A stretch of 64,000 nt of DNA, taken from Treponema sp. (GTDB lineage Bacteria > Spirochaetota > Spirochaetia > Treponematales > Treponemataceae). Numbering within the stretch: position 1 is the stretch's first letter; the number at the start of each line of letters is the position of its first letter. The notes under the pieces were generated by a model that had not been told where the DNA came from, did no database searches, and worked only from the letters and a program-made list of their open reading frames with translations. The stretch lies in NCBI GenBank assembly GCA_024687165.1, contig JAILEY010000031.1, forward strand, positions 1 through 64,000, written 5' to 3'. This document shows positions 1-64,000 of this stretch, in pieces. The translations under genes and the position numbers were made by a program.

Positions 1-58
1 GACCTTCTTTTTCAATCAAGTACAGAATCCGTACTTTTGCTTCCAGTGGGATTTCCAT
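1..58 (-). CDS. Start of an unidentified protein, cut by the window edge
   Basis: Nineteen codons read leftward from an ATG at 58-56 (MEIPLEAKVRILYLIEKEG) and run off the window. A run of five G six bases before the ATG could serve as ribosome-binding site. The fragment is too short to identify; the basic, helical look would fit the start of a DNA-binding or transposase protein, but that is a guess. The rest of the stretch up to the end of mutL at 240 holds no gene that I can support. Confidence 0.3.
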   Translation of the reverse strand, partial: MEIPLEAKVRILYLIEKEG

Positions 59-239
59 TTCATGCCCCCATATCTGGTGTTCCTGTATTCATCCGGATTC
101 TGTTAAAAGTGTGTCACTTTCAGGTGCAGATCAAGTCCTTAGACCAACGCAAATTTGATTCTAGAGTAATGCAACTTTCTTTTTAGACTCAAAAAAAATC
201 TCGTCAGTTATCATAACCAAGTAAACAACTACTCCCCCT

Positions 240-2108
240 TTATGTCCTTTTTACAAGTTCAAAAAGCTGGCTTCTGGTTATTGAGGTAAAGACCGGGCGG
301 CCATGAGGGCAGTGCGGATCAGGAAGTTCAAGCGCCTGACGTGCGATTTCTGCAGCAGTTTCCCTGTCAAGAATTGTTCCGTCCATTACTGCACGGCGGC
401 ATGCGGTTGATGCAGCAACAGCATTTATCATATCTGCAGGACTTACTCGTCTGTCAAGAATATCTTTTTTTAAGTCAGCTTCATTTCCTTTCCATCTGAC
501 TGGCACCGAGGTAAATTCCCATTTGCCGTCACCACAATCCCTGCAGGTAAATCCGCATTCAGTGAGTTTTTTCTGAATACAGCGTATATAGTTGTCATCT
601 GCGGCTGAATCTGCGGTAACCGTATAAGGCACAAGAAGCTCCTGTTTTTCACTTGATTCAGCCATTATCTGATTGTAGAGAATCCTCTCGTGGGCTGCGT
701 GCTGATCGATTATAAATAAAGTTCCGTTTTTTTCTGCAAGAATAAATGTACCGAGCGCACTTCCGATAAAATGAAAATCCTCGCTGTATTTTTCTGTTGT
801 TGAAAAATCATCCGGAATATAATTTCTGTGAATTTCCGCATTTCCCTTATGTTCAGAAAATGATTGTGAAGCTGATTTTGGACTTGAAGAAAAATAATTT
901 GAGCGGCTGTCAGAAAATCTGTTTGAAGGGGTTTCTGATTTTGAATGGCTTGTGCTGAATGAAACGCTTCTTGTTTCTGCCATGACTGGAGTCTGTCTGT
1001 CCCAGATTGAAGAAACTTTTGAAGCAACAAAATCATCCTGTACAGATTCTGATTCTTCAAATGAAAGAGAGCCGTTGAGATTTTCCGTTTCGCCCTGAGC
1101 TTCTTGAACCATTGTGTTGACTGTATATTTTTTGAAAAAATCTTTTGTTGCTGTGCTTACCGCATGGTGCAGTGTATTTATGTCAGAAAATCTTGCTTCT
1201 CTTTTTGCCGGGTGAATATTGAAGTCTACAAGTGACGGATTGATTTCTATGAAAATGCATGCGACCGGGAATGTTCCGTTTGGAAAATATCCTTGTGTTC
1301 CGTAAGTTATAGCCTGAATGAGAGAGTATTCCTGAATCCTTCTGCCATTCACGTAAATATAAATGTCTTTTCGTGAACTGCGGGAAACTGAGGGCTCTCC
1401 GATTATAAGGTTGAAAGAAAATCCGTGTTTTTCATCTTTGTGTTCAATCTGATAGAAAAGATCTTCTGTTTCAAAGAATTCCATTGTTTGAACAAATCTT
1501 TCTTTTAAAGTCTTTACTGATGGCAGCCTGAGTTTTTCTTCACCATCGCTTGAAAAAGAAAATTCTATGTCTGGGCGGGGAAGAACTTTTTCTTCAAATG
1601 TTGAGCGGCACATCGTTCCTTCGCTTCCAGGTCTTTTTAAGAACTGTCTTCTTGCAGGAAAGTTTTCAAAAAGACCAGCTGTCTGTACGATTGTTCCTGT
1701 AACCGGTGTGCAGGGTGTAAGTATGTGGTCTTCTGTAACAGACGCATTCATTCGCCAGCCACCGCTTGTAATCTGCAGACGGCTAACTGCTGCCATTGAT
1801 GCAAGTGCTTCTCCGCGGAATCCCAGAGTTGAAAGATTGAGCAAATCTGTTTCCGTTGAAATTTTACTTGTTGCGTGAGGATGTGCGCAGGTTTCAAGGT
1901 CTTCTTTTGACATCCCGCAGCCGTTGTCTACAATTCTTATTTTTTCAATTCCGCCGCCTTCAATTTCTACTGAAATTCGTGTTGCACCGCTGTCTACTGC
2001 GTTGTCCATGAGTTCGCGGATAATTGCGTTTGGTCTGTCAATTACTTCACCGGCTGCAATTTTTCGTGCAACCTCTGCATTAAGAAGTTTTACTCTGCGC
2101 TGTGTCAT
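240..2108 (-). CDS. mutL: DNA mismatch repair protein MutL
   Basis: MutL couples mismatch recognition by MutS to strand removal. The N-terminal GHKL ATPase is clear: AAGEVIDRP near residue 18, RELMDNAVDSGA (the family usually has ENSLDAGA), DNGCGM, and TLGFRGEAL. A low-complexity Ser-rich linker covers roughly residues 340-430. The C-terminal dimerisation and endonuclease region has DQHAAHER, ACRRAVMDG and CPHGRP, motifs typical of MutL proteins with metal-dependent nicking activity rather than the E. coli type. At 622 residues it is of normal length. Its ATG directly abuts the xseB stop codon, so it is the last gene of an xseA-xseB-mutL repair operon. Confidence 0.97.
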   Translation of the reverse strand: MTQRRVKLLNAEVARKIAAGEVIDRPNAIIRELMDNAVDSGATRISVEIEGGGIEKIRIVDNGCGMSKEDLETCAHPHATSKISTETDLLNLSTLGFRGEALASMAAVSRLQITSGGWRMNASVTEDHILTPCTPVTGTIVQTAGLFENFPARRQFLKRPGSEGTMCRSTFEEKVLPRPDIEFSFSSDGEEKLRLPSVKTLKERFVQTMEFFETEDLFYQIEHKDEKHGFSFNLIIGEPSVSRSSRKDIYIYVNGRRIQEYSLIQAITYGTQGYFPNGTFPVACIFIEINPSLVDFNIHPAKREARFSDINTLHHAVSTATKDFFKKYTVNTMVQEAQGETENLNGSLSFEESESVQDDFVASKVSSIWDRQTPVMAETRSVSFSTSHSKSETPSNRFSDSRSNYFSSSPKSASQSFSEHKGNAEIHRNYIPDDFSTTEKYSEDFHFIGSALGTFILAEKNGTLFIIDQHAAHERILYNQIMAESSEKQELLVPYTVTADSAADDNYIRCIQKKLTECGFTCRDCGDGKWEFTSVPVRWKGNEADLKKDILDRRVSPADMINAVAASTACRRAVMDGTILDRETAAEIARQALELPDPHCPHGRPVFTSITRSQLFELVKRT

Positions 2109-2408
2109 TTACGATCTTGTTCCGTTTATCTGAGTTTCTGTATTGAAAAGTCCGAGCTCAAGGTCCGATTTGTCAGCCTTTTTTGAGGTCTTTGTACCTT
2201 TTGATGCTTTTTCAGTTTCTTCAATTTCCGGAGAATTCATTAAAATCTGAATTTTGCTTTCCATTGCATCAAGCTCTTTTTCTATTGATTTTGCAAGCTT
2301 GATTCCTTCTTCAAAATTTTTCATTGCTTCATCAACGCTGATATCGCTCTTTTTGATATTTTCAGAAAGTGATTCAAGCTTTTCAAGTTTTTCTTCAAAT
2401 GATTCCAT
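2109..2408 (-). CDS. xseB: Exodeoxyribonuclease VII small subunit
   Basis: This is the small subunit of exonuclease VII, which degrades single-stranded DNA to oligonucleotides together with XseA. The first 65 residues are the family core: SFEEKLEKLESLSENIKKSD followed by a FEEGIKL segment, all helical coiled coil. At 99 residues it is longer than the usual 70-80 because of a Lys/Thr/Ser-rich tail with no evident fold. It lies 18 bases after xseA and touches mutL. Confidence 0.93.
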   Translation of the reverse strand: MESFEEKLEKLESLSENIKKSDISVDEAMKNFEEGIKLAKSIEKELDAMESKIQILMNSPEIEETEKASKGTKTSKKADKSDLELGLFNTETQINGTRS

Positions 2409-2426
2409 AAATATTTTCCCCTGTTT

Positions 2427-3629
2427 TTATTTTACTGCTGCTTCAAATTCACCTGTGGCCGGTCTGATTTTTATGAAGTCTCCGCTTTTTACCTGGTCTG
2501 CACTTCGGATTACATTTCCGTCTTTGTCGCATACCATTGAGTAGCCTCTGTCGAACACTGTCTGCGGGCTGCAGTTTTCAATAGTCTGTCTGCACAAAGC
2601 GACTTTATGTCTTTTTTCTTCTATTATTTTCTTCATCAACTGTTCAAGACTTTCAAAAGCTCTGTCAAATCTTTCACTCAGACGCTGTTCTATGTTCTGC
2701 AGTCTTGTCCGCATATTTTCAGTATCAAATGTTTTAAGTAAAAGTCTCGTGCTGTTGATTTTTGCGTTTATTCCGTTTAAAAGCTCATCCTTAAAATATT
2801 CAATATTTCCCTGAATTACATTAAGTTCCGGAATCAGGATTTCAGCCGCTGCACTTGGAGTAGGGGCACGTTTGTCGCTTGCAAAGTCGCATAAAGCCCA
2901 GTCAATTTCATGACCAACAGCTGTTACCGTTGGAATTTTGCTTTCTGCAACAGCCCTTACAACATTTTCTTCACTAAACGGCAGAAGATCTTCCAGAGAA
3001 CCGCCGCCACGCCCTATAATCAGCGCATCGCAAATTTCATATTTATTTGCAACTTTAATCATGTATTCTATTGATGAGGCTGCTGTATCTCCCTGAACAA
3101 GTGACGGAAGAACTATTATGTTTACTTTTGGATTTCTTCTGTTACGGATGTTGATTATGTCACGCAATGCCGCACCGTTTGAACTTGTTACAACTCCGAT
3201 TGTCTTTGGAAAAAATGGAAGTGGCTTTTTTTTGTCGGAATTAAAAAGACCTTCTGCAGCAAGCTTTCTCTTTCTCATTTCAATCATTTCCATTATGTTT
3301 CCGACTCCGGCTTCAATCATGCTGGAAATAATCAGCTGGTAATTTCCTCTTGGTTCGTAAACGCTTATTTTTCCTTTTACAAGTACAAAAGTTCCGTCTT
3401 TAGGTTTGAAGTTTAAATAGGACGCACTTCCGCGGAACATGACTGCACTTATTTGAGCATTTGAGTCTTTGAGAGAAAAATAAAGATGTCCTGAGGCACT
3501 TGGCTTGAAGTTTGAAATTTCGCCTTTAAGAACTACATTTGAAAAACTGCCTTCAAGCATTGTCTTTATAAGCCCGGTGAGCTGTGAGACTGTGAAAGCA
3601 TCTTCTTCAGTTTTGTTTATCCCTTCCAT
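2427..3629 (-). CDS. xseA: Exodeoxyribonuclease VII large subunit
   Basis: This is the catalytic subunit of exonuclease VII. An N-terminal OB fold for single-stranded DNA (about residues 12-105, with LKGEISNFKPSASGHLYF) is followed by the nuclease domain with GVVTSSNGAALRDI, IIGRGGGSLEDL and AVGHEIDW plus DKRAPTPSAAAE, all hallmarks of the family. The C-terminal third is coiled coil. The length, 400 residues, is normal. It is the first gene of the repair operon. There is no ribosome-binding site before the ATG; instead a perfect TATAAT ends seven bases upstream, so the mRNA may be leaderless. Confidence 0.97.
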   Translation of the reverse strand: MEGINKTEEDAFTVSQLTGLIKTMLEGSFSNVVLKGEISNFKPSASGHLYFSLKDSNAQISAVMFRGSASYLNFKPKDGTFVLVKGKISVYEPRGNYQLIISSMIEAGVGNIMEMIEMRKRKLAAEGLFNSDKKKPLPFFPKTIGVVTSSNGAALRDIINIRNRRNPKVNIIVLPSLVQGDTAASSIEYMIKVANKYEICDALIIGRGGGSLEDLLPFSEENVVRAVAESKIPTVTAVGHEIDWALCDFASDKRAPTPSAAAEILIPELNVIQGNIEYFKDELLNGINAKINSTRLLLKTFDTENMRTRLQNIEQRLSERFDRAFESLEQLMKKIIEEKRHKVALCRQTIENCSPQTVFDRGYSMVCDKDGNVIRSADQVKSGDFIKIRPATGEFEAAVK

Positions 3630-3636
3630 GGGGCAT

Positions 3637-3665
3637 ATTATAGAAAGATTTAATGTTTTTTTCCA
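3637..3665 (-). promoter_or_regulatory. Candidate promoter of xseA, adjacent to the start codon
   Basis: On the minus strand a -10 box TATAAT lies at 3642-3637 and a weak -35 TGGAAA at 3665-3660, 17 bases apart. The -10 ends seven bases before the xseA ATG, so transcription would begin at about the start codon. Confidence 0.5.
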
Positions 3666-3696
3666 TAAGGGGAGAGTGATTCTTTTGTTTATCTTA

Positions 3697-3716
3697 TTTT
3701 TTTATTTTCCGATAAT
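3697..3716 (+). promoter_or_regulatory. Sigma-28-like promoter element before the SPASM gene
   Basis: The 20 bases TTTTTTTATTTTCCGATAAT recur exactly at 8873-8892 before the ATP-grasp gene. TCCGATAA resembles the flagellar sigma factor -10 (GCCGATAA). No good TAAA -35 is present at the usual 15-base distance; TTAT stands there. The box ends seven bases before the ATG at 3723. Confidence 0.5.
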
Positions 3717-3722
3717 GAAGTG

Positions 3723-5258
3723 ATGAAGAATATAGTTTTTTTATATGCGGGAAACTGCTGTGACCGTGTTTTTGATAAAGTATTTGATGAAAAATCTTCT
3801 TTTGATCTTACTGTAAAGTGGGCTCAGAATGTAAAGGAAAGTTCTGCAGTATTTATTTTGTGCACTGACCGTGAGGAAGATGCTGTAAGAAAAAATCTTG
3901 CACTGATTGCAGATAATGGTGCGTCTGTTATTTCTAAAGCGGAATGGAATACGCGTCTTTTAATTCAGACAATGGCGGAAGAATGTAAAAAACAGGGCGC
4001 TGAAAATGCAGTATTTACTTTTGCTGACAGACCTTTCATGGATTCTTACCTTTCAAATGAAGTAATTGAATGTCACAAAAAATATATTGCCGAATATACT
4101 TTTGCAGACGGATATCCATACGGCTTTTCTCCTGAAGTAATCAGTGCGGGAACATTGAATATTCTTAGCGGAATGGCTAAAGAAGAGCCTGTTGATAATG
4201 AGTGCATTTTTAATGTTATGAAGCAGGATATCAACAGTTTTGAAATTGAAGCTGTAATTGCTCCAAAGGATTACAGAATGCTCCGTTTTGATTTTTCATG
4301 CTCAGTTAAAAGAAATTTCATTGCTTGTAAAAGACTTTATGAAGCAGCAAAAGCTTCTGGTGTAAAGTTTAATGCAAAAGATCTTTCTGATTTTGCAGAA
4401 ACAAATGCAGCTGTACAAAAGACATTGCCTTCTTTTTACAATGTTCAGATCAGTTCAAAATATAATGCATTCCCATTTTATGCTCAGCCTCTTGAAGTTT
4501 ACTGCAAAGATAAAAGCGATATGAGCCTTGAAAAATTCAGCTGCCTTGTAAAACAGATCAGTGATTTTTCTGAGGATGCTGTTGTCTCTTTGAGTGCATC
4601 AGGAGAGCCTCTGCATATTTCAAATCTTGCAGAATATGTTAATAAAATTCTTGAGTTTCCAAAGCTTAAGGTTTTGATTGAAACTGATGGAACTCTTGTT
4701 ACGGAAGGACTTGCTTCTTCTATTGAAGCTCTTGGTGAAAAAGACAGAGTTATATGGATTATCGGAATTGATGCAGCAACTCCTGCAATGTATGAAAAAA
4801 TCTGGAAAAACGGTTCATTTGAAAAGGCTGTAAATGCAGTTTCAATTCTTGCAAAACATTTTTCACAGGTCTACCCGCAGTTTACAAGAATGAATGAAAA
4901 CGAAGAAGAACTTGAAGCTTTCTATAGATATTACCACGCAAAAGAATCACCTTCTCTTGGAAAATTAATAATTCAAAAATATGATTCTTTCTGCAAAATG
5001 CTTCCAGACAGAAAGCCTGCAGATCTTTCTCCTCTTACAAGAAATCCATGCTGGCATTTAAAAAGAGATATGACAATTTTGTGTGACGGAACAGTTCCTC
5101 TTTGCAGGGAATGTGTCGGCTCAGCAATCGGTAATGCTTTTGAAACTGACATTGAATCAATCTGGAAATTTTCAGACGAAAAAATTGAAGAGCATCTGAA
5201 ATCAAACTATTGCGGAAAATGTGGAGATTGTGATGAATATTATACCTTCAATTTTTAA
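3723..5258 (+). CDS. SPASM-domain protein without the radical-SAM cysteine motif (spiro-SPASM type)
   Basis: A 511-residue protein. The C-terminal 90 residues form a cysteine-rich SPASM-like domain (NPCWHL, LCDGTVPLCRECVG, then CGKCGDC) like those that bind auxiliary Fe-S clusters in radical-SAM maturases. The middle region (about 250-400) reads like the radical-SAM barrel (VSLSASGEPLH, VIWIIGIDA), but where CxxxCxxC should be there is PLEVYCKDKSDM with a single Cys. The N-terminal 200 residues look like a nucleotidyltransferase-type fold (CTDREED, FTFADRPFMD). I recall a spirochaete family called spiro-SPASM with these traits. ATG at 3723 is preferred over GTG at 3720. It overlaps the next gene, so the two are coupled. 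Function unknown; the neighbours point to a glycan or cell-envelope pathway. Confidence 0.75.
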   Translation: MKNIVFLYAGNCCDRVFDKVFDEKSSFDLTVKWAQNVKESSAVFILCTDREEDAVRKNLALIADNGASVISKAEWNTRLLIQTMAEECKKQGAENAVFTFADRPFMDSYLSNEVIECHKKYIAEYTFADGYPYGFSPEVISAGTLNILSGMAKEEPVDNECIFNVMKQDINSFEIEAVIAPKDYRMLRFDFSCSVKRNFIACKRLYEAAKASGVKFNAKDLSDFAETNAAVQKTLPSFYNVQISSKYNAFPFYAQPLEVYCKDKSDMSLEKFSCLVKQISDFSEDAVVSLSASGEPLHISNLAEYVNKILEFPKLKVLIETDGTLVTEGLASSIEALGEKDRVIWIIGIDAATPAMYEKIWKNGSFEKAVNAVSILAKHFSQVYPQFTRMNENEEELEAFYRYYHAKESPSLGKLIIQKYDSFCKMLPDRKPADLSPLTRNPCWHLKRDMTILCDGTVPLCRECVGSAIGNAFETDIESIWKFSDEKIEEHLKSNYCGKCGDCDEYYTFNF

Positions 5259-6207
5259 TCAGAAAAAAATCTCTTATACAGTTCTTGGCGGCGCAGAAAA
5301 TCCTTCGAAGGTTTTGATGAATGTCACCTGTATTGTCCTTTGTGAAAATGGAAATATGCTTCGCTCCCGTGTTCTTGAAAATCTTCTTGCAAAAGGTTTT
5401 GAGAGAATTATTATGATTGAAAGAAAAGCCCCGGGTGTTTCTGCTCAACAGCTTTCTCATCAATTTCCTACTGTTAGGTTTTTATACATACTGGAAGAGG
5501 GTGTAACCTCTGGAGAAATGCTTAATATCGCAGTTGCAGAATCAGAGAGTAAGTATATTCTTGTTGTGCATGAAGAAATGTGCGCGGAAAATTTTGACTT
5601 TGATGCTCATACTGCAAAACGGCTTTCAGAAAAAAATGTATTTTGTGTTGTACCGCGTCTTTTTTCAAATGCAATGCAAAAGCTTCCTGTTGAGTTTGAA
5701 CCTTCAGCAGAAAATTCAATTTTTAAAGTTGAAATTTTAAACGGCTCAAAAGATTACAGACCGACTTTATACAGCGCGTCTCTTGCAGGATTTTACGACA
5801 GAGAAAAAATTATCATGCTTGGCGGCTTTGATTACACAATCACTTCAGAATACTGGCAGAAGCTCGATTTCTTTTTTAGAAGCTGGCTTTGGGGTGAACA
5901 GACTATTATTGCAAATTGTTTTGATTTGTTTTACATGGATCAGATTCCCGATGAAGATCAGAGTGCGGATATTTCTTACTTAAGGTTTTATTTAAAAAAT
6001 CTTCTTCCTGTATTTGCTGCAGATCATGGAAAAATTCCGTCTTCATCTTTTCTTGCATTTAAAGCTCATTCTTCATGCGGATTTGTTGAATCGCTGAGAC
6101 AGTTCCGCGATGCATGTAGATGGACAGAAAAAAATAAATACCGATTTAAAACTGATGCCGTTAATCTTATGCAGAACTGGAATCAGAATGAAGCAGACAA
6201 ATTTTAG
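5233..6207 (+). CDS. Glycosyltransferase-like protein of unknown function
   Basis: A soluble protein of 324 residues with no signal peptide. The first 130 residues have the strand-helix rhythm of GT-A (family 2) transferases: CIVLCENGN, FERIIMIERKAPG, VRFLYILEEG, and ILVVHEEM at the place where a DXD motif would be expected. The metal-binding Asp pair is therefore not obvious and activity is uncertain. A later segment (LGGFDYTITSEYWQKLDFFFR) resembles the acceptor-side region of such enzymes. A GTG at 5221 is possible, but ATG at 5233 is a better start. It overlaps the end of the SPASM gene by 26 bases and ends 14 bases before the fusion gene, so all three are probably one transcript. Confidence 0.6.
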   Translation: MNIIPSIFNQKKISYTVLGGAENPSKVLMNVTCIVLCENGNMLRSRVLENLLAKGFERIIMIERKAPGVSAQQLSHQFPTVRFLYILEEGVTSGEMLNIAVAESESKYILVVHEEMCAENFDFDAHTAKRLSEKNVFCVVPRLFSNAMQKLPVEFEPSAENSIFKVEILNGSKDYRPTLYSASLAGFYDREKIIMLGGFDYTITSEYWQKLDFFFRSWLWGEQTIIANCFDLFYMDQIPDEDQSADISYLRFYLKNLLPVFAADHGKIPSSSFLAFKAHSSCGFVESLRQFRDACRWTEKNKYRFKTDAVNLMQNWNQNEADKF

Positions 6208-6221
6208 ATAAGGCGGATTAT

Positions 6222-8750
6222 ATGGGATTGGGGCAGATGATAAAGAATTTTTTTCCTCATAAAAAAAAGGTCGTTGTAATAGTGCAGTGCAGGCTTTCTT
6301 CAACACGACTAAATAGAAAAGCATTAAAGCCTCTTGGTGGAAAAACCGTTCTTGACTGGAATCTTGCTTCCATGAAAAAAGTTAAAGCAGATGATTATTT
6401 CGTTGCAACTGATGAAAGTAGTTTTGCAGAACTTGAGGCGATTGCAAAAAATCATGGATTTAAAATTTTTGCAGGAAGTCTTGAAGATGTTCTTGACCGT
6501 TTCTGTAAAGTTATAGAACTTTCAAAAGCTGATGTTGTAGTTCGCGCAACCGCTGATAATCCTTTTTTATTTTATGAAGCAGCAAATGATCTTGTTGAAG
6601 AATATTTTAAAAGAGAAAAAACTTCCCCTGTTGATTACATAACTTATTCAAATCTTCCTCATGGATCCGGTATAGAAATTTTTAATGCTCAGTCACTTTT
6701 GGAAGCCGCAGTTCTTACAGATGTTCCTTATGATCATGAGCATGTTGGTCCAAGCCTTTACAATTATCAGAAAATTTTTAAATGTAAATTTAAAACTCCT
6801 CCAGAAAGATATAATCATCCTGAATATAGAACGACTATTGATACCGCTGCAGATTACAGAAGGGCACTTCTTGCTGTTGATGAAATTTCCGGGACTCAGG
6901 ATGTTGTTGAACCTTATACAACTGAGCAGATTGTTGAGGTTTTTGCAAAGCCTTTCATCAAATATCCAGTTCTTCTTGTTCCGTCTGTAAAAAAGGGACA
7001 CGGTACAGGGCATTTAAGGCGCTGTCTTGATCTTGCAATAAAAAATAAATGGTTTATTTATATCGGTAATGATGCGGATTTAACTGAGCGTTGGGATTTG
7101 ATTGATTCTGCAGTAAATAACGGTCTTAGAAAATTTCAGATTGTTGATTCAATCGATGATGCTGAAAATTATTCAATGATTGTAACCGATATGTTCAAGA
7201 CTGATAAAAAGCTTCTTGAGAAACTCACTTCAAAAACTTCTGTAGTTTGTCTTGATGAAGGAAATGAAAATACAGATTCTGCTGAATATGTTCTTGATAT
7301 AATACCGACTGTTTCAAAAACAAGAACTGTAAATTTTTCAAATCCGTTTTTTATTCCTCTGTCTGAAAACAAAAAGTCTGAATCAGAAAAAGATTTTAAA
7401 AAAGCACTTGTTGTTTTTGGTGGAGAAGATCCTGCATCCCTTACACTTCCTGCATCACGTTCTCTTGCTAAAAATGGACTTAAGGTTACTGCGGTTGTTT
7501 CTTCTCAGCAGAAAAAAAATGAACTTGCTGAAAAAGTTTCAGATGATATAAAAGGGCTCATTGATTTTGTCCTGCCGATAGAAAATTTAAAGGAAAAACT
7601 TTACGAATATGATCTTGTCTTTACTCATTTTGGTTTTACGGCATTTGAAGCGTCGGGTGCGGGATGTGCAGTAATTCTTGCTGCAACAACATCTCTTCAC
7701 GGAAGTCTTGCTGCAGAATGTAATTTTAAATGTCTTTCGTTAAAGGATATTAATTCTAAAAAAGTAGGGGAGCTTCTGAAGAATAAATCTGCACTGTACA
7801 AAAAAATTGAATCAGAAAAAAAAGAAAGTCTTTCAGATTATCTTCTTAGACTTTCATGCGGAAATCATTTTTCTTGTCCTGTCTGCGGAAAAAAAGAATT
7901 TGAATTTTCCAATAAATTAATTGCACGTACAAAAGACAGAACTTTCAGAAGGTGCAGTGAATGCGGAATGATTTATATTTCATGGACTGTAAAGGAAAAA
8001 CAGACTGAATATAATCATGCGTACTTTTTTGAAGATTATCAGAAGCAGTACGGTAAAACATACCTCGATGATTTTGACTCAATCAAAAAGCAGTGCACAA
8101 GAAGAATTTCAAACATCAGTCTGCTGTATAAACTTGTAAATAAAACGGCTCATGTTTCAATCACTCCATCTGTTCTTGATATCGGGTGTGCAATGGGACC
8201 TTTCCTTTCTGCAGCAAGTGATTTCGGCTGGCAGGTTTTTGGTGCTGATATTTCAAGTGATGCAATTGATTATGTTCAGCATACATTGAAATTTCCTGCA
8301 GTCTGTGCTCCATTCCCGGGAACAAATTTCAGTGCAGAATTCGGTATTGAAAAATTTGATGCAGTTACAATGTGGTACGTTATAGAACATTTCCAGAATC
8401 TTTCTAAGGTACTTGAGTCAGTTGGAACTCTTGTTAAAAAAGACGGAATATTTGCATTCAGTACACCATCAGCTTCGGGAATAAGCGGAAAATATAACCG
8501 CCGTATTTTCTTTGATCAAAGCCCGTCAGATCATTTTTCTGTATGGGAAACTGACAGAGCTTCTTCTATATTAAAGAGATTCGGCTTTAAAGTAATTAAG
8601 GTAGTCCCTACAGGTATTCATCCGGAGAGACTTCCATTTGTAAAAAAGCATCATCTTGAAAAAAATGCCCTTGTAATGAAGCTTCTTAATGTCTGGTGCC
8701 GCTTTTTCAAGCTTGGGGATACTGTAGAGATTTACTGCAGAAAGATATAG
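6222..8750 (+). CDS. Three-domain fusion: SpsF-type cytidylyltransferase, PseG-like domain, SAM methyltransferase
   Basis: An 842-residue fusion. Residues about 14-240 are a cytidylyltransferase of the SpsF/NeuA/PseF type (VVVIVQCRLSSTRL, KPLGGKTVLDW, VVRATADNPF). Residues about 245-540 resemble PseG/MurG-like GT-B proteins: KKGHGTGHLRRCLDLA matches the GxGHxxRC motif of PseG nucleotide-sugar hydrolases, and THFGFTAFEASGAG is the typical late motif. Residues about 545-600 have two CxxC pairs (CPVCGKKEF, CSECGM) of a zinc ribbon, followed by a class I methyltransferase (VLDIGCAMGPFLSAA, MWYVIEHF). PseF and PseG belong to CMP-pseudaminate synthesis, used for flagellin glycosylation in other bacteria. 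That this protein acts in such a pathway is an inference; no sugar-acid synthase lies in the window. Confidence 0.85.
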   Translation: MGLGQMIKNFFPHKKKVVVIVQCRLSSTRLNRKALKPLGGKTVLDWNLASMKKVKADDYFVATDESSFAELEAIAKNHGFKIFAGSLEDVLDRFCKVIELSKADVVVRATADNPFLFYEAANDLVEEYFKREKTSPVDYITYSNLPHGSGIEIFNAQSLLEAAVLTDVPYDHEHVGPSLYNYQKIFKCKFKTPPERYNHPEYRTTIDTAADYRRALLAVDEISGTQDVVEPYTTEQIVEVFAKPFIKYPVLLVPSVKKGHGTGHLRRCLDLAIKNKWFIYIGNDADLTERWDLIDSAVNNGLRKFQIVDSIDDAENYSMIVTDMFKTDKKLLEKLTSKTSVVCLDEGNENTDSAEYVLDIIPTVSKTRTVNFSNPFFIPLSENKKSESEKDFKKALVVFGGEDPASLTLPASRSLAKNGLKVTAVVSSQQKKNELAEKVSDDIKGLIDFVLPIENLKEKLYEYDLVFTHFGFTAFEASGAGCAVILAATTSLHGSLAAECNFKCLSLKDINSKKVGELLKNKSALYKKIESEKKESLSDYLLRLSCGNHFSCPVCGKKEFEFSNKLIARTKDRTFRRCSECGMIYISWTVKEKQTEYNHAYFFEDYQKQYGKTYLDDFDSIKKQCTRRISNISLLYKLVNKTAHVSITPSVLDIGCAMGPFLSAASDFGWQVFGADISSDAIDYVQHTLKFPAVCAPFPGTNFSAEFGIEKFDAVTMWYVIEHFQNLSKVLESVGTLVKKDGIFAFSTPSASGISGKYNRRIFFDQSPSDHFSVWETDRASSILKRFGFKVIKVVPTGIHPERLPFVKKHHLEKNALVMKLLNVWCRFFKLGDTVEIYCRKI

Positions 8751-8767
8751 ATGCTGTACAGCATCGG

Positions 8768-8806
8768 TTTTGGACTGCTCAACACGACTGGAAGCCAATT
8801 TTATTA
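8768..8806 (+). repeat. Dispersed 39-bp intergenic repeat, copy A
   Basis: Consensus-like copy containing CTCAACACGACTGG followed by AAGCCAATTTTATTA. Related copies are at 14810, 25123, 27608 (inverted) and, partial, 58044; inverted-repeat relatives are at 25194 and 27666. It sits in the gap between the fusion gene and the ATP-grasp gene. Confidence 0.8.
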
Positions 8807-8872
8807 TTTTTTTTAGAAAATCGAACTTAGAATTAGACAGTATTTTTACGGATTTCATTTTTTATAATTTAT

Positions 8873-8892
8873 TTTTTTTATTTTCCGATAAT
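8873..8892 (+). promoter_or_regulatory. Sigma-28-like promoter element before the ATP-grasp gene
   Basis: Exact repeat of the 20 bases at 3697-3716, with the flagellar-type -10 TCCGATAA ending eight bases before the ATG at 8900. A weak -35 (TAAT) lies 15 bases upstream of the box. Confidence 0.5.
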
Positions 8893-8899
8893 TAGGAAA

Positions 8900-10438
8900 A
8901 TGGAAAAGTATATTTTGATTCTTGGCGCGGGGCTTATGCAGCGTCCTGCAATGGAAGCCGCCAGAGAACTTGGTTATAAAACTCTCGTTGTTGATGCAAA
9001 TCCTTCTGCAATTTGTGTTCCTTTTGCGGATCGTTTTGAACTTGTAGATTTAAAGGATCGTGAAGGAATTGCGAATCTTGCACTTTCACTTAAAGATCGG
9101 CTTGCTGCAATTTTTACAGCCGGTACAGATTTTAGTGCATCAGTTTCTTATGCCGCAGAAAAATGTGCCCTGCCTTCTCATTCCTTTGAAGCTGCCTGTA
9201 ATGCAAGCAATAAAGTCAGAATGAGGGAATGCTTTAAAAAACACAATGTTCCTTCTCCGGATTTTATAAGCGTAACAGAAAATGATATTCAGTCTATAGA
9301 ACAAAAAATTGATTCGTTTACTTTCCCGAAAGTTGTAAAACCTGTAGATAATATGGGTGCACGAGGCTGCCGGCTTGTCAGAACAAAAGAAGAGTTTATA
9401 CCTGCGCTGCGTGATGCCGTAAAATTTTCAAGAACAAAAAATGCAATCGTTGAAGATTACATGAAGGGCAGGGAGTATTCACTTGATGCTCTTGTCGTTG
9501 ATGGAAAAATTATTCTTACAGGATTTGCAGACCGTCATATTTATTTTGAGCCTTACTTTGTTGAGCTTGGGCACACCATGCCTTCTGAGTGCAGTGCAAA
9601 GGAAAAGCAGGAAATTACAGATGTCTTTCAGCAGGCAGTAACAGCTCTTGGTCTTACAAATGGAGTTGCAAAAGGTGACATTAAATATACTGAAAAAGGT
9701 GCGATGATTGGAGAAGTTGCAGCACGTCTTTCAGGCGGATATATGAGCGGATGGACTTTCCCTTATTCTTCCGATTTTAATCTTACAAAAGAAGCAATGA
9801 AAATTTCTCTTGGAATTACTCCTGAGTATAAAGATAAAGCAGAGATTCCTTCTGTAAAATTTTCTCATGAGCGTGCATTTATTTCGATTCCGGGCGTTGT
9901 AAAGGAAATTTATGGTGCTGAAGGAATTACAGGCTGTCCTTTTGTAAAAAATGTTTTCTTCCGCACAAAGATCGGTGATAAAGTTGATTTTCCGCGGAAT
10001 AATGTTGAAAAATGCGGCAACGTGATTACATGTTCAGAAAATCGAGAACTTTCGCTAAATGCGGCAGAAAAAGCTGTTTCTTCAATTATTTTGCGTCTTG
10101 AAGGTAATAATAAAGCAACAGAGGATTTCTTAAATGGAATTGAAGATCCTGTAGAAAAAGGTTTTCCGTACAGCTTTTTTACACTTGATGCTCAAAGTTT
10201 TGAAAAATTTAACAGTGAAATCGAAAAATCAGAATGCTGCGAAATTCCGCCGTGTCTTAAGGATAAAGCAGAGGTTCTTAAAGACTGGAATTACAGATCT
10301 ATAAAAGAAACTGTTGAACTTTATAAAAAATATGCACCTGAAAATGTGAAGCTTACAGGAAAAGAATTCTGGCGTGCATTGATCCGTGGTGGAATTCAGG
10401 GAGTTCTTTATATTGCTGATTCAAGGAGTCATGCATGA
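8900..10438 (+). CDS. ATP-grasp domain ligase, substrate unknown
   Basis: A 512-residue member of the ATP-grasp superfamily, which joins a carboxylate to an amine or thiol through an acyl-phosphate. The N-terminal pre-grasp Rossmann part (ILILGAGLMQRPAMEAA, VVDANPSAIC) is followed by the ATP-binding lid (FPKVVKPVDNMGARGC), VEDYMKGREYSLDALVVDG and GEVAARLSGGYMSGW. The last 200 residues are less typical. PurK/carbamoyl-phosphate synthase-like ligases of this shape make amino-acid or sugar adducts in many peripheral pathways, so the substrate cannot be named. It has its own sigma-28-like box and overlaps the amidase gene by four bases (ATGA). Confidence 0.85.
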   Translation: MEKYILILGAGLMQRPAMEAARELGYKTLVVDANPSAICVPFADRFELVDLKDREGIANLALSLKDRLAAIFTAGTDFSASVSYAAEKCALPSHSFEAACNASNKVRMRECFKKHNVPSPDFISVTENDIQSIEQKIDSFTFPKVVKPVDNMGARGCRLVRTKEEFIPALRDAVKFSRTKNAIVEDYMKGREYSLDALVVDGKIILTGFADRHIYFEPYFVELGHTMPSECSAKEKQEITDVFQQAVTALGLTNGVAKGDIKYTEKGAMIGEVAARLSGGYMSGWTFPYSSDFNLTKEAMKISLGITPEYKDKAEIPSVKFSHERAFISIPGVVKEIYGAEGITGCPFVKNVFFRTKIGDKVDFPRNNVEKCGNVITCSENRELSLNAAEKAVSSIILRLEGNNKATEDFLNGIEDPVEKGFPYSFFTLDAQSFEKFNSEIEKSECCEIPPCLKDKAEVLKDWNYRSIKETVELYKKYAPENVKLTGKEFWRALIRGGIQGVLYIADSRSHA

Positions 10439-11469
10439 AATTTAAGCGTGTCTTTTTTATTCTGACTGCAATTTTTTCATTCTCATTTATTTATGCTGCT
10501 GAATCTAAAGTTGATCTTGTTTCTGCTTCTGCAAAAAGAGGAATGACTTTTTATTACGATCCTTTTACTTATTCCGGAATGCTTGAAAAAAATGGACACA
10601 GAATTTCTTTCAGAACGGGAGACAGCTTTGTTCTTCAGGATTACCGCACAATTTTAAATGAAGCGGCTCCAGAAATAGAAAATGGAAAAATCGTTGCTTC
10701 AAATCAGTTTTTGAATTCCGCAGAAAACTTCTTTAAAACTGAAAGTGATGAAAATCCGTATAGAATCGGCGCAATCCTCATTGATCCTGGGCACGGCGGA
10801 AAAGATCCCGGCGCAAGTAAAGTTCATAAAATAAACGGGAAAAATGTTAATGTCGTTGAAAAGGATATAAATCTTTCTGTAGGGCTAAAGCTTCGTGATT
10901 ATCTTAAAAAAGCTTATCCGGATAAAAATATTTTCATGACTCGTACAACTGATAAATTTCTTTCGCTTGCACAGAGAACTGAAATTGCAAACAGTGTAAA
11001 ACTCAAGGCAAATGAAGCAATTCTTTATGTTTCTGTTCACGTAAATTCTAACATGGATCCTAAAGCTTCCGGTTTTGAGGTGTGGTATCTTTCTCCTGGA
11101 TACAGAAGACAGGTTCTTAATGCAAAAGATTATGCTGAAGATAAAACACTTGTTCCGATTTTGAACAGCATGATGGAAGAGGAATATACTACAGAATCAA
11201 TTCTTATTGCAAAATTTATTCTTGACGGAATTTCGGCTCAGGTCGGATCTTTAAGTACAGCACGCGGAATTAAGGCTGAAGAATGGTTTGTCTGCAGAAA
11301 TTCCAATATGCCGAGTGTTCTTGTTGAAGTCGGATTTTTAAGCAATGCGAAAGAGGGTGCACTTCTTAATGATGACAAGTACTTGCAGAAAATTGCCTTT
11401 GGAATATATAATGGATTACAAGCTTTTGTGACTCATTTTGAAAGGTCGCGTGGTTTTACAGGTAAATAA
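10435..11469 (+). CDS. N-acetylmuramoyl-L-alanine amidase (Amidase_3)
   Basis: A periplasmic zinc amidase that cuts the bond between MurNAc and the stem peptide. It has a signal peptide (MKFKRVFFILTAIFSFSFIYAA), an N-terminal 90-residue region without clear homology, and then the catalytic domain with the first zinc His in LIDPGHGGKDPGA, a Glu in VVEKDINLS, the second His in VSVHVNSN and the general-base Glu in VLVEVGFLSN. The length of 344 residues is normal. The order amidase, short membrane protein, flaA matches what I remember for T. pallidum TP0247-TP0249. Remodelling of peptidoglycan for cell separation or for flagella in the periplasm is plausible. Confidence 0.93.
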   Translation: MKFKRVFFILTAIFSFSFIYAAESKVDLVSASAKRGMTFYYDPFTYSGMLEKNGHRISFRTGDSFVLQDYRTILNEAAPEIENGKIVASNQFLNSAENFFKTESDENPYRIGAILIDPGHGGKDPGASKVHKINGKNVNVVEKDINLSVGLKLRDYLKKAYPDKNIFMTRTTDKFLSLAQRTEIANSVKLKANEAILYVSVHVNSNMDPKASGFEVWYLSPGYRRQVLNAKDYAEDKTLVPILNSMMEEEYTTESILIAKFILDGISAQVGSLSTARGIKAEEWFVCRNSNMPSVLVEVGFLSNAKEGALLNDDKYLQKIAFGIYNGLQAFVTHFERSRGFTGK

Positions 11470-11924
11470 TGGAATCAGAAATTAAAAAAAGCAGAAAACC
11501 TTCAATTGCTCTTGGCGTTTTTGCCGCTTCATTCATAGTTTCAGCAGTATGCTGGTTTTTTTGTGATTTTAAGAACCGCAATGTATTTTATTTTAAGGCT
11601 TTTGATTCTAAAAATCTGTATACAGAGACAGAATATACTGTAAAGCCGCAGGATAAAGTACGTACTTTTGTTGATGATCTTATTCTTGGACCGATGACAA
11701 ACCGTTATGTGCGTATTTTTCCTCAGGGAACCAGGGCTGAGTTCTGTCATTCAAAGGACGGAAACCTCTATATAGGGCTTTCTAAGGAAGCTTTGAAGGT
11801 TTCTTCGGAATCACTGGGTATTCGTGAAGGATGCCTTTTGCTTAGGGAAAATATTGTGAGAAATTTCACAAGTTTTAATAAAATCTATATATATATTGAT
11901 GGAGAGAGTGTCTTTCAGGAATAG
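11469..11924 (+). CDS. GerMN-domain-like membrane protein
   Basis: A 151-residue protein with one N-terminal membrane segment (about residues 13-31, SIALGVFAASFIVSAVCWFF) and a small extracytoplasmic domain. The segment KVRTFVDDLILGPMTNRYV, with FPQGTRAEF and YIGLSKEAL, follows the GerMN pattern found in GerM and in lipoproteins linked to peptidoglycan amidases. Its start overlaps the amidase stop by one base, so both are probably translated together and may act on the same cell-wall process. Function is otherwise unknown. Confidence 0.7.
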   Translation: MESEIKKSRKPSIALGVFAASFIVSAVCWFFCDFKNRNVFYFKAFDSKNLYTETEYTVKPQDKVRTFVDDLILGPMTNRYVRIFPQGTRAEFCHSKDGNLYIGLSKEALKVSSESLGIREGCLLLRENIVRNFTSFNKIYIYIDGESVFQE

Positions 11925-11951
11925 TAATTTATCAATTTTTTTCAAATTAAG

Positions 11952-11980
11952 TTGACAAAATTGATTTCTTACTAGATACT
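11952..11980 (+). promoter_or_regulatory. Candidate sigma-70 promoter of flaA
   Basis: TTGACA at 11952-11957 and GATACT at 11975-11980, spaced by 17 bases. The leader of about 37 bases ends in AAAGGAG, seven bases before the flaA ATG. A perfect -35 and a strong ribosome site fit an abundant structural protein. Confidence 0.65.
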
Positions 11981-12024
11981 TAAAGAACAAGGCTACATCA
12001 TATATGTATTAAAAGGAGCTTCGC

Positions 12025-13107
12025 ATGAAGAAGACTTTAGTTTTAACTGTTGCTGCAATGTTTATGGCAAGTGCTTTTGTAAGTGCAAAAGAATCTATTC
12101 TTATGGATTTTACACAGCTTGATGCTGATATCGTTGCAGATGAAAATGGAAATCCAACAGAAAACGGAAGAACTGTAATGGATTATTCAAGAGCTGCAGG
12201 TGCAACTTTCACAAGTGAACAGAAGTCACTTATGAAGACATCTTTGGCATTGACAAACTGGGAAGTTAAGCTCAACTCATCTGCTCAGAACCCTGTTGCT
12301 TTGGGTCTTTCACAGGTAGTAGCTGCTCCAGTTAAAGAATCAGCAGACGTTCCATTCAAAGGCAAGAACGTAATGGGTGTTCGCGTTAAGTTCCCAACAT
12401 GGGCAAACAATGCAAACTCAAAGATTGTTCCAGCATTTGATATCCCTGCTTATGAACCACTTTCAGACGCTGACGAAAATGGAAACCGCCAGAAGCCAAC
12501 AGATGAACAGAAGGGTAAATACCTCTTCGACGATGGTTACGGTGTTGTAAGAAATGTTGGTACACTTAAGTCAATTTCTGTTACAACAATGGGTATGAAC
12601 TTCCCACACCAGCTTTATGTTCTTCTTAAGGACACAGACGGTGTAGAACGCCGCTACCTCATGGGTAACCTTTTCTTCGACGGTTGGAAGACTCTTATCT
12701 GGAACAACCCGGATTACATTGCTGATGTTCGTGCACGTGAAATCCGTGTATACCCAATCTACCCACGTGGACTTCCACTTGTTAAGTTCGCTGGATTCCA
12801 GATTTGCCGCGATGCAAACCACATTGGTGACGACTTCATCGGTTACTTCAAGGATGTAAAGGTTATTTATGACCTCGCTGTTCTCAGCTCAGACCGTGAT
12901 ATCGATGATGAAGACCTCTGGGGAATCATCACAAAGAAGGAACTTGATCGCCAGACAGCTGAAATGGCTCGCTTTGGTAACAAGCAGGTTAACCGCTACC
13001 TCGAAAAGGCAAAGCAGTCTAAGGAAAATGAATTCACATCTTCAATTGATCCAGATTCATCTTCTTCAGCACAGAAGTCTAATCAGGATGCAGTTGATGC
13101 ACAGTAA
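12025..13107 (+). CDS. flaA: Flagellar filament outer layer (sheath) protein FlaA
   Basis: FlaA coats the FlaB core of the periplasmic flagellar filament in spirochaetes. The protein has a signal peptide (MKKTLVLTVAAMFMASAFVSA) and the family segments ESILMDFTQL, VMGVRVKFPTWANN, VSVTTMGM-like (ISVTTMGMNFPHQLYVLLKD), WKTLIWNNPDYI and EIRVYPIYPR. The last 50 residues are Ser/Gln/Lys-rich. At 360 residues it is of normal size. Codon use differs from the neighbours, with many C-ending codons for Phe, Tyr, Asn and Arg, as expected of a very highly expressed gene. It has its own promoter and a strong terminator, so it is monocistronic. Confidence 0.93.
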   Translation: MKKTLVLTVAAMFMASAFVSAKESILMDFTQLDADIVADENGNPTENGRTVMDYSRAAGATFTSEQKSLMKTSLALTNWEVKLNSSAQNPVALGLSQVVAAPVKESADVPFKGKNVMGVRVKFPTWANNANSKIVPAFDIPAYEPLSDADENGNRQKPTDEQKGKYLFDDGYGVVRNVGTLKSISVTTMGMNFPHQLYVLLKDTDGVERRYLMGNLFFDGWKTLIWNNPDYIADVRAREIRVYPIYPRGLPLVKFAGFQICRDANHIGDDFIGYFKDVKVIYDLAVLSSDRDIDDEDLWGIITKKELDRQTAEMARFGNKQVNRYLEKAKQSKENEFTSSIDPDSSSSAQKSNQDAVDAQ

Positions 13108-13128
13108 TTGCTAGGCGACTGGTAATAG

Positions 13129-13162
13129 AAAGACCGTTCTTTTTAGGGCGGTCTTTTTTTTT
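13129..13162 (+). terminator. Rho-independent terminator of flaA
   Basis: The stem AAAGACCG pairs perfectly with CGGTCTTT around a 12-base loop and is followed by a T tract. Beyond it to 13296 the DNA is very AT-rich, with no gene. Confidence 0.9.
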
Positions 13163-13302
13163 GTTTTAAATAAATTTTTTATTATAATTAATTCTTTTAA
13201 TTTAAGTTTATTTTAATTAATAAATATCTGTCTGCATTGTTTTAACAGATTATTTGAATTATACTTGTTTTATTCAGTTAAAATAATTTTAAGGAAATGC
13301 AG

Positions 13303-14571
13303 ATGAAAGAACTTCCAAATAAAAATGAAATACGGCTCAGATATGCTTCATACGGTCCCATGTTCATGGAGGTACTTGAGAAAATCGAGCTTAAACTTCG
13401 TCATACATTAAAGCTTTCCTCAAATCCGACCTATAAAAACAGAATTAAGTCATTTAACAGTTATTACAAGAAAATACTCCGTCAAAAGGCTGCAGAAGCG
13501 GGAAGCAGTACTAGCCTTGTTACTCTTACGGACATGATAGGCATACGTGTTGTTTGTCCTTTTGTAGAAGATCTTTCAATTGTTGAGCGTCAGATAAAAG
13601 AAAAGTTTGATGTAAGGGAAGTTGAGCGAAAAGGTGCTGAACAGTCTTTCCGTGAATTCGGTTATGAGTCTGTTCATATTTTGATTTCGATACCGGAAGA
13701 CTGCTACCCTACAGAAAATATTTCTATGAAGCTCCCGGAAGGAATGGTTTGTGAGATTCAGGTTCGTACAATTTTGCAGGATGCATGGGCTGAAGTTGAG
13801 CATGAACTGATTTATAAAAGTGAATTTAATCCTTTTGACAAGCCTCTTAGAAGAAAACTTGCTTCAATAAATGCGAGTTTAACATTGGCTGATATTATTT
13901 TCCAGGAAATACGCGATTATCAGAAAAAGCTGCAGACTGAACTTGGTACGCGTCGTAATACTTTTTATGAAAAGGCAGATGATTATTCTGATGAACTTCT
14001 TAAAATTCCGTCTGGTTCTTCGCATACACTGCCTCATTCTGAGTTCTTAAATGAAAATGAAGGTGTTGCAAGTCCCTATACGAAAGGAAGTATAGATGAT
14101 CTTGTTTTAACGGCGTTGCATGAGCATAACGTTGGAAATTTTGATAAGGCAATAGAAATCTATACTCAGATTCTAAACAGTGATCCTGAGCCTCCTGCAG
14201 TGGTTTTAAGCGTTATTTTTAAGCATCGTGGTATGGCGTATTTTGCTCAAAATCTCTATGATCAGGCTACAGAAGATTTTAAAAAGAGTGTCTCTCTTGA
14301 CCCTAAAAATTTCCGTTCAATTTATTATGAAGGAATCGTTAATTCTGTTCAGGGGAAGGACAGGGAAGCAATAGAATGTTTCAACAGGTCTCTTTCAATT
14401 GATTCGTTCCAGAGCCATGTATATTATCGCAGAAGCCTTGCTGAATATAATCTTGGTGAATATGCGGCTGCTATGTCTGATATAAATAACGCCATTAATC
14501 TTGGTCTGGAAGATGATGATGTAAAAGAATTGAAATCAAAGCTTGTTAAAAAGTTCGATATGAATATGTAA
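13303..14571 (+). CDS. RelA/SpoT-domain (p)ppGpp synthetase fused to TPR repeats
   Basis: The N-terminal 230 residues are a RelA/SpoT nucleotidyltransferase: KNRIKSFNSYYKKIL, LTDMIGIRVVCPFVEDL, REFGYESVHIL, EIQVRTILQDAWAEVEHELI. This is the fold that makes (p)ppGpp from GTP or GDP and ATP. There is no HD hydrolase, TGS or ACT domain, so it resembles small alarmone synthetases. Residues about 265-420 are tetratricopeptide repeats (FDKAIEIYTQIL, YDQATEDFKKSVSLD, REAIECFNRSLSID, YAAAMSDINNAINLG), probably a protein-binding surface. Start at 13303 is preferred because AAGGA is then seven bases away; ATG 13297 would leave one base. Another nucleotide product or a pyrophosphokinase without ppGpp activity is possible. 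Confidence 0.85.
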   Translation: MKELPNKNEIRLRYASYGPMFMEVLEKIELKLRHTLKLSSNPTYKNRIKSFNSYYKKILRQKAAEAGSSTSLVTLTDMIGIRVVCPFVEDLSIVERQIKEKFDVREVERKGAEQSFREFGYESVHILISIPEDCYPTENISMKLPEGMVCEIQVRTILQDAWAEVEHELIYKSEFNPFDKPLRRKLASINASLTLADIIFQEIRDYQKKLQTELGTRRNTFYEKADDYSDELLKIPSGSSHTLPHSEFLNENEGVASPYTKGSIDDLVLTALHEHNVGNFDKAIEIYTQILNSDPEPPAVVLSVIFKHRGMAYFAQNLYDQATEDFKKSVSLDPKNFRSIYYEGIVNSVQGKDREAIECFNRSLSIDSFQSHVYYRRSLAEYNLGEYAAAMSDINNAINLGLEDDDVKELKSKLVKKFDMNM

Positions 14572-14611
14572 AAAAAATATAAAAAAAAATGTCAAAAAAG
14601 TGAATATTCTA

Positions 14612-14640
14612 TTGACAATAATTTTGTTATAGTATATATT
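14612..14640 (+). promoter_or_regulatory. Promoter of tRNA-Glu
   Basis: TTGACA at 14612-14617 and TATATT at 14635-14640 with a 17-base spacer, about 26 bases before the mature tRNA. Confidence 0.75.
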
Positions 14641-14666
14641 CTAATCATCGACAACGAAAGTTGTAT

Positions 14667-14738
14667 GTCTCCTTCGTCTAGTGGTTAGGACATCGGGTTT
14701 TCATCCCGACAACAGCAGTTCAATTCTGCTAGGAGATG
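14667..14738 (+). tRNA. tRNA-Glu (anticodon TTC)
   Basis: A complete cloverleaf. The acceptor arm GTCTCCT pairs with AGGAGAT (one G-T pair), the D arm starts GTC with TAGTGGTTAG loop, the anticodon stem TCGGG/CCCGA encloses TTTTCAT with anticodon TTC, and the T arm is AGCAG/CTGCT around TTCAATT. The discriminator base is G. The 3' CCA is not encoded, so it must be added by the CCA enzyme. Confidence 0.95.
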
Positions 14739-14743
14739 CTACT

Positions 14744-14773
14744 AAGGTTCCGAAAAAAATCGGGACCTTTTTT
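14744..14773 (+). terminator. Terminator after tRNA-Glu
   Basis: The stem AAGGTTCCG pairs with CGGGACCTT (one wobble) around an A-rich loop and is followed by T residues. It starts five bases after the mature tRNA end. Confidence 0.85.
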
Positions 14774-14809
14774 ATTTTTAAACTGAAAATATTTTAATGC
14801 TTCAAACGG

Positions 14810-14848
14810 TTTTGGACTTCTCAACGCGACTGGAATCTAATTTTATTA
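14810..14848 (+). repeat. Dispersed 39-bp intergenic repeat, copy B
   Basis: Aligns without gaps to copy A at 8768-8806 with a few substitutions (CTTCTCAACGCGACTGG, then AATCTAATTTTATTA). It lies between the tRNA terminator and the terminator of the converging transporter gene. Confidence 0.75.
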
Positions 14849-14870
14849 ACTTAAAAAAATCAGAAAGATA

Positions 14871-14897
14871 AAAAAAATGCCCGCATTACACGGGCAT
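14871..14897 (-). terminator. Terminator of the AAE-type transporter gene
   Basis: Read on the minus strand, ATGCCCG pairs perfectly with CGGGCAT around a seven-base loop and is followed by a T tract. It lies 20 bases after the stop codon of the transporter gene. Confidence 0.85.
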
Positions 14898-14916
14898 CAA
14901 ATGTTTTATGTTAATC

Positions 14917-16131
14917 TTAGAAAAGCATTACAAGAATCTTTGATCCAAGAACGATTGATACAAGGGCAAGAGGGTAAGTTGCTGCATATGCTGCAGAAAC
15001 TTCATCTGTACCTGCTGTTGCAATCAATGTACCGAGGGCTGGTGTTGAAGTCATACCGCCTGTAATTGAACCGAGGTTGTTGAAAATAGAAAGCTTGAAT
15101 ACGTAACGTGCAATTACATAACCAACAATCATTGGAACTGTAGTCATTATTGCACCGTAGATGAAGTAAGAAACCTTTACGTTTGAAACAAAGTTTACTC
15201 CACCTGGAACACCTGCTCCAATAAGGAAGAGTACAAGACCAAGCTCTCTCATAAAGTTGAGAGTCTGTTTTGAAACACGGCAGTCGAGTTTTCCGATGTG
15301 CATGAAGTGTCCTATGATGAGACCACCAATCAATGTTCCGCCTGAATTTCCAAGAGAGAAATATGCATCGTGACCGATTGGAATTTTAATTGCGCCGATA
15401 AGACATCCGAAAGCAACTGCAAGGAAGAACGGGAAGAAACCGAATTCATCAGCCTTTACAAGCTTTCCTTTTGGTTCCGGGATTGTTACTGAACCTGCTG
15501 CAACAAATGATTCTCTTTCTTTTGCCATGTCAGTTTTAAGGATTTTTGGAACAATCTGTACAAAAAGTACAACACCAAGAACACCATAAAGATATGCAAT
15601 TCCGTAACCTGCGCTTATTTCATCCTGTGCAGCGCCTTCAACTGCTTCTTTTGCAGCTGAGAATCCAGGAGTTGATGTAAGTCCGCCTGTTAAAAGACCT
15701 GCTGCCATGTTTGCATTGAGGTTGCTGTCAAGCTTAACACAGATGATTGCAGTTGCAACACCAAGTCCGATAACAACAATTCCCATTACAAGGTATGCGA
15801 TTGAGCTTTTGTTGAATGTTCTGAAGAATTTTGGTCCGGCAATAAGTCCTACTGCTGTAACAAAAAGTGCTGTACCAATGCTTGATACAACGCTGAAGTT
15901 ATTCTTGAGGGCTGGACTCCAGAGAACGATGTTTTTTTCACCGATTTTGAATGAAGGAAAGTAGTGGATTAGTACACCGTAGCAGAGAGCAATTACAAGA
16001 ACTCCCGCTGTTCCCAAAGAAATGCCTTTTACGCTTACTGCGCCAAGAAGGTATCCGACTACACCAATGATAAATACAATGAAGATGAGTGAAAGTGATG
16101 ATGAGCACACTGCACCAAAATAATTTAGCAT
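14917..16131 (-). CDS. Putative aspartate-alanine exchanger (AAE) family transporter
   Basis: A 404-residue membrane protein with ten or so hydrophobic segments and an internal duplication. Each half contains the AAE signature: GGLTSTPGFSAA at about residue 149 and GGMTSTPALGTL at about residue 368. This pattern belongs to the AspT/YidE/YbjL family of exchangers and putative transporters. The usual pair of central RCK (TrkA_C) domains is missing: between the halves there are only about 40 polar residues (KTDMAKERESF onward), so the protein is some 150 residues shorter than AspT. The substrate cannot be inferred. It has a GAGG ribosome site and its own terminator. Confidence 0.75.
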   Translation of the reverse strand: MLNYFGAVCSSSLSLIFIVFIIGVVGYLLGAVSVKGISLGTAGVLVIALCYGVLIHYFPSFKIGEKNIVLWSPALKNNFSVVSSIGTALFVTAVGLIAGPKFFRTFNKSSIAYLVMGIVVIGLGVATAIICVKLDSNLNANMAAGLLTGGLTSTPGFSAAKEAVEGAAQDEISAGYGIAYLYGVLGVVLFVQIVPKILKTDMAKERESFVAAGSVTIPEPKGKLVKADEFGFFPFFLAVAFGCLIGAIKIPIGHDAYFSLGNSGGTLIGGLIIGHFMHIGKLDCRVSKQTLNFMRELGLVLFLIGAGVPGGVNFVSNVKVSYFIYGAIMTTVPMIVGYVIARYVFKLSIFNNLGSITGGMTSTPALGTLIATAGTDEVSAAYAATYPLALVSIVLGSKILVMLF

Positions 16132-16198
16132 ATCGATTCCTCGAAACTGATAAAATTTTAGTTCAGTATAGTGATTTATGCATATTTATGCAATTATT

Positions 16199-17410
16199 TC
16201 AGATGCAATAGAGTTTTTCGATTTTTGGTCTGAGTTCTTTGAGGGCTTCAACAAGACAAGGTTCAAAGTATGAAAACTTATTTTCTTCAATGATATTGAA
16301 TGCATCATTTAATGAACATGCGTCTTTGTATGTTTTGTTTGAACATAATGCATCAAGTACGTCTGCTATCGCCATGATTCTGGCTGGAATAGGAATCTGT
16401 TCGCCTTTAAGTCCGTTAGGGTAGCCTGTTCCGTCCCATTTTTCGTGGTGGAATTTTGCCATCTGGATTGCAATCTTTACATATTTGTCGTCGTTTCTTG
16501 ATGAAAGTGCCGTGTCGATGATTTCAGCACCTGCAGAAGTATGAGTCTTTATAATTTCAAATTCATGTTCCGTGAGTTTTGTCGGTTTTAAAAGAATGCT
16601 GTCCGGAATCTTTAGCTTTCCAATATCGTGGAGAGGCGAGGCTACAACAAGAAGATCCCAGCTGTCTTTTGTCATTAAATCGCCGTAAAGATTATGTTCC
16701 TGAGCGTATTCTGCAAGAAGCTTTACGATTTTGCTTGTTCTCTTTGAATGGCGTCCTTCCGATCCGTTTCTCTTTTCTATAAGATCAGAAAAACTGAAAA
16801 CAATTTCGTTTCTTGATTCACTGAGGTCTTTTTCTTTATTCTGTATTTCAAAAAGAAGTTTTTTTGCTATTGTCGTAGTTGCAATAATTATTATGGAGAT
16901 AACTGTTTTTTCCATAATAGTTGTAAGAACATGGATGATTATGTAATCCTCTACCGGGTAATTAGGCCAGAACTGAGCAACGGCATCCGGTGCAATAACG
17001 ATTTTTGAGACTGCTTCTGAAATTGTAGCAAATACGCATGCAAATGCTGTATACCATGGATTCAGGTACATTATAGTCATCAGTGGCATGAGCAGTGTAC
17101 ATGATGATAATTCAATATTGATTGAACAGTTCAAGGCAAAAATATCAGCCTGAATGACTACTGCATAAATATATCTGTAGATGTTCTGGTGTTTTGTTGT
17201 TGAATGAGACCAGAGAATGAAGATTATATCAGCAATGATTGTTAGTATAAAAATCTGCCTGGCAATAAAAACAGGATAATTGAATACTCCCTGTATTGCT
17301 CCGTAATAAATGATTGCAAGCGGAACAAGAAGAGCAATCAGAACGTAGCTTAAGAGTTTGTTGACTTGTTGAACATGATTCTTATAAAGCTTCTCATCAA
17401 TCTGTGTCAT
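16199..17410 (-). CDS. Membrane-bound HD-GYP phosphodiesterase
   Basis: The N-terminal 185 residues contain about six membrane segments; residues about 205-400 are an HD-GYP domain. The metal ligands and signature are present: HSKRTSK, SPLHDIGKLKIPD, then HHEKWDGTGYPNGL, where GYP is the diagnostic tripeptide. Such proteins hydrolyse cyclic di-GMP and so affect motility and surface behaviour. Membrane regions like this one suggest sensing of an envelope signal, but I recognise no ligand domain. ATG at 17410 is chosen over GTG at 17416 because a perfect TATAAT ends ten bases before the ATG, and no ribosome-binding site is seen. Confidence 0.88.
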   Translation of the reverse strand: MTQIDEKLYKNHVQQVNKLLSYVLIALLVPLAIIYYGAIQGVFNYPVFIARQIFILTIIADIIFILWSHSTTKHQNIYRYIYAVVIQADIFALNCSINIELSSCTLLMPLMTIMYLNPWYTAFACVFATISEAVSKIVIAPDAVAQFWPNYPVEDYIIIHVLTTIMEKTVISIIIIATTTIAKKLLFEIQNKEKDLSESRNEIVFSFSDLIEKRNGSEGRHSKRTSKIVKLLAEYAQEHNLYGDLMTKDSWDLLVVASPLHDIGKLKIPDSILLKPTKLTEHEFEIIKTHTSAGAEIIDTALSSRNDDKYVKIAIQMAKFHHEKWDGTGYPNGLKGEQIPIPARIMAIADVLDALCSNKTYKDACSLNDAFNIIEENKFSYFEPCLVEALKELRPKIEKLYCI

Positions 17411-17420
17411 CGTCACAATT

Positions 17421-17448
17421 ATTATATCATTTAATAACTTAAAATCAA
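17421..17448 (-). promoter_or_regulatory. Candidate promoter of the HD-GYP gene, close to the start codon
   Basis: On the minus strand TTGATT (17448-17443) and a perfect TATAAT (17426-17421) are 16 bases apart. The -10 box ends ten bases before the ATG, giving a leader of only about three bases. Confidence 0.5.
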
Positions 17449-17477
17449 CTTCATTGCATAAAAAATCTTAAATTTCT

Positions 17478-19493
17478 CTAAAGCAGTGACTGCGGGTCTG
17501 TGTCTGTTTCTATGTAAACTTCCTTAGGACATTTATATCCCCATACAAGACGTTCTGCTAAAGACTGCAAATCCTTTATGTTTTTTCCTCTCAAAAGAAT
17601 CTGGTAGCGGTGATTTTGATTTACTGTTTCAAGCGGACATTCTGCAGGTCCAAGGACTTCCACTGATGCTCCTGCATATTTTTTTATGATGTTTCCTGCA
17701 GAGATTGCGGCTTGTGTTGCGGCATTTTTGTTTTTGGATCTGAATACAAGCCGTAATAATCTTGTGTATGGCGGAAAGTTGAGCAGCTTTCGTAATTCAA
17801 GTTCACGCTTGTAAAATCCGTCTGTGTTTCCTGAAACGCTGAATTTTATGGCGTCTGTTTCCGGTGAGTAAGTTTGAATTAAAACTTTTCCGTCTGGAAA
17901 AAATCTTCCGGCTCTTCCTGCAACCTGTGTTATAAGGCTGAAGGTTCTTTCGCTTGATCTGAAATCCGGCAGATGGAGCGTTGTGTCGGCAAGAATTACT
18001 CCAACCAGCTTTAGGTTCGGAAAATTAAGTCCCTTTGCAACCATTTGAGTTCCAAGAAGAATGTCGTATTCACCTTTTCTGAAGGCGTCAATTTTTTCCT
18101 GCAGCTCGCCCTTGTGGGAAATTGAATCGGTGTCAATTCTGATAACTCTTGCATTTGGAAATTTTGCTTTTACTTCTGCTTCAATATATTCCGTACCGAA
18201 ACCTGAGTAGCCTATATCCATTGAGCCGCATTGAGGGCATTGTGTTGGAGGAGAAACTGAATAACCGCAGTAATGACAGCGGAGTCTGTTTTCGCTTTTG
18301 TGGTATGTCATGGAAACAGAACAGTTTTTGCATTTCATTTCGTAGCCACAGTCAGCACATCTGAAAAAATGATTGAAGCCCCTTCTGTTTAAAAAGAGAA
18401 TCGTCTGTTTTTTTTCTTTTAGTGATGATTCAATTTCTTCCCTGAGTTTTGGAGAGATGCAGCTTCCGTCATTTTGTATCTGCGAAAGATTTATGCATTT
18501 GATTTGAGGTACAGCACCACCAGCAAGTCTTCTTGTAAGAACATGTTTTTTTATCTGCCCCTGGAGCATTGAATTGTAAGCTTCAAGAGATGGTGTAGCG
18601 CTTCCCATTACAAGCGGAATTTTGTTTCGCTTTGAACGTATCATGGCAAGCTGCCTTGCATGGTATCGCGGAGAAGAGCCTGACTTGTAGCTTGAGTCGT
18701 GTTCTTCATCGATTATTATGAGCCCAAGATCCGGGACTGGTGCAAAAACTGCGCTTCGTGCACCGATTACAACACGAGCTTCTTTTGAAAGTATGCGGTG
18801 CCACTGGTTAAGTTTCTGGCTTGGTGTAAGTTCACTGTGAAGAATTGCGGCAGTGTTTCCAAATCGATTTATAACGGCTTCCATAACCTGCGGGGTAAGG
18901 CCGATTTCCGGAACAAGATAAATTACTCCTTTTCCCTGTGAAAGCACTTTTTCTGCGGCTGTTAAAAAAACTTCTGTTTTTCCGCTTCCGGTCATTCCGT
19001 AAAGATAATGAAAACTTGTTTGATCTGTGGAGCTTGAAATAATTCCTTCGACTGCAGCTTTCTGTTCTTCACTGAGTTCTACATTTTTTTTGCTGAACGC
19101 TGATTCATCTTCTTCAAGCGGAAGTGTGGAATATTCACTTTCTCTTTTGCCGGACGGAATCATTATGTTTACGCATTCACCAATCGGTGCGATGTAGTAT
19201 TTGCTCATGAAAAGCGCAAGTTCGTAAAGCTCATGTGTAAGCAGCGGCTCCTTGTCCATGTAGCGCAATGCATGACGTATTTTGTCTTCTGAAACTGTGC
19301 AGGATTCTGGAAGCTGATCATATACTTCCGTAACAAAGCCCGTGAGTTTTCTGTTGCCGAATCTTACTTCAACTCTGAAACCAAACGGATCTTCTGGAAA
19401 AGAGGATTCTGGATTTTTAGCGGAAGCTTCCACATCTTTATAGGTGAATGTCTGGTTGAGCGGAACATTCAGTGCAACATTAAGGTATCTCAT
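17478..19493 (-). CDS. priA: Primosomal protein N' (replication restart helicase PriA)
   Basis: PriA reloads the replisome at collapsed forks. The N-terminal DNA-binding domain (about residues 1-110) precedes the helicase core with Walker A GMTGSGKTEVF, the DEEH box IIIDEEHDSSYK, and MGSATPSLEAY. The zinc-binding module is complete, with CADCGYEMKCKNC, LRCHYCGY and CPQCGS giving eight cysteines. Late motifs LLGTQMVAKGLNFP and QVAGRAGRF are present. At 671 residues it is slightly short but intact. It overlaps the uracil-DNA glycosylase gene by four bases, so it is the last gene of a three-gene operon. Confidence 0.96.
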   Translation of the reverse strand: MRYLNVALNVPLNQTFTYKDVEASAKNPESSFPEDPFGFRVEVRFGNRKLTGFVTEVYDQLPESCTVSEDKIRHALRYMDKEPLLTHELYELALFMSKYYIAPIGECVNIMIPSGKRESEYSTLPLEEDESAFSKKNVELSEEQKAAVEGIISSSTDQTSFHYLYGMTGSGKTEVFLTAAEKVLSQGKGVIYLVPEIGLTPQVMEAVINRFGNTAAILHSELTPSQKLNQWHRILSKEARVVIGARSAVFAPVPDLGLIIIDEEHDSSYKSGSSPRYHARQLAMIRSKRNKIPLVMGSATPSLEAYNSMLQGQIKKHVLTRRLAGGAVPQIKCINLSQIQNDGSCISPKLREEIESSLKEKKQTILFLNRRGFNHFFRCADCGYEMKCKNCSVSMTYHKSENRLRCHYCGYSVSPPTQCPQCGSMDIGYSGFGTEYIEAEVKAKFPNARVIRIDTDSISHKGELQEKIDAFRKGEYDILLGTQMVAKGLNFPNLKLVGVILADTTLHLPDFRSSERTFSLITQVAGRAGRFFPDGKVLIQTYSPETDAIKFSVSGNTDGFYKRELELRKLLNFPPYTRLLRLVFRSKNKNAATQAAISAGNIIKKYAGASVEVLGPAECPLETVNQNHRYQILLRGKNIKDLQSLAERLVWGYKCPKEVYIETDTDPQSLL

Positions 19494-20311
19494 GAAAGAA
19501 GGTTTTTATTCATCAGTTCTCTTTTGAACATTTTAAGATCTTCCCATGCAGGACGTTTAAGGTTTACGTCGCGGAGTAATTCTGCAGGATGATAAGTCGG
19601 CATGAGTGGAATTCCGTTGTATTCAAACCATTTTCCGTGGAGAGCATTCATTCCCTGTCCCGATTTTAAAAGTGACTGAGCACTTGTTCTCCCCATTGCA
19701 AGAATATATTTTGGCTTGAGAATGTGAATCTGTGCCTGTAGAAATCCTGAGCAACTTGAGATTTCATCGTTCATCGGGAATCGACCCATGGAAGTAGGGC
19801 ATTTTACAAGATTTGCAACGTATGTGTTTGTTGTGCGGCTTAAACTGATTGCAGAAAGCATTTTGTCTAAGAGTACGCCTGCTTCTGCTGAAAAAATGCG
19901 GCCTGTGTTTGTGTCGTTTTCTTCCGGACTGTCGCCTATAACAAGAACAATCGGGTATGCAACACCTTCGCCGAATACAGAATTTTTTCTGTTGCGCGAA
20001 AGAATGCAGTTTGTGCAGTTTTTTACTTTTTCAAACAAAGTGTCGAGCGTCATTGGAGCTGTTTTTTTAGCCTGCTCAACCGTCTGTTGATTTTCTGTCT
20101 GAGTGGTTTGTACAGTTTGAGTAGTTTGAGATGCTGTATCTTGTGCTAGAATTTTTTGTTCCGCGTTATTATTTTCAGCATGAACTGTTGTTTCTACATC
20201 ATCTTTAAAATCCGGAATTTCACCTGCAAAATCCTGCGGTGTATAACCTGTGTAGCAGCATGAGGCGGCTTTAAATAGTTCATAGATTGATTTTTTTTCT
20301 GCGGAAGTCAT
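19490..20311 (-). CDS. Family 4-type uracil-DNA glycosylase (Fe-S)
   Basis: This enzyme would remove uracil from DNA. The catalytic domain (about residues 90-273) has the four cysteines expected to bind a 4Fe-4S cluster: CTNC near residue 99, one in VKCPT and one in SSCSGF. The active-site motif reads VIGDSPEENDTNTG where family 4 members usually have GEAPG, and the second motif PTYHPAELLR is intact. A Thr/Gln-rich linker (about 60-85) joins it to a short N-terminal segment also seen in phage-type DNA-polymerase-associated UDGs. The start overlaps the glycosyltransferase gene and the end overlaps priA, four bases each. Confidence 0.88.
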   Translation of the reverse strand: MTSAEKKSIYELFKAASCCYTGYTPQDFAGEIPDFKDDVETTVHAENNNAEQKILAQDTASQTTQTVQTTQTENQQTVEQAKKTAPMTLDTLFEKVKNCTNCILSRNRKNSVFGEGVAYPIVLVIGDSPEENDTNTGRIFSAEAGVLLDKMLSAISLSRTTNTYVANLVKCPTSMGRFPMNDEISSCSGFLQAQIHILKPKYILAMGRTSAQSLLKSGQGMNALHGKWFEYNGIPLMPTYHPAELLRDVNLKRPAWEDLKMFKRELMNKNLLS

Positions 20312-21543
20312 TCTGATTGTGCCTGTTCTTCCTTAAATAATCTGATTGCTTCGTTGTAAGAATCCACAAGCTGAGGCGTAAGAGATGAAATCTTCCATTT
20401 ATTAGCCCACGCAACTGCATCTTTTGCTTTCTGTTCGTGGAGCTTTTTGTTTTTTATAAGTTCGATTGTCTTTTGTGAGAATTCTTCAACGTTATCTTTT
20501 ACCATGAAGCCGCCGTTATCTCCCTGCATGACATCAAGAGTTCCCATTTCACCGATTGCAACAACCGGAAGTCCTGCAAGCATTGCTTCTATAGTAACAA
20601 GTCCCTGAGTTTCAGTTTTGCTTGGGAAAGTAAATACTGTGGCAATTTTGTAAAGATAAATCAGGTCGTTTCCGTCCATGTAGTCAGTAAAGCAGACTGA
20701 TTTTTCAAGACCTTTTTCTTTTGCATGTTTTTTCAAATCTTCAAGATAAGGTCCGCCTCCTACGATTATGAGCATCGTTTTTGGAAGCTCCTGCTGTACG
20801 CGCAGAAGAACATCAAAGAGAAAGTCCAGGTTTTTTTCCTTTACAACTCTTCCGACGAACAGCAGTGCCTTTTTTCCAAGGAGCTGTGGAAATTTTTTGA
20901 AAAGATGAAAATATACGTTCTTTGATTTTCCAAGATTAAATTTAAGCTTTGAATCAGGAATTCCAGTCGGCTGGATTCTTACCGGTTTTGTAATTCCGTA
21001 TTCTTTAACAAGATTTTCAATTTTAACTGTAGGTGCAAGAATCAGGTTTGCACGCTTAAGATAAAATTTTATAACTTTTACTGCAAATTTTCTCAATCCT
21101 GAAACCGGGAAAATATGAATGTAGTTTGCAATGTAATCATCCCAGAGCGTGTGAAAAGTGTAAATGTATGGAACGTGGCGGTGTCTTGCATAAGTTACGC
21201 CAAAATATCCCAGTGTAAATTCCGTGTTTACATGAATAATATCCGGGGCAAATTCGTCCATCTTTTTTCTGAGAAAACGCCATTTTGTAAGACGTGCCAT
21301 GCGGTCTTCCTTCGAAATAAGTGATGCGCTTTGAGATGGAATTCTTAAAATGCGGAATTTTTCTTTTCTGTCACGAAGTTTAATATTGAAGGAAGTTTTT
21401 TTTTGCTGTTTTTCTGAATAATCAAGGCATACAACGCATACATCGTGTCCTGCTTTTGCAAGAGAATCAGCATATGAATGAACTGACACTGCAACACCGT
21501 TTATGCGAGGAAAATAAGCATCAGTAAACATGGCAATCTTCAT
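20308..21543 (-). CDS. Family 4 glycosyltransferase (GT-B)
   Basis: A 411-residue GT-B glycosyltransferase. The N-terminal half begins with the typical MKIAMFTDAYFPRINGVAVS and contains IIHVNTEFTLGY and TFHTLWDDY. The C-terminal half has LLFVGRVVKEKNLDFL, IIVGGGPYLEDL and the donor-binding PSKTETQGLVTIEAMLAGLP with the EX7E pattern. The whole resembles diacylglycerol glucosyltransferases that make membrane glycolipids, but the acceptor cannot be proved from sequence. It is the first gene of the operon with the UDG and priA genes. A weak TTGCAG-17-TAATAT promoter lies nine bases before the ATG. Confidence 0.88.
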   Translation of the reverse strand: MKIAMFTDAYFPRINGVAVSVHSYADSLAKAGHDVCVVCLDYSEKQQKKTSFNIKLRDRKEKFRILRIPSQSASLISKEDRMARLTKWRFLRKKMDEFAPDIIHVNTEFTLGYFGVTYARHRHVPYIYTFHTLWDDYIANYIHIFPVSGLRKFAVKVIKFYLKRANLILAPTVKIENLVKEYGITKPVRIQPTGIPDSKLKFNLGKSKNVYFHLFKKFPQLLGKKALLFVGRVVKEKNLDFLFDVLLRVQQELPKTMLIIVGGGPYLEDLKKHAKEKGLEKSVCFTDYMDGNDLIYLYKIATVFTFPSKTETQGLVTIEAMLAGLPVVAIGEMGTLDVMQGDNGGFMVKDNVEEFSQKTIELIKNKKLHEQKAKDAVAWANKWKISSLTPQLVDSYNEAIRLFKEEQAQSE

Positions 21544-21616
21544 AACTTCTACATATTAGCGTATGCTTGTTTTTTCTGCAACATTTAAGTAAGATGAAAA
21601 AAAATGTGAGCAATAT

Positions 21617-23332
21617 ATGAGAAAGATTTTATCAGTTTTAGTTGTATTTTTTGTTTTTGAAGGATTTTCTGCAGCCAGAAGTGCACAGGAGCTAGTTCCT
21701 GCAGGCAGCTGGGTATATGATGCAATGGCTTCATTGAATATTGAACATGGAAAGATGGATTTTTCATTCCGCGCCCCGATGACGATTCAGGAAATCAGAT
21801 ATTATTTTGACAAAATTGATTCATCAGCTTTGAGTGAAGCAGGTAAAGTTCAGTATAAAAGACTTCTTGATTTTTTTGAGGAAGGCCACAAGGTTTCATT
21901 CGGTGCAGGTTTATTGAAATTAAATCTTGATTTTGAAGCGAATCTTGAAGCATATTACAAAACAAATGATGAAATCGGCTGGGTATATGACCGTTATAAG
22001 AAAAAGCCTTTCTTTTTAATTCCTTTTGGCCTTTCTTTAGGGGATTATTGTGCTATTGAGATGGACTTAAATCTTGGAGCAAGCAAAGGCACCCGCATGC
22101 AGAATGATAATTACTTTAATCTTCCTTTAGCGGATGTTGCTCATGATTTTGACCTTAATTTCCCCTCAAATGTCTATGGCTGCACAGGTGCCATGATTAC
22201 GGAAAATACCGGATTTACTTTCAGGCTTGGAATGGGAGAAACAAGCTTTAACCGATCTCTTTCAGGAAGTGTTGCAGAAAGTGAATATTTTACAGGCAGT
22301 GCATACGGATGCCTTTCAATCTTTTCACCGAATTTCCGCTATGAGTTTAGAATAAATCAGTTTAATCCTGATAAATTTATGTACACTCATGAGCTGTCTG
22401 CAATTTTCTTTGAAAAGCTTCAGTTTACGGCAAGAGAGTCTCTTGTAGTTTTTGCGCCTCTGGAACTGCGTTATATGGTTCCGCTTTCAATCTATCACGG
22501 GCTTTCTCCATGGCGCGATTATGGAACTGATGACGAGACAATGGGTGGTGAAAGCCATACCTGTGATTATATGCTTTTAAAGCTTGAATGGGCTGCCTGT
22601 AAAAGCTTACGGGTTTACGGTGTAATGGCTATGGATCAGTTTCAGGCTCCAAATGAATCAAGTGATTCTAATGATTCAACTCCAAACGGTTTCGGTTTTC
22701 AGGCGGGAGCTGAGTCTTATATTCCTGCCGGGAAAGGCTATGTTCATCTCTGGCTTGAAGGAACTTACACACAGCCTTACATGTACATAAAAGGAAGTCC
22801 TAACTGGTCACTCTGCCGCGTATATTATGAAAACGTAAGTCCAACAAGAAATACCCCGATTTATGAATGGCTTGGAACTCCATGGGGACCTGATACAGTC
22901 GGTGGTGAACTTCTTGCAGGCTATGAGGTTCCTGAAAAATGGTCGCTTTCTTTTGGTTATGTATTTAAGGCTTGCGGTGAATATTCGGGTACAAAAGTTT
23001 TTGATCCATTAAAGAATTTAGATAAGGATGAGAGGTATGATGGAAAGACATCTTCTAATGTTCAGGGTAATTTGGATAAATGGGCCTATCCGAACGGTGA
23101 TGTAATGTCTGAGAAAGAAGCAAAGAAACGACAGAAATTTTCAACGCCGCATGGAACTGCAGAATTGTACAACAGATTTTCTGTGCGCGGAATGTACTAT
23201 ATAAATACTGCGTGGACAGTTACAGTTCAGCCTTCGTTTGTTGTAGTTTTCAACAGCGGAAATACAAAAGGAAATACTGAAACAGGCTTTGAAATTGCCT
23301 GCAGTACAAATTATAAATTCGGGAAAAAATAG
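21617..23332 (+). CDS. Exported protein, probable outer-membrane beta-barrel, unknown function
   Basis: A 571-residue protein with a signal peptide (MRKILSVLVVFFVFEGFSAARS). The N-terminal 80 residues have an SLH-like or Wzi-like segment (WVYDAMASLNI, IQEIRYYFDKI). The rest is rich in alternating aromatic and polar strands (YGCLSIFSPNFRYEFRINQF, FGFQAGAESYIPAGKGYVHL) with many Tyr, Trp and Gly, as in beta-barrels. The next gene begins nine bases later and has the same plan, so the two may be paralogues with a joint role. I do not recognise a specific family; capsule-assembly Wzi-like is one option. Confidence 0.6.
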   Translation: MRKILSVLVVFFVFEGFSAARSAQELVPAGSWVYDAMASLNIEHGKMDFSFRAPMTIQEIRYYFDKIDSSALSEAGKVQYKRLLDFFEEGHKVSFGAGLLKLNLDFEANLEAYYKTNDEIGWVYDRYKKKPFFLIPFGLSLGDYCAIEMDLNLGASKGTRMQNDNYFNLPLADVAHDFDLNFPSNVYGCTGAMITENTGFTFRLGMGETSFNRSLSGSVAESEYFTGSAYGCLSIFSPNFRYEFRINQFNPDKFMYTHELSAIFFEKLQFTARESLVVFAPLELRYMVPLSIYHGLSPWRDYGTDDETMGGESHTCDYMLLKLEWAACKSLRVYGVMAMDQFQAPNESSDSNDSTPNGFGFQAGAESYIPAGKGYVHLWLEGTYTQPYMYIKGSPNWSLCRVYYENVSPTRNTPIYEWLGTPWGPDTVGGELLAGYEVPEKWSLSFGYVFKACGEYSGTKVFDPLKNLDKDERYDGKTSSNVQGNLDKWAYPNGDVMSEKEAKKRQKFSTPHGTAELYNRFSVRGMYYINTAWTVTVQPSFVVVFNSGNTKGNTETGFEIACSTNYKFGKK

Positions 23333-23341
23333 GGAAATATC

Positions 23342-25114
23342 ATGAAAAAAAAGTTTTTATCAGCAGTTGTATGTTTAATAGTTTCGGTTTCTGCATTTGC
23401 ACAGATGTCTGTAGATCCGATGCATGATTTTTATAATTACGTTCAGATCTGGCAGAATAAAGGAATTGTTTCAAATGTTCCTCTTATAAGGCCGTATCCT
23501 GTATCAAACATAAAAGAAATTCTTGAAACTGTTATTGAAAACGGTTCTCAAAAAGACGTAAAAGCGGCAGAAGAATTTTATGAAGAGCTTACGGGAAAAT
23601 CATTTTATGTTGATATTTCTGCGGACGCTGGCTTTGTAAGTGATGACGGTGAAAAGGATACTGTTTTCAGATTTTTCCCTGCTGTAATGGGAGACAAAAG
23701 TTTTTCTCAGACAGATTTTGTTTCAACCGGATATTGCGCAGGATTTGCAGTTCGTACAAAGAGTGACGAAAGTGCATTTTTCCCGGGAACATACATGCCG
23801 CCTCATGATGCAATAAGAGATCCTGCAGAAATCGGGCCTGCAAAAGCATATCTTGATTTTAACAATACGATTGCAGTCGGTACAAAAAATATTTTTGTTC
23901 AGACAGGACTTTTCAGATCAGGATTCGGACCGTATTTAGGGCAGGGGCTTGCTTTAAATGACAGAAGGTTCCATTCAGGAAATTTAAATTTTACTTACAT
24001 GAATGATAAGCTTAAATATACACAGCAGTTTTCTGTAATCGGTGCAACTTTAAGCTCTGATCTTTCAAGTTCATTAAGCGGAAATAAATTTACTTCTTTC
24101 CATGCTCTTGAATATGAGTTCAGCAGATATTTTTCTCTTTCATATTATGAAGCTTCAACTTTCGGTGGAAGATTTGACCCGATGTATTTTATGCCGGTGC
24201 CTTTCATGATTGCGCAGGAAATTGAAGGCTGTGAAGACAATATAAATATGGGCATCATGTTCAACGTAAGACCTGTAAAAGGAATTTTGTGGTGCACTGA
24301 TATTTATGTTGATGATTTTGATTTGAACAAGCTTGCAAAATTGAGCCTTGATTCAAAGCAGAGAATTGCCGCAAGAACAGGAATTATATGGACTCCTGAT
24401 GATATGATGATTAAAAAGGCATCTTTAAGTTATGTTGCAGTTACTCCTTATACTTACTCTCACTGGGAGTATGAGGGAAACAGAGCTGCAATGTCTAAAT
24501 TTACAGTTAATTATCAGAATTACACAAACGGCGGAATTCCAATTGGTTCTGAATATAAGCCGAATACAGACGCAATTGAACTTTCTGTTGAAATTGAACC
24601 GGTTGAAAAACTTAATCTTAAATTTACGGCTGCTTTCTCACGTCACGCAAATGTCTGCCAGTCTTTAACAGATGAAGAAGCCTGGAAATATCTTAGTGCG
24701 GAGGAAGGTGTTTACTGTACGGACGGCGGAATTGCGACACATTCAATGTATGCAAATCCAAATGATACGAGCGGAGATCAGGTAAAAACTGCCTGGAATC
24801 ATTTGAATTTTCTTACTCAGGATGATGTAATGACTGACATTCAGCTTGGTCTTGATGCGGAATATAAACTCAAAGTCGGTGCTGAAAAGAAAAAGCAGGT
24901 TTCAGTAAAATTCGGCGTTTCCGTTGAATACATAAAGAATTACGGCGTGGACACTCCAATGTATAAAAGCCTTGGTCTTTCACAAACTGAAATATCATTA
25001 GTAACTGAAGAACAAAAGAAAGATCACATCAATCAGGCTAAAAAAGCATTTGAAGATCAGCTTACAACAAAATTAAAATTCTGCGGCTATGCAGGCTTTG
25101 GGATCCGATTTTGA
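23342..25114 (+). CDS. Exported protein, probable outer-membrane beta-barrel, unknown function
   Basis: A 590-residue protein with a signal peptide (MKKKFLSAVVCLIVSVSAFAQ) and an N-terminal segment (YNYVQIWQNKGIVSNVPL, VSNIKEILETV) like that of the upstream gene and of Wzi-type capsule proteins. Many amphipathic strand pairs follow. The last residues are CGYAGFGIRF; a C-terminal aromatic residue is the usual signal for BAM-dependent outer-membrane proteins. It is nine bases from the upstream gene, and both read together. Two copies of the dispersed intergenic repeats follow it. The function is unknown. Confidence 0.6.
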   Translation: MKKKFLSAVVCLIVSVSAFAQMSVDPMHDFYNYVQIWQNKGIVSNVPLIRPYPVSNIKEILETVIENGSQKDVKAAEEFYEELTGKSFYVDISADAGFVSDDGEKDTVFRFFPAVMGDKSFSQTDFVSTGYCAGFAVRTKSDESAFFPGTYMPPHDAIRDPAEIGPAKAYLDFNNTIAVGTKNIFVQTGLFRSGFGPYLGQGLALNDRRFHSGNLNFTYMNDKLKYTQQFSVIGATLSSDLSSSLSGNKFTSFHALEYEFSRYFSLSYYEASTFGGRFDPMYFMPVPFMIAQEIEGCEDNINMGIMFNVRPVKGILWCTDIYVDDFDLNKLAKLSLDSKQRIAARTGIIWTPDDMMIKKASLSYVAVTPYTYSHWEYEGNRAAMSKFTVNYQNYTNGGIPIGSEYKPNTDAIELSVEIEPVEKLNLKFTAAFSRHANVCQSLTDEEAWKYLSAEEGVYCTDGGIATHSMYANPNDTSGDQVKTAWNHLNFLTQDDVMTDIQLGLDAEYKLKVGAEKKKQVSVKFGVSVEYIKNYGVDTPMYKSLGLSQTEISLVTEEQKKDHINQAKKAFEDQLTTKLKFCGYAGFGIRF

Positions 25115-25122
25115 TTCCCGCG

Positions 25123-25161
25123 TTTTTGTAAAGTGCAACCTGACTGGAAGTTTTTTTATTA
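25123..25161 (+). repeat. Dispersed 39-bp intergenic repeat, degenerate copy C
   Basis: Aligns to copy A over 39 bases without gaps but has lost several positions; the core TGACTGGAAG and the TTTTTATTA end are kept. It begins nine bases after the preceding stop codon. Confidence 0.5.
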
Positions 25162-25193
25162 GTTTTAAAAATTACGAGTTAATATAGATATAG

Positions 25194-25231
25194 TAAAATT
25201 GGCGCGCAAGACGACTGGGAGCCAATTTTTA
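25194..25231 (+). repeat. Short inverted-repeat form of the intergenic element (copy D)
   Basis: TAAAATTGGC at the left is mirrored by GCCAATTTTTA at the right around GCGCAAGACGACTGGGA. Both ends match the 139-bp element at 27666-27804, as if its middle had been deleted. It lies upstream of thiI. Confidence 0.65.
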
Positions 25232-25254
25232 TAAATTATACATTAGAGGATGTT

Positions 25255-26463
25255 ATGAAAAACAGGGACATTGATTTTTCTGTATACAGTCAGACTTATC
25301 TTGGAAAACTTGGTGAACTTACGCTTAAAGGCGGCAATCTGAAAGTTTTTGAAAATCAGCTGGCAAAAAATATGCGCATTGCCCTTGAAAATAAAAAGGC
25401 TCATGTACGTGTTCAAAGCGGACGTCTTTATGTAGTCTGTGCAGAAGATGCATGTGAAACTGTAGAATTTGCTCTTTCTCATCTGATTGGAATTACAGGC
25501 TGGGCAAAAGTTCGTGCTGTAGAAAAAAATATGGATGCGATAAAAGCTGCAGTTCGTGAAGAAGGGCTTATTGCAAAAGAAAGAACAGGCGGTAAAACAT
25601 TTAAGATTGAAGCCCGCCGTGAAGACAAAAGTTTCCCGTTGAACTCTTATGATCTTGCCCGTGAAGCAGCAGGTGTTCTTTTTGACGACGGAACTCTTGA
25701 TGTAGATGTAAAAAAGCCTGATATCGTTGTGAATGTAGAAATCCGTGAGAGGGCTTATGTATACTGCGCAACAAAAAAATCCTGCCGTGGACTTCCGGTT
25801 GGTGTAAGCGGAAAAGGACTTCTGCTTCTTTCAGGCGGAATTGACAGTCCTGTTGCAGGGTACCGCATGATGAGACGCGGCATGAAGATTGAAGCAGTTT
25901 ATTTTCACTCGTATCCCTATACATCGGAAGAGGCTCAGAAAAAAGTTCAGGATCTTGCAAAGACCATTGCTATGTACGGAGTTGAAATGCACCTCAATGT
26001 TATTCCCTTCACAGATGTTCAGATGCGTATTAAACAGAAAGCCCCGGAAGATTACAGCACTCTGATGCTGCGTCTTTGTATGATGAAGGTTGCAAATCTT
26101 CTTGCGGAAAGGGTGAATGCTGACTGCATTATTACAGGTGAAAGCCTCGGTCAGGTTGCAAGTCAGACTATACAGAATATGGCAGTTACAGAAAGTTTTG
26201 CAGAAAAGCCTCTGCTCAGGCCTCTTGTCGGTCTTGATAAAGAAGAAATAATCGATACTGCAGTTGAAATCGGTACTTATGAAACTTCTATCCTTCCTTA
26301 TGAAGATTGTTGTGTTCTTTTTAGCCCAAAACATCCGATATTAAGAGCAGACATTGAAGAGTCAAAAAGAATTTATGACGAAATGGAGATTGATGAGCTT
26401 GTAAAAGAATCCTTTGAAAAAAGAGAAATCTTTTCATATTCAATCAGAAATTTTAACGGGTAA
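25255..26463 (+). CDS. thiI: tRNA 4-thiouridine synthetase ThiI
   Basis: ThiI adenylates and thiolates U8 of tRNA and, in some bacteria, supplies sulfur for thiazole synthesis. The N-terminal ferredoxin-like and THUMP region (about 12-165; LGELTLKGGN, FKIEARREDKSFP) is followed by the PP-loop ATPase LLLLSGGIDSPVAGY near residue 190. TGESLGQVASQT and the cysteine segment DCCVLFSPKHP are typical. The C-terminal rhodanese domain of E. coli ThiI is absent, as in many bacteria, so a separate sulfur carrier is expected. AGAGGA precedes the ATG. The next gene follows after nine bases. Confidence 0.96.
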   Translation: MKNRDIDFSVYSQTYLGKLGELTLKGGNLKVFENQLAKNMRIALENKKAHVRVQSGRLYVVCAEDACETVEFALSHLIGITGWAKVRAVEKNMDAIKAAVREEGLIAKERTGGKTFKIEARREDKSFPLNSYDLAREAAGVLFDDGTLDVDVKKPDIVVNVEIRERAYVYCATKKSCRGLPVGVSGKGLLLLSGGIDSPVAGYRMMRRGMKIEAVYFHSYPYTSEEAQKKVQDLAKTIAMYGVEMHLNVIPFTDVQMRIKQKAPEDYSTLMLRLCMMKVANLLAERVNADCIITGESLGQVASQTIQNMAVTESFAEKPLLRPLVGLDKEEIIDTAVEIGTYETSILPYEDCCVLFSPKHPILRADIEESKRIYDEMEIDELVKESFEKREIFSYSIRNFNG

Positions 26464-26472
26464 AGGGTAAAA

Positions 26473-27582
26473 TTGTTTAGAAAAATTCTTGCAGTTACGG
26501 CAGCATTTTTTGTTTCTCATAATTTGAGTGCACAGGTTCCTTCACTTTTGAAAGGAGTCTGGAAAAATTCTGCGCGGTATACAGTTTTTGATACGAATTA
26601 TTATTCTGAAAAAAACGGAGGTGCTGTTCCTCAATGTGCACTGCGCCTTTATTATCAACTTTATCTTGACCGTGTTGCAGAAAGTGCTGATTATTCTGAA
26701 AAAAATAAGAGGCCTGTAAATGCGGCAACTCAAAAAGATGAAGCAGAAGAAGTTTTAATTGAATTTATTCCGCTGACAGATGAAGCTCTTGAATCAGCAT
26801 CTGCTGAACAAAAATATAGTGCGGAAAATGTTCCTTCAGGGGCCTGGAATTTAAAGATAACTTATCCCGGGTACAAGGAGCCTTATTATATTCCTGTTGC
26901 CGTAATCGGTGACAAGCTTTATCTGAATTTTAAAATAAAGGCCGATGACAGCGATAAAATTCCGTACAGTACTCTTCTTGACGGAACTGTAATGCAGAGT
27001 GGAAATCTTATGGCGGGATTCTGGCAGGATTATGGTGCTGCAGAAAAAATCCCTGTAAGCAGACCTCGTACAAAAACAGAGCTTTTATCATATTATGTTA
27101 CGGATAATGCAGTTTATCACATCCGCTACTGGCAGACAGATATGGATTATGATGCTGAAACGCAGGCTGTATTTTCTGATGGAGAAGAAACTTTTTATGT
27201 TCCGAAGCATTTGAAGGTTTCTGAAAAAACTTATACTTGTGTTACGGGAAAGCGCACAAGAATCCGCAATATTGAAAAGAGTGCAAAAATCCCAGGAGAA
27301 TATTCTCATAATACTGTTCTCGTAAAAAAGTCAGTTGAAGAGCAGAACGGAAAAAATACTTCTTACACAGTTCGGATTGCAACAATCTGTGTGCTTGGAG
27401 AACCGTATCTTGTTTTGCAGAAAGATATGAGCATGGAGCAGATTCTTGAAGAAAGCAAAAAACTTCATGCACCTGCACCAAAACCTTTGTTCCCGCCACA
27501 TGGAATCCTTGATTTTGACTGGAGCATTGTTGAGCGCCCACCAAAGAACTGGAATAAACGAATGCTTGATTTAGGAAAATAA
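26473..27582 (+). CDS. Exported protein of unknown function
   Basis: A 369-residue protein starting with TTG nine bases after thiI. It has a signal peptide (MFRKILAVTAAFFVSHNLSAQ) with a likely cut after SAQ or before it. The body has many aromatic residues (LKGVWKNSARYTVFDTNYY, GNLMAGFWQDYGAAEK, VYHIRYWQTDMDYD) and looks like mixed beta sheet, without membrane helices or recognisable catalytic motifs. The sequence between about 55 and 130 (FIPLTDEALESASAEQKY) is polar. I do not recognise a family. It is followed by a repeat-rich gap and the convergent lipoprotein gene. Confidence 0.65.
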   Translation: MFRKILAVTAAFFVSHNLSAQVPSLLKGVWKNSARYTVFDTNYYSEKNGGAVPQCALRLYYQLYLDRVAESADYSEKNKRPVNAATQKDEAEEVLIEFIPLTDEALESASAEQKYSAENVPSGAWNLKITYPGYKEPYYIPVAVIGDKLYLNFKIKADDSDKIPYSTLLDGTVMQSGNLMAGFWQDYGAAEKIPVSRPRTKTELLSYYVTDNAVYHIRYWQTDMDYDAETQAVFSDGEETFYVPKHLKVSEKTYTCVTGKRTRIRNIEKSAKIPGEYSHNTVLVKKSVEEQNGKNTSYTVRIATICVLGEPYLVLQKDMSMEQILEESKKLHAPAPKPLFPPHGILDFDWSIVERPPKNWNKRMLDLGK

Positions 27583-27607
27583 TCTTAACTTCGAATTTCT
27601 CTAAAAT

Positions 27608-27646
27608 TAATAAAATTGGCTTCCAGTCGCGTTGAGCAGTCCAAAA
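27608..27646 (-). repeat. Dispersed 39-bp intergenic repeat, copy F (inverted)
   Basis: Reverse complement of the consensus: TAATAAAATTGGCTTCCAGT, then CGCGTTGAGCAGTCCAAAA. Read on the minus strand it is almost identical to copy A at 8768-8806. Confidence 0.85.
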
Positions 27647-27665
27647 TTCGAATTTGTATAGATAT

Positions 27666-27804
27666 AATAAAATTGGCGCGAGGGAATATTGAGCGGAACG
27701 AAAACATTCTGTTTGTTGCAGTCGCGAGAGCGACATTTTAAAAAGTTTTTTTACAACAAACAGCATGTATGTTATGAGCAAGATGACCGGGAGCCAATTT
27801 TATT
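27666..27804. repeat. 139-bp MITE-like element with nested inverted repeats (copy E)
   Basis: The ends AATAAAATTGGC and GCCAATTTTATT are perfect 12-base inverted repeats. Inside, CTGTTTGTTG (27709-27718) pairs with CAACAAACAG (27754-27763), and GTCGC-GAGA-GCGAC (27721-27734) forms a small hairpin. The ends match the 39-bp repeat family. No protein is encoded. It may be a non-autonomous mobile element or a structured transcript end between two converging genes. Confidence 0.7.
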
Positions 27805-27823
27805 TTTTTATATCAGCTTATAA

Positions 27824-28369
27824 TCAGCGTTTAATAAACTGAATGTAGTCAAGACTCATTCCTGTGTGACCAAGTCTTGTATCGCTGTTAGCCTGGATTG
27901 TAATGAGAATTGTTCTTGGCTCATCGATTGTAAAGTAAATTGGTGCGCGTGTTGTAAGTTCCCATGATCCTAAAGGAGGATTGCTCGGGTAAACACGGAA
28001 TGGTTCAGTATCAACGTATACGTAAAATGCACTGTGCTTTGAATCCATGGCTTTTTCGTTCAGAAGGCCGGCATAAGTACCTGCAGGAAATTTGATTTTA
28101 ACCTGAGCAGTTGCGGCTTCATTTAAAAGACGTGTTGCAAAAAGTCCGCTTGCATCCTTGTCATAAAGAACAAGGAAATTTTTCAAAAGCATATTCTCGC
28201 ATTCATATTTGATTCCGTTTCCTGTAAACTCAATTATCGGAAGTTCTGTTTGAAGTGCCGGTGGCTCCGGTGGAGTTTCAATGTGAATAAATTCTCCTTC
28301 TTTTGTTGTATGACATGATGTAAAAGCAAATGAAGCAACTAGCAATGCAAAAAAAGCAATTTTTTTCAT
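27824..28369 (-). CDS. Lipoprotein with a beta-sandwich domain, function unknown
   Basis: A 181-residue lipoprotein: the signal peptide MKKIAFFALLVASFAFTSC ends in the lipobox FTSC, so Cys19 is the lipidated residue. The mature protein is about 160 residues and beta-rich (KYECENMLLKNFLVLYDKD, AQVKIKFPAGTYAGLLNEK, ILITIQANSDTRLGHTGMS, DYIQFIK). The layout, ending in LDYIQF, recalls carbohydrate-binding-module jelly rolls, but sugar binding is not shown by the sequence. A GCCGATAA box lies upstream at 28400-28393 (minus strand). AGAGGA precedes the ATG. It is 31 bases from pcrA in the same direction. Confidence 0.75.
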   Translation of the reverse strand: MKKIAFFALLVASFAFTSCHTTKEGEFIHIETPPEPPALQTELPIIEFTGNGIKYECENMLLKNFLVLYDKDASGLFATRLLNEAATAQVKIKFPAGTYAGLLNEKAMDSKHSAFYVYVDTEPFRVYPSNPPLGSWELTTRAPIYFTIDEPRTILITIQANSDTRLGHTGMSLDYIQFIKR

Positions 28370-28392
28370 ATTCGTTTATTCCTCTGTCTAGA

Positions 28393-28400
28393 TTATCGGC
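28393..28400 (-). promoter_or_regulatory. Sigma-28-like -10 box before the lipoprotein gene
   Basis: GCCGATAA on the minus strand matches the flagellar sigma -10 exactly, 23 bases before the lipoprotein ATG and directly after the pcrA stop codon. No TAAA -35 is at the expected distance, so this may be chance. Confidence 0.25.
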
Positions 28401-30425
28401 TTAAATTTTTGGTACATGAGGCTTTGCAAAGTTTTTAAGCATATTCTGCAAAAGCTCGTGGGCCTGTTCCGCATTTACTTCTTTTGTCGGTTCATGATAT
28501 TCAACAAGTTCTCTTGGAATTTCATCAAGAAAACGGCTTGGTTCACATTCAACACTTGCATTCATTCTTCTTCTGTTGCGGCATGAAGAAATGCAAAGTC
28601 TTTCCTGAGCTCTTGTAACTGCTACATAAAAAAGACGCCTTTCTTCTTCAACTGCAGCATCTCCGCCTTCTTCAACGGCATGAGCGTGAGGCATAAGTCC
28701 TTCTTCTGCTCCTGCAATGAATACAACAGGAAATTCAAGTCCTTTACTTGCATGAACGGTCATGAGGTTTACTTTTCCCTGATCTTCATTATCATCCATA
28801 TCATCACGGCTCAAGAGTGTAATTCTGTTTAAATAAGCATATAAGCTTGTGTCGTCATAATTCGGATTGTTTTCCCATTGCTCCATACTTTTTATGAGGC
28901 TTTCAATATTCATATATTTAAATCTTGCGGCTTTTTCGCTTTTAGGATTTTCACCAATCAGATAATCAAAATAATTTATTTCTTCGACCATTGCATGAAC
29001 TTTTTTGCTTAAGCCTTTTCCGCTTAGCATTGATTTTGAGTTTTCAATTACGCTTGCAAAATTTTCAAGATCGGCTTTTGTTTTTTCATTGAACGGACAT
29101 TCTTCCGGGGGGCAGGTGAGAATCTGCTGAATTGCTTCCCACAATGATTCTTCCTGGACTTTTGCAACTTCACTTATTTTTTCAATTGCAGCTCTTCCGA
29201 TTCCGCGTCGTGGTGTGTTTATTATGCGCAGAAGGTTAATGTCATCATCATGATTTGCAATCACCCTGAGGTAGCTGATTATGTCTTTAATTTCTTTTCT
29301 TTCAAAAAAACTTGTTCCGCCGCTCATTGTGTAGGGAATGTTGTTTTCAAGGAAAGATTCTTCTATTGCACGGCTTTGAGTATTTGCCCTGATTAAAACG
29401 CCGAATTCATCGTAGCTTCGTTTTTCATCGGCACTGATTGAGAGAATCATTTCAGAAATGAAATTTGCTTCATCCGCTTCATTTTCCGGAGCATAAAGTT
29501 CAATCGGTTTGCCGCTGCCTTTTCCGCTCCAAAGTTCCTTGTCTTTACGGTTTGTATTGTGCTTGATGACACCGTTTGCTGCTGCAAGAATCGTTCCTGT
29601 TGATCTGTAATTCTGTTCAAGGCGGATTTCCTGCACTGGAAAATCATTTTCAAAATTTACAATATTCTGATAGTCTGCACCACGCCAGCTGTAAATGCTC
29701 TGGTCATCATCACCGACAACTGCAATATTTTTTTCTGAGAGAAGGTGCATGAACTCATACTGCTGATGGCTTGTATCCTGAAATTCATCTACCATAATAT
29801 ATTTGTAGCGGCTTTTGTACTGCTCAAGAACTTCTGGAACTTCCTTAAAAAGTTTTATCGGCAGGACTATAAGATCATCAAAATCAACTGAATTATAAAG
29901 CTTAAGCCCGGACTGATACTGCTCGTACAAAGCCCTGTAGATATCTGTTTCCTGACCCCAGCTTTTTCTTCCGGTTTTAATGTCGCTGAAGAGGGCACTT
30001 ACTTTATAAAGATCCATTGCTTCTGTATTCATGCCAAGCTCATGTGCTGATTCTTTGATGAGGGCTTTTTTGTCTGTTTCATCGTAAATGGAAAAATTAG
30101 GGCGGAATCCAAGCTTTTCAATTTCTGCGCGCAGAATTTTAACGCCAAAAGCATGGAAAGTGCTGACTGTAAGATTCTGAAGTTTTTTTCCGGTCAGAGC
30201 CTTTATGCGTTCTTCCATTTCCTTTGCGGCTTTATTTGTAAAAGTTAATGCGAGAATTGCGCTTTGAGGAATTCCATGCTCCAGCATATTTGCAATTCTA
30301 TATGTAATGACACGCGTTTTTCCTGAACCTGCGCCTGCAATAATCAGAATTGCGCCTTCAAGTGTAGTTACGGCCCGGTATTGTTCAGGATTAAGTTTGC
30401 TTTTAAGTTCATCTTCAAGTGACAT
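28401..30425 (-). CDS. pcrA: UvrD/PcrA-family ATP-dependent DNA helicase
   Basis: A superfamily 1A 3'-5' helicase for nucleotide excision repair and fork maintenance. The motifs are complete: Q motif LNPEQYRAV, Walker A IAGAGSGKTRV, TFTNKAAKEM, Walker B VDEFQDTSHQQ, VVGDDDQSIYSWRGA, LEQNYRSTGTIL, and VNLMTVHASKGLEFPVVF, then VAVTRAQERL. At 674 residues it is between Rep and PcrA in length. There is no ribosome-binding site before the ATG; a TTGTGA-17-TATACT promoter ends six bases upstream, so the transcript may be leaderless. It is divergent from the hexokinase gene. Confidence 0.95.
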   Translation of the reverse strand: MSLEDELKSKLNPEQYRAVTTLEGAILIIAGAGSGKTRVITYRIANMLEHGIPQSAILALTFTNKAAKEMEERIKALTGKKLQNLTVSTFHAFGVKILRAEIEKLGFRPNFSIYDETDKKALIKESAHELGMNTEAMDLYKVSALFSDIKTGRKSWGQETDIYRALYEQYQSGLKLYNSVDFDDLIVLPIKLFKEVPEVLEQYKSRYKYIMVDEFQDTSHQQYEFMHLLSEKNIAVVGDDDQSIYSWRGADYQNIVNFENDFPVQEIRLEQNYRSTGTILAAANGVIKHNTNRKDKELWSGKGSGKPIELYAPENEADEANFISEMILSISADEKRSYDEFGVLIRANTQSRAIEESFLENNIPYTMSGGTSFFERKEIKDIISYLRVIANHDDDINLLRIINTPRRGIGRAAIEKISEVAKVQEESLWEAIQQILTCPPEECPFNEKTKADLENFASVIENSKSMLSGKGLSKKVHAMVEEINYFDYLIGENPKSEKAARFKYMNIESLIKSMEQWENNPNYDDTSLYAYLNRITLLSRDDMDDNEDQGKVNLMTVHASKGLEFPVVFIAGAEEGLMPHAHAVEEGGDAAVEEERRLFYVAVTRAQERLCISSCRNRRRMNASVECEPSRFLDEIPRELVEYHEPTKEVNAEQAHELLQNMLKNFAKPHVPKI

Positions 30426-30431
30426 GCGGAG

Positions 30432-30460
30432 AGTATACTAAAATAATTGATAATTCACAA
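30432..30460 (-). promoter_or_regulatory. Candidate promoter of pcrA, adjacent to the start codon
   Basis: On the minus strand TTGTGA (30460-30455) and TATACT (30437-30432) are 17 bases apart. The -10 ends six bases before the ATG. Confidence 0.6.
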
Positions 30461-30472
30461 TTCAAGCTTTTA

Positions 30473-30501
30473 TTGTAAAAACTGATTCTTAATGATATAC
30501 T
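30473..30501 (+). promoter_or_regulatory. Candidate promoter of the hexokinase gene
   Basis: TTGTAA at 30473-30478 and TATACT at 30496-30501 with a 17-base spacer. The leader of about 30 bases contains GAGGT before the ATG, unlike the divergent pcrA promoter. Confidence 0.6.
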
Positions 30502-30537
30502 AAGTCGTATTTTTATTTAACTAAACCGAGGTAATTT

Positions 30538-31827
30538 ATGAATATTGCAGCAGCTGCTTTTTTGGAAAGACACAATTTTTCTGTGCACCAGGATATAAAC
30601 AGCATCGTGGATTCTATGCTCTATGATTTTGATATGGGGCTTAAGGGAAAGAAAATCGGGTCTGAAATGATCCGTACTTTTACAACACCACCTTCACAGG
30701 CAGCTGCCGGAAAATCTGTAATTGTAATTGATGCGGGCGGAACAAATTTCCGTTCATGCATTGTTTCTTTTGATGAAAAGGGAACTCCTTCAATCAGCGA
30801 TCTTGAAAAGACTTCAATGCCTGGTATTGACCGTGAACTTTCAAAAAAGGAATTTTTTGATCAGATTGCAAAAAATCTTGAACATCTTAAGGGTAAATCA
30901 GAAAATATCGGATTCTGTTTTTCATATCCTGTAACAATCCTTGAAGACGGAGACGGAGTATTAATCAACTTTACAAAGGAAGTTAAGGCTCCTGAAGTTG
31001 AAGGATGCACAATCGGAAAGGAACTTGCAGCTGCCCTTAAGGAACATGGCTGGAGCGGAAACCTCAATATTCGTCTTTTGAATGATACTGTTTCTGCACT
31101 TTTAGCAGGTGCTGCAGATGTTGATGAAGGAATGGAATATTCTTCATATATCGGCTTTATTCTTGGAACCGGAATGAACGGCGCATATATTCAGAGTGAA
31201 GATCCTTCTTATCCGGGGCTCAAAAAGCAGATTATCAACTGTGAATGCGGAAAATTTGACATGGTTGCAAGAAGTGACTTTGATTATTCATTTGATAAAA
31301 AATCAGACAAACCTGGTACTGGAATTATGGAAAAGCTTTGTTCCGGTGCATATCTTGGACCTGTTGCTTATGAAATGCTTGTTGCTGCAGGAAAGGAAAA
31401 ACTATTCTCTGATGCAGTTTCTGCAAAGTTTGCTTCAATCGACAAGGTAACAACAATCGATGTTTCAGCATATCTTGCTTCTCCTCATTCTGCAGAAAAT
31501 AAGCTTGGTGCAATAATCAGCGGTGCATCTGAAGAAGATCAGGATATTCTTTTCCAGCTTATGGATGCTCTTGTTGAACGCTGTGCACGTATGGCTGCTT
31601 CTATTCTTGCCGCATGTGCAATCAAGAGCGGGGAAGGAAGATCTGCAGCAAAGCCTGTATGTATGCTTTGTAACGGTTCAACTTTCTTTAAGCTCTACAA
31701 GGTTCAGGACCGCGTAAAGGGATATCTTGAAGATGTTCTTGTAAAGCAGCGCGGAATTTATTTTGATATTATCAGCCGCGACAACGACATTACTCTCGGT
31801 ACTGCAATCGGCGGACTTATCAGATAA
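30538..31827 (+). CDS. Hexokinase (eukaryote-like family)
   Basis: The enzyme phosphorylates glucose or other hexoses with ATP to start glycolysis. It follows the eukaryotic hexokinase pattern instead of the bacterial Glk or ROK pattern: phosphate-binding loop VIDAGGTNFRSCIVSF near residue 62, IGFCFSYP, LLNDTVSALLAGAAD, and GFILGTGMNGAYI, followed by INCECGKFD. Length is 429 residues, about the size of one eukaryotic hexokinase unit. Treponema species are known to carry such a hexokinase. It is a single-gene unit with its own promoter and a likely terminator at 31846. Confidence 0.92.
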   Translation: MNIAAAAFLERHNFSVHQDINSIVDSMLYDFDMGLKGKKIGSEMIRTFTTPPSQAAAGKSVIVIDAGGTNFRSCIVSFDEKGTPSISDLEKTSMPGIDRELSKKEFFDQIAKNLEHLKGKSENIGFCFSYPVTILEDGDGVLINFTKEVKAPEVEGCTIGKELAAALKEHGWSGNLNIRLLNDTVSALLAGAADVDEGMEYSSYIGFILGTGMNGAYIQSEDPSYPGLKKQIINCECGKFDMVARSDFDYSFDKKSDKPGTGIMEKLCSGAYLGPVAYEMLVAAGKEKLFSDAVSAKFASIDKVTTIDVSAYLASPHSAENKLGAIISGASEEDQDILFQLMDALVERCARMAASILAACAIKSGEGRSAAKPVCMLCNGSTFFKLYKVQDRVKGYLEDVLVKQRGIYFDIISRDNDITLGTAIGGLIR

Positions 31828-31845
31828 AAAAGATTTGTATGTTTG

Positions 31846-31884
31846 AAAGGAGTTTTGAAAGTTTGATTTTTGAAGCTCCTTTTT
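31846..31884 (+). terminator. Possible terminator of the hexokinase gene
   Basis: AAAGGAG pairs with CTCCTTT across a 23-base loop and is followed by a short T run. The loop is large, so the call is moderate. Confidence 0.5.
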
Positions 31885-31931
31885 ATGCAGCAATCATCAT
31901 GTGCGGAACATCCGTTACTTATTGCTAAATT

Positions 31932-31960
31932 TTGAACAGGATTGTTCCGACAATTATAAA
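31932..31960 (+). promoter_or_regulatory. Candidate promoter of the flbB-fliK-flgD-flgE operon
   Basis: TTGAAC (31932-31937) and TATAAA (31955-31960) are 17 bases apart. The dyad GAACA-GGAT-TGTTC (31934-31947) overlaps the -35 and the spacer and could be a repressor site. GGTGGGG precedes the flbB ATG. Confidence 0.65.
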
Positions 31961-31983
31961 AAGTTCATTTGGGTGGGGTTAAT

Positions 31984-32619
31984 ATGGCACGTGGAAAAGT
32001 CTTTGCAAAATCTCTTCTTTTGGTGATTCTCATTGTTATTCTCGTTCTTTTTGGAATTCTCTGGTTCGATGTAGGGCTCGGGCTCTATAATTCACGAGAT
32101 GCTTTTTCAAAAGTGTTCGGCTTTTTCGGGATAAAGGGTAGAACTTCACAGACAGAAACCGGAAAATCGCTTGTTGATGCAGATCTTGATAACGACAGAT
32201 ATGCAAAGCGCCTTGAAGCCCTTAATCTTCGTGCGGAAGAACTAAAAAAACTTGAGGATGATGTTGGTACCGCACAGAAAACAAATGTTCAGGTTGCCCA
32301 GGAACTTGAAGATAAAGAAAAAACTCTCATAGAAAGAGAAAAAACATTTAATAATCTTGTAAAAAAATACGATGATAGAAGTAAGAACATTGAAGCTATC
32401 GTTGCAAACCTGAATGGTATGCCGCCAAAGGATGCAGTTGGAATCATGGTAGAGATGGACGATCAGGATGTAATTGACGTTCTTCGAAAAGCCGATGAGA
32501 TTGCTGCTGCTAACGGAGAGTCTTCTACAGTTGCTTACTGGCTGTCGTTAATGCCAAAAGAACGCTCTGCAGAAATCAACCGTAAGATGGCAAACAAACC
32601 GCTTTCTATCGATCAATAG
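31984..32619 (+). CDS. flbB: FlbB-like flagellar collar protein with MgtE-like N domain
   Basis: First gene of the motility cluster. The protein has one N-terminal membrane segment (LLLVILIVILVLFGILWF), a long coiled coil (about 60-140; KRLEALNLRAEELKKLEDD) and a C-terminal domain with NLNGMPPKDAVGIMVEMDDQ, the pattern shared with MotE/FliG-like MgtE N domains. In Borrelia the gene at this place (flbB, BB0286) encodes the base of the periplasmic collar that holds the stators. ATG at 31984 is preferred over TTG at 31969 because GGTGGGG then sits at the right distance. Length 211 residues. Confidence 0.8.
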   Translation: MARGKVFAKSLLLVILIVILVLFGILWFDVGLGLYNSRDAFSKVFGFFGIKGRTSQTETGKSLVDADLDNDRYAKRLEALNLRAEELKKLEDDVGTAQKTNVQVAQELEDKEKTLIEREKTFNNLVKKYDDRSKNIEAIVANLNGMPPKDAVGIMVEMDDQDVIDVLRKADEIAAANGESSTVAYWLSLMPKERSAEINRKMANKPLSIDQ

Positions 32620-32670
32620 GAAAGTTCACAGGCTGCAGTTGCTTCCATGTTTTTGAATATGGAGGATTAG

Positions 32671-34140
32671 ATGCAGTCTTTGAACGTACAGATTCTTACA
32701 CAAAAAAACGAAGGTCCAAAAGTACAGGGCGTAAAGACAGAAAAAAACAGCCCGGATTCAACTTTCAAAAATCTTGTTGAATCAATGTCAAAAAAGGACA
32801 CAGCACGATTAACAAAAGCTTCTTCCTCAAAAAAAGAAATCAAAGTAAAAGCAGAAAATCCTGCAGAAAATGACCAGATCGCAGAAAACTCAAAGAGTGT
32901 AGAAAAGGGGCAGGAAAAATCTTCTGCACGCGAAAGAATTTCAAAAAAATCTGAAAAAAACGTAAAGACAGAAAATAAAGTTGAAGTTGAAGAAAAGACT
33001 GAAACTCAGGTTGAAGAAACTGTTGCAAAAGAAAATGTTTCTCCTGAAGTAAACTCTCAATATGGAAAAATTGCTTCATTGATGAATTCAGATTCAAACA
33101 GTCAGCGTGTGGAACTTTCATCAGATAATGCTGAATCTGCTGAAATCAAAGTTGATGTGAGTGCAGAGGAAGTTTCATTCCTTAAGTCTTCAGCGGTAAA
33201 AACAGACGATACAGATTTTATCATTGAAAATGTTGAAGAATATAATTCTGATGAGCTTAAATCATCTGCAGTAAAAAATGCACAGATTCTTTCTGTTGAA
33301 GATCCTGACAGATTCCTTAAGCAGGCTGAAATGGCCGGTGAAAATGAACTTGCATCTGCAGTTGCTCAGGAAAATCTTGATTTGACATTCAGCCGTACAG
33401 ACAGAAATGAAGAAAAGAATGATTATTTTGATATTGAAATCGTAAATAAAGACGGAACAACAACTCAGTCTAAATCACTCTTTGAAAATCTTTTTACTGT
33501 TACGGACAACCGCAGTGTAGAGCAGAAAATTGCTGATTTTAAAAATGCTGCAGTAGAGACAAATACAGAAAGCTCAGAAAATAATCTTGAACTTACGATG
33601 AGTTTAAATGCAAATGCAATGCAGAACATTAAGGCTGAAAATAACCAGAGTGCAGGTGCAACAGGTTCAACATTCCAGCAGATGCTCTCTCAGCAGATTC
33701 AGACTTCTGCTCCTGATTTTGTAAAGGCGGGCAGTATCGTTCTTCGTGATAATAATCAGGGTTCAATCAACATGATTCTTAAACCGGAATCTTTAGGAAA
33801 TGTTAAGGTTGCATTGCAGATTTCCGATAATGTAGTTACAGGCAATATTACTGTTCACAGTAAAGAAGCTTTTGAAGCCTTTAAGCAGAATATGGACAAT
33901 TTGAGGCAGGCTTTTCAGGACAGCGGATTTGAAAATGCTCAGCTCAACTTGAATCTTGCAGATGGTTCAACTGGCAATGCTTTTGCACAGAATGAACATC
34001 AGACTGGCAGTGAAAAGTTCTTTTCAAATAAAGTTTACGGTAATTATGCTGTATCCGCTTCAGAAGCTGATTCAGACGAAGAGAATATTACTTCAGTTTT
34101 TGAATCAGCAGCCGATAAAAAAGTCAGCATCGTGGCTTAA
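32671..34140 (+). CDS. fliK: Flagellar hook-length control protein FliK
   Basis: FliK measures hook length and switches export from hook to filament proteins through FlhB. The C-terminal domain (about 340-430) is the conserved part: SINMILKPESLGNVKVALQI, GNITVHSKEAFEAFKQNMDN and LRQAFQDSGFENAQLNLN. The first 330 residues are Lys/Glu/Ser-rich, without order, as in other FliK rulers. Length 489. It lies between flbB and flgD, where Borrelia has the gene called flbC. Confidence 0.88.
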   Translation: MQSLNVQILTQKNEGPKVQGVKTEKNSPDSTFKNLVESMSKKDTARLTKASSSKKEIKVKAENPAENDQIAENSKSVEKGQEKSSARERISKKSEKNVKTENKVEVEEKTETQVEETVAKENVSPEVNSQYGKIASLMNSDSNSQRVELSSDNAESAEIKVDVSAEEVSFLKSSAVKTDDTDFIIENVEEYNSDELKSSAVKNAQILSVEDPDRFLKQAEMAGENELASAVAQENLDLTFSRTDRNEEKNDYFDIEIVNKDGTTTQSKSLFENLFTVTDNRSVEQKIADFKNAAVETNTESSENNLELTMSLNANAMQNIKAENNQSAGATGSTFQQMLSQQIQTSAPDFVKAGSIVLRDNNQGSINMILKPESLGNVKVALQISDNVVTGNITVHSKEAFEAFKQNMDNLRQAFQDSGFENAQLNLNLADGSTGNAFAQNEHQTGSEKFFSNKVYGNYAVSASEADSDEENITSVFESAADKKVSIVA

Positions 34141-34163
34141 CTTGAATATACGAGAGGTAAAAA

Positions 34164-34613
34164 ATGGAAGACATTAAGTTAAATACTACAATGAATCCAC
34201 AGGAAATGGCACAACTCAAGATGCAGGTTGATACTTTCAACAAGTCTCTTGTTGTAGAAGGCCGTAAACCGTCTCAGGAACTCGGTAAGGATGACTTTCT
34301 TAAGCTTTTGATTACTCAGCTTTCGCATCAGGATCCTACAAAGCCTACTGACAATACTCAGATGATTGCACAGATGGCTCAGTTCAGTTCCCTTGAACAG
34401 ATGACAAACATGAATCAGGAATTCGGCAAGCTTAACCAGATGCTCAATTCTTCAAGTGCAATTAATACAATCGGAAAAACTGTACAGGTTGCAATCGGTG
34501 ATACTACAGCTACGGGTGTTGTTGAAGCAGTATCTTGCGGACCAAATCCACAGGTTAAAATCGGCAACATGTTCTACGATATGAAACAAATCTCCGCAGT
34601 TTACGGAGAATAG
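34164..34613 (+). CDS. flgD: Flagellar hook assembly scaffold FlgD
   Basis: FlgD caps the growing hook and is needed for FlgE polymerisation. The N-terminal signature is complete: [20 protein letters not shown], then [20 protein letters not shown]. The C-terminal Ig-like part is short ([20 protein letters not shown]), so at 149 residues it is a minimal FlgD, as in other spirochaetes. It lies directly before flgE. Confidence 0.95.
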
Positions 34614-34664
34614 GCTCAAGTTGGGGAGCTTATATATTTTATAAAATCATAAGAGGGTAAAATT

Positions 34665-36056
34665 ATGATGAGATCTTTGTATGCAGGTGTTTCAGGCTTG
34701 CAGAACCACCAGACAAGAATGGATGTTATCGGTAATAACATTTCTAACGTTAACACATACGGTTTCAAAAAAGGCCGTGCAACATTCCAGGACATGATCA
34801 GCCAGCAGATTAACGGTGCTGCAAAACCTACAGAAGAAGTGGGCGGTGTAAACCCTAAAGAAGTTGGACTTGGTATGAGTGTTGCAACAATTGACACTAT
34901 CTTTACTCAGGGTAACCTTCAGACAACAGGTAACCAGACAGACCTTGCAATTCAGGGAAACGGTTTCTTCGTCCTTAAAAACGGTGATGAAACATTTTAT
35001 ACACGCGCAGGTGTTTTCGGAGTAGATTCAGAAGGAACTCTTGTTAATCCTGCAAACGGACTTCGCGTTCAGGGATGGATGGCAGAAGATGTAAACGGTC
35101 GCCAGATTGTTCGCACTTCAGCAACTCCTACAGATCTCGTAATTCCTGTAGGACAGAAGGATCCTCCAAAGGCAACAGAAAATGTACGTTACTTCTGTAA
35201 CCTTGACAAAAATACACCGGAAATCCCGGAAAATCCTACTGCAGATCAGGTTATTGAAGGAACATGGCAGACAGAAATTAATATTTATGACAGCTACGGA
35301 AGCGCACATCAGGTTCAGATGAACTTTGCAAGGGTTCCTGGAAATCCAAACCAGTGGACAGTAAGCGTAAATGTAGATCCTGACAATGCTGAATTTACAC
35401 AGACCAGAGTAGGCTTTGGTTCTACTGACGGACAGGGAAATACATACACATTGAACTTTGACAACAGCGGAAAACTTCTTTCGGTTGTTGACAGTGCCGG
35501 AAATCAGTCTAATCCTGAGGGAGAAATCGTTCTTCAGGCTTCATATCAGGTTGCGGACAGCAATGCGGACGGTGACGGAAATCCATACCGCCAGACATTC
35601 AACCTCAACCTCGGAACTATCGGTTCTATGGAAAATACAATTACACAGAGTGCTTCAACGTCTACAACAAAGGCAAACTATCAGGATGGATATAAGCTCG
35701 GTTATCTTGATAACTTTAAGATTGACCAGAGCGGTGTTATTACAGGCGTTTACTCAAACGGATCTGTACGTACAATCGGTCAGGTAGCAATGGCTTCGTT
35801 CACAAACCAGGGCGGTCTTGAAAAGAAGGGGAACAACACATACGCAGAATCAATCAACTCTGGTATGGCAAACATTGGTGAAAGTGGTACACAGGGCAAG
35901 GGAAGTATGCTTGCAGGTACTCTTGAAATGTCAAACGTTGATCTTACAGAACAGCTTACAGACATGATCGTAACACAGCGTGGCTTTGAATCAAACGCAA
36001 AGACTATCCAGACTGGCGACAGTATGCTGGAAACAGTTCTCAGTCTTAAGCGTTAA
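34665..36056 (+). CDS. flgE: Flagellar hook protein FlgE
   Basis: FlgE forms the flexible hook joining the rod to the filament. The N terminus ([40 protein letters not shown]) and the C terminus ([40 protein letters not shown]) are the polymerisation helices. Counting from the first Met, Lys165 (VGQK) and Cys178 (RYFC) fall exactly at the positions reported to form the lysinoalanine cross-link between hook subunits in T. denticola. Length 463, normal. A terminator follows at 36142, ending this transcription unit. Confidence 0.97.
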
Positions 36057-36141
36057 TAGAATAAGGTAATAATGTGAAAGTTTGAGATTATCCTCAGACT
36101 TTCCATAAATAAAAGAAACACTATTACATAACCCAACCTTG

Positions 36142-36182
36142 CCGGCATAGATGAACCCTCGTTTATGCCGGTTTTATTTTTT
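36142..36182 (+). terminator. Terminator after flgE
   Basis: CCGGCATA pairs perfectly with TATGCCGG around a 14-base loop and is followed by TTTTATTTTTT. An upstream hairpin (GAAAGTTTGAG with CTCAGACTTTC, 36076-36103) has no T tract. Confidence 0.8.
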
Positions 36183-36190
36183 AAATTTTT

Positions 36191-36518
36191 CCGGTTTTGC
36201 GAAGCAAAATGGACGCGGATGCGGACAAGGGAAAATTTAAAAAATAAAATGATGATGCCGGAGGCATCATACGTTTTTTCATATACATTCTGGTTTTGCG
36301 AAGCAAAATGGACGCGGATGCGGACAAGGAAAAATTTAAAAAATAAAATGTTGATGACGAAGTCATCATACGTTTTTTTCATATACATTCCGGTTTTGCG
36401 AAGCAAAATGGACGCGGATGCGGACAAGGGAAAATTTAAAAAATAAAATGATGATGCCGGAGGCATCATACGTTTTTTCATATACATTCTGGTTTTGCGA
36501 AGCAAAATGGACGCGGAT
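36191..36518 (+). repeat. Tandem array of about 3.3 copies of a 99-100 bp unit with two hairpins
   Basis: Units run 36191-36289, 36290-36389, 36390-36488 and a partial copy 36489-36518. Each has the hairpin TTTTGC-GAA-GCAAAA, a GGACGCGGATGCGGAC block and a second hairpin. In units 1 and 3 this is ATGATGCC-GGA-GGCATCAT; in unit 2 it is TGATGAC-GAA-GTCATCA, so both arms changed together. The array fills the gap of about 550 bp between flgE and the truncated barrel gene. Open frames across it have no ribosome sites and only echo the repeat. Confidence 0.92.
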
Positions 36519-36607
36519 TCTTGCGATTTTTTATAAACTTCTAATTTATATTGACATTTTTTTTTTTTGTCAGATTGCGCTTACAGACTATTTTAAGGAG
36601 TTTATTT

Positions 36608-36979
36608 ATGAAAAAAATTATCGCTATGTTTGCAGCCGTAGTATTGTCTACAACTGCAGTTTTTGCAGATTTTTCTGCAGGTGCACGTGCGGGTGTAGGA
36701 ATTAACTTTTTTGAATTTGACGATGATATTGCTTCATTTGGTGATCCAAAAGTAAAATGTGGTTTTACAGCTGCAGTTTTTGCTGACATCGATATTCCTG
36801 TTGTGGAAGGACTTGTTTTCCAGCCGGAACTTGTATTTGCAAGACATGTGTTTGCTTTAGACGAGGGGGTTGAAATTGAGATTACTTCAAATACACTGGA
36901 TCTTCCTCTTCTTCTTGGTTACAAAATTAAGGCAGGAGATTCTTTTACAATCATGCCTTTTAAAGGCTGCCTTGAATGA
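36608..36979 (+). CDS. Truncated outer-membrane beta-barrel protein gene
   Basis: A signal peptide (MKKIIAMFAAVVLSTTAVFA) is followed by the start of a small OmpW/OMP_b-brl-type barrel: SAGARAGVGINFFEF, CGFTAAVFADIDIPVVEGL, FQPELVFARH, LDLPLLLGYKIKAGDSFTIM. Such proteins are usually 170-200 residues; this one stops at 123 with MPFKGCLE, inside the loop of its own terminator hairpin. The last 50-80 residues and the C-terminal aromatic are lost, probably by a deletion that joined the gene to its terminator. AAGGAG precedes the ATG, so it may still be translated. It is one of several genes between the flgE and flbD parts of the motility cluster. Confidence 0.65.
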   Translation: MKKIIAMFAAVVLSTTAVFADFSAGARAGVGINFFEFDDDIASFGDPKVKCGFTAAVFADIDIPVVEGLVFQPELVFARHVFALDEGVEIEITSNTLDLPLLLGYKIKAGDSFTIMPFKGCLE

Positions 36980-36993
36980 GGTAGCCTTTTTTT
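36962..36993 (+). terminator. Terminator overlapping the end of the truncated barrel gene
   Basis: AAAGGCTGCC pairs with GGTAGCCTTT (one wobble) and is followed by seven T. The stop codon of the gene lies in the loop. Confidence 0.85.
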
Positions 36994-37070
36994 ATGCATT
37001 AACTTCTATTGAATATTTTTTTTATACATGATAAATTATCATATTATACAGTGTTTATAAGGGGTGAAAA

Positions 37071-37292
37071 ATGATTTTTCCTTTGGAAGATATGGCAAAA
37101 TTTAAGGGTGGCATGTACGGAATTACTGTAGCAGCAAGTCGTCGTGCATATCAGCTTGCAAAGCTCGCTATGATCAAAGACCCGAATGTATCTGAACTTG
37201 TTGAAGAAAATAACGGAAAGGTTGTAAGTCTTGCAGCACGTCAGCTTTTCTCTGATGAAGTTCATTACTCAATTGAAAACTCAGAACGCTAA
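37071..37292 (+). CDS. rpoZ: RNA polymerase omega subunit
   Basis: A 73-residue omega-type protein. The core motif GITVAASRRAYQLAKLA corresponds to the conserved helix that wraps the beta-prime C terminus, and the following KVVSLAARQLFSDEVHY fits the short bacterial omega. GGGG precedes the ATG. It is followed after six bases by miaA, a pair that also occurs in other bacteria, and lies within a gap in the flagellar cluster. Confidence 0.8.
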   Translation: MIFPLEDMAKFKGGMYGITVAASRRAYQLAKLAMIKDPNVSELVEENNGKVVSLAARQLFSDEVHYSIENSER

Positions 37293-37298
37293 ATTAAA

Positions 37299-38225
37299 TT
37301 GATACCGGTAATTGTAATATTTGCACCTACCGCTTGCGGAAAGACTGCTTTGGCCACGAACATTTTTGGCAGAAGCAGTTTTTCTGTTTTAAAGCAGAAA
37401 TGTGAAGTCATAAGTGCGGATAGTCAGGCGGTTTACAGGCATCTGGATATTGGGACTGCAAAACCGACTTTAGAAGAACAGAAGGAACTTCCTCATCATC
37501 TTATTGATATTGCTGAGCCTTGTGAGCAGTTTGGGCTTGGTGAATTTCTTGAAAATGCAGACAGACTTTGTGAGGAAATTTATTCACGTGGAAAAATTCC
37601 TCTTGTTCTTGGTGGAACCGGTTTTTATATCCGCAATTTTCTTTTGGGAAGTCCGGTTACGCCTGAAAGTGATCCTCAAGTTCGTGAAAAATTAAAGGAA
37701 AGACTTCAGAAAGAAGGTAATGAAGCTCTTTACAAAGAACTTGAGCTTGTGGACGGCGAATATGCATCAAAAATAAATGTAAATGACGGTTACAGAATTT
37801 GCCGGGCTCTTGAAGTCTATGAGCTCAGTGGAAAGCCACTTTCATCATTTAAGCTTCCGTGTGAGCTTAGAAAAAAATATGATTTTTGCACGATAATTTT
37901 GAATCGTGAGCGTGAAGAGCTTTACAGACGTATTGATGAGCGGGTAGAGCGTATGTTTGAATCGGGACTTTCTGAGGAAATTGAGCACCTTAAAGCAATG
38001 GGTTGCACTAAGGATTTTCCTGCGATGAAGGCGATCGGATACAGTGAGTTTTTTCTTGAAGGACTTACTCTTGAGCAGATAAAAGCAAAAATCAAGCATG
38101 ACAGCCACCGTTATGCAAAAAAACAGCAGACTTTTATGAGTGGGATTCCTTTTGCTCAGACTGTTCATGCTGATGATAATAAAAAAATTATGGAAATAAT
38201 AGAATCGTTTGTGGATAAATACTAA
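37299..38225 (+). CDS. miaA: tRNA dimethylallyltransferase MiaA
   Basis: MiaA transfers the dimethylallyl group to A37 of tRNAs that read UNN codons. It has the P-loop APTACGKTALA near residue 9, VISADSQAVYRHLDIGTAKP, PHHLIDIAEP and LVLGGTGFYIRNFLLG, and a C-terminal helical part with MKAIGYSEF. Length 308, normal. It starts with TTG six bases after rpoZ, so translation may depend on the upstream gene. Confidence 0.96.
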   Translation: MIPVIVIFAPTACGKTALATNIFGRSSFSVLKQKCEVISADSQAVYRHLDIGTAKPTLEEQKELPHHLIDIAEPCEQFGLGEFLENADRLCEEIYSRGKIPLVLGGTGFYIRNFLLGSPVTPESDPQVREKLKERLQKEGNEALYKELELVDGEYASKINVNDGYRICRALEVYELSGKPLSSFKLPCELRKKYDFCTIILNREREELYRRIDERVERMFESGLSEEIEHLKAMGCTKDFPAMKAIGYSEFFLEGLTLEQIKAKIKHDSHRYAKKQQTFMSGIPFAQTVHADDNKKIMEIIESFVDKY

Positions 38226-38352
38226 ATTCTGCTTTGAAAAATGCCGAAAATCATAAGGAAAAAAGAGGGATTTTATTTGGTGAAAGGGTAAAAATGCCAA
38301 AAAATACTTGACGATTCCAGTTATACAGTTCATTATATAATGTATATTATTT

Positions 38353-38544
38353 ATGATTGAAGTAACTCGTTTAAATGGAAAAAAGTATTGGATAAACCCT
38401 CATCAGATTGAAATGATGGAACAAATGCCGGATTTAACAATCACTCTTCTTTCTGGAAAAACTATCGTAGTCAAAGAATCTCCTGCTGAAATAATCGAGA
38501 GAATTGTTTTGTATCGTAAAAAGATCGGAATGATGGAGTTATGA
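38353..38544 (+). CDS. flbD: Flagellar protein FlbD
   Basis: A small conserved protein of spirochaete and other motility operons, 63 residues: MIEVTRLNGKKYWINPHQIE, then TITLLSGKTIVVKESPAEII. Its role is not well defined. It opens the flbD-motA-motB block. I see no ribosome site; TATAAT at 38336-38341 inside the palindrome CATTATATAATG ends 11 bases before the ATG, which would give a very short leader, but no -35 is correctly spaced. Confidence 0.93.
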   Translation: MIEVTRLNGKKYWINPHQIEMMEQMPDLTITLLSGKTIVVKESPAEIIERIVLYRKKIGMMEL

Positions 38545-38580
38545 CAGTCGTTTAACGGGATTCGCTTTGGGAGGAAATAA

Positions 38581-39363
38581 ATGGATATAGCTACACTGAT
38601 CGGTTTCGTTGGTGGTATTGCCATGGTTTTGCTTGGTGTTTTCTCATCAGGTTCTTCTGTCGGCGGTATTATCGATATCCCTTCTGTAATTATTGTTGTT
38701 GGTGGTTCGTACATGGCTTTGTTCGTTTCATCACCGATCAATATGGTTGTAGGAATCTGGGGCGTTATTAAGCGCGACTTTAAGACTTATGATTACGGAG
38801 AAAAGAATTCCGTACAGAATATGGTTCAGCTTAGTGAAAAGGCCCGCCGTGAAGGTATCCTTGCTCTTGAAGAAGGACTTGAAGATCTTGATGATGCATT
38901 CTTAAAAGAAGGTCTTCGTCTTATGGTCGATGGAAACGATGCTTCTGCAATCCGTGGAATCCTTGAAAATGAAATGGCACAGACTGAAGCACGCCACATG
39001 CAGTGGGCTGGTATTCTTAACCAGTGGGCAGGTTATGCTCCAGGTTGGGGTATGCTTGGTACTGTTATCGGTCTTATTGGTATGTTGAACAACCTTGAAG
39101 ATAAGTCATCTCTCGGTCCTAACATGGCCGTTGCTCTTATTACAACACTTTACGGATCTATGCTTGCCAACTGGCTCTTTGGTCCTCTTGCAACAAAACT
39201 TCTCGCACAGAACAGCCGCGAAATGAACTCAAAGGAAATGGTTCTTGAAGGAATTCTTTCAATCCAGGCCGGTGATAACCCTCGCGTTCTTGCACAGAAG
39301 CTTCTTACATATCTTGATCCAAAAACACGTAAGTCTATTGAAGCTGAAGTTCTTAAAGACTAG
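38581..39363 (+). CDS. motA: Flagellar motor stator protein MotA
   Basis: MotA and MotB form the ion channel that drives rotation. Four membrane segments are visible (about residues 5-22, 33-50, 148-168, 183-203). APGWGMLGTVIGLIGML contains the conserved Pro of the channel; the cytoplasmic loop between helices 2 and 3 carries REGILALEEGLED and LRLMVDGNDA, the part that contacts FliG. Length 260. GGGAGGA precedes the ATG, 36 bases after flbD. Confidence 0.97.
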   Translation: MDIATLIGFVGGIAMVLLGVFSSGSSVGGIIDIPSVIIVVGGSYMALFVSSPINMVVGIWGVIKRDFKTYDYGEKNSVQNMVQLSEKARREGILALEEGLEDLDDAFLKEGLRLMVDGNDASAIRGILENEMAQTEARHMQWAGILNQWAGYAPGWGMLGTVIGLIGMLNNLEDKSSLGPNMAVALITTLYGSMLANWLFGPLATKLLAQNSREMNSKEMVLEGILSIQAGDNPRVLAQKLLTYLDPKTRKSIEAEVLKD

Positions 39364-39375
39364 GAGTGAGTGCTG

Positions 39376-40119
39376 ATGGCTAAACAGAAAAAAGAACCGG
39401 AGAAACCAAGTACCGCGTGGCAGGGTACATACGGTGACATGATCACCCTCATGCTCTGTTTCTTCGTTATGCTTTATGATCCTACGGAATCTGATGCCGT
39501 TCAGATGGCAGCTCTTTCTGCTTCTCTTTCAAATAATAACCCTGGTGGTGGTATATCAGTAAGTCCGGGAACTCTTGCAGATCTTGGTAATGTTGTAAGT
39601 TCGCTTCCTTCCATGGAAAAAGGAAAGGCACTTGGTCCTGCAATGAAGAAAGCTATTTCAAGCTTTACTCCGGAAGTTAAGTCAAATAAAGTTACCATTA
39701 CAAGTGATGAGCGTGGTGTTATAATTTCCCTTGCATCTGATGTTTTCTTTGAAAAGGGAAGTGCAGAACTGAATATAGAAGAATCCCGTGAAACTCTTTT
39801 GCGTCTTTCGAAATTCTTTGGAGCTCCTGAAGTTGCGGGAAGAAGATGGCGAATTGAAGGTCACACGGACAGCACACCTGTTCCGGTAATAGTGGATTCT
39901 GAAGGTAGAAATATCGGATTTGAAAGTAACTGGGAACTTTCTACTGCACGTGCTGCAAAAGTTCTTCATTATCTTGCTGATTTCGGTGTTGATGAAAAAC
40001 AGTTCAGTATTGCAGGGTACGCAGATACACGTCCTAAGTTTTCTGGGGAAACAGATGAGCGTGCCAAATCTTATAATCGAAGAGTTGATATTATAATTCT
40101 TGATGATGCTCATTTTTAA
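39376..40119 (+). CDS. motB: Flagellar motor stator protein MotB
   Basis: MotB anchors the stator to peptidoglycan. The single membrane helix TYGDMITLMLCFFVMLYD carries the ion-binding Asp (residue 21 with this start). The C-terminal OmpA-like peptidoglycan-binding domain has FFEKGSAEL, WRIEGHTDSTPV and LSTARAAKVLHYL, with NRRVDIIIL near the end. ATG at 39376 is chosen over GTG at 39370 because AGGAG is then nine bases away. Length 247. Confidence 0.97.
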   Translation: MAKQKKEPEKPSTAWQGTYGDMITLMLCFFVMLYDPTESDAVQMAALSASLSNNNPGGGISVSPGTLADLGNVVSSLPSMEKGKALGPAMKKAISSFTPEVKSNKVTITSDERGVIISLASDVFFEKGSAELNIEESRETLLRLSKFFGAPEVAGRRWRIEGHTDSTPVPVIVDSEGRNIGFESNWELSTARAAKVLHYLADFGVDEKQFSIAGYADTRPKFSGETDERAKSYNRRVDIIILDDAHF

Positions 40120-40194
40120 TAAAAATTGCTAAGATAAAAAAAAAATATACCGATATAAAAAAAGAGATTATTTTGATTTTGGGAGGACATTATT

Positions 40195-40740
40195 ATGGCA
40201 GATGAAGATGACGCAAACAACCTCGGTGATGATGGTGATGTTGACGTAGGCATGTCAAAAAAAGGAAAGGCTTCTGCTCCTATAATGGGTATTCTTAAGA
40301 TTGTTTTGATCGGTGTAGCAGCTCTTATCCTTATCATCACAATCGTTGTAATTACAGTAAATATCGTAGGTGAGAAGAAATTTAAATCTGCACCGATTAC
40401 AGAAGAATTCAAAAAGCAGAGAGATTCTCTTGACTGGTATTCTTCTTTGGATCAGATCCGTACAATGACAAGTGATGCTGTTCCTGCAAGTGTTAACGTA
40501 ACAGTTGTTCTTGGTTATAAAAAGGATGATAAAAAGGCTTCTACAGAAATTACAGAACGTCGTATCGAAATCATTGACTTCCTTCGCCGTTTCTTTAGTG
40601 AGTGTTTTGCAGAAGAATTGCGTCCTCAGAATGAACAGCAGCTTAAAATGCAGATTCGTGACCAGATAAATGATGACATTCTTAGCAATTCAAAAATTAA
40701 GGATGTTAAGTTTACGGGATTAGACGTAATTAGGCAGTAG
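40195..40740 (+). CDS. fliL: Flagellar basal-body protein FliL
   Basis: FliL is an inner-membrane protein that surrounds and supports the stators. It has an acidic cytoplasmic N terminus, one membrane segment (about 32-56, IVLIGVAALILIITIVVITV) and a periplasmic domain of about 115 residues (SLDWYSSLDQIRTMTSD, VTVVLGYKKDD, IEIIDFLRRFFSE, NDDILSNSKIKDVKF). The periplasmic part is closely related to a second gene at 43054-43491 that lacks the membrane anchor. GGGAGGA precedes the ATG. Confidence 0.93.
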   Translation: MADEDDANNLGDDGDVDVGMSKKGKASAPIMGILKIVLIGVAALILIITIVVITVNIVGEKKFKSAPITEEFKKQRDSLDWYSSLDQIRTMTSDAVPASVNVTVVLGYKKDDKKASTEITERRIEIIDFLRRFFSECFAEELRPQNEQQLKMQIRDQINDDILSNSKIKDVKFTGLDVIRQ

Positions 40741-40770
40741 GCTTAATAATTATACAGGGTGGAATGAGAC

Positions 40771-41805
40771 ATGAATGAAGTTCTGTCACAGGATGAAATT
40801 GACCAGCTCTTACAGGCTATCAGTACAGGTGAAAGTGAAACTGATGAGTTTAAGCCGGTCACTGACTCCAGACGCATAAAAATCTATGACTTCCGTCGTC
40901 CGGATAAATTCTCAAAGGAACAGATTCGTACAGTTTCAAACATGCATGAAACTTTTGCGCGTCTTACTACAACAAGCCTTTCTGCACAGCTTCGTACACT
41001 TGTTCATGTTCACGTTGCATCTGTAGATCAGCTTACATACGAAGAGTTTATACGTTCTATCCCAACGCCTACAACTCTTGCCGTAATCAACATGGATCCT
41101 CTCAAGGGCAATGCTGTTCTTGAGATTGCTCCGGAAATTACATTTATTATCATTGACCGCCTTTTTGGTGGTTCTGGTGATACAGGTGGAAAAGTTAACC
41201 GTGACCTTACTGATATTGAACAGTCGGTTATGGAAGGAATTATTGTTCGTATTCTTGCAAATATGCGTGAAGCATGGACACAGGTTATTGACCTTCGTCC
41301 TCGTTTGCAGCAGATCGAAACAAACCCTCAGTTTGCACAGATTGTTCCTCCGTCTGAAATGGTTATCCTTGTAACACTTGAAATTAAAATCGGTGAAGAA
41401 GCAGGTATGATGAATATCTGTATTCCATATATTACAATTGAGCCAATCGTTTCAAAGCTTTCTTCTTCATTCTGGTTCAGTTCAGTTCGAAGAAGCTCTA
41501 CAACACAGTATTTGAGCACACTCAAAGAAAAGCTTTCTGACGTTGAGATGGAGCTTGTTGCAGAAATCGGTTCAATTAATGTTCCAATCAGAGATGTTTT
41601 GGGTCTTAGAATGGGAGACATTGTAAGACTTGATACAATTAAGGTTGGAGACCCGCTTACGTTGAGCGTTGGAAGTAAGAAAAAATTCTACTGTCAGGCT
41701 GGTAACGTAGGTAAAAAAGTTGCTGTTCAGATTATCAATAAGATTGAAGAACAGGAATCAGAAGAATTTGAAGAATTAACCCCGGAAGGAGAAGATGACG
41801 TATGA
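40771..41805 (+). CDS. fliM: Flagellar motor switch protein FliM
   Basis: FliM is the middle layer of the C-ring and receives CheY-phosphate. The N-terminal CheY-binding motif is [13 protein letters not shown]; the middle domain has [19 protein letters not shown] and GSGDTGGK; the C-terminal SpoA domain has the ending [16 protein letters not shown]. Length 344, normal. Its stop overlaps the fliY start (ATGA). Confidence 0.97.
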
Positions 41806-42995
41806 GCGAAGGTTCTATTTCACAGGAAGAAATTGACGCATTATTGTCTGGCGTAGACGTTGGAGGAATTGGTTCTGGAAGTTCATTTGCATCAGGTCCT
41901 GATGTAGCTCTGGACATTCCTACATTGCAGACTTTTGCAGGAAAAATTAAAGATAAACTTGCTGAAGTTATTAAGGGAATGACAGAACAGGATTGTACCG
42001 CTGGTGAGGCAGTTGTAGAAGGCTGTGACCGCGATAAGCTCCTTGCAAAAATTCCGGAAGTTGTAGTTGCAGTTATGGCAGATTATTCTGCAGGACTTGC
42101 TGGAAGTCATCTCTTCCTCATGTCTCCAGAATTTGCAACAAAACTTGTTGGTTATATCAATAAAGAAGAAAATCCTAATCTTGATGATATGGGTCTTTCT
42201 GTAATTTCAGAAGTTATTTCATCACATTCTGGTGCTGAAATTACAGAATTGAGCGCTACAGGAAAACTTCCTGGACTTGCAACAAATCCACCTGAAGCTG
42301 TAAATCAGCCTAAAGCAATGATTTGTATGCCACAGGGAAATTTCTGCTGTTTTACATACAATGTAAATCTTGGTGGAGAAACATATACACTTTGGGAAGC
42401 AGTTGCAGGTACGGTTGCTGATGGTATGGCTAAGGCTCTTGGCGGAGGAGTAGCTCCGGTTCAGGAACTTGGTGCAGCACAGGCAGCTCCAGCAGCAGGT
42501 TTTACACAGCAGGCTCCAATGGGAGGTATGCAGATGGGCGGAATGCAGCAGCCAATGATGGGCGGTATGGGAATGCAGCAGCCGATGATGGGTATGCAGC
42601 AACCTATGATGGGTATGCAGCAGCCGATGATGGGTATGCAGCAGCCGATGATGGGCGGAATGCCAATGCAGACTCCACCAAATGTTCAGAACCTTCAGTT
42701 CCAGAACTTCCCGCCTTCAATTTCAAGTGCAGAACAGGGAAACATCAGTCTTATCATGGACGTTTTCATGGAGATGACTGTAGAACTTGGTCGTACAAAG
42801 AAAACAATCAAGGATATCCTTGGGCTTGGAGAAGGTACAATCATCGAGCTTGATAAACTTGCCGGTGAACCGGTTGATATTCTTGTAAACCATAAGCCGA
42901 TTGCAAAGGGTGAAGTTGTTGTTATCGACGAAAACTTCGGTGTTCGTGTCACAGAAATCCTTCCGGCACTTGAACACGTTGCATCTTCAATGTAA
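41802..42995 (+). CDS. fliY: Flagellar motor switch protein FliY/FliN
   Basis: A long FliN-type protein of 397 residues. It has an N-terminal FliM-like motif ([15 protein letters not shown]), a CheC/FliM-like middle domain (about 60-215) and a C-terminal SpoA (FliN) domain (about 305-397, [40 protein letters not shown]). Between the last two lies a Met/Gln/Gly/Pro-rich linker made of MQQPMMG units encoded by a 21-bp tandem repeat. It corresponds to FliY of T. pallidum. The 3' end of the gene and its terminator have a decayed duplicate at 43501-43590. Confidence 0.93.
42543..42656 (+). repeat. 21-bp coding tandem repeat in fliY
   Basis: Four adjacent copies (42573-42656) and one set apart by nine bases (42543-42563) of ATGCAGCAGCCGATGATGGG plus a final T or C, encoding MQQPMMG. 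Copies differ by single bases. Copy-number change would lengthen or shorten the linker in frame. Confidence 0.9.
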
Positions 42996-43001
42996 TATGA
43001 G

Positions 43002-43039
43002 CAGGCATTCTGAATTACTCAGGGTGCCTGATTTTTTTT
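43002..43039 (+). terminator. Intra-operon terminator after fliY
   Basis: A 12-bp stem, CAGGCATTCTGA with TCAGGGTGCCTG, around ATTAC, followed by eight T. It lies between fliY and the second fliL-like gene, within the flagellar operon, so it must be leaky or act as an attenuator. Confidence 0.85.
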
Positions 43040-43053
43040 ATTGAGGTTTTGTT

Positions 43054-43491
43054 TTGATTCAGCTTAAAAAATTAATTTTGAGTGTAGCGGCTTTATGTTT
43101 AGTTTCTGGATACGTATTTGCACAGGAGAGTGCTTTATCTGTACCGGTTGCAGAACAAACTAAAAAACAGAAAAAGATTCTTGACTGGTATTGTCAGCTG
43201 CCGCAAATCCGTGCAAAAACAAATGATGATGTTCCTTCTGACGTTTTTGTAAATGTTATTTTTGGCTATGAAAAAGCTGACAAAAAAGCTACAAAAGAAT
43301 TAGAAGAACGTAAAATTGAACTTATAGATTTTCTCCGCACTTTCTTCAGTAAATGCAGTGAAAAAGATTTATCTACTGAAAATGAAAAAGAGCTTAAAAT
43401 CAAAATTCGTGACTGCATAAATAATGAAATTCTTTGTAATTCAAAAATCCTGGAAGTTAGGTTTTTGGAATTTGAAGTAAAAAGAAAGTAA
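43054..43491 (+). CDS. Secreted FliL paralogue without membrane anchor
   Basis: A 145-residue protein with a cleavable signal peptide (MIQLKKLILSVAALCLVSGY, cut near VFAQ) instead of the FliL membrane segment. The mature part is a FliL periplasmic domain: ILDWYCQLPQIRAKTNDDVP, VIFGYEKADKKA, IELIDFLRTFFSKC and INNEILCNSKILEVRF match FliL at 40195 over the whole domain, with about 55 of 103 residues identical by eye. Cysteines near the N and C ends are new (FliL has Ser or Gln there). It starts with TTG after TGAGG. It lies between two related terminators. It may bind the stator ring from the periplasm or be a relic of a duplication. Confidence 0.85.
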   Translation: MIQLKKLILSVAALCLVSGYVFAQESALSVPVAEQTKKQKKILDWYCQLPQIRAKTNDDVPSDVFVNVIFGYEKADKKATKELEERKIELIDFLRTFFSKCSEKDLSTENEKELKIKIRDCINNEILCNSKILEVRFLEFEVKRK

Positions 43492-43500
43492 TATATTTTT

Positions 43501-43545
43501 ACAGAAAACAATTCTGCACTTGAATACGTTTAATCTTCAATGTAA
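43501..43545 (+). pseudogene. Decayed duplicate of the fliY 3' end
   Basis: The bases ACAGAAAACAATTCTGCACT and those following align with the last codons of fliY (42951-42995), and the frame ends at the same place: the remnant reads TENNSALEYV, stop, SSM, stop, where fliY reads [14 protein letters not shown]. An in-frame stop shows it is non-functional. Confidence 0.8.
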
Positions 43546-43552
43546 TATAAAA

Positions 43553-43590
43553 GGGTATTCTGAATTGAATCAGAGTACCCTGATTTTTTT
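43553..43590 (+). terminator. Duplicated intra-operon terminator after the FliL paralogue
   Basis: An 11-bp stem, GGGTATTCTGA with TCAGAGTACCC, around ATTGAA, followed by T. It is homologous to the terminator at 43002-43039, and the lower stem pairs changed together (CAGGCA/TGCCTG versus GGGTA/TACCC). Confidence 0.85.
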
Positions 43591-43645
43591 GTTTCCAGAG
43601 GGGATTTACGGAAACATTAAAAATTGAAAAAAAGCGGGTGGGAAA

Positions 43646-44365
43646 ATGTTTAATCTTAAAAAAATCATGGCAGTTCTTCTTGTTGCCGGAACTGCATCTT
43701 TTTTCTGTGGTGCGCAGAATAATACAGCTGAAGCAAAAGCGGAGACAGAATCCGTTCAGGAAAATAAAGAAAATCTTACGGATGCACAGAAAGCTCAGAA
43801 TGAAATTATTTTTTCAGATACAGAAACTGATGATGCATCTGCCGTTCAAAACAGCGGAACAAGCGGAGTTTTTGTTTTCCTTCGCATGATTCTTGTACTT
43901 GCAATCGTTGTCGGTGCAATCTATGTTATTTTCAGATTTTTTAAGAAGACTGTAAATCCTTCCGGTGATAAAGATCCATTTTTAAGAAAAGTTTCAAGCG
44001 TTCCTCTTGCAGTCGGTAAATCGGTGCAGATTGTTACTTTAATAGACAAGGCCTATATAATCGGTGTGTCTGATAACGGTGTTAATCTGATTGAAAAAAT
44101 TGATGATAAAGAATTGATTAACGCGATGAATCTTTATGCAGACAAAATGGATAATACAGCCAAGCCGAAAAATTTTGCAGAAGTCCTTGAATTATTTATG
44201 CCTTCAAAAGGAACTGAAGTTGCAGCTTCCGGTGAAACTGGAAAAACTGAAAGTAGTTCAAAACAAAAGTTAAAATCAATCTTTGGAAAAAAATCAACTT
44301 ATGATGCAGATACTATGGAATTGATTAATTCCCTTAAGAATAAAAGAATGAATGGTGGTGAATGA
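43646..44365 (+). CDS. fliO: Flagellar export protein FliO/FliZ
   Basis: FliO helps assemble the FliP ring of the export gate. It has an N-terminal signal-like segment (KKIMAVLLVAGTASFF), a polar acidic stretch, a membrane helix near residues 75-93 (FLRMILVLAIVVGAIYVIFR) and a cytoplasmic domain with SSVPLAVGKSVQIVTLIDKA, the typical FliO core, then IIGVSDNGVNLIEKI. Length 239. Position before fliP agrees. GCGGGTGGG precedes the ATG. Confidence 0.88.
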   Translation: MFNLKKIMAVLLVAGTASFFCGAQNNTAEAKAETESVQENKENLTDAQKAQNEIIFSDTETDDASAVQNSGTSGVFVFLRMILVLAIVVGAIYVIFRFFKKTVNPSGDKDPFLRKVSSVPLAVGKSVQIVTLIDKAYIIGVSDNGVNLIEKIDDKELINAMNLYADKMDNTAKPKNFAEVLELFMPSKGTEVAASGETGKTESSSKQKLKSIFGKKSTYDADTMELINSLKNKRMNGGE

Positions 44366-44366
44366 T

Positions 44367-45206
44367 ATGAAGTCCAGAAGTTTTTCAAAAAAAATCATTC
44401 GTTTTTTCTTTGTTATTTTGCTTGCTTCAGTTTGTGCATTTCCGGTTTCTTCACAATCAAACAATAATTTCCCTCAGGGCTCATCTTCAGGTACTACAGA
44501 AATGTCTGAGAGACAGACTGGTGTTGATTTTCCTTATGTAACTTTTACAGCAGCTTCTCCAAAAAATGGAAAGGAAGTTGCATTCAGTGTTCAGCTTCTT
44601 CTTCTTTTAACTTTGCTGACTCTTGCTCCAAGCATTTTTATTTTGATGACTTGTTTTTTGAGATTCAGCATTGTTCTTGACTTTATAAAAAGAGCACTTT
44701 CTTTACAGCAGGTTCCTCCGACGGCGGTCTTAAATGGAATTGCGCTTTTTATGACTCTCTTCTGCATGATGCCTACGTTCAAGGAGATTTATAAGGATTC
44801 CTTTAAGCCTCTTTCAAATAATGAAATATCACTTACACAGGCCTATACAAAAGCTGAGGCTCCTTTAAGGCTTTTTATGTTCCGCCAGATGAACAAGGAT
44901 GATTCTTATCTTAAGACATTCTGCAAAATGGCAAATGTAAAACCTAAGACTCTTTCTGACATACCGACTTATGTTGTTGTTCCGTCGTATATTCTTCATG
45001 AGCTTACGGTTGCATTTAAAATAGGTGTTCTTCTGTACATACCGTTTATCGTCATAGATATGGTCGTCTCCAGTATTCTTATGAGTATGGGTATGATGAT
45101 GCTTCCTCCGGTTCAGATTTCCATGCCGTTCAAGCTTATGCTTTTTGTTCTTGTAGACGGCTGGGGACTTCTTACACAGCAGCTTTTTCTCAGCGTAATG
45201 AAGTAG
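44367..45206 (+). CDS. fliP: Flagellar export gate protein FliP
   Basis: The core subunit of the export gate. It has a signal peptide-like N terminus (SFSKKIIRFFFVILLASVCA), an 80-residue variable region and the family signatures LTLAPSIFILMTCFLRFSIV, QVPPTAVLNGIALFMTLF and PFIVIDMVVSSILMSMGMMM. ATG at 44367 is chosen because GGTGGTG lies at the right distance; ATG 44352 overlaps fliO. Length 279. Confidence 0.95.
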   Translation: MKSRSFSKKIIRFFFVILLASVCAFPVSSQSNNNFPQGSSSGTTEMSERQTGVDFPYVTFTAASPKNGKEVAFSVQLLLLLTLLTLAPSIFILMTCFLRFSIVLDFIKRALSLQQVPPTAVLNGIALFMTLFCMMPTFKEIYKDSFKPLSNNEISLTQAYTKAEAPLRLFMFRQMNKDDSYLKTFCKMANVKPKTLSDIPTYVVVPSYILHELTVAFKIGVLLYIPFIVIDMVVSSILMSMGMMMLPPVQISMPFKLMLFVLVDGWGLLTQQLFLSVMK

Positions 45207-45216
45207 GTGGTGACGT

Positions 45217-45489
45217 ATGACGCTTAATGTTATTGAAAATCTTTTGCAGTCGGGGATTCTTCAGGTTTTGAAAATGACAGTTCCGATTCTTGGTTCTGCG
45301 CTGATTGTCGGACTGATTGTTGCAATTTTTCAGGCAACAACTTCGATTCAGGAACAGACCCTTACGTTTCTTCCAAAGTTCCTTGCGATTCTCATAGTTA
45401 TTGCACTTCTAGGCGGATGGATGTTTACTTCTATGAGACAGTATTTTATTGACATTCTGACAATGATTCCACGTATGAGCGGAAGGTAA
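45217..45489 (+). CDS. fliQ: Flagellar export gate protein FliQ
   Basis: A 90-residue protein with two membrane helices; the family pattern is seen in PILGSALIVGLIVAIFQATT and SIQEQTLTFLPKFLAILIVI. FliP, FliQ and FliR build the helical export channel. GGTGGTG precedes the ATG, ten bases after fliP. Confidence 0.96.
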   Translation: MTLNVIENLLQSGILQVLKMTVPILGSALIVGLIVAIFQATTSIQEQTLTFLPKFLAILIVIALLGGWMFTSMRQYFIDILTMIPRMSGR

Positions 45490-45497
45490 ACTGAAAA

Positions 45498-46316
45498 GTG
45501 CTTGAGAAGATTGTTTCCAATGCGCCTGTTTTTCTTCTTATTGCTGCCAGGTGCTTTGCAACACTGATGACGCTTCCTCTTCTTTCTGCAAAGACAGTTC
45601 CAAGAATGGCAAAAGTTGCTCTTGCAGGATACATGGCTTTTTTTATTTTCGGGCAGGTATCGCTTAATTCTGGAGTTTATTCAGCTTACAGATCGTACAT
45701 TTCTCCTACAGGAAATTTCAATCTTGATTTTGTTTTTCTTGTTGCCGGTGAAGTTTTAATCGGTCTTATAATGGGCTTTTTTGTGCAGATTATTTTTTCT
45801 GCTGTAAGTACTGCCGGTCAGTTTTTTTCATTTCAGATGGGATTTTCTGCGAGTGAAGTTTATGATTCCCTTAGTCAGGTTGAAAATCCGCTTATGGGTC
45901 AGTTTTTTAATTTTATTGCAATGCTTGTTTTTTTGCAGAATAACTGGCTGCAGCGTCTTTTTATTGAAGGTCTTCAGCAGAGTTTTTATTCATTGAATAC
46001 ATTTTCAATTTTGAATCATACGGATTATATGGGTCGTTTTATGCTTAAGAGTCTGACGATTCTTTTCCGTGATGCACTTATGATTGCTTTGCCGATAATG
46101 GGCTCGCTGTTTCTGATAAATGTTACAGTCGGTATTCTTTCAAAAGCTGCACCTCAAATGAACCTTTTGTCTGAAGGTTTCCCGATTCTCATGCTTACAT
46201 CATTCTTTTTGATTTTTATATTGATTCCAAGCTTTATGGAATTTTTTACTTCAACGTTTACTGCCGGCTTTGAATATATAGGCAAAATGCTGACTGATTT
46301 TGGAGGCGCAAAATGA
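45498..46316 (+). CDS. fliR: Flagellar export gate protein FliR
   Basis: A 272-residue membrane protein with about six helices, the last member of the FliPQR channel. Family segments: FLLIAARCFATLMTLPLLSA, GFFVQIIFSAVSTAGQFFSF, QMGFSASEVYD and KAAPQMNLLSEGFPILMLTS. It begins with GTG eight bases after fliQ and overlaps the flhB start by four bases. Confidence 0.95.
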   Translation: MLEKIVSNAPVFLLIAARCFATLMTLPLLSAKTVPRMAKVALAGYMAFFIFGQVSLNSGVYSAYRSYISPTGNFNLDFVFLVAGEVLIGLIMGFFVQIIFSAVSTAGQFFSFQMGFSASEVYDSLSQVENPLMGQFFNFIAMLVFLQNNWLQRLFIEGLQQSFYSLNTFSILNHTDYMGRFMLKSLTILFRDALMIALPIMGSLFLINVTVGILSKAAPQMNLLSEGFPILMLTSFFLIFILIPSFMEFFTSTFTAGFEYIGKMLTDFGGAK

Positions 46317-47407
46317 GTCAGATAGATCTCCAGTGGTTTGCTGCAGAAGATGAAGGAAAAACTGAGGAAGCAACAGAGTCAAAACTCAGGAAGGCACGTG
46401 AAGAAGGTCGTGTTGCTAAATCCCAGGAACTGAACGGTTCAATTGTTTTTTTGTTTACATCGCTCGCGGTGATTCTTCTTGCATCCTGGATTTTTGAAAA
46501 TCTTATAGAGATGATTAAATTTTATTTTTCAAATGTTACTTCAAAAAAAATTGATCAGTACAGATTTTTTTATGCGTTTGGAAAATATATTGTGATTCTT
46601 GCAGTTCCTGTTGCTGTTGTCGGTCTTATTGCAGGTGTTGTTATGAATATCGTTCAGAATAAGGGCTGGATTTATACAACAAAAACTATCAAGCCGAATT
46701 TTTCAAAAATCGTTCCAAAATTCGGTGAGTATTTTAAAAAGAATTTTTTCTCAATGATGGGGCTTTTTAATATCATAAAGTCCATCTTAAAAGTTGCAGT
46801 TATCGGTGTGATTGCTTTTTTCTTTATCCGAACTGATTTAAATACGACCATGCAGTTTCTTAAAGCGGCAGGACCAGCACTTGCCATGCTTCAGATTGCA
46901 AAAATGGTTGCAAAGCTTCTTGTGACAAGTGCAGTTGTTCTTGTTGTAATTGCAATTTTTGATTACGTAATGCAGCGCCGTGAATTCAAGCAGCAGATGA
47001 AAATGACAAAGCAGGAAGTTAAGGAAGAATTTAAAGAGAGTGAAGGGGATCCTGAAGTAAAGGGGCGTCTTGAAAGTGCTCAGAAGGAAATGCTTCAGCA
47101 GAATATGCCCAAAGCTGTACGTGAATCCGATGTTGTTATTACGAACCCTACACATTTTGCAGTCTCCCTTCAGTGGAAAAAAACTGAAATGGATGCACCG
47201 CAGATTACTGCAAAGGGTATGGATGAAACGGCTCTTACGATGAGACGCATTGCGACTGAAGCAGAAGTTCCTGTTATAGAAAACAGACCGCTTGCCCGTG
47301 GTTTGTATAATGATACAGAGGTCGGTGACGTTATTCCTGCAAGCTACTTGAGACTTATTGCGCAGGTTTATGCACAGATCGGCTTTATGGAAAAAAATAA
47401 ATCTTAA
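46313..47407 (+). CDS. flhB: Flagellar export switch protein FlhB
   Basis: FlhB controls the substrate class of the export apparatus. N-terminal KTEEATESKLRKAREEGRVAK and four membrane helices are followed by the cytoplasmic domain with the autocleavage motif in VVITNPTHFAVSLQW, then PVIENRPLARGLY. Length 364. It ends the upstream block of export genes; the next gene is the unrelated DUF1846 gene rather than flhA. Confidence 0.97.
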   Translation: MSQIDLQWFAAEDEGKTEEATESKLRKAREEGRVAKSQELNGSIVFLFTSLAVILLASWIFENLIEMIKFYFSNVTSKKIDQYRFFYAFGKYIVILAVPVAVVGLIAGVVMNIVQNKGWIYTTKTIKPNFSKIVPKFGEYFKKNFFSMMGLFNIIKSILKVAVIGVIAFFFIRTDLNTTMQFLKAAGPALAMLQIAKMVAKLLVTSAVVLVVIAIFDYVMQRREFKQQMKMTKQEVKEEFKESEGDPEVKGRLESAQKEMLQQNMPKAVRESDVVITNPTHFAVSLQWKKTEMDAPQITAKGMDETALTMRRIATEAEVPVIENRPLARGLYNDTEVGDVIPASYLRLIAQVYAQIGFMEKNKS

Positions 47408-47466
47408 AGTTTTAGTGATTTTAAATTTGATTTTTTTTGTTCATAATGATAGTATTCAATCCCGTT

Positions 47467-48939
47467 ATGAAAAACGGATTCGACAACGACAAATATCTTA
47501 AAATTCAATCAGAACACATTAAAGAACGCATCTCAGAATTTGGAAATAAGCTTTATCTTGAATTCGGCGGTAAGCTTTTTGATGACTATCATGCAAGCCG
47601 TGTTTTGCCGGGATTTCAGCCGGACAGTAAACTCAAGATGCTGATGCAGCTTTCTGATTGTGCAGAAATCGTAATCGTAATCAGTGCAGTTGATATTGAA
47701 AAAAATAAAGTTCGCGGAGATCTGGGAATTACATATGATATGGATGTTTTAAGACTCCGTGATGAATTTCAGAATCGCGGGCTTATGGTTGGAAGTGTTT
47801 GTATTACTCATTATGCAGGACAGACTGCTGCAGATATTTTCCGCTCAAAGCTCGAAAAAATGAATATTAAAACATACGTTCATTATAAAATCGAAGGGTA
47901 TCCTCACAATGTTGCTCTTATTGACAGTGATGAAGGATACGGAAAAAATGATTATATTGAAACTTCAAGACCACTTGTTGTAATTACAGCTCCTGGTCCT
48001 GGAAGCGGAAAAATGGCTGTATGTTTAAGTCAGCTTTATCAGGATAACAAGCGTAATATCAAAGCAGGTTATGCAAAATTTGAAACATTCCCGATCTGGA
48101 ATCTTTCGCTCAAGCATCCTGTCAACCTTGCATATGAAGCTGCAACTGCTGATCTTAATGATGTTAATATGATAGATCCGTTCCATCTTGAGGCATACGG
48201 AAAAACAACTGTAAATTACAACCGTGATATTGAAATCTTCCCGGTTCTCAATGCAATTTTTGAAGGAATTTATGGTGAAAATCCATACAAAAGCCCGACT
48301 GACATGGGTGTTAATATGGCCGGTTATTGTATTTATGATGATGATGCCTGTAGGAATGCAAGTAATCAGGAAATCATACGCCGATATTACACAGCATTGA
48401 ATCGTCTTGCAGAAGGAAAATGCGATGAATCAGAAGTTAGAAAAATTGAGCTTTTGATGAAGCAGTCTAAAATTTCTACAAATGACCGCCGTGTAACAGA
48501 AGCTGCAAAAGAACGCGGTTCAAAAAATAATGTTCCTGCTGCTGCAATTGAGCTTGCTGACGGAACTATTATTACATCTGAAACTTCAAGTCTTCTTGGA
48601 ACAAGTGCGGCTCTTATTCTTAATGCTGCAAAACATCTTGCCGGCATTGACCACAGTATAAAGCTTATTCCGTCTGATATGATTGAGCCTATTCAGAATA
48701 TGAAGGTTTCTTATCTTCGCGGAAAAAATCCACGGCTTCATACGGATGAAGTTCTTGTTGCTCTTGCAATGCTTTCTAAAAATGATGAAAACTGCAGAAA
48801 GGCTATTGAAGTTCTTCCTCAATTTAAGGGCTGTCAGGTGCATACAACTGTAATGCTCAGTGAAGTTGACAGAAAAATTTTCAAGAAGCTTGGTGTAGAC
48901 GTTACATGTGAGCCTGTGCTGAAAAAAGGCACTTTATAA
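47467..48939 (+). CDS. DUF1846-family protein
   Basis: A cytoplasmic protein of about 490 residues that matches the DUF1846 family over its whole length: KNGFDNDKYL, LYLEFGGKLFDDYHASRVLP, ITAPGPGSGKMAVCLSQLY and HLEAYGKTTVNYNRDIEIFP, and the ending has NPRLHTDEVLVALAMLS. GPGSGK resembles a phosphate-binding loop. The function of the family is not established as far as I know. The start is uncertain: ATG 47467 fits family alignments; TTG 47437 and ATG 47446 are alternatives. No ribosome site is seen; a TTGATT-17-TAGTAT sequence ends 11 bases before 47467. It interrupts the flhB-flhA order usual for spirochaetes. Confidence 0.85.
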   Translation: MKNGFDNDKYLKIQSEHIKERISEFGNKLYLEFGGKLFDDYHASRVLPGFQPDSKLKMLMQLSDCAEIVIVISAVDIEKNKVRGDLGITYDMDVLRLRDEFQNRGLMVGSVCITHYAGQTAADIFRSKLEKMNIKTYVHYKIEGYPHNVALIDSDEGYGKNDYIETSRPLVVITAPGPGSGKMAVCLSQLYQDNKRNIKAGYAKFETFPIWNLSLKHPVNLAYEAATADLNDVNMIDPFHLEAYGKTTVNYNRDIEIFPVLNAIFEGIYGENPYKSPTDMGVNMAGYCIYDDDACRNASNQEIIRRYYTALNRLAEGKCDESEVRKIELLMKQSKISTNDRRVTEAAKERGSKNNVPAAAIELADGTIITSETSSLLGTSAALILNAAKHLAGIDHSIKLIPSDMIEPIQNMKVSYLRGKNPRLHTDEVLVALAMLSKNDENCRKAIEVLPQFKGCQVHTTVMLSEVDRKIFKKLGVDVTCEPVLKKGTL

Positions 48940-48942
48940 GAC

Positions 48943-48971
48943 TTGTCAAATTTATCTTTTCATGGTAAAAT
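48943..48971 (+). promoter_or_regulatory. Candidate promoter of the flhA-flhF-flhG block
   Basis: TTGTCA at 48943-48948 and TAAAAT at 48966-48971 are 17 bases apart, each one base off consensus. It lies after the DUF1846 gene and 35 bases before flhA, so the later part of the cluster can be transcribed independently. Confidence 0.65.
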
Positions 48972-49006
48972 TTCCCATTGCTTTTTGAAGTGAAGGGTGG
49001 GGACTC

Positions 49007-51142
49007 GTGCCGGAAAAGCTTAATTCAAGGATTTCTATTTTTAAAATCATCACAGGAAATGCTCTTGCTGCGGGTGTTGTAGTAATTGCGTTGTTTATGT
49101 TTATTCCTCTTCCAAAAGTTGCAATTGACTTTGCTATGGCTTTGAATCTTGCAATGTCGTTTATTGTTCTTTTGAATGTTTTGAACATGAAGCGTGCAGC
49201 AGATTTTACTTCTTTTCCTCGGCTTGTACTTATAATTACTCTTTTCGGGCTTGCAATCAATATTTCTTCAACACGAAATATTCTTGTAAATCCTGTAACG
49301 ACCGGCTCCGGACATATGGCGGGTCAGAGCGAAATGGTTCAGACTTTTGCAAATATCGTTGCGGGAAATAATGTTCTTATCGGTTTTATAATTTTTATAA
49401 TTCTTATTGTTGTTCAGGTTCTTGTTGTTACAAAAGGTGCTGATCGTGTTGCAGAAGTTACTGCCAGATTTACTTTGGACAGCATGAACAACAAAATGTT
49501 TACAATCCAGAATCAGATGAATAATGGTTCTATTTCAGAAGAAGAAGGCGATTTTAAAATCAAGCAGCTTCGTCAGGAAGTAGATTTTTATTCTGCAATG
49601 GATGGTTCTTCAAAATTTGTAAGCGGAAACGTAAAGGCTGGAATTTTTATTACTGTTATAAATTTAATCGGCGGAATTATTACCGGTTCTCTTGCCGGTG
49701 CTTCTTTATCTGATGCCTTAAATTCCTATGCAAAGCTTACGATTGGTGACGGACTTATGTCTCAGCTTCCGGCGCTTCTTTTGTCATTCTCTACAGGTTT
49801 GCTTATTACTGGAAGTAATGAAGGCGAGTATCTTTCAGATCAGTTCAAGGATCAGTTTTCGAGAGATGGAACGACTTATATTATTGTCGGCGGAACTTTG
49901 TGTGCACTTGGACTTGCATTTCATAATCAGGCTAGTGTTGTACTTATCATTCTTGGCGGATTGTTTATTTTCTTCGGTTCAAGACTCAATAAGTTTAATA
50001 AAAAGAAAGCTGAGGATGAACTTGTTGCAGCTGAGCAGGCAAAGAAAAATCCTCAGGGTGCAAATGGAAATGTAACTGAAGAAGTTTCTCCAATTGCAAA
50101 ACTCGATGACCTTGCACTTGAAATCGGTTATGCACTTATACCTCTTGTTGATGCGGAAAAGGGTGCTGAACTCATGAGCCGCGTAAAGAGAATTCGTCGT
50201 GAGGCCGCTCTTGACCTTGGACTTGTAATTCCTCCTATTCATATTATGGATCAGATGGAGCTTAATCCTGAAGAATATTCATTTAAAATCCGTGGCGTTG
50301 AAGTAGGTAAGTGCCGTCTTAAGCTCGGTCATTTTATGTGTCTGAATACGGGTAATGTTCCTAAAGACCGTGAGCTTGTCGGTGAAAAAACTAAGGATCC
50401 TGCATTTGGAATGGATGCAATCTGGCTGCCTGATTCAAAGCGTATGGAAGCTGAAAAAGCCGGTTATGCTGTAATTGATGCACCTACAATCATTGCAACT
50501 CACCTTACTGAATTGATCAGACATAATGCTGCAACGATTTTGAGTCGTCAGTCAGTAAGCGCAATGCTTGAAGAAATTAAGAAAACAAATTCTGTTGTTG
50601 TTGATGAAGTTATTTCCGGCGAAAACAGATTTACATATGGTGATGTTGAAGCTATTCTCAAGAACCTTCTTAATGAACAGGTAAGTATCAGAAATATGAT
50701 TGTAATCCTTGAAACAATCGGGGATTATGGACGTCTTACTCATGATACATGGGAACTTACGGAAAAAGTCCGCGAAGCACTTGGTGCACAGATTTGTCAT
50801 CAGTATGTTGATGAAGATAAGATTCTTCGTGTTCTTAATATTTCTCAGGAATACGCACAGAAAATTCTTGAACATAAAACTGTAATTTCTGGAAAGGGAC
50901 CGACACTTGCATTCGATCCGGTTGATACAAGAAATTTCATTTCATCTGTAAGTAACGCAATTGCTGCCGTAAGAGAAAGAAATTATCTTCCAATCATTCT
51001 TTGTCCGTCTGAAGTCAGAAGAGTTATAAAGAGTGCTGCTGTAGATTATGGAATGCCTGGAGTAGTTGTTCTTTCTGTTAATGAAGTTGTTGCTGCTTCA
51101 CCAAATATAAAAGTTGAATCACTGGGAGAAATAAATGGCTAA
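49007..51142 (+). CDS. flhA: Flagellar export protein FlhA
   Basis: FlhA forms the nonameric export ring. The first 330 residues have about eight membrane helices with the FHIPEP-region motifs PLPKVAIDFAMALNLAMSFI, RLVLIITLFGLAINISSTR and KFVSGNVKAGIFITVINLIG. The cytoplasmic domain has IPPIHIMDQMELNPEEYSF, GYAVIDAPTIIATHLTELIR and LPIILCPSEVRR. Length 711. It begins with GTG after GGGTGGGG and overlaps the flhF start by eight bases. Confidence 0.96.
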   Translation: MPEKLNSRISIFKIITGNALAAGVVVIALFMFIPLPKVAIDFAMALNLAMSFIVLLNVLNMKRAADFTSFPRLVLIITLFGLAINISSTRNILVNPVTTGSGHMAGQSEMVQTFANIVAGNNVLIGFIIFIILIVVQVLVVTKGADRVAEVTARFTLDSMNNKMFTIQNQMNNGSISEEEGDFKIKQLRQEVDFYSAMDGSSKFVSGNVKAGIFITVINLIGGIITGSLAGASLSDALNSYAKLTIGDGLMSQLPALLLSFSTGLLITGSNEGEYLSDQFKDQFSRDGTTYIIVGGTLCALGLAFHNQASVVLIILGGLFIFFGSRLNKFNKKKAEDELVAAEQAKKNPQGANGNVTEEVSPIAKLDDLALEIGYALIPLVDAEKGAELMSRVKRIRREAALDLGLVIPPIHIMDQMELNPEEYSFKIRGVEVGKCRLKLGHFMCLNTGNVPKDRELVGEKTKDPAFGMDAIWLPDSKRMEAEKAGYAVIDAPTIIATHLTELIRHNAATILSRQSVSAMLEEIKKTNSVVVDEVISGENRFTYGDVEAILKNLLNEQVSIRNMIVILETIGDYGRLTHDTWELTEKVREALGAQICHQYVDEDKILRVLNISQEYAQKILEHKTVISGKGPTLAFDPVDTRNFISSVSNAIAAVRERNYLPIILCPSEVRRVIKSAAVDYGMPGVVVLSVNEVVAASPNIKVESLGEING

Positions 51143-52481
51143 CGAGATTCCATGGCAGGATAAAGTCTATACTATCAAAGGTGAGTCTTATGCAGAAATT
51201 GAAGACAGGCTTTACCAGCAGTACGGCGTAAATTTCACCATATTAAATCATAAACCTGGATTTAAAAAAGGATTTCTCGGCTTTTTTCAGAAGCAGTATT
51301 GCGTTGTAAGGTATCAGTTAAAAAATGCAGCTGTTCCGGTTGCAGAAAAAAAGAGCGTGGTGTCAGCTCCTTCTGCTTCATATTCTCATGCAAATCTCTC
51401 AAACAGAATTTCACCTGCAGGTGCAACGGATAATTCGACTGATTCATTTTTAAGAAACAGAGATTCCATACTTAATAAAGTTAATCCGAGCGTTACAAGC
51501 AACATTCAGCTTGGTGTTCTTACAAAGCAGCTTGATGAATTTGAAAAGAAAATTACTCAGCAGATGGATCGCGTTGTAAAAGTTACTTCTGCAGAAGAAG
51601 AGCATAACAGCATAATAAGAATCCGCGAAATCCTTGAAGATAATGAATTTACACGTTCTTATATCAATAAAATTCTTGAAAGAATCAGACGTGATCTTAC
51701 AATTACTGAGCTTGATGATTTTGATTTTGTTCAGGAAAAAGTAATGGACTGGATCGGTGAAAGTATTCTTATTGCAAAAGAAAAAACTGTTGCTCCTCCA
51801 AACGTTATTATTCTTGTTGGCCCTACTGGTGTTGGAAAAACTACAACTCTTGCAAAGATGGGTGCTTCTGTAAGAATCAATTATCGCGATCACAAAGAAA
51901 AATATAAGTTTCCTCCAAGAATCAGAATGATTTCTACAGACTCAATGCGTGTAGGGGCTGTTCAGCAGCTTCAGCGATGGGCAGAGCTTATTGATGTAAA
52001 TGTTGATAAAGCTGAATATGCAGAAGATCTTGAAACTTTGTGCCGTGGTTATGCTGAAAATTCAGATTATATTTTTATTGATACAAGCGGATATTCTCCA
52101 AATGATTTTAAGAATATTGCAAAGATGCGTGAAACGCTCAGCGTAAAAAATATGAATGAAAATATTTATTTAGCTGTTGCAGCAGGTGTCAGTGCAAAAG
52201 ATCTTGAGAATATAATCAGGAATTATGAATGTTTTAATTTCAAGAGTGTAATCGTTACAAAGTGTGATGAAACTCTTGTTTATGGAAGGATTATCAGCGT
52301 GCTTTCTGAAAAAGAAAAATCGCTTTCATGGCTTACGGTTGGACAGGATGTTATGGGAACTCTCAAAAAAGCATCGCCTGTTTATTTCCTTGAACGGCTT
52401 AAAGGATTTAAATTCAATAAAGAACATGTTGAAAAAAAGTTCGGAAATGCCGATAAGGAAGCAATGGACTATAAATTTTAA
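51135..52481 (+). CDS. flhF: Flagellar SRP-like GTPase FlhF
   Basis: FlhF places flagella, at the poles in spirochaetes, and belongs to the SRP GTPase family. The N-terminal basic domain (about 1-150) is followed by a helical N region and the G domain with VILVGPTGVGKTTTLAKMGA, the SRP motif STDSMRVGAVQQLQRWAEL, DTSGYSPND and IVTKCDET. Length 448. The ATG overlaps the flhA end. Confidence 0.95.
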   Translation: MANEIPWQDKVYTIKGESYAEIEDRLYQQYGVNFTILNHKPGFKKGFLGFFQKQYCVVRYQLKNAAVPVAEKKSVVSAPSASYSHANLSNRISPAGATDNSTDSFLRNRDSILNKVNPSVTSNIQLGVLTKQLDEFEKKITQQMDRVVKVTSAEEEHNSIIRIREILEDNEFTRSYINKILERIRRDLTITELDDFDFVQEKVMDWIGESILIAKEKTVAPPNVIILVGPTGVGKTTTLAKMGASVRINYRDHKEKYKFPPRIRMISTDSMRVGAVQQLQRWAELIDVNVDKAEYAEDLETLCRGYAENSDYIFIDTSGYSPNDFKNIAKMRETLSVKNMNENIYLAVAAGVSAKDLENIIRNYECFNFKSVIVTKCDETLVYGRIISVLSEKEKSLSWLTVGQDVMGTLKKASPVYFLERLKGFKFNKEHVEKKFGNADKEAMDYKF

Positions 52482-52505
52482 AAATCGAGTTGGAGAATAA
52501 TAATA

Positions 52506-53372
52506 ATGGAAGATCAGGCAAAAGAACTTCGTGAATTGATGAACGCAGATAAAAAACAGACTACTGAACATAAAACAAGAATCATCGCAATCACAAGCGG
52601 TAAGGGTGGTGTAGGAAAAACAAACATCGCTGTTAATATGGCAATTGCGTATGCTCAGCTTGGAAAAAAAGTCATCCTTATTGACGGTGACCTTGGAATG
52701 GCAAACGTAAATGTTCTTCTCAGTATTGTTCCTCAGTATAATCTTATGCATGTCATCAACCGTAAAAAGACGATGAGTGAAATCATTCTTAATACGGAAT
52801 TCGGAATTAAATTTATTGCCGGTGCAAACGGATTTTCAAAGATTGCCAATCTTTCAAAGGAAGAACTCGATTATTTTGCAAAGGAATTTGCTTCACTTTC
52901 AAATGCGGATATTATTATTATTGATACAGGTGCGGGAATTACAAACAATGTTCTTCAGTTTCTTGCTGCTGCTGATGAAGTTTATGTTGTTACAACTCCG
53001 GAACCTACTGCAATTACAGATGCATATGGAATCATCAAAATCATTACAACGGAACTTATGAACCGTCAGATTAACCTTAAGCTCCTTGTAAACAGAGTTC
53101 ATTCATCTGATGAAGGAAAAAGAATTTCTGATCTGATTATAAATATTGTCGGACAATTCTTAAATTACAAGGTTGAATATATAGGCTTTGTTTATGATGA
53201 TCCTGTGGTTCAGGCATCGGTAATCAGACAGAAGCCGTTCATTATTGTGAATCCGACTTCAAAACCTGCAGTATGTTTGAAGCATATTGTCGGAAGAATT
53301 GAAAAAACTGAACTTGCTCCGGATTCTGGAGTTTCAAACTTCCTTAAGAAGTTCATCGGTAAAAAGAAGTAA
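52506..53372 (+). CDS. flhG: Flagellar number regulator FlhG (YlxH), MinD-like ATPase
   Basis: FlhG stimulates FlhF GTPase and limits flagellar number. The N-terminal [11 protein letters not shown] matches the DQAxxLR activator helix for FlhF. The MinD-type deviant Walker A is [18 protein letters not shown], then [27 protein letters not shown] and [15 protein letters not shown]. The C terminus ([12 protein letters not shown]) is a basic amphipathic end likely to bind the membrane. Length 288. Confidence 0.95.
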
Positions 53373-53451
53373 ATTCGGATTATAAATTCTTACTTGACCT
53401 ATGGGCGTTTTTGCCTTAATCTAGAATAATGTAATAATGGGAGGAGGATAC

Positions 53452-54243
53452 ATGTTCAACATCAAAAGCATCGCAAAATTTGCTGGTGCCGGATTTGTTC
53501 TTTCTTTTATTATAAGCATATTTTCAACACAACGATTTGGTGTATCTCTTGTAAGAGGTTTGATTTTCGCTCTTGTTTTTGGGGCGCTTGCTGCATTAAT
53601 CTGTTTCCTTGATAGTTACTTTTTTGACGGAACTCTTGGAGAATCAGATTCTTCAGCAAAAGTCAGTTCTGGAACTTCTTCTGTGCCTAAGTCTGGTTCA
53701 ATTGTTAATATTACGATTGATGATGAATCTTTGACAGAAGAAGACAAGGCTCCTCTTTTTGATATTTCTTCAAAGAGAATGGGTTTTGCCAGAAATGAAG
53801 TAAATCCTTCAAAGGTAGTGAATCAAGCCCCTCCGGTTTCTACTCCGGTTCAAGCTGTTCCTGATGCACCTGTCGCAAAAAATGAAGAAATTGTACAGGC
53901 TCCAGAGGCTGCACCTGCTGCTTCATCTGCTCCTGTTCATGAAAATGTAAAGACTGCCGAAGCTCCTCAGTTTAAGCCTGCTCCATTGCAGGAAGTAACT
54001 TCTAAGAAGCCGGCTGTAGATAATGATATTGACACTTTGCCGGACATTGGGGATGAGATGGCAGGTGGTGATGATGACATTGGGCTTTCCAATTCAGGAG
54101 CTTCTGTAGTTACAGATTCTGAATTTGCAGAAACAGGAACAGACGGTAAGCCTGTATCTATTGTTGATGCGTCGGATGCAACAAAACATGATACAAAGAC
54201 TATAGCGGAGGCTATAAGGACTTTGCTGAAAAAAGACGAATAA
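53452..54243 (+). CDS. Membrane protein of unknown function in the motility cluster
   Basis: A 263-residue protein with two N-terminal membrane helices (about 9-26, 36-56; LIFALVFGALAALICFLDSY) and a long Pro/Ala/Val-rich cytoplasmic linker (about 120-190) with no fold, then an acidic stretch (DIDTLPDIGDEMAGGDDDIG) and a short helical end (KTIAEAIRTLLKKDE). The start is 53452 because GGGAGGAGG directly precedes it. I do not recognise a family. It is placed between flhG and fliA, so a role in polar placement or sigma regulation is possible, but this is guesswork. Confidence 0.7.
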   Translation: MFNIKSIAKFAGAGFVLSFIISIFSTQRFGVSLVRGLIFALVFGALAALICFLDSYFFDGTLGESDSSAKVSSGTSSVPKSGSIVNITIDDESLTEEDKAPLFDISSKRMGFARNEVNPSKVVNQAPPVSTPVQAVPDAPVAKNEEIVQAPEAAPAASSAPVHENVKTAEAPQFKPAPLQEVTSKKPAVDNDIDTLPDIGDEMAGGDDDIGLSNSGASVVTDSEFAETGTDGKPVSIVDASDATKHDTKTIAEAIRTLLKKDE

Positions 54244-54289
54244 AAATTTCCTGGTAGTTTGGCCAAAATGGGGAAAAGGTGTGGGATAA

Positions 54290-55078
54290 ATGGCAACTCA
54301 AGTACTAGATGAAAATGAAGAAATAGAACTCTGGAAGGAATTCAAAAAGACAAAGTCCGTTGCGATCAGGGACAGGCTTATCCGTCAGTATATGCCTCTT
54401 GTAAAGTGGGTCGCTGGCAGAGTGTCTTCAGGTATGCCTGACAGTGTTGAATTTGATGATCTTGTTGGTTTTGGTCAGTTTGGACTTCTTGATGCAATCA
54501 ATAAATTTGATGTTGATAAAGGCGTAAAATTCAAGACTTACGCTTCTACCCGTATTCGCGGTGCCATATTTGATGAATTGCGTGAAATGGACTGGGTTCC
54601 TCGTTCTGTTCGTCAGAAATCAAAAGAAATAGAAGATGCAATTGTTGAGCTTGAAGCAAAACTCGGGCGTACAGCATCTGATGCAGAAATTGCACAGTCA
54701 ATGAATATGACGGAAGCTGAATATCAGAATACGATTATGAAAGTCAGCGGAACAAGTGTGCTTTCGTTGAATGATGTGTGGTATTCAGGTGATGACAGTG
54801 AGCATATTTCAATCGGAGATAGTATTGAAGCTCCAAATAGTCTTAATCCGGATGTAATTGTTGAACGAGAGGAAGTTCGTCGTGTAATTATTCAGGCAAT
54901 AGAAGAGCTTCCTCAGAATGAAAAAATGGTTATTGTTCTTTATTATCATGAAGATCTTTCATTTAAAGAAATTGGCCAGGTTCTTAATGTAAGTGAGAGC
55001 CGAATCAGTCAGCTTCATACAAAAGCAAACTTGAGATTGAGAGCAAAGCTTACAAGCATCAAGAAGGGGATTTTTTAG
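54290..55078 (+). CDS. fliA: Flagellar sigma factor FliA (sigma-28, WhiG type)
   Basis: This sigma factor directs RNA polymerase to late flagellar promoters. Region 2 reads IRQYMPLVKWVAGRV, FDDLVGFGQFGLLDAINKFD and FKTYASTRIRGAIFDELREM, then DWVPRSVRQK; region 4 is IEELPQNEKMVIVLYYHEDL followed by SFKEIGQVLNVSESRISQLH. Length 262, as for the WhiG subgroup. Candidate target boxes of this type lie at 3708 and 8884. It lies between the membrane protein gene and fapA. Confidence 0.96.
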   Translation: MATQVLDENEEIELWKEFKKTKSVAIRDRLIRQYMPLVKWVAGRVSSGMPDSVEFDDLVGFGQFGLLDAINKFDVDKGVKFKTYASTRIRGAIFDELREMDWVPRSVRQKSKEIEDAIVELEAKLGRTASDAEIAQSMNMTEAEYQNTIMKVSGTSVLSLNDVWYSGDDSEHISIGDSIEAPNSLNPDVIVEREEVRRVIIQAIEELPQNEKMVIVLYYHEDLSFKEIGQVLNVSESRISQLHTKANLRLRAKLTSIKKGIF

Positions 55079-55087
55079 TGGGGAAAT

Positions 55088-57061
55088 ATGGTTACTCTTG
55101 AAAAACTCCGCGCAGAAATGGAAAAACAGCTCCAGTTTGATAAAGAACTTCATACTGTTGATGTAATTGCTGATACACTGGAAGAATGTCTTCAGGACGC
55201 TTCCGTTCAACTTGAGACAAAAGTAAAAAATCTTGAATATGAAGTCATGCAGAAAGGTTATGGCGGAATCTTAGGACTTATGAAAAAGCCCTGGATTATC
55301 AAGGTTTATGAAAATCCTAATATCATAAAACAGAAGAAAAAAGCTAAGGCTGCACAGGAATCTTCTCAGCAGGCTGAAGAAGAAGAAATTAAAGTTGTCA
55401 ACAAAGACGGTGTATTCTATATCCGTCATTTTGGTGCTCATCTGTTTGTCAAAGTTTGTCTTCCTGAAGGAGAAGGAACTCCTGTTGATCCTCAGGATCT
55501 TCTTAATTCTGCACGAAGTCCTGAAAATACAGCTCTTGATGAAGATCTTGTTCTTAAGCTTGGAAAAGAAGGCACAAACGGCGAATATGTTGAAGTTGGT
55601 TCTTACAATCATGTTGCTGCCGGAGACGCAATTATGGCTGTTGATGTTGCAAAAGATGAAATGCAGGCAACAATCACTGTATCTCCTCCTTCTTCAGGTG
55701 GAGCTGATATTTCTGCAGAACAGATTACAAATGCACTTAGAACTCAAGGCGTTGTCTGTGGAATTGATGAAGAGCGCATTTCAGCCTTTGTAGATGATCC
55801 TTCATATAATCTTCCTTATGTTGTTGCAAATGCAATTCAGCCTGAACATGGTGCTGATGCAAGAATTGAATACAAATTTGAAACAGACCGCACAAACCTT
55901 AAGCTTAAGGAAACTGCAAATGGTCAGGTTGATTTTAAGGAACTCAATCTCATTCAGAATGTTGTTGCAGGTCAGCCTCTTGCCGTAAAGATTCTTGCAC
56001 AGAGGGGAAAAGGCGGAAAGACAATCACCGGCCGTTATCTGGAAGCAAGAAACGGAAAGGATATACCTATTCCTCTTGGACAGAATACTGTTCTTGATAA
56101 AGACGGAAGAACTGTTCTTGCAGAAAAAAGCGGTCATGTTATGCTCATGGCAGACAAGATTACTGTTGAAGAAGTTTACGAAGTACCTGGAGTAAATATC
56201 AAAACTGGAAATATTACTTACATGGGAACTGTTGTTTGCCGTGGAAATGTTGACGACGGATTTAATATCAAGGCTTCTGGTAATATTGAAATATACGGTT
56301 CTGTTGGAAATTGTCAGATTGAAGCTGATGGAGACATTGTTATTTCTCAGGGTGTAATGGGACGTGATGAAGGTAAGATTACGACACCTAAGACTATTTG
56401 GGCCCGATTCCTTCAGAATGTAACTGTAGAAGCCGGTGAAATGATTGTTGTAAATGATAACATCATGAATAGTGAAGTTAGTGCGATGAAAAAAATCCTT
56501 GTAAAGGGAAAACGTGCTGCTATCATCGGTGGACATCTTTTTGCAACAGAAGAGATTACAGCAAAAAACATCGGATCTGCCGGTGGTGGTACTGAAACAA
56601 TTCTTGAAGTTGGTATTGACCCGAAAGCAAAACAGAGACTTTCAGAACTTCAGGAAATGCAGTCTACTCTTGTAAAGCAGCTTGAAGATATTGATTTGAA
56701 TATTGCTACTCTTGAGAATCAGAAAAAGGTCCGACGCTCTCTTCCAAAAGAAAAAGAAGAGAATCTGAACCAGTTGAGAAATCAGCGTGTAGAAATTGTT
56801 GAGCAGAGCGATAAGATGTCTGAAGAAATAAATGAAATTCAGGAACGACTTAGAGAGCTTAAAGTCGTTGGTTGTGTTAATGCCAGCGGTACTGTATATG
56901 CAGGAACAAAAATTTATGTCCGTGATGAAAAGGATGAAGTAAAATCTGACTGCAAGGCTGTTACTTTCTTCTATGACCAGGGATTTGTAAAGCGCGGCAA
57001 GTACGATGCTTCACAACATACAGAGGAACCAGAGGGACCAAGTGGCTTTACAACCAATTGA
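55088..57061 (+). CDS. FapA (DUF342) family protein with Jag-N-like domain
   Basis: A 657-residue cytoplasmic protein. Residues about 1-65 resemble the Jag N domain (LEYEVMQKGYGGILGLMKKP). The central part (about 190-520) is the FapA/DUF342 beta-helix (GKDIPIPLGQNTVLDKDGRT, VNIKTGNITYMGTVVCRGNV, IKASGNIEIYGSVGNCQIEA, GDIVISQGVMGRDEG). A coiled coil (about 515-590) and a short end follow. FapA polymerase-like proteins bind cell poles or the membrane in Vibrio and regulate polar enzymes; the role in Treponema is unknown. It overlaps the next gene. Confidence 0.9.
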   Translation: MVTLEKLRAEMEKQLQFDKELHTVDVIADTLEECLQDASVQLETKVKNLEYEVMQKGYGGILGLMKKPWIIKVYENPNIIKQKKKAKAAQESSQQAEEEEIKVVNKDGVFYIRHFGAHLFVKVCLPEGEGTPVDPQDLLNSARSPENTALDEDLVLKLGKEGTNGEYVEVGSYNHVAAGDAIMAVDVAKDEMQATITVSPPSSGGADISAEQITNALRTQGVVCGIDEERISAFVDDPSYNLPYVVANAIQPEHGADARIEYKFETDRTNLKLKETANGQVDFKELNLIQNVVAGQPLAVKILAQRGKGGKTITGRYLEARNGKDIPIPLGQNTVLDKDGRTVLAEKSGHVMLMADKITVEEVYEVPGVNIKTGNITYMGTVVCRGNVDDGFNIKASGNIEIYGSVGNCQIEADGDIVISQGVMGRDEGKITTPKTIWARFLQNVTVEAGEMIVVNDNIMNSEVSAMKKILVKGKRAAIIGGHLFATEEITAKNIGSAGGGTETILEVGIDPKAKQRLSELQEMQSTLVKQLEDIDLNIATLENQKKVRRSLPKEKEENLNQLRNQRVEIVEQSDKMSEEINEIQERLRELKVVGCVNASGTVYAGTKIYVRDEKDEVKSDCKAVTFFYDQGFVKRGKYDASQHTEEPEGPSGFTTN

Positions 57062-57395
57062 TTTGTCTACAATTTATTCTCAGATGGACAAAGTTGGACA
57101 GTTTAATGCTTCTCAAACTCAGGGTGCCGCAATGGCAAACAGAACCCGTCTGGAAAGAACTGCACAGGAAGATACACAGAAAGCAAATACTGTTCAGCAG
57201 GCATCAAAGGATAAGGATTCTAACAAAATTAAAGCTGATGTAAATCAGGGTGGTGGAGCCGGACAGACTCTTATAGGTGAAGATCAGAATAAAAAAGAAC
57301 AGAAGACTCAGCTTGAAGCAGAAGAAGTTCCTGTCAGAAGAGTTTATGAGTTTAAAGATCCAAATGCGGGTCAGCACATTGATATTACGGGGTAA
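57042..57395 (+). CDS. Small conserved protein of the motility cluster
   Basis: A 117-residue hydrophilic protein. The start is set at GTG 57042 (VALQPIDLSTIYSQMDKVGQ), with GAGGG at the right distance; it overlaps the fapA end by 20 bases. The middle is Gln/Asp/Lys-rich and disordered (NKIKADVNQGGGAGQTLIGE); the ending VRRVYEFKDPNAGQHIDITG is the most compact part. No function is recognised. It is cotranscribed with fapA and the next gene. Confidence 0.7.
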   Translation: MALQPIDLSTIYSQMDKVGQFNASQTQGAAMANRTRLERTAQEDTQKANTVQQASKDKDSNKIKADVNQGGGAGQTLIGEDQNKKEQKTQLEAEEVPVRRVYEFKDPNAGQHIDITG

Positions 57396-57398
57396 AAA

Positions 57399-58034
57399 GT
57401 GATTGCCGTAATTTCTACAGTTGTTTTTCTTATTATATTCAACATCTTGATGTGGCTTGTATTTCTCTATAAGTTTAATTCTTTTTTTTCAACTGAAAAA
57501 TATATTAAAGAAACACATGATGCAATAAATTCCATGATTCGTGATGCAAATAATAATGCAGGCCGTAATATTGAGCTGATTGAAGAAAAAATCAGGCAGG
57601 TAAAGGCTGTTACTGCAGAAGCTGAGCGTCGTGTTGCAATGCTTAGAAATGAACTTGAAATGAAGAAGAATTCTCAGGATTTTCAGCTGCAGATTCAAAG
57701 CGTTTCTTCTCCAAAAAAATCAAAATCAGCAAATTCTTTCTCTTCCAGAAATGTTGTGCCGAAACATGAAGTCCGATCGTCCCATTCAGGTGGTGCAAAT
57801 ATTTCCGCAAGATACGGTGCAGATAATACAAAAAATTCTCAGAAAAGCCTTTTTGAAGAAGAATCAAGAGAAGAAAAAAAGCCTTTATTTTCAGTTTCTG
57901 CAAGTCCGCTGGATTTGAAAAAAGATTTGAAATCTCAGGTGAAAGAATTGAGTTCAATGGGGCTTCCTGTAGATGAAATTGCACATAGAACAGGCTCTAG
58001 TGTTCAGGAAGTTAATCTTCTCCTTCAGTTTTAA
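57399..58034 (+). CDS. Membrane-anchored coiled-coil protein with helix-turn-helix-like end
   Basis: A 211-residue protein with an N-terminal membrane helix (about 3-25, STVVFLIIFNILMWLVFLYK), a coiled coil (about 38-95; EEKIRQVKAVTAEAERRVAM), a Ser-rich linker and a C-terminal segment (LKKDLKSQVKELSSMGLPVD, EIAHRTGSSVQEVNLLLQF) that looks like a small helix-turn-helix (DUF6115-type). It starts with GTG three bases after the previous stop. The last gene of the motility cluster; function unknown. Confidence 0.75.
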   Translation: MIAVISTVVFLIIFNILMWLVFLYKFNSFFSTEKYIKETHDAINSMIRDANNNAGRNIELIEEKIRQVKAVTAEAERRVAMLRNELEMKKNSQDFQLQIQSVSSPKKSKSANSFSSRNVVPKHEVRSSHSGGANISARYGADNTKNSQKSLFEEESREEKKPLFSVSASPLDLKKDLKSQVKELSSMGLPVDEIAHRTGSSVQEVNLLLQF

Positions 58035-58043
58035 GCTTAATAG

Positions 58044-58065
58044 CGACTGGGAACCAATTTTATTA
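58044..58065 (+). repeat. Dispersed intergenic repeat, partial copy G
   Basis: CGACTGGGAACCAATTTTATTA, the right half of the family consensus. It lies just after the last motility gene. Confidence 0.6.
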
Positions 58066-58133
58066 ACTTTTTAGAGAGATTTGGTTTTAAGGAGGGGGCA
58101 TAATCAGATATTCTGTAATTTTTTCGTTATTTC

Positions 58134-58162
58134 TTGAATTTTACTTAAACGAGTTTTATACT
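58134..58162 (+). promoter_or_regulatory. Candidate promoter of galM, adjacent to the start codon
   Basis: TTGAAT (58134-58139) and TATACT (58157-58162) have a 17-base spacer. The -10 ends eight bases before the ATG and there is no ribosome site. A strong AAGGAGGGGG at 58089-58098 is too far upstream to serve galM. Confidence 0.6.
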
Positions 58163-58170
58163 TACCGTAT

Positions 58171-59214
58171 ATGGCTAGCTTAAAATTTACTGAAAAAGTT
58201 TTTGGAACTTTGTGCGACGGCACAGAATGCAGACTTTTTACTATTTCAAATGGAACTATGAGTTTCTCCTGTACAGATTATGGCTGTACGCTTACAAGTA
58301 TTATTATCCCTTCAAAAAATAAAAAAGTTGATGCTCTTATGGGCTGTTCTACGCTTGCAGATTGTGTTACAAGTATGTCCAGCTATGGAACTGTTGTAGG
58401 ACGCTTTGCAAACAGAATTGGTGGTGCAAAATTTACACTAAATGGAACAATATATAATTTATGTGATAATGACGGTGGAAATACTCTTCACGGGGGATAT
58501 GACCGTTATGAGAAAAAGGTTTATTCAGCACGAAAAATAAAGACAAAAAATGGACTTGGCGTTGAATTTACAAGATTCAGCCCGGATGGCGAGCAGTTAA
58601 TGCCTGGAAATGTTCAACTTAAGATTATTTATACTCTGAATGAAAAAAATGAACTCACACTTGAATATTTTGCTCAAACAGATAGACCAACTCCTGTAAA
58701 TCTTACAAATCATGCATATTTCAATATAAAAGGATATGACGGAGGTTCTGTAGAGGACCTTGAGCTTAAGCTTAATTCATCAAACTATGTTGAAGTTGAT
58801 CAGCATTGTATTCCTACTGGAAAAATCAATAGTGTCAAGGATAATCCTGATTTTGACTTTACTCAGGGAAAACTTATCGGAAAGGACATAAAGAATGTCG
58901 GTATTGGTTATGATCATGCATTTTGTGTAGATGGTTATGACGGATCGATTAAGAGTTTTGGTGTACTTAAGGATAATGATGCAAAAGTTTCGATGGAAGT
59001 TTTAACTACGCTTCCTGCAGTTCAAATTTATACTGCAAATCATGCGGAAGGTGCAGTTGGAAAAAATGGTTATGTTCATCATGCTCACGATGCAGTTTGT
59101 CTTGAATCAGAAGATTATCCGGATGCACCGAATCATGAGAATTTTCCAAATTGCATTGTAACTCCGGAAAAACCGTATCATTCTGTGACGGTATATAAAT
59201 TTGGCTTTAATTAG
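58171..59214 (+). CDS. galM: Aldose 1-epimerase (mutarotase)
   Basis: The enzyme interconverts alpha and beta anomers of sugars such as galactose and glucose. It has DYGCTLTSIIIPSKNKKVDA, GTVVGRFANRIGGAKF, the first catalytic His in NTLHGGYDRYEKKVY, the second in LTNHAYFNIKGYDGG and the base Glu in the late segment VCLESEDYPDAPN. Length 347, normal. It is a single gene between the motility cluster and the ATPase operon, with its own start-proximal promoter. Confidence 0.95.
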   Translation: MASLKFTEKVFGTLCDGTECRLFTISNGTMSFSCTDYGCTLTSIIIPSKNKKVDALMGCSTLADCVTSMSSYGTVVGRFANRIGGAKFTLNGTIYNLCDNDGGNTLHGGYDRYEKKVYSARKIKTKNGLGVEFTRFSPDGEQLMPGNVQLKIIYTLNEKNELTLEYFAQTDRPTPVNLTNHAYFNIKGYDGGSVEDLELKLNSSNYVEVDQHCIPTGKINSVKDNPDFDFTQGKLIGKDIKNVGIGYDHAFCVDGYDGSIKSFGVLKDNDAKVSMEVLTTLPAVQIYTANHAEGAVGKNGYVHHAHDAVCLESEDYPDAPNHENFPNCIVTPEKPYHSVTVYKFGFN

Positions 59215-59254
59215 TGAACTTTAGTAAATATAAAAAACTTTAAGTGAGGTTGTA

Positions 59255-60001
59255 ATGGACATTCAGTTACAAGAATTGATCAATAAGATCAAAAAAGATG
59301 GTGTTGCTAGTGCAGAATCAAGTGCTGCTGCAATTATCGCGGAAGCTGAAAAGAAAGCTGCATCTATCATCAGTGACGCAGAAGCAAAGGCTGACAGTAT
59401 TCTTAAGACTGCAAAGACAGAAACAGAACGCATGGAAAAGGCTAGTGAAGATGCTATTGCTCAGGCAGGACGTAATCTTATTATTTCTTTCCGTGACGGA
59501 ATTAACAAGGAAGTTAATGCAATTGTCAGTGCAGAAACTGAGAGGATTATGGACAAAGATCTTCTTAAGAAGCTTATTCCTGAAGCTGTAAAAGCCTGGG
59601 CTGCAAAAAATGACGCTTCAGATCTTTCAATCCTTCTTGCTGCAAAGGATCTTAAAGCTCTTGAATCAAGCATTAAATCTGCACTCAAAGGTAAGCTTGC
59701 AAAAGGTCTTGAAATTAAGGCTGATGCTTCACTTTCTGCCGGATTCAGAATCGGGTCAAAAGGTGGAGAAGCATTCTATGACTTCAGTGCAGAAGAAGTT
59801 GCTGCTTTGTTCAGCTCATACCTTAATCCAAAGACAACAGAACTCATGAAGAGGGCAGCTGCTGGTATTGAGGCAGAATCTCCAAAGAAAACTGTTGCTG
59901 CAGAAGAAAAGAAAGAAGCACTTGCTAAAAAGGCACCTACAAAGAAAACTGCTGCTGCAAAGGCTCCGGCAAAGAAGACAGCTGTAAAAGGAAAAAAATA
60001 G
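59255..60001 (+). CDS. atpE: V-type ATP synthase subunit E with lysine/alanine-rich tail
   Basis: Subunit E is part of the peripheral stalk of V/A-type ATPases. The N-terminal half is a long helix (AAAIIAEAEKKAASIISDAE, ADSILKTAKTETERMEKA), then a globular part with FRIGSKGGEAFYDFSAEEVA. After about residue 210 comes a tail of KK, AP and AAA motifs (ALAKKAPTKKTAAAKAPAKK, TAVKGKK) that resembles histone H1 and is not usual for this subunit. It is the first gene of the operon. The stop overlaps the next start by one base. Confidence 0.9.
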   Translation: MDIQLQELINKIKKDGVASAESSAAAIIAEAEKKAASIISDAEAKADSILKTAKTETERMEKASEDAIAQAGRNLIISFRDGINKEVNAIVSAETERIMDKDLLKKLIPEAVKAWAAKNDASDLSILLAAKDLKALESSIKSALKGKLAKGLEIKADASLSAGFRIGSKGGEAFYDFSAEEVAALFSSYLNPKTTELMKRAAAGIEAESPKKTVAAEEKKEALAKKAPTKKTAAAKAPAKKTAVKGKK

Positions 60002-60549
60002 TGGAACATCTCTATTATTTGGTTGCCCAGCTCCCAGCATTCTCGGTAAGTGATGACAGTTCTCAGAAACTGCCTGTTACAGTAGAGTATTTTAAGGACT
60101 TGTGCACAAGATTTATGTCTGAAAAAACTGCAAAACTTGCTGCAAACCTTTCGCTCGAACCTCCGCTTGAACTGGAAGAAACTGGAGTTCCTTTCCTTGA
60201 TGAATGGTACAAAAAAGAGCGTGAACTTCGTCTTGCTCTTGCACAGGTACGTGCACTCAAGATGAAAAAGGACCTGAAAGATCTTCCGTCTACAACTGAT
60301 GGTGAAGTAATTCAGGCTGCTCGTACTGCAACAGGAATGGATAGTCCTTTAAGCGCTGAACAGTATTTGAACCAGTACAGGCTTGGTCTTTTGGATAGAA
60401 TAGCACCTATGGATATGTTCTCTGTAGATGCAGTGTTCAGTTACGGCCTTAAACTGATGCTTTGTGAGCGCATGAAGAAGTTTAACAGGGATGAAGGTTT
60501 GGCTTCTTATCACAAAATTTATGACGAAATTCTTGGAGAAAATAAATGA
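60001..60549 (+). CDS. DUF2764-family protein of the V-ATPase operon
   Basis: A 182-residue protein (EHLYYLVAQLPAFSVSDDSS, LDEWYKKERELRLALAQVRA, DRIAPMDMFSVDAVFSYGLK), matching the DUF2764 family, which is found between the E and A genes of V-type ATPases in spirochaetes and Bacteroidetes. It is largely helical, distantly like subunit C, so it may occupy the place of that subunit, which is otherwise not seen here. It starts with GTG at the last base of the subunit E stop codon. Confidence 0.85.
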   Translation: MEHLYYLVAQLPAFSVSDDSSQKLPVTVEYFKDLCTRFMSEKTAKLAANLSLEPPLELEETGVPFLDEWYKKERELRLALAQVRALKMKKDLKDLPSTTDGEVIQAARTATGMDSPLSAEQYLNQYRLGLLDRIAPMDMFSVDAVFSYGLKLMLCERMKKFNRDEGLASYHKIYDEILGENK

Positions 60550-62315
60550 CAGATACAAAAGGTAAAGTAGTTGCTGTCAATGGAAACATGGTTTCTGTAG
60601 AATTCGACGGCAAAGTTGCTTTGAACGAAGTAGGCTATGTTAAAGTTGACGGTAAGAGCCTTAAGGGCGAAGTTATCCGTATCCGTGGCAATACATGCCA
60701 GATGCAGATTTATGAAATGACAAACGGAATCTCGACAGATTGTTCTGTTGAATTTACAGGTGATCTTCTTTCTGTAGAAGTTGGTCCTGGTCTTCTTGGT
60801 CAGGTTTACGACGGTTTGCAGAATCCTCTTCCGTTGCTTGCAGAACATTCAGGATACTTCCTTGAACGCGGTGTATATCTGAGTGCCCTTAATGAAAATA
60901 AGAAGTGGGATTTTACAGCAACAGTAAAAGAAGGTGATAAGGTTCTTGCAGGTGACAGTGTTGGTACTGTTCCAGAAGGTCCATTTACACATAAAATTCT
61001 TGTTCCATTCGGATTCCTTGGAACATACACAATTAAAAAGATTGCAAAGTCTGGATCTTTCAAGATTCATGATACTATTGCTACACTCGTTGATGAAAAA
61101 GGCAAGAGTGTTAATATCAGCCTTAGCTTCAAGTGGCCTGTTAAGCGCGCTGTAAATTGTTATGCAGAACGTCTTAGTCCGGATGAACCAATGGAAACAA
61201 AAGTTCGTCTTATTGATACATTCTTCCCTGTTGCCCGTGGTGGTACATATTGTATTCCAGGACCTTTTGGTGCAGGTAAGACTGTTCTTCAGCATACAAC
61301 ATCAAAGAATGCAAACGTTGATATTGTAATTATTGCAGCTTGTGGTGAACGCGCTGGTGAAGTTGTTGAAACTCTTACAGAATTCCCTGAATTGAAAGAC
61401 CCAAGAACAGGTCGTTCACTCATGGAAAGAACAATCATCATTTGTAATACTTCTTCAATGCCTGTTGCTTCTCGTGAAGCTTCATGTTATACGGGTGTTA
61501 CTCTTGCTGAATATTACCGCCAGATGGGACTTAACGTTCTTCTTCTTGCAGACTCAACATCACGCTGGGCTCAGGCTATGCGCGAAATGTCTGGTCGTCT
61601 TGAGGAAATCCCTGGTGAAGAAGCATTCCCTGCTTACCTTGAATCAACAATTGCTTCGTTCTATGAACGTGCCGGTATTGTAAAACTTCGTGATGGAACT
61701 ACTGGTTCTGTTACAATTGGTGGTACAGTTTCTCCTGCAGGTGGTAACTTTGAAGAACCTGTTACACAGGCAACTCTTAAAGTTGTTGGTGCATTCCATG
61801 GTCTTTCACGTGCCCGTTCAGATGCACGTCGTTATCCTGCAATTGACCCTCTTGATTCATGGTCAAAATATAAGCCTGTAATTACAAAGTCATGGGTTGA
61901 TTATGCACGTGGAATTTATAAACGCGGTGCTGAAGTTAATCAGATGATGAAGGTTGTTGGTGAAGAAGGTACAAGCCTTGCAGACTTTGTTCTTTATCTT
62001 AAAAGTGAATTCCTTGATGCAATTTATATGCAGCAGGATTCTTTTGATGAAATCGAAGGTGCAACTTCAATTGAACGCCAGCAGTATGTTTTTGCAAAGA
62101 TTGTTGGAATCCTCGGTTCGCACTTTGATTTCGAAGAAAAGGATGATGCACGTACATTCTTTAACAAGCTTACACAGAATTTCCGTGATATGAACTATAA
62201 GGCATTCAAGTCTGCTGATTTTACAAAGGTAGAAAAAACTATCGATGCAATCTTAAAAGAAAAGAATGCACAGGTTAGTGAAGATGTAAAAACTCTTCTC
62301 AAGGACGGTGAATAA
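60546..62315 (+). CDS. atpA: V-type ATP synthase catalytic subunit A
   Basis: The catalytic subunit of the V1 head. N-terminal barrel [20 protein letters not shown], then the non-homologous insert, P-loop [50 protein letters not shown] and the final helical domain. Length 589. It overlaps the DUF2764 gene by four bases. In bacteria such enzymes either make ATP or pump H+ or Na+; the direction is not evident from this part. Confidence 0.97.
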
Positions 62316-63610
62316 TGGCTAAAGTATACAGCAAAATTGAAAGCATTAACGGAAGCGTTATTACTGTAAAGGCAAAGGGCGTAAAGCTTAACGAACTTGC
62401 AGAAATCACTACACGCTTCGGAAAATCACTTGCCGAAGTAAACAAGATTGATGGTGAAACAGTTTCACTTCAGGTTTTTGCAGGTGGACGAGGTGTTGCA
62501 ACAAACGATCAGATCCGCTTCCTTGGACACGACATGCGTGTTTCATTCAGCGAAAATCTTTTGGGACGAATTTTCAATGGTTCAGCAGAACCTCGCGATC
62601 ACGGTCCTGCCCTTGCAGATAACCTGGTTCCAATCGGTGGACCTTCAGTTAACCCTGCAAAGCGTATTAATCCTAACCGTATGATGCGTACAAATATTCC
62701 GATGATCGACGTGTTTAACACACTGGTTGTATCTCAGAAGATTCCTATTTTCTCAATCTCTGGAGAACCTTATAACCAGCTTTTGGCACGTATTGCTATG
62801 CAGGCAGAAGCAGATGTTATCGTTCTTGGTGGAATGGGATTGAAATATGATGACTACCTTTTCTTTAAGAAAACTCTTGAAGAAGGTGGAGCTCTTTCAA
62901 AGACTGTAATGTTTGTTCATACAGCAGCTGATCCTACTGTAGAATGTATGAAGATTCCAGATCTTTCACTTGCTGTTGCAGAACAGTTTGCACTTCAGGG
63001 AAAAGATGTTCTTGTTCTTCTTACAGATATGACTAACTTTGCAGACTCAATGAAGGAAATCGCAATTACACAGGAGCAGGTTCCTTCAAATCGTGGTTAT
63101 CCTGGAGACTTGTATTCACAGCTTGCAAGCCGCTATGAAAAGGCTGTTGATTTTGATGATCAGGGATCTATCACTGTTCTTGCCGTAACAACAATGCCTG
63201 GTGATGACGTTACTCATCCGGTTCCAGATAACACTGGATACATTACGGAAGGTCAGTACTACCTTAAAGGTGGACGTATTGAACCATTTGGATCATTGTC
63301 ACGTCTTAAACAGCAGGTTAACAACAAGACTCGTGCAGACCATCGTTCATTGATGGATGCAATGATTCGTCTTTATTCTTCATTTAAGGATACTCTTGAG
63401 AAAAAATCAATGGGTTTCAATATGAGTGCCTGGGATGAAAAGCTTCTTAAATATGGTGAGCTTTTTGAAGCAAAGATGATGGATCTTACTGTAAATATTC
63501 CTCTTGAAGAAGCATTGGACAACGGATGGAAGATTCTTGCCGCATGTTTTGACAAAGAAGAAACAGGTTTGAAGACAGAACTTATCAATCAGTTCTGGCC
63601 AAAAAAATAA
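62315..63610 (+). CDS. atpB: V-type ATP synthase subunit B
   Basis: The regulatory subunit that alternates with A in the V1 ring. Segments [40 protein letters not shown] (with GEPYN where the catalytic subunit has the P-loop), [20 protein letters not shown] and [20 protein letters not shown] are typical. Length 431. The start overlaps the last base of the subunit A stop codon. Confidence 0.97.
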
Positions 63611-63619
63611 GGATTAAAT

Positions 63620-64000
63620 ATGGCAAAGATAAAGCTGACTAAAAACGAGCAGAAGACTCAGAAAGATGCGCTTAAAATGTATCAGCGCTATCTGCCTACT
63701 CTTACGCTCAAAAAACAGCAGCTGCAGTCAGAAATCCGCACCATAGATGAAAAGGCAAAGGCCGTTCGTGAGCAGAAAAAGGCTCTTGAAGCAGACTTTG
63801 AAAAATGGATTTCAGTCTTTGGTGAAAAAGATGCATTCAAGCCCGATATGGTAACCGTAAAAAATATCAAGAAGGGTTGGGGCAATATTGCGGGTGTAAA
63901 AATCCCTATCTATGAAGGTGCAGATTTTGGTCGTGGAGATTATGACCTTTATTCAACTCCTTTATGGATTGATATGGCTGCAGACCGCATGGAAAAAGCT
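63620..64000 (+). CDS. atpD: V-type ATP synthase subunit D (5' part)
   Basis: The first 127 codons of the central stalk subunit D, cut by the window edge. KIKLTKNEQKTQKDALKMYQ followed by RYLPTLTLKKQQLQSEI is the expected N-terminal coiled coil, then WGNIAGVKIPIY. GGAT precedes the ATG, nine bases after atpB. The remaining genes (I and K) should follow outside the window. Confidence 0.93.
   Translation, partial: MAKIKLTKNEQKTQKDALKMYQRYLPTLTLKKQQLQSEIRTIDEKAKAVREQKKALEADFEKWISVFGEKDAFKPDMVTVKNIKKGWGNIAGVKIPIYEGADFGRGDYDLYSTPLWIDMAADRMEKA

What the first reader, a model, noticed from the sequence alone, without database searches (positions are those of the whole stretch)
3697..8892. Shared 20-base sigma-28-like element before two glycan-type genes
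The exact 20-mer at 3697 and 8873 contains TCCGATAA, one base from the flagellar sigma -10, and ends 7-8 bases before each ATG. It links the SPASM-containing operon and the ATP-grasp/amidase/flaA region to late flagellar expression. Since the operon includes a PseF/PseG-like fusion, flagellin glycosylation is a natural hypothesis. The -35 is weak.
Basis: partly seen in the sequence, partly recalled or inferred. Interest (0 to 1): 0.62.

Follow-up and report, generated by a model that had tools for sequence, protein, structure and literature searches.

The report
Leaderless flagellar promoter of sugar operon
In spiral bacteria related to Treponema, a sugar-modification operon seems to be switched on by a flagellum-type promoter placed so close to the first gene that the messenger RNA probably begins at the start codon itself, an arrangement kept across many genera.

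Summary
The repeat is real: TTTTTTTATTTTCCGATAAT occurs exactly at 3697-3716 and 8873-8892, more than chance gives. Its core is a flagellar (sigma-28/FliA) -10.

Upstream of the first gene (spiroSPASM, 3723-5258) this core is conserved: it lies 7-10 nt before the start codon in 28 of 30, 61 of 80 and 30 of 30 homologues in three overlapping samples. An independent -35 at spacing 16-17 appears in 36 of 40 non-redundant genus sequences and 20 of 30 from elsewhere. A FliA/WhiG gene lies in the window.

The published T. denticola flaB2 start site lies 8 nt after CCGATAA, so transcription here should begin at or within about 3 nt of the ATG: a leaderless mRNA. Of 19 named homologues without the motif, 13 carry a TATAAT-like box 6-9 nt before the ATG instead.

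Glycan function is plausible, not shown. The second site (ATP-grasp gene) was matched only in three close relatives, 3 of 63 homologues. flaA has a separate sigma-70-like promoter sequence. No expression data were available.

The parts
3697..3716 (+). first copy of the exact 20-mer
3709..3715 (+). sigma-28-type -10 (CCGATAA), 7 nt before the ATG at 3723
   Evidence: conserved in homologues
3688..3692 (+). weak -35: TTTA at spacing 17 or TTAT at spacing 16
   Evidence: homologues have T[ACT]AA at spacing 16-17
3723..5258 (+). spiroSPASM protein: N-terminal domain, radical-SAM-like domain without its three cysteines, SPASM domain; predicted leaderless
   Evidence: TIGR04321 541.7 bits, cut-off 250; alignment
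5233..6207 (+). conserved protein with a GT-A glycosyltransferase-like predicted fold
   Evidence: no NCBIfam or Pfam hit; model pLDDT 87.3; best PDB matches polypeptide GalNAc-transferases, E 3e-11
6222..8750 (+). fusion: cytidylyltransferase (SpsF/NeuA-like), PseG/SpsG-like part, methyltransferase
   Evidence: PF02348 E 2.4e-28, PF13489 E 2.1e-22; TIGR03590 E 1.1e-7, below cut-off; PDB 6oew E 5.8e-23
8873..8892 (+). second copy of the exact 20-mer
8885..8891 (+). sigma-28-type -10 (CCGATAA), 8 nt before the ATG at 8900
   Evidence: like elements in L163, L164, L165
8865..8868 (+). weak -35 TAAT at spacing 16
8900..10438 (+). ATP-grasp ligase with LAL_C2 domain
   Evidence: PF13535, PF18603
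10435..11469 (+). N-acetylmuramoyl-L-alanine amidase
   Evidence: PF01520
11469..11924 (+). Germane-domain (GerMN-like) protein
   Evidence: PF10646
11952..11980 (+). sigma-70-like promoter sequence before flaA (TTGACA-N17-GATACT)
12025..13107 (+). flaA, flagellar filament sheath protein
   Evidence: PF04620
54290..55078 (+). FliA/WhiG sigma factor (sigma-28), the likely reader of the element
   Evidence: NF004935 389.8 bits, cut-off 343; TIGR02479 288.5, cut-off 189.6

Best explanation
The shared element is the -10 part and T-rich spacer of two sigma-28 (FliA) promoters. The one before the spiroSPASM operon is old in this order of spirochetes. Its -10 sits where RNA polymerase would start on, or within a few nucleotides of, the A of the start codon, so spiroSPASM is made from a leaderless or near-leaderless mRNA without a Shine-Dalgarno site; downstream genes are translated by coupling or their own sites. 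FliA activity at the late stage of flagellum assembly would thus switch on an operon (spiroSPASM, a GT-A-fold transferase, and a cytidylyltransferase/PseG-like/methyltransferase fusion) that probably prepares and attaches a nonulosonic-acid-type sugar to flagellar filament proteins. Shown by sequence: the bipartite promoter, its conservation, the fixed spacing to the ATG, the FliA gene. Inferred: FliA dependence, the start site, leaderless translation, glycan function. In the window's close clade a second promoter of the same type stands before the ATP-grasp gene.
For: -10 core 7-10 nt before the start codon in 28 of 30 loci, 61 of 80, 30 of 30; the samples overlap. Independent -35 T[ACT]AA, TTTA or TTAT at spacing 16-17: 36 of 40 and 20 of 30 non-redundant upstream regions; two-wide control windows gave 1-17 (the 17 far upstream) and 0-4. 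G before CCG in 25 of 40 and 27 of 30. T. denticola flaB2 mapped promoter is CCGATAA/TTAA with the start site 124 bp from the ATG (PMC9481697 passages); in that sequence this is 8 nt after CCGATAA. C. jejuni sigma-28 CGATwt lies 6-8 nt before start sites (PMC3847290 passages). Sigma swap with position held: 13 of 19 motif-less homologues have a TATAAT-like box at 6-9 nt, other windows 0-3. Leaderless layout looks general here: among 363 other genes TATAAT-like boxes peak at exactly 6 nt (25 genes, mostly 1-7 at other distances). FliA gene. spiroSPASM and flagellin: 94 genomes both, 5 neither, 3 flagellin only, 0 spiroSPASM only, of 102. NeuB-like synthase and Maf/PseD-like protein on the contig of two flaB genes.
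Against: No transcript or protein data. In the window itself the -35 is poor. TAAA-N15-18-CCGAWAA is not enriched in this genome (41 against 55 control). Some homologues have no clear promoter (L196, L203, L217, L221, L231), and 13 use a sigma-70-like box, so FliA control is not indispensable. G047 (96% complete) has flagellins but no spiroSPASM. The five genomes lacking both all belong to one family, so they may be one to a few losses. Other genes of this genome with the same layout encode RlmE, VWA and RlpA-like proteins, not plainly flagellar. Purine-rich bases before some ATGs (AGGAG in T. denticola) could act in translation if the start site lies further upstream.
Confidence: 0.72

Rival explanations
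1. The promoter is sigma-28-type but the mRNA has a usable leader: transcription starts upstream of the purine-rich stretch, which then serves as a ribosome-binding site.
For: Purine-rich stretches between the -10 and the ATG in several homologues (AGGAG in T. denticola and relatives).
Against: With 7-8 nt between -10 and ATG, a start early enough to include such a site would have to lie inside the -10 or 1-3 nt after it; the mapped T. denticola distance is 8 nt. Many homologues have no such stretch. The sigma-70-type homologues keep nearly the same spacing.
Confidence: 0.15
2. CCGATA is not a promoter element but a regulator site or a translation-start signal.
For: The motif hugs the start codon; bare CCGATAA is frequent in the genome.
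Against: A separate -35 at the sigma-28 spacing was found without being selected for; a TATAAT box takes its place in other lineages; the same motif is a mapped promoter 124 bp from a start codon in T. denticola flaB2.
Confidence: 0.07
3. The promoter reading is right but the operon serves something other than flagellin glycosylation, for example a surface polysaccharide or lipid sugar.
For: Function is inferred from domains; the PseG and NeuB/PseI matches are below curated cut-offs; the same promoter layout is found at non-flagellar genes.
Against: Co-occurrence with flagellin genes, FliA-type promoter, glycosyltransferase-like fold, Maf/PseD-like protein; T. denticola FlaBs carry a 450.2-Da glycan needed for filament assembly (PMC9481697 passage).
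Confidence: 0.3
4. The 20-base identity of the two sites is a chance result in T-rich DNA or a recent copying event and has no meaning beyond the -10. (This can be true together with the best explanation.)
For: The spacer sequence is not kept in the closest relatives.
Against: Chance is unlikely under a dinucleotide model (0.017 expected repeated 20-mers), though local T-tracts are not fully modelled.
Confidence: 0.6

Closest known systems
T. denticola flaB2 (TDE1004) sigma-28 promoter (PMC9481697, passages read)
   Same: -10 CCGATAA, -35 TTAA at spacing 16; same family of bacteria
   Different: flaB2 has a 124-nt leader; the spiroSPASM start is predicted at or next to the ATG
Leaderless mRNAs of Leptospira interrogans (PMC5243855, passages) and Campylobacter jejuni (PMC3847290, passages)
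   Same: start site at the start codon, -10 a few nt before the ATG
   Different: C. jejuni leaderless genes are described with sigma-70 -10 boxes; in the Leptospira passages read, no leaderless sigma-28 gene is named
Bacillus subtilis sps legionaminic-acid pathway (PMC7439481, passages)
   Same: cytidylyltransferase (SpsF), SpsG and SpsE steps of nonulosonic acid synthesis and activation; that SpsG is PseG-like and SpsE NeuB-like is recalled
   Different: here the SpsF-like and SpsG-like parts are fused with a methyltransferase, under a flagellar promoter, with a spiroSPASM partner
spiro-SPASM family TIGR04321
   Same: 541.7 bits against a cut-off of 250
   Different: CX3CX2C radical-SAM motif absent here and in the same-genus sequences aligned, present in the other-family ones

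Membership tests
sigma-28 (FliA) promoter | -10 (G)CCGATAA or close variant | tested here: met
   TCCGATAA at both sites; GCCGATA predominant in homologues
sigma-28 (FliA) promoter | -35 TAAA-like at spacing 15-16 before GCCGATAA | tested here: inconclusive
   met in homologues of spiroSPASM; weak in the window's own two sites
sigma-28 (FliA) promoter | FliA present in the genome | tested here: met
   54290-55078
sigma-28 (FliA) promoter | transcription lost without FliA | not testable with these tools
   needs a fliA mutant
leaderless mRNA | -10 placed so that +1 falls at the start codon | tested here: met
   7-10 nt in homologues, against a mapped 8 nt
leaderless mRNA | mapped 5' end at 0-10 nt from the start codon | not testable with these tools
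   needs 5'-RACE or dRNA-seq
TIGR04321 spiro-SPASM | score over curated cut-off | tested here: met
   541.7 against 250 bits
active radical SAM enzyme | CX3CX2C cluster motif | tested here: not met
   ISSKYNAFPFYAQP in the window protein
PseG / SpsG hydrolase | score over curated cut-off of TIGR03590 | tested here: not met
   31.8 against 153.55 bits, partial match
nonulosonic-acid pathway | NeuB-family synthase in the genome | tested here: met
   PF03102 E 7.6e-62, 16 of 16 genomes tested; below the PseI and NeuB equivalog cut-offs

The most novel reading that the evidence does not exclude
The trait under selection is leaderlessness itself: across many genera the start of transcription of the spiroSPASM operon is held at the start codon, even where the promoter class changed from sigma-28 to sigma-70. 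A flagellar glycan operon would then be controlled at two levels, by FliA timing and by ribosomes or initiation factors that favour leaderless mRNAs.
Probability: 0.45. Interest if true: 0.72.

Novelty: new variant of a known kind. Interest (0 to 1): 0.6.

Why it matters
The genes that build the flagellin glycan of Treponema, reported as essential for filament assembly in T. denticola, were not named in the passages read here. A conserved FliA-type promoter points to one operon, present also in T. denticola and in a 1.14-Mb genome that is probably T. pallidum, and gives a direct test. It also offers a case in which leaderless layout can be followed across an order of bacteria and through a change of sigma factor.

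Tried and rejected
Genome-wide TAAA-N15-18-CCGAWAA as a regulon finder: 41 hits against 55 for the reversed control, so not used. Bare CCGATAA enrichment: in the window mostly coding, not used as evidence. That the ATP-grasp promoter is as widespread as the first: rejected, 3 of 63 homologues in the named loci, all near relatives of the window (tree). That flaA is under the element: doubted because of its own promoter sequence; read-through is not excluded. Conserved TTGTTCAA upstream in the genus: read by eye as the -35 of a divergent promoter of the neighbouring xseA; not tested. Number of sigma-70 switches: the tree gives s70 in two clades, but with the unclear rows left out one change is enough, so it is left open.

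Paper searches: Treponema, flagellin, glycosylation, sigma28; Treponema, leaderless, transcription start site, FliA; Treponema denticola, flagellin, glycan; spiro-SPASM, SPASM domain, spirochete (no paper); Treponema denticola, legionaminic acid; leaderless, sigma28, flagell; Treponema, leaderless; Treponema, flagellin glycosylation, 450.2; Treponema, spsF, flagell (the one paper's SpsF line is in its table for F. nucleatum). In the listings and passages seen I met no leaderless sigma-28 gene and no study of spiroSPASM; the library lacks most subscription papers, the 2017 glycan paper among them.
Full report
WHAT IS THERE. The exact 20-mer is at 3697-3716 and 8873-8892 and is the only direct 20-base repeat seen in the window outside a tandem array near 36.2 kb; a dinucleotide model gives 0.017 repeated 20-mers. 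It holds TCCGATAA; from the last A of CCGATAA there are 7 and 8 nt to the ATGs at 3723 and 8900. The window comes from a 2.38-Mb genome in 87 contigs, a treponeme by its neighbours.

GENES. 3723-5258 is a spiroSPASM protein (TIGR04321). 5233-6207 matches no family, but its AlphaFold2 model (pLDDT 87.3, 23 sequences) is closest to polypeptide GalNAc-transferases and TarP, which are GT-A-fold glycosyltransferases (TM-scores about 0.5-0.6, identity 11-14%; the fold name is from general knowledge). 6222-8750 fuses a cytidylyltransferase, a PseG-like part (weak) and a methyltransferase. Then follow an ATP-grasp ligase, an amidase, a Germane-domain protein and flaA. ORFs of the same sizes in the same order (spiroSPASM, ORF2, fusion, and usually three more) recur in most of the 37 named loci examined (L183 differs, others are cut by contig ends). 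In T. denticola and the 1.14-Mb genome the first three genes stand together and amidase, Germane protein and flaA lie elsewhere in the stretches taken; the ATP-grasp gene was not found in those stretches.

PROMOTER CONSERVATION. For spiroSPASM homologues, CCGAWA lies 7-10 nt before the start codon in 28 of 30 loci out of a search of 59 genomes (missing in L087 and L094; the window's own locus is among the 30). With a slightly wider pattern ([CT]CGA[TA][AT]) it lies at 7-9 nt in 61 of 80 named loci, and as CCGATA at 7-10 nt in 30 of 30 loci from other genera of the family (one, in the 1.14-Mb genome, before a GTG). The samples overlap in genomes. The -35 was not used to select sites, yet T[ACT]AA, TTTA or TTAT stands at spacing 16-17 in 36 of 40 and 20 of 30 non-redundant sequences; T[ACT]AA alone was never seen at spacing 13-15 or 18-19 in the first set. 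This is the sigma-28 layout (consensus recalled; it agrees with the mapped T. denticola promoter). A FliA/WhiG gene is at 54290-55078. In this genome two of three flaB genes have TAAAG-N-CCGAAAA upstream; for the third only a TATAAT-like box was noticed by eye. In relatives 10 of 29 flaB loci, one per genome, match T[AT]A[AG]-N15-17-[CT]CGA[TA][AT] within 600 nt (the other 19 do not).

LEADERLESS LAYOUT. In T. [quoted passage not shown] In the sequence recognised by the paper's primer this is an A, 8 nt after CCGATAA. Most spiroSPASM ATGs begin 7 or 8 nt after it, so the start site should fall on the A of the ATG; at 10 nt (several genera of the family and other families) a leader of up to about 3 nt would remain. 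C. jejuni sigma-28 boxes lie 6-8 nt before start sites (PMC3847290, passages). Of the 19 named loci without the motif, 13 have a TATAAT-like hexamer 6-9 nt before the ATG, against 0-3 in other windows of the same width; L237 has the motif but masked bases, five have no clear promoter. On the tree the sigma-70 type forms two clades inside the sigma-28 type. Among 363 other genes with free upstream space, TATAAT-like boxes peak sharply at 6 nt (25 genes), so leaderless genes appear common in these bacteria, as reported for Leptospira (about 440; PMC5243855, passages). In the window's genome CCGATAAN7-8ATG occurs 17 times against 3 for the reversed pattern; by ORF length and lack of overlap I judge eight of the 17 believable gene starts, the two sites of the finding included. 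The other six are a VWA protein, a DUF4015 protein, an RlpA/SPOR-like protein, an FtsJ-family (RlmE-like) methyltransferase, and two proteins without family.

SECOND SITE. Before the ATP-grasp gene a CCGAAAA or TCGAAAA box 9-10 nt before the ATG was found in L163, L164 and L165, 3 of 63 homologues. In the tree these and the window form one starred group of four. Their -35s, TTAA or TAAA at spacing 16-17, were read by eye. One locus of another family, L116 (G039), also shows CCGATAA 8 nt before the ATG, and in L126 (G035) a CCGATAA lies further upstream; these were not pursued.

FUNCTION. spiroSPASM tracks flagellin genes: of 102 genomes 94 have both, 5 neither, 3 flagellin alone (G008 and G023, incomplete; G047, 96% complete) and none spiroSPASM alone (spiroSPASM counted at the family cut-off; Fisher p 7e-7, which ignores relatedness, all five being from one family). 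All 16 genomes tested have a NeuB-family protein; in this genome it lies on the contig of two flaB genes, with a Maf/PseD-like protein. T. denticola FlaBs carry a 450.2-Da glycan needed for filament assembly (PMC9481697, passage). The B. subtilis sps pathway uses SpsF, SpsG and SpsE for legionaminic acid (PMC7439481, passages). That the operon serves this glycan is my inference. The spiroSPASM protein here is unlikely to be an ordinary radical SAM enzyme: its three cluster cysteines are gone, as in the same-genus sequences aligned, while those of other families have them.

VERDICT. A real, conserved sigma-28-type promoter with leaderless geometry for the first gene; a narrowly distributed one for the ATP-grasp gene; flaA separate. 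FliA dependence, start site and glycan role need experiments.

Noticed in passing
window 3723-5258; A1 alignment: spiroSPASM proteins of the window's genus have lost all three radical-SAM cysteines while keeping the SPASM cysteines; other families of the order keep both.
   Followed up: partly
window, L295, L296, L163-L242: TATAAT-like boxes peak exactly 6 nt before the ATG in 363 genes, suggesting that leaderless sigma-70 genes are common in these treponemes.
   Followed up: partly
window, about 36189-36500: tandem repeat with copies about 99 bases apart, near an ORF on the - strand.
   Followed up: no
window 8785-8806 and 27608-27629: an inverted 22-base match; the first copy lies upstream of the second promoter.
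   Followed up: no
window 28393-28399, - strand: CCGATAA about 23 nt before the ATG of the ORF 27824-28369, another possible sigma-28 site with a short leader.
   Followed up: no
L295:9846-10973 and 17788-19278, - strand: NeuB-family synthase and Maf/PseD-like protein on the contig that carries two flaB genes.
   Followed up: partly
window 13297-14571; L299: a RelA/SpoT-like protein with TPR repeats follows flaA here and in T. denticola.
   Followed up: no
L086, upstream of spiroSPASM: several direct repeats containing CCGATAATGACAG within about 100 bases upstream of spiroSPASM in one genome.
   Followed up: no
L190:1435, L205:1252, L196:2346, L199:2355: TPR-containing secreted proteins with CCGATA 7 nt before the ATG, possible further leaderless sigma-28 genes.
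   Followed up: partly

Follow-up and report, generated by a model that had tools for sequence, protein, structure and literature searches.

The window, by which we mean the whole 64,000-nucleotide stretch of Treponema DNA that was analyzed, belongs to a draft assembly that totals 2.38 Mb over 87 contigs. Its plus strand carries flgE (34665..36056), an ORF encoding the flagellar hook protein with FlgE_D2, Flg_bbr_C, and two more Pfam domains, followed by an intrinsic terminator with a 14-bp stem (36141..36172, plus strand) recognized by hairpin prediction and by comparison with relatives by eye. Sixteen bases separate the terminator stem from a tandem array of 3.3 units of 99-100 bp (36189..36518, plus strand), which thus lies directly behind the terminator, as a sequence-only reading of this DNA had described. 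TRF reported a single array at 36189-36518 with a period of 99, 3.3 copies, and 93% matches, in agreement with the ~100-bp repeat of ~3.3 units that the same reading had placed between flgE and a truncated barrel gene. Relatives without the array have a similar terminator behind flgE, and in genomes G162 and G027 rpoZ stands directly behind it (both by eye).

The ORF downstream of the array (36608..36979, plus strand) is a truncated outer-membrane barrel gene of the TDE1717 family, as had been claimed: it scores 43.9 bits against the TDE1717 model, below the cut-off of 135 bits, and covers profile positions 1-113 of 210; against OMP_b-brl_2 it covers positions 9-101 of 175. It represents about the first half of a TDE1717-family gene and ends in a terminator-like hairpin. 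An rpoZ-like gene with an Rpb6 domain in Pfam (37071..37292, plus strand) follows. Elsewhere in the window, at 42567-42655, a 21-bp unit is repeated in tandem 4.2 times and reads MGMQQPM if translated from its first base. A coding role for ORFs in the flgE-linked array was set aside; the plus-strand ORF had no Pfam match and the minus-strand ORF had one match below the cut-off.

Each unit of the array is built on an element, termed E-P4 here, that recurs across the genus. E is a three-way junction of ~60 nt with an outer stem, P1, and two arms, P2 and P3; P4 is a hairpin of free sequence directly behind P1. On the plus strand of unit 1, E occupies 36171..36250, as given by the energy fold and by a match at 36182-36239 (61.2 bits) to the covariance model R2 described below. 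The energy fold shows the complete junction, with P1 formed by 36171-36192 and 36229-36250, P2 by the hairpin GUUUUGC GAA GCAAAAU at 36194-36210, and the P3 arm by 36211-36226. The P4 hairpin, ATGATGCC GGA GGCATCAT, lies at 36252..36270 in the sequence, the hairpin prediction, and the energy fold. Unit 1 and its flanks were predicted to fold much more stably than shuffled sequences, with z scores on the two strands of -7.6 and -6.9 for an RNA fold and -8.4 and -7.8 for a DNA fold (0/200 shuffles each). The 22-bp outer stem is present only in unit 1 among the window units, and the T-rich stretch that follows the flgE terminator forms its 5' arm. The remaining units, also on the plus strand, are unit 2 (36290..36389), with its E core matched by R2 at 36288-36331 (34.2 bits), the 5' arm of P1 replaced, and P4 at 36352-36368 by sequence and hairpin prediction; unit 3 (36390..36488), matched at 36384-36438 (35.1 bits), with P4 at 36451-36469 on the same two grounds; and unit 4 (36489..36518), a stub that in the sequence and by TRF breaks off within P3. 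The window copies are divergent, in that their P4s lack the GAC tag described below and units 2-4 lack a full P1. Their P4s, with ACGTTTTTT or a related stretch behind them, have a terminator-like score.

Units 1 and 3 are identical over 99 bp. In unit 2, P4 reads GATGAC-GAA-GTCATC, versus GATGCC-GGA-GGCATC in units 1 and 3, so that a C-G pair has become A-T, and the loop and one outer P4 base have also changed; two bases in the P1 region differ as well, and one base is inserted. The change on both arms of P4 is as the sequence-only reading had it. Because unit 3 equals unit 1 and unit 4 shares its CTGG start with unit 2, the array has the order AB-AB', and the paired change counts as one event and as weak evidence alone. 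Covariation in the window by itself was accordingly rejected as proof of a selected structure.

Distribution and fold of the E-P4 family

Near matches to the first half of the unit were found in genomes G027, G031, G090, G152, and G065, and the window's own genome holds a second tandem array with near matches, on contig C78. A covariance model, R1, was made from seven seeds that included window unit 1 and another own-genome copy. R1 matched in 101 of 200 genus genomes, the own genome included (E ≤ 0.01; all model E-values are rough, calibration having been short), and in 40 of the 85 good-quality ones; since 27 candidates were scored per genome, these are lower bounds. The own genome gave matches at eight places with E below 1e-6, and eight genomes searched more deeply gave 5-24 matches each, a few of them being both strands of one element. 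Across a sample of 390 genomes from the order, 56 had a match (E ≤ 0.001), 53 of these in Treponema; the three outside the genus were weak (8.5e-5 to 7.6e-4). Because window unit 1 had been used to train R1, a second model, R2, was made with 110 matches taken from eight genomes other than the window's own, its rows having been found by R1 and aligned to it. R2 recovered unit 1 at a rough E of 1.5e-11; its scores for units 2 and 3 were 34-35 bits, and, reverse-strand unit 1 aside, the best match elsewhere in the window reached 14.2 bits. An exact pattern for one E sub-type retrieved ten records from Treponema and Spirochaetaceae MAGs, several of these MAGs being from horse faeces and one from water-buffalo rumen.

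At 20 loci with E, Rfam matched two tRNAs only and no family matched E, and within window positions 35900-36700 Rfam matches were all below gathering scores. With nothing for E above the gathering threshold in the window or at the 20 loci, identity with a known Rfam RNA was rejected. A phage or plasmid origin was likewise discarded after two exact patterns and two single queries had given no match in phage, plasmid, or viral contigs. A separate repeat of ~110 bp was seen at ~1380-1640 of loci L007, L008, and L009 (genomes G130, G006, and G175, respectively); it ends in CCGGTTTTGCGAAGCAAAATG, 21 bp that are common to window unit 1. These three genomes had 47, 67, and 285 first-look candidates, and Y1 transposase genes are present in them.

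The alignment used for the fold kept 139 rows out of 166 once overlapping matches and identical sequences had been removed, and the rows come, very unevenly spread, from 32 genomes. What the near matches named above have in common is architecture rather than sequence. Placed side by side, they typically have TTTTTGC GNA GCAAAAA as P2 and a mismatch within the P3 stem. In this alignment, which was fitted to the structure and so favors pairing, 22 of 23 stem pairs have changed on both sides, and none of 500 shuffles, which do not preserve relatedness, reached any of five measures. Over 100 distinct rows, 95.0% of 2159 cells were paired, and sliding the partners by 1-3 columns lowered this to 44-56%. 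The edge of P1 is sharp, pairing just outside it being no higher than expected. Lengthening of P1 by copying of flanking DNA was rejected, since pairing does not extend past the canonical edge and a longer P1 occurs in window unit 1 only. At one locus, L061, the minimum-energy RNA fold kept P1 and replaced the model's P2 and P3 arms with another interior.

The structure of E thus appears to be under selection, a conclusion well supported by the family; the sequence-only reading had drawn it from the array, where the single event could not carry it. Its suggestions to look for the unit elsewhere and to build a covariance model yielded copies with paired changes, the opposite of the outcome that would have counted against it.

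P4 was found downstream of E in 110 of 133 elements, compared to 2 of 133 for the mirror position upstream and 3 of 133 after shuffling (limits of the flanks reduced the 139 rows to 133 here and to 134 for the gene-tail count below). It has 93 distinct sequences and loops of mostly 3-4 nt. Behind its stem, G, A, and C stand at successive positions in 71, 65, and 67 of 94 cases, and GACN follows directly in 48 of 94 (GACT 24, GACG 11, GACA 10, GACC 3). The commonest outer end of P1 is CGAGTTT/AAACTCG, and all four Watson-Crick types were found at the outermost pair. At L123 (1017-1096), a second P4-type hairpin (AGCAAGC..GCTTGCGAC) sits within the P3 loop of E, as if P4 could move alone.

G.U and A.C mismatches were counted as a test for a single working strand. 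The ratio was 23:2 in the inner four pairs of P1, 6:7 in outer P1, 7:2 in P4, and 7:10 in P2 and P3. The G.U excess in inner P1 is suggestive of one working strand and not decisive. Of the two forms that the sequence-only reading had offered, RNA or a cruciform, a double-stranded DNA cruciform is thereby less favored than a single strand, which may be RNA or DNA.

Gene ends and copies of gene tails

Placement relative to genes was counted at 88 loci, with one element per locus and within the limits of the flanks. At 39 of the 88, a sense ORF (120 codons or longer) ended no more than 120 nt upstream of E (random positions, 8.6%), 23 of these 39 having their stop within 20 nt of E, and an antisense ORF ended just downstream at 34 (random, 11.4%); both were present at 12 loci and neither at 27. 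As both kinds of end are above random, gene 3' ends are favored in either orientation. The upstream genes identified at single loci using NCBIfam encode GdhA, IlvC, LigA, CarB, MiaB, Amt/P-II, and a PotD-like protein; two proteins had no NCBIfam match when scanned, and a transketolase and a GGGtGRT protein were read from the sequence.

E is present at some orthologous sites and absent from others. Over 30 gdhA loci and 30 flgE loci (3.3 kb), taken as best protein matches and not as a random sample, R2 matched only behind gdhA in six genomes and behind flgE in the window's own genome. G164 has E-P4 behind gdhA, and G057, with a nearly identical downstream flank, has none; by eye, the insertion is not clean, with no target duplication and ~20 bases replaced. 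In G122 and G141 another hairpin takes the place of E, with P4 and the tail copy retained (by eye). An element working through hairpins, which the sequence-only reading had proposed, is supported in outline by this presence and absence, by the many loci, and by the arrays. The three-way junction and the gene-tail copies described next go beyond that reading.

In 22 of 134 elements, part of the upstream flank recurs behind P4 as a strong direct repeat (null, 1%), and in at least 18 of 134 what recurs is the upstream gene's 3' end, reaching its stop or going beyond; two cases in the window and those at L111 and L143 were not taken for gene ends. The compared stretch lacks a strong tail copy in the other 112. 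In 16 of 18 cases the alignment begins 0-9 nt behind P4, and at L176 and L162 further in, but at L162 the copy itself also begins right behind P4. Tails and elements alternate in head-to-tail arrays. The tails are 5 to 67 codons long, all copies that were read are in sense, and no microhomology was seen at the junctions by eye. At L150 the upstream copy starts the contig, so that its adjacency to a gene is not visible there.

Codon differences were counted in 24 tail pairs from 19 loci, picked by hand and eye where the reading frame was clear and not independent of one another (nine came from a single gene at four loci, six from gdhA), and 66 were synonymous versus 7 non-synonymous. Random placement of the differences made 80% non-synonymous, and never fewer than 63% in 2000 trials. 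Serine AGC versus TCG is among the differences. Such almost exclusively synonymous change implies that each copy was once coding, rather than a decaying non-coding copy; most simply, the copies would have been coding in another lineage.

The commonest family of neighbors, found at 12 of 104 E loci versus 1 of 20 control loci, is represented at L263 by an Rpn nuclease above the NCBIfam cut-off and at L264 by a weak match to the C-terminal part. On contig C5 of G112 (L264), a 321-codon ORF is followed by E, P4, a 67-codon tail copy with its own start, and E; the last 42 codons of this rpn tail have nine synonymous changes and one non-synonymous change. Contig C149 of G005 has an ORF at the contig end, then E, then an 84-codon tail ORF with a different C-terminus, and on contig C47 of G131 three E alternate with two short Rpn-tail ORFs, of 75 and 86 codons, the gene preceding the first E not being rpn. 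Small RpnS-like ORFs lie behind or between E-P4 at L262 (9812-10460), L264 (1363-1566), L265, L267, and L270, and some of those at E-P4 have a different C-terminus. We regard a possible association between E and Rpn, read from gene neighborhoods, as a lead. In E. coli, some full-length rpn genes are followed by another copy of the small C-terminal protein, according to a preprint whose authors propose that RpnL may have a part in initiating rpnS recombination (Zhong et al. 2023, PMC10327210). The Treponema loci are alike in having such a copy behind full-length rpn, and differ in that their copies are bounded by E-P4 and that the pattern extends to housekeeping genes.

Known repeats and possible origins of E-P4

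The nearest known kinds are CGTC-tagged REPs and, in behavior, attC arrays, and we do not count E-P4 as a member of either. Integron attC sites have variable sequence and conserved structure, carry R boxes GTTRRRY and RYYYAAC in their two arms, and form head-to-tail cassette arrays. E resembles them in size, in its conserved structure, and in having coding segments between head-to-tail sites. However, on inspection its arms lack the constant boxes (inner P1 columns 8-11 vary freely), and on this ground E was rejected as attC; its cassettes, moreover, are tails of the upstream gene.

CGTC-tagged REPs are short intergenic palindromes that have been reported in Spirochaetes and seem to have no transposase of their own; their description gives an 8-9 bp stem, a 4-5 nt loop, and a CGTC, TGTC, or CCTC tag at one end, with head-head dimers predominant and clusters rare (Di Nocera, De Gregorio & Rocco 2013, PMC3733652). 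On that description, the GAC behind most P4s is the complement of a GTC-ending tag, and the P4 slot of L111 holds an 8-bp stem that starts ATTCC and closes a 5-nt loop, the other strand carrying the tag TGTC (by eye). Unlike these REPs, E is a 60-nt three-way junction and not a hairpin, P4 loops are mostly 3-4 nt and stems usually lack an AT start, and the arrays are head-to-tail with gene tails between. L111 (937-1111) combines an E sub-type (AGAGTTTTGC..AAAGTCT) with its TGTC-tagged palindrome. GTAG REPs and REPINs, which have RAYT (Y1) transposases, are non-autonomous structured extragenic repeats (PMC2817692, PMC8049555, PMC3733652). They are like E-P4 in this and in clusters reiterated in tandem with flanking DNA; they differ in that the E fold is larger and no Y1 was found in 18 of 21 E-rich genomes, and no GTAG tag was noticed in E-P4. 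The element was not recognized in literature on Treponema repeats, REPs, MITEs, structured RNAs, or REP-like three-way junctions within a coverage that omits most subscription journals; a term search of Weinberg 2010 gave no relevant mention, a human-microbiome RNA paper described other motifs, and a stem-loop survey included T. pallidum only, in a table.

On balance we lean toward E-P4 being a mobile or recombining element that is kept for its fold and builds arrays of gene tail, E, and P4. It would act as a recombination or mobility signal that a putative enzyme reads in folded, single-stranded form, by analogy with REP or attC sites, and would spread to new gene ends. Units of gene tail, E, and P4 would be moved or duplicated, some from other lineages, which would explain the almost exclusively synonymous tail differences, and selection for a foldable copy would keep stems paired while the letters drift. 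As part of this reading, the window array would be a repeat specific to the genus that has expanded locally in tandem, the T-rich tail of the flgE terminator taking the place of the gene tail.

Counted against mobility are the near-equal antisense placement (34 versus 39 of 88), the lack of a strong tail copy at most elements, the failure of our searches to find an enzyme for E-P4, the unclean insertion behind gdhA, which is the one that could be aligned, the negative phage, plasmid, and viral searches, the divergence of the window copies, and the deviating RNA fold of L061. Y1_Tnp (E ≤ 1e-5) was detected in 54 of 196 genus genomes. It was found in only three of the 21 genomes with at least seven E matches (G031, G123, and G186), its absence from most of the other 18 being inferred from a list of positives over incomplete drafts. 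This distribution, with only a fragment below cut-off in the own genome, led us to reject RAYT/Y1 as an unlikely mobilizer. That fragment is a Y1 C-terminal piece in a 91-aa frame at L032 1501-1584 (G000:C69:57984-58067).

A passive origin, to which we give a clear minority of the weight, would start from an old inserted repeat at whose hairpins replication stalls, giving tandem duplications that end at P4, while strain recombination brings in diverged tails and template switching corrects quasi-palindromes, so that stems would stay perfect without being in use. Slippage at hairpins with ordinary strain recombination would indeed give much of the same picture and remains a serious explanation: the duplications end at the base of P4, truncated and core-deleted copies exist (window unit 4; L206 and L192; L150), and a mobilizing enzyme was not found. 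But the arms of P1 are separated by ~40 nt that hold two further arms, template switching alone would not be expected to yield a three-way junction whose unpaired letters are conserved and whose P1 edge is sharp, and spread to many genes requires movement.

We consider it improbable that E is a structured RNA of 3' UTRs, protecting mRNA or forming its end and moved by ordinary recombination only. The closeness to stop codons at 23 of 39 sense loci and the G.U excess in inner P1 would suit such an RNA, whereas antisense placement is nearly as common, P2 and P3 have no G.U bias, E comes and goes among relatives, and TTTTT lies 20-70 nt behind E in just 35 of 139 elements. Reverse transcription of mRNA 3' fragments ending at P4 and their insertion behind P4 would fix the 3' end of the copies and let their 5' start vary, in line with the fixed boundary, the range of tail lengths, and the sense orientation of all tails read; local retrocopies, however, would drift neutrally rather than differ almost only by synonymous changes, and we think this very unlikely. 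Least probable of all is a non-autonomous MITE of a classical DDE insertion sequence. Its inverted ends would be CGAGTTT, the commonest outer end, but the letters of these ends vary through all four Watson-Crick types at the outermost pair, P4 is not enclosed by the inverted repeat, and a short target duplication of fixed length was not seen.

A more specific form of the favored reading, which we offer only tentatively, is that E-P4 is the recognition site of a recombination system trafficking gene tails. The last codons and the folded end would travel as cassettes, exchanged between Treponema lineages and stacked head-to-tail, much as an integron for C-termini, and would vary, among others, the RpnS antitoxin of an anti-phage nuclease.

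To our knowledge, a fold kept while its letters change is known mainly from attC sites or structured RNAs. Here such a fold occurs in half of the sampled genomes of the genus, has no Rfam match, and is tied to duplicated gene ends that appear to have evolved as coding sequence. If gene tails do travel with it, E-P4 would offer a new means of varying C-termini and of mixing them across species, and this traffic would, at rpn genes, touch anti-phage toxin-antitoxin pairs.

Follow-up and report, generated by a model that had tools for sequence, protein, structure and literature searches.

The 64,000-nucleotide stretch of DNA from a gut Treponema analysed here (the window), which comes from an assembly of 2.38 Mb and 97% completeness in a genus represented by 200 genomes, encodes a second FliL protein among its flagellar genes. 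We propose that this protein, FliL2, is a young paralogue of the FliL of its own genome, that its membrane anchor has become a signal peptide, and that it would act in the periplasm on the layer formed by FliL and MotB; taken as a whole, we give this explanation an even chance. The original prediction had already singled out the gene as a secreted, anchorless FliL. What the present analysis adds to it is the scar of the duplication itself, and indications that exported FliL-domain proteins have originated repeatedly and independently.

The operon, read on the + strand throughout, runs motA-motB-fliL-fliM-fliY-(fliL2)-fliO-fliP-fliQ, with the membrane-anchored parent fliL (40195..40740; PF03748, E 3.7e-6) between motB and fliM. 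The intact fliY (41802..42995) is followed by intrinsic terminator 1 (43002..43040), a 12-bp stem with a T tail (-19.1 kcal/mol, z -4.5), and 13 nt beyond it begins fliL2 (43054..43491, 145 aa), which opens with a TTG start codon and has a GAGG 7 nt upstream (43043..43046), read in the sequence as its probable ribosome-binding site. Downstream lie a relic of the fliY 3' end with an internal stop (43501..43545; TENNSALEYV*SSM*), terminator 2 (43552..43590; -18.7 kcal/mol, z -5.4) and the next operon gene, fliO (43646..44365; PF04347, E 4e-11). Two tandem repeats were also seen in this part of the window, one of 99 bp in 3.3 copies (36189-36518) in the interval between flgE and an outer-membrane-protein-like ORF, the other of 21 bp within fliY (42567-42655), encoding a Met/Gln/Pro-rich linker (GMQQPMM).

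FliL2 is a FliL domain, as profile, pairwise and fold comparisons all indicate, even though its score against the PF03748 profile (20.8 bits) falls under the curated cut-off of 24.6, which the parent FliL clears at 27.9. The homology to the FliL periplasmic domain, first judged by eye at about 55 of 103 residues, is borne out by 62 identities over 117 positions (53%) with the operon FliL at 40195 (pair E 2e-44). The AlphaFold model (mean pLDDT 81) predicts the fold of the FliL periplasmic domain, which lies within the mature chain (43123..43488) and extends from about residue 41, with matches to Helicobacter pylori FliL (7sgn; Z 15.6, rmsd 1.4 over 98 residues), Vibrio FliL (6ahq; Z 13.1) and stomatin (Z 11), and the sole match with E < 0.01 in a sequence search of the PDB was again a FliL, 9hmf.

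The origin of the gene can be read from its flanks. The last 45 bp of fliY together with the terminator (42951-43038) are repeated directly 3' of fliL2 (43501-43590; 88 and 90 bp), with a repeat score of 86 as against 30 for the best of 1000 shuffles. The closest relatives carry a single copy of the fliY end and terminator, followed by fliO, and a terminator 3' of fliY is present in only 19 of 89 records from relatives. Such a scar is what a tandem duplication of fliL-fliM-fliY would be expected to leave once fliM and the greater part of fliY had been lost, and this appears to be the simplest history; an insertion duplicating its target by another route would give a similar repeat and the same outcome. 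When terminators 1 and 2 are compared, three stem base pairs are altered on both sides and the stems are kept. An assembly artefact was rejected, as the two scar copies differ by about a quarter with these paired stems preserved.

The copying seems to be recent. In a tree of 56 sequences, rebuilt without stray domain fragments, FliL2 is the sister of the FliL of its own genome (aLRT 91.7 / UFBoot 93), and dS between the two is 0.70, compared with 1.5 to over 4 when FliL is set against its nearest relatives. Tree and dS together suggest that the copying took place after divergence from the closest sequenced relatives; a horizontal gain from another Treponema was rejected on account of the same sister position. 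Signal-peptide FliL proteins beside fliY, proposed at the outset as something to look for in spirochaetes, did not come to light in the relatives, where a FliL between fliY and fliO occurs in 0 of 87 related operon records (some genomes counted twice). A query with FliL2 only against the genome contigs found no relative, and an alignment-based scan of these contigs led to Treponema loci, including those of T. berlinense, T. porcinum, T. saccharophilum and T. ruminis. On the sequence evidence, then, FliL2 is a young, lineage-specific paralogue found so far in one species, not a conserved component of the operon.

Might such a gene be no more than a transient duplicate, largely or wholly without function, that is seen under relaxed selection before it decays? 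Its restriction to a single species speaks for that, as does a high nonsynonymous rate: dN between FliL and FliL2 is 0.33, against about 0.18 between FliL and its nearest relatives, and the pairwise dN/dS of about 0.47 may, by a rough split, approach 0.8 on the FliL2 branch alone. So does its position behind a strong terminator, with no sigma-70-like promoter for fliL2 found on the + strand by a search of that type; since this terminator stands just upstream and no promoter was found, expression of FliL2 is probably low. Against it, FliL2 has a reading frame without a stop and retains 26 of the 37 residues conserved at 90% or more among canonical FliLs, a combination to be expected under neutral drift with a joint chance of 0.001 at d = 0.35, 0.009 at d = 0.25 and 0.045 at d = 0.2, so that the inference of constraint varies with the neutral distance assumed. 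The predicted fold is intact, both terminator copies keep their stems, and similar exported copies arise again and again in the family (see below). Absence from relatives along with a high nonsynonymous rate had been named beforehand as grounds for giving up the original prediction, and this is in part what was found, though the retained residues and the open frame argue against plain decay. The protein thus appears to evolve fast and yet under constraint, and we regard a passing duplicate as unlikely.

FliL2 is not alone in the family. Of 146 genus genomes, about a dozen encode FliL-domain proteins at loci other than the flagellar operon, and such proteins are present in other Treponemataceae genera too. 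Read by eye, the N termini of these orphans are of the signal peptide type (e.g., L031, L033, L034, L035 twice, and L082) or of the lipoprotein signal type (L042, L046, L083, L084 and L085), and others are longer proteins. Pfam recognises several domain combinations: a zinc ribbon with FliL (L036); a toastrack domain (DUF4097) with FliL, incomplete at the contig end (L091 3457-4677, on the same contig as L180); and a long exported protein with LysM and a C-terminal FliL domain (L088 1705-3564), in which a FliL closest to that of its own genome (100/100 in the tree) is joined to a peptidoglycan-binding module. At least eight orphans (G195, G037, G162, G206, G269, G129, G112/G059 and G003/G076) pair with a canonical FliL from their own or a near genome at UFBoot >=95, which suggests at least eight further independent origins of exported FliL-domain proteins. 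Repeated independent duplication would be the simplest reading, and gene conversion within genomes could mimic the pairs in the tree. Among the motility genes looked for (MotA, MotB, FlbD, FliM, FliY, FliO, FliP, FliQ and FlgE), none lies beside an orphan, save a fliM fragment at one degenerate locus (L041 3302-3871), where it follows a broken extra fliL copy, another likely duplicate of a fliL-fliM block in decay. Separately, most genomes of the family encode, outside the flagellar operon, a second FliL-like protein, divergent and with a membrane helix (e.g., G000:C39:52215-52493, L081 2572-3009; L092 2487-2990; L043; L045), whose gene stands between hflX- and purD-like genes in the source genome and adjoins secA in a 1.1-Mb T. 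pallidum-like genome.

The orphans raise the thought that FliL2, like them, has been recruited outside the motor, for instance as an SPFH-like scaffold in the periplasm or near the peptidoglycan. Their distance from the tested motility genes and their lipoprotein, LysM, toastrack and zinc-ribbon fusions fit such a job, and so does the pattern of change in FliL2 itself, which is altered at positions 77, 84, 109, 120, 132 and 144 (FliL numbering), conserved at 95-100% in motor FliLs; four of them (77, 120, 132 and 144) are nearly invariant among 64 canonical FliL domains. The positions changed in FliL2 are those most often lost by the other orphans as well (retention 0.67 there vs 0.85 elsewhere, Mann-Whitney p 0.0014). 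These losses, mostly shared with the orphans, argue against FliL2 as a simple ring mate of FliL, and may mean either that a patch specific to the motor is disappearing or merely that such sites tolerate change. Mere tolerance could account for losses at the same positions with no common job, and FliL2 alone is located in the flagellar operon, for which reasons we hold a role outside the motor to be improbable.

The proposal of a periplasmic motor partner depends on the N terminus. Throughout the genus, FliL begins with a conserved acidic tail, followed by a KKGG region and a long hydrophobic helix, which in the parent FliL measures about 20 residues and is very hydrophobic (Kyte-Doolittle 3.24 over 19 residues). 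FliL2 starts at a point aligned with Met31 of FliL, just 5' of the helix, and so comes without the cytoplasmic tail; KK is followed by a shorter, weaker hydrophobic stretch (Kyte-Doolittle 1.78) and by YVFA|Q, which by eye is a typical signal peptidase I site. Where a FliL is expected to have a cytoplasmic N terminus and a single membrane helix, FliL2 thus has a signal-peptide-like N terminus, and hydropathy and cleavage site support, as probable, the earlier claim that a cleavable signal peptide (residues 1-23, 43054..43122) replaces the membrane anchor. The FliL2 segment LKKLILSVAALCLV aligns with LKIVLIGVAALILI of the FliL helix at a protein score of 33; in such local alignments 5 and 6 of 264 background signal-peptide-like N termini score equally high (6, about 2%, for protein), and in simple nucleotide identity, a weak test, 19 of 264. 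The anchor helix is therefore a likely, if only moderately supported, source of the signal peptide. A lipoprotein was ruled out, ALC being by eye not a lipobox. That the stretch stays uncleaved and keeps FliL2, minus the cytoplasmic tail, in the membrane would suit its probable derivation from the FliL helix, and is highly improbable given its lower hydropathy, shorter hydrophobic core and standard signal peptidase I site.

The cysteines had attracted attention as well. Those noticed in the motifs DWYC, RDC and ILC are indeed there (residues 47, 121 and 128), in addition to C101, which is common to the parent FliL, whereas the disulfides suggested for them gained no support: the extra cysteines are not conserved across canonical FliLs and the genome, at 97% completeness, yielded no match to DsbA, DsbB or VKOR, and structural disulfides in FliL2 are for these reasons unlikely.

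We therefore return to FliL2 as an exported paralogue acting at the motor, for which the following course may be envisaged. A tandem copy would have reached from a point within fliL as far as the fliY end, and loss of fliM and most of fliY would have left an N-terminally shortened fliL. Shortening to the Met before the helix, with a few further changes, would have made a cleavable signal peptide of the anchor. The FliL domain, made at a low level probably by read-through past terminator 1, would thereby be released into the periplasm and fold there like FliL. The most likely target of the soluble protein would be the FliL/MotB layer, where it could serve as an additional subunit of the ring or act as a competitor. 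The periplasmic domain of Vibrio FliL alone forms decameric rings in crystals, ring contacts are needed for placement in the motor, and part of the linker preceding the core is needed too (PMC6426602). It is the N-terminal and membrane part of FliL that, alone, has been reported to inhibit motility (PMC10127578); FliL2, which would have shed that part, could join or compete in the ring without bringing in the inhibitory segment. Its role may be that of a mixed-ring subunit, a competitor or a protein with business outside the motor.

How does FliL2 stand beside known systems? With FliL (PF03748) it shares the periplasmic SPFH-like domain, sequence ancestry and a place in the flagellar operon, and it differs in its predicted lack of a cytoplasmic tail and lasting anchor and in the change of several residues invariant in Treponema motor FliLs. 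A second fliL per genome is known from bacteria with two flagellar systems (e.g., Bradyrhizobium, Rhodobacter/Cereibacter), in which each FliL belongs to its own system (PMC10127578), whereas the second copy in this Treponema is a putatively secreted duplicate beside the first. MotE/MotK, MotX/MotY and FlgT, likewise periplasmic proteins acting on stators (PMC10954123), are, going by their description in the literature, not known to be paralogues of FliL. SPFH proteins (stomatin, prohibitin, HflK/C) have the domain fold in common with FliL2; they are membrane-anchored scaffolds, and FliL2 is by its fold match nearer FliL. There is no agreement on what FliL itself does, and the retention or removal of its N-terminal and membrane part has been identified as the source of the conflict (PMC10127578). 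In the open-access literature we found no report of secreted FliL proteins, be it as a paralogue, a duplication, a LysM fusion or a protein with a signal peptide.

The flagella of spirochaetes rotate within the periplasm. With FliL domains that lack the N-terminal and membrane part by nature, the activity of the periplasmic domain in isolation could readily be tested. The scar illustrates how a membrane-anchored motor protein may turn into an exported one without leaving its locus, and the repeated origins may point to selection in spirochaetes for exported FliL domains. Tentatively, and with somewhat less than even confidence, we suggest that the Treponemataceae repeatedly free the FliL ring domain from its anchor through duplication and a new N terminus, that the resulting exported set may tune or tether the periplasmic motor or reuse the SPFH-like ring fold elsewhere in the envelope, and that FliL2 would be the case in which the scar of birth is still visible.
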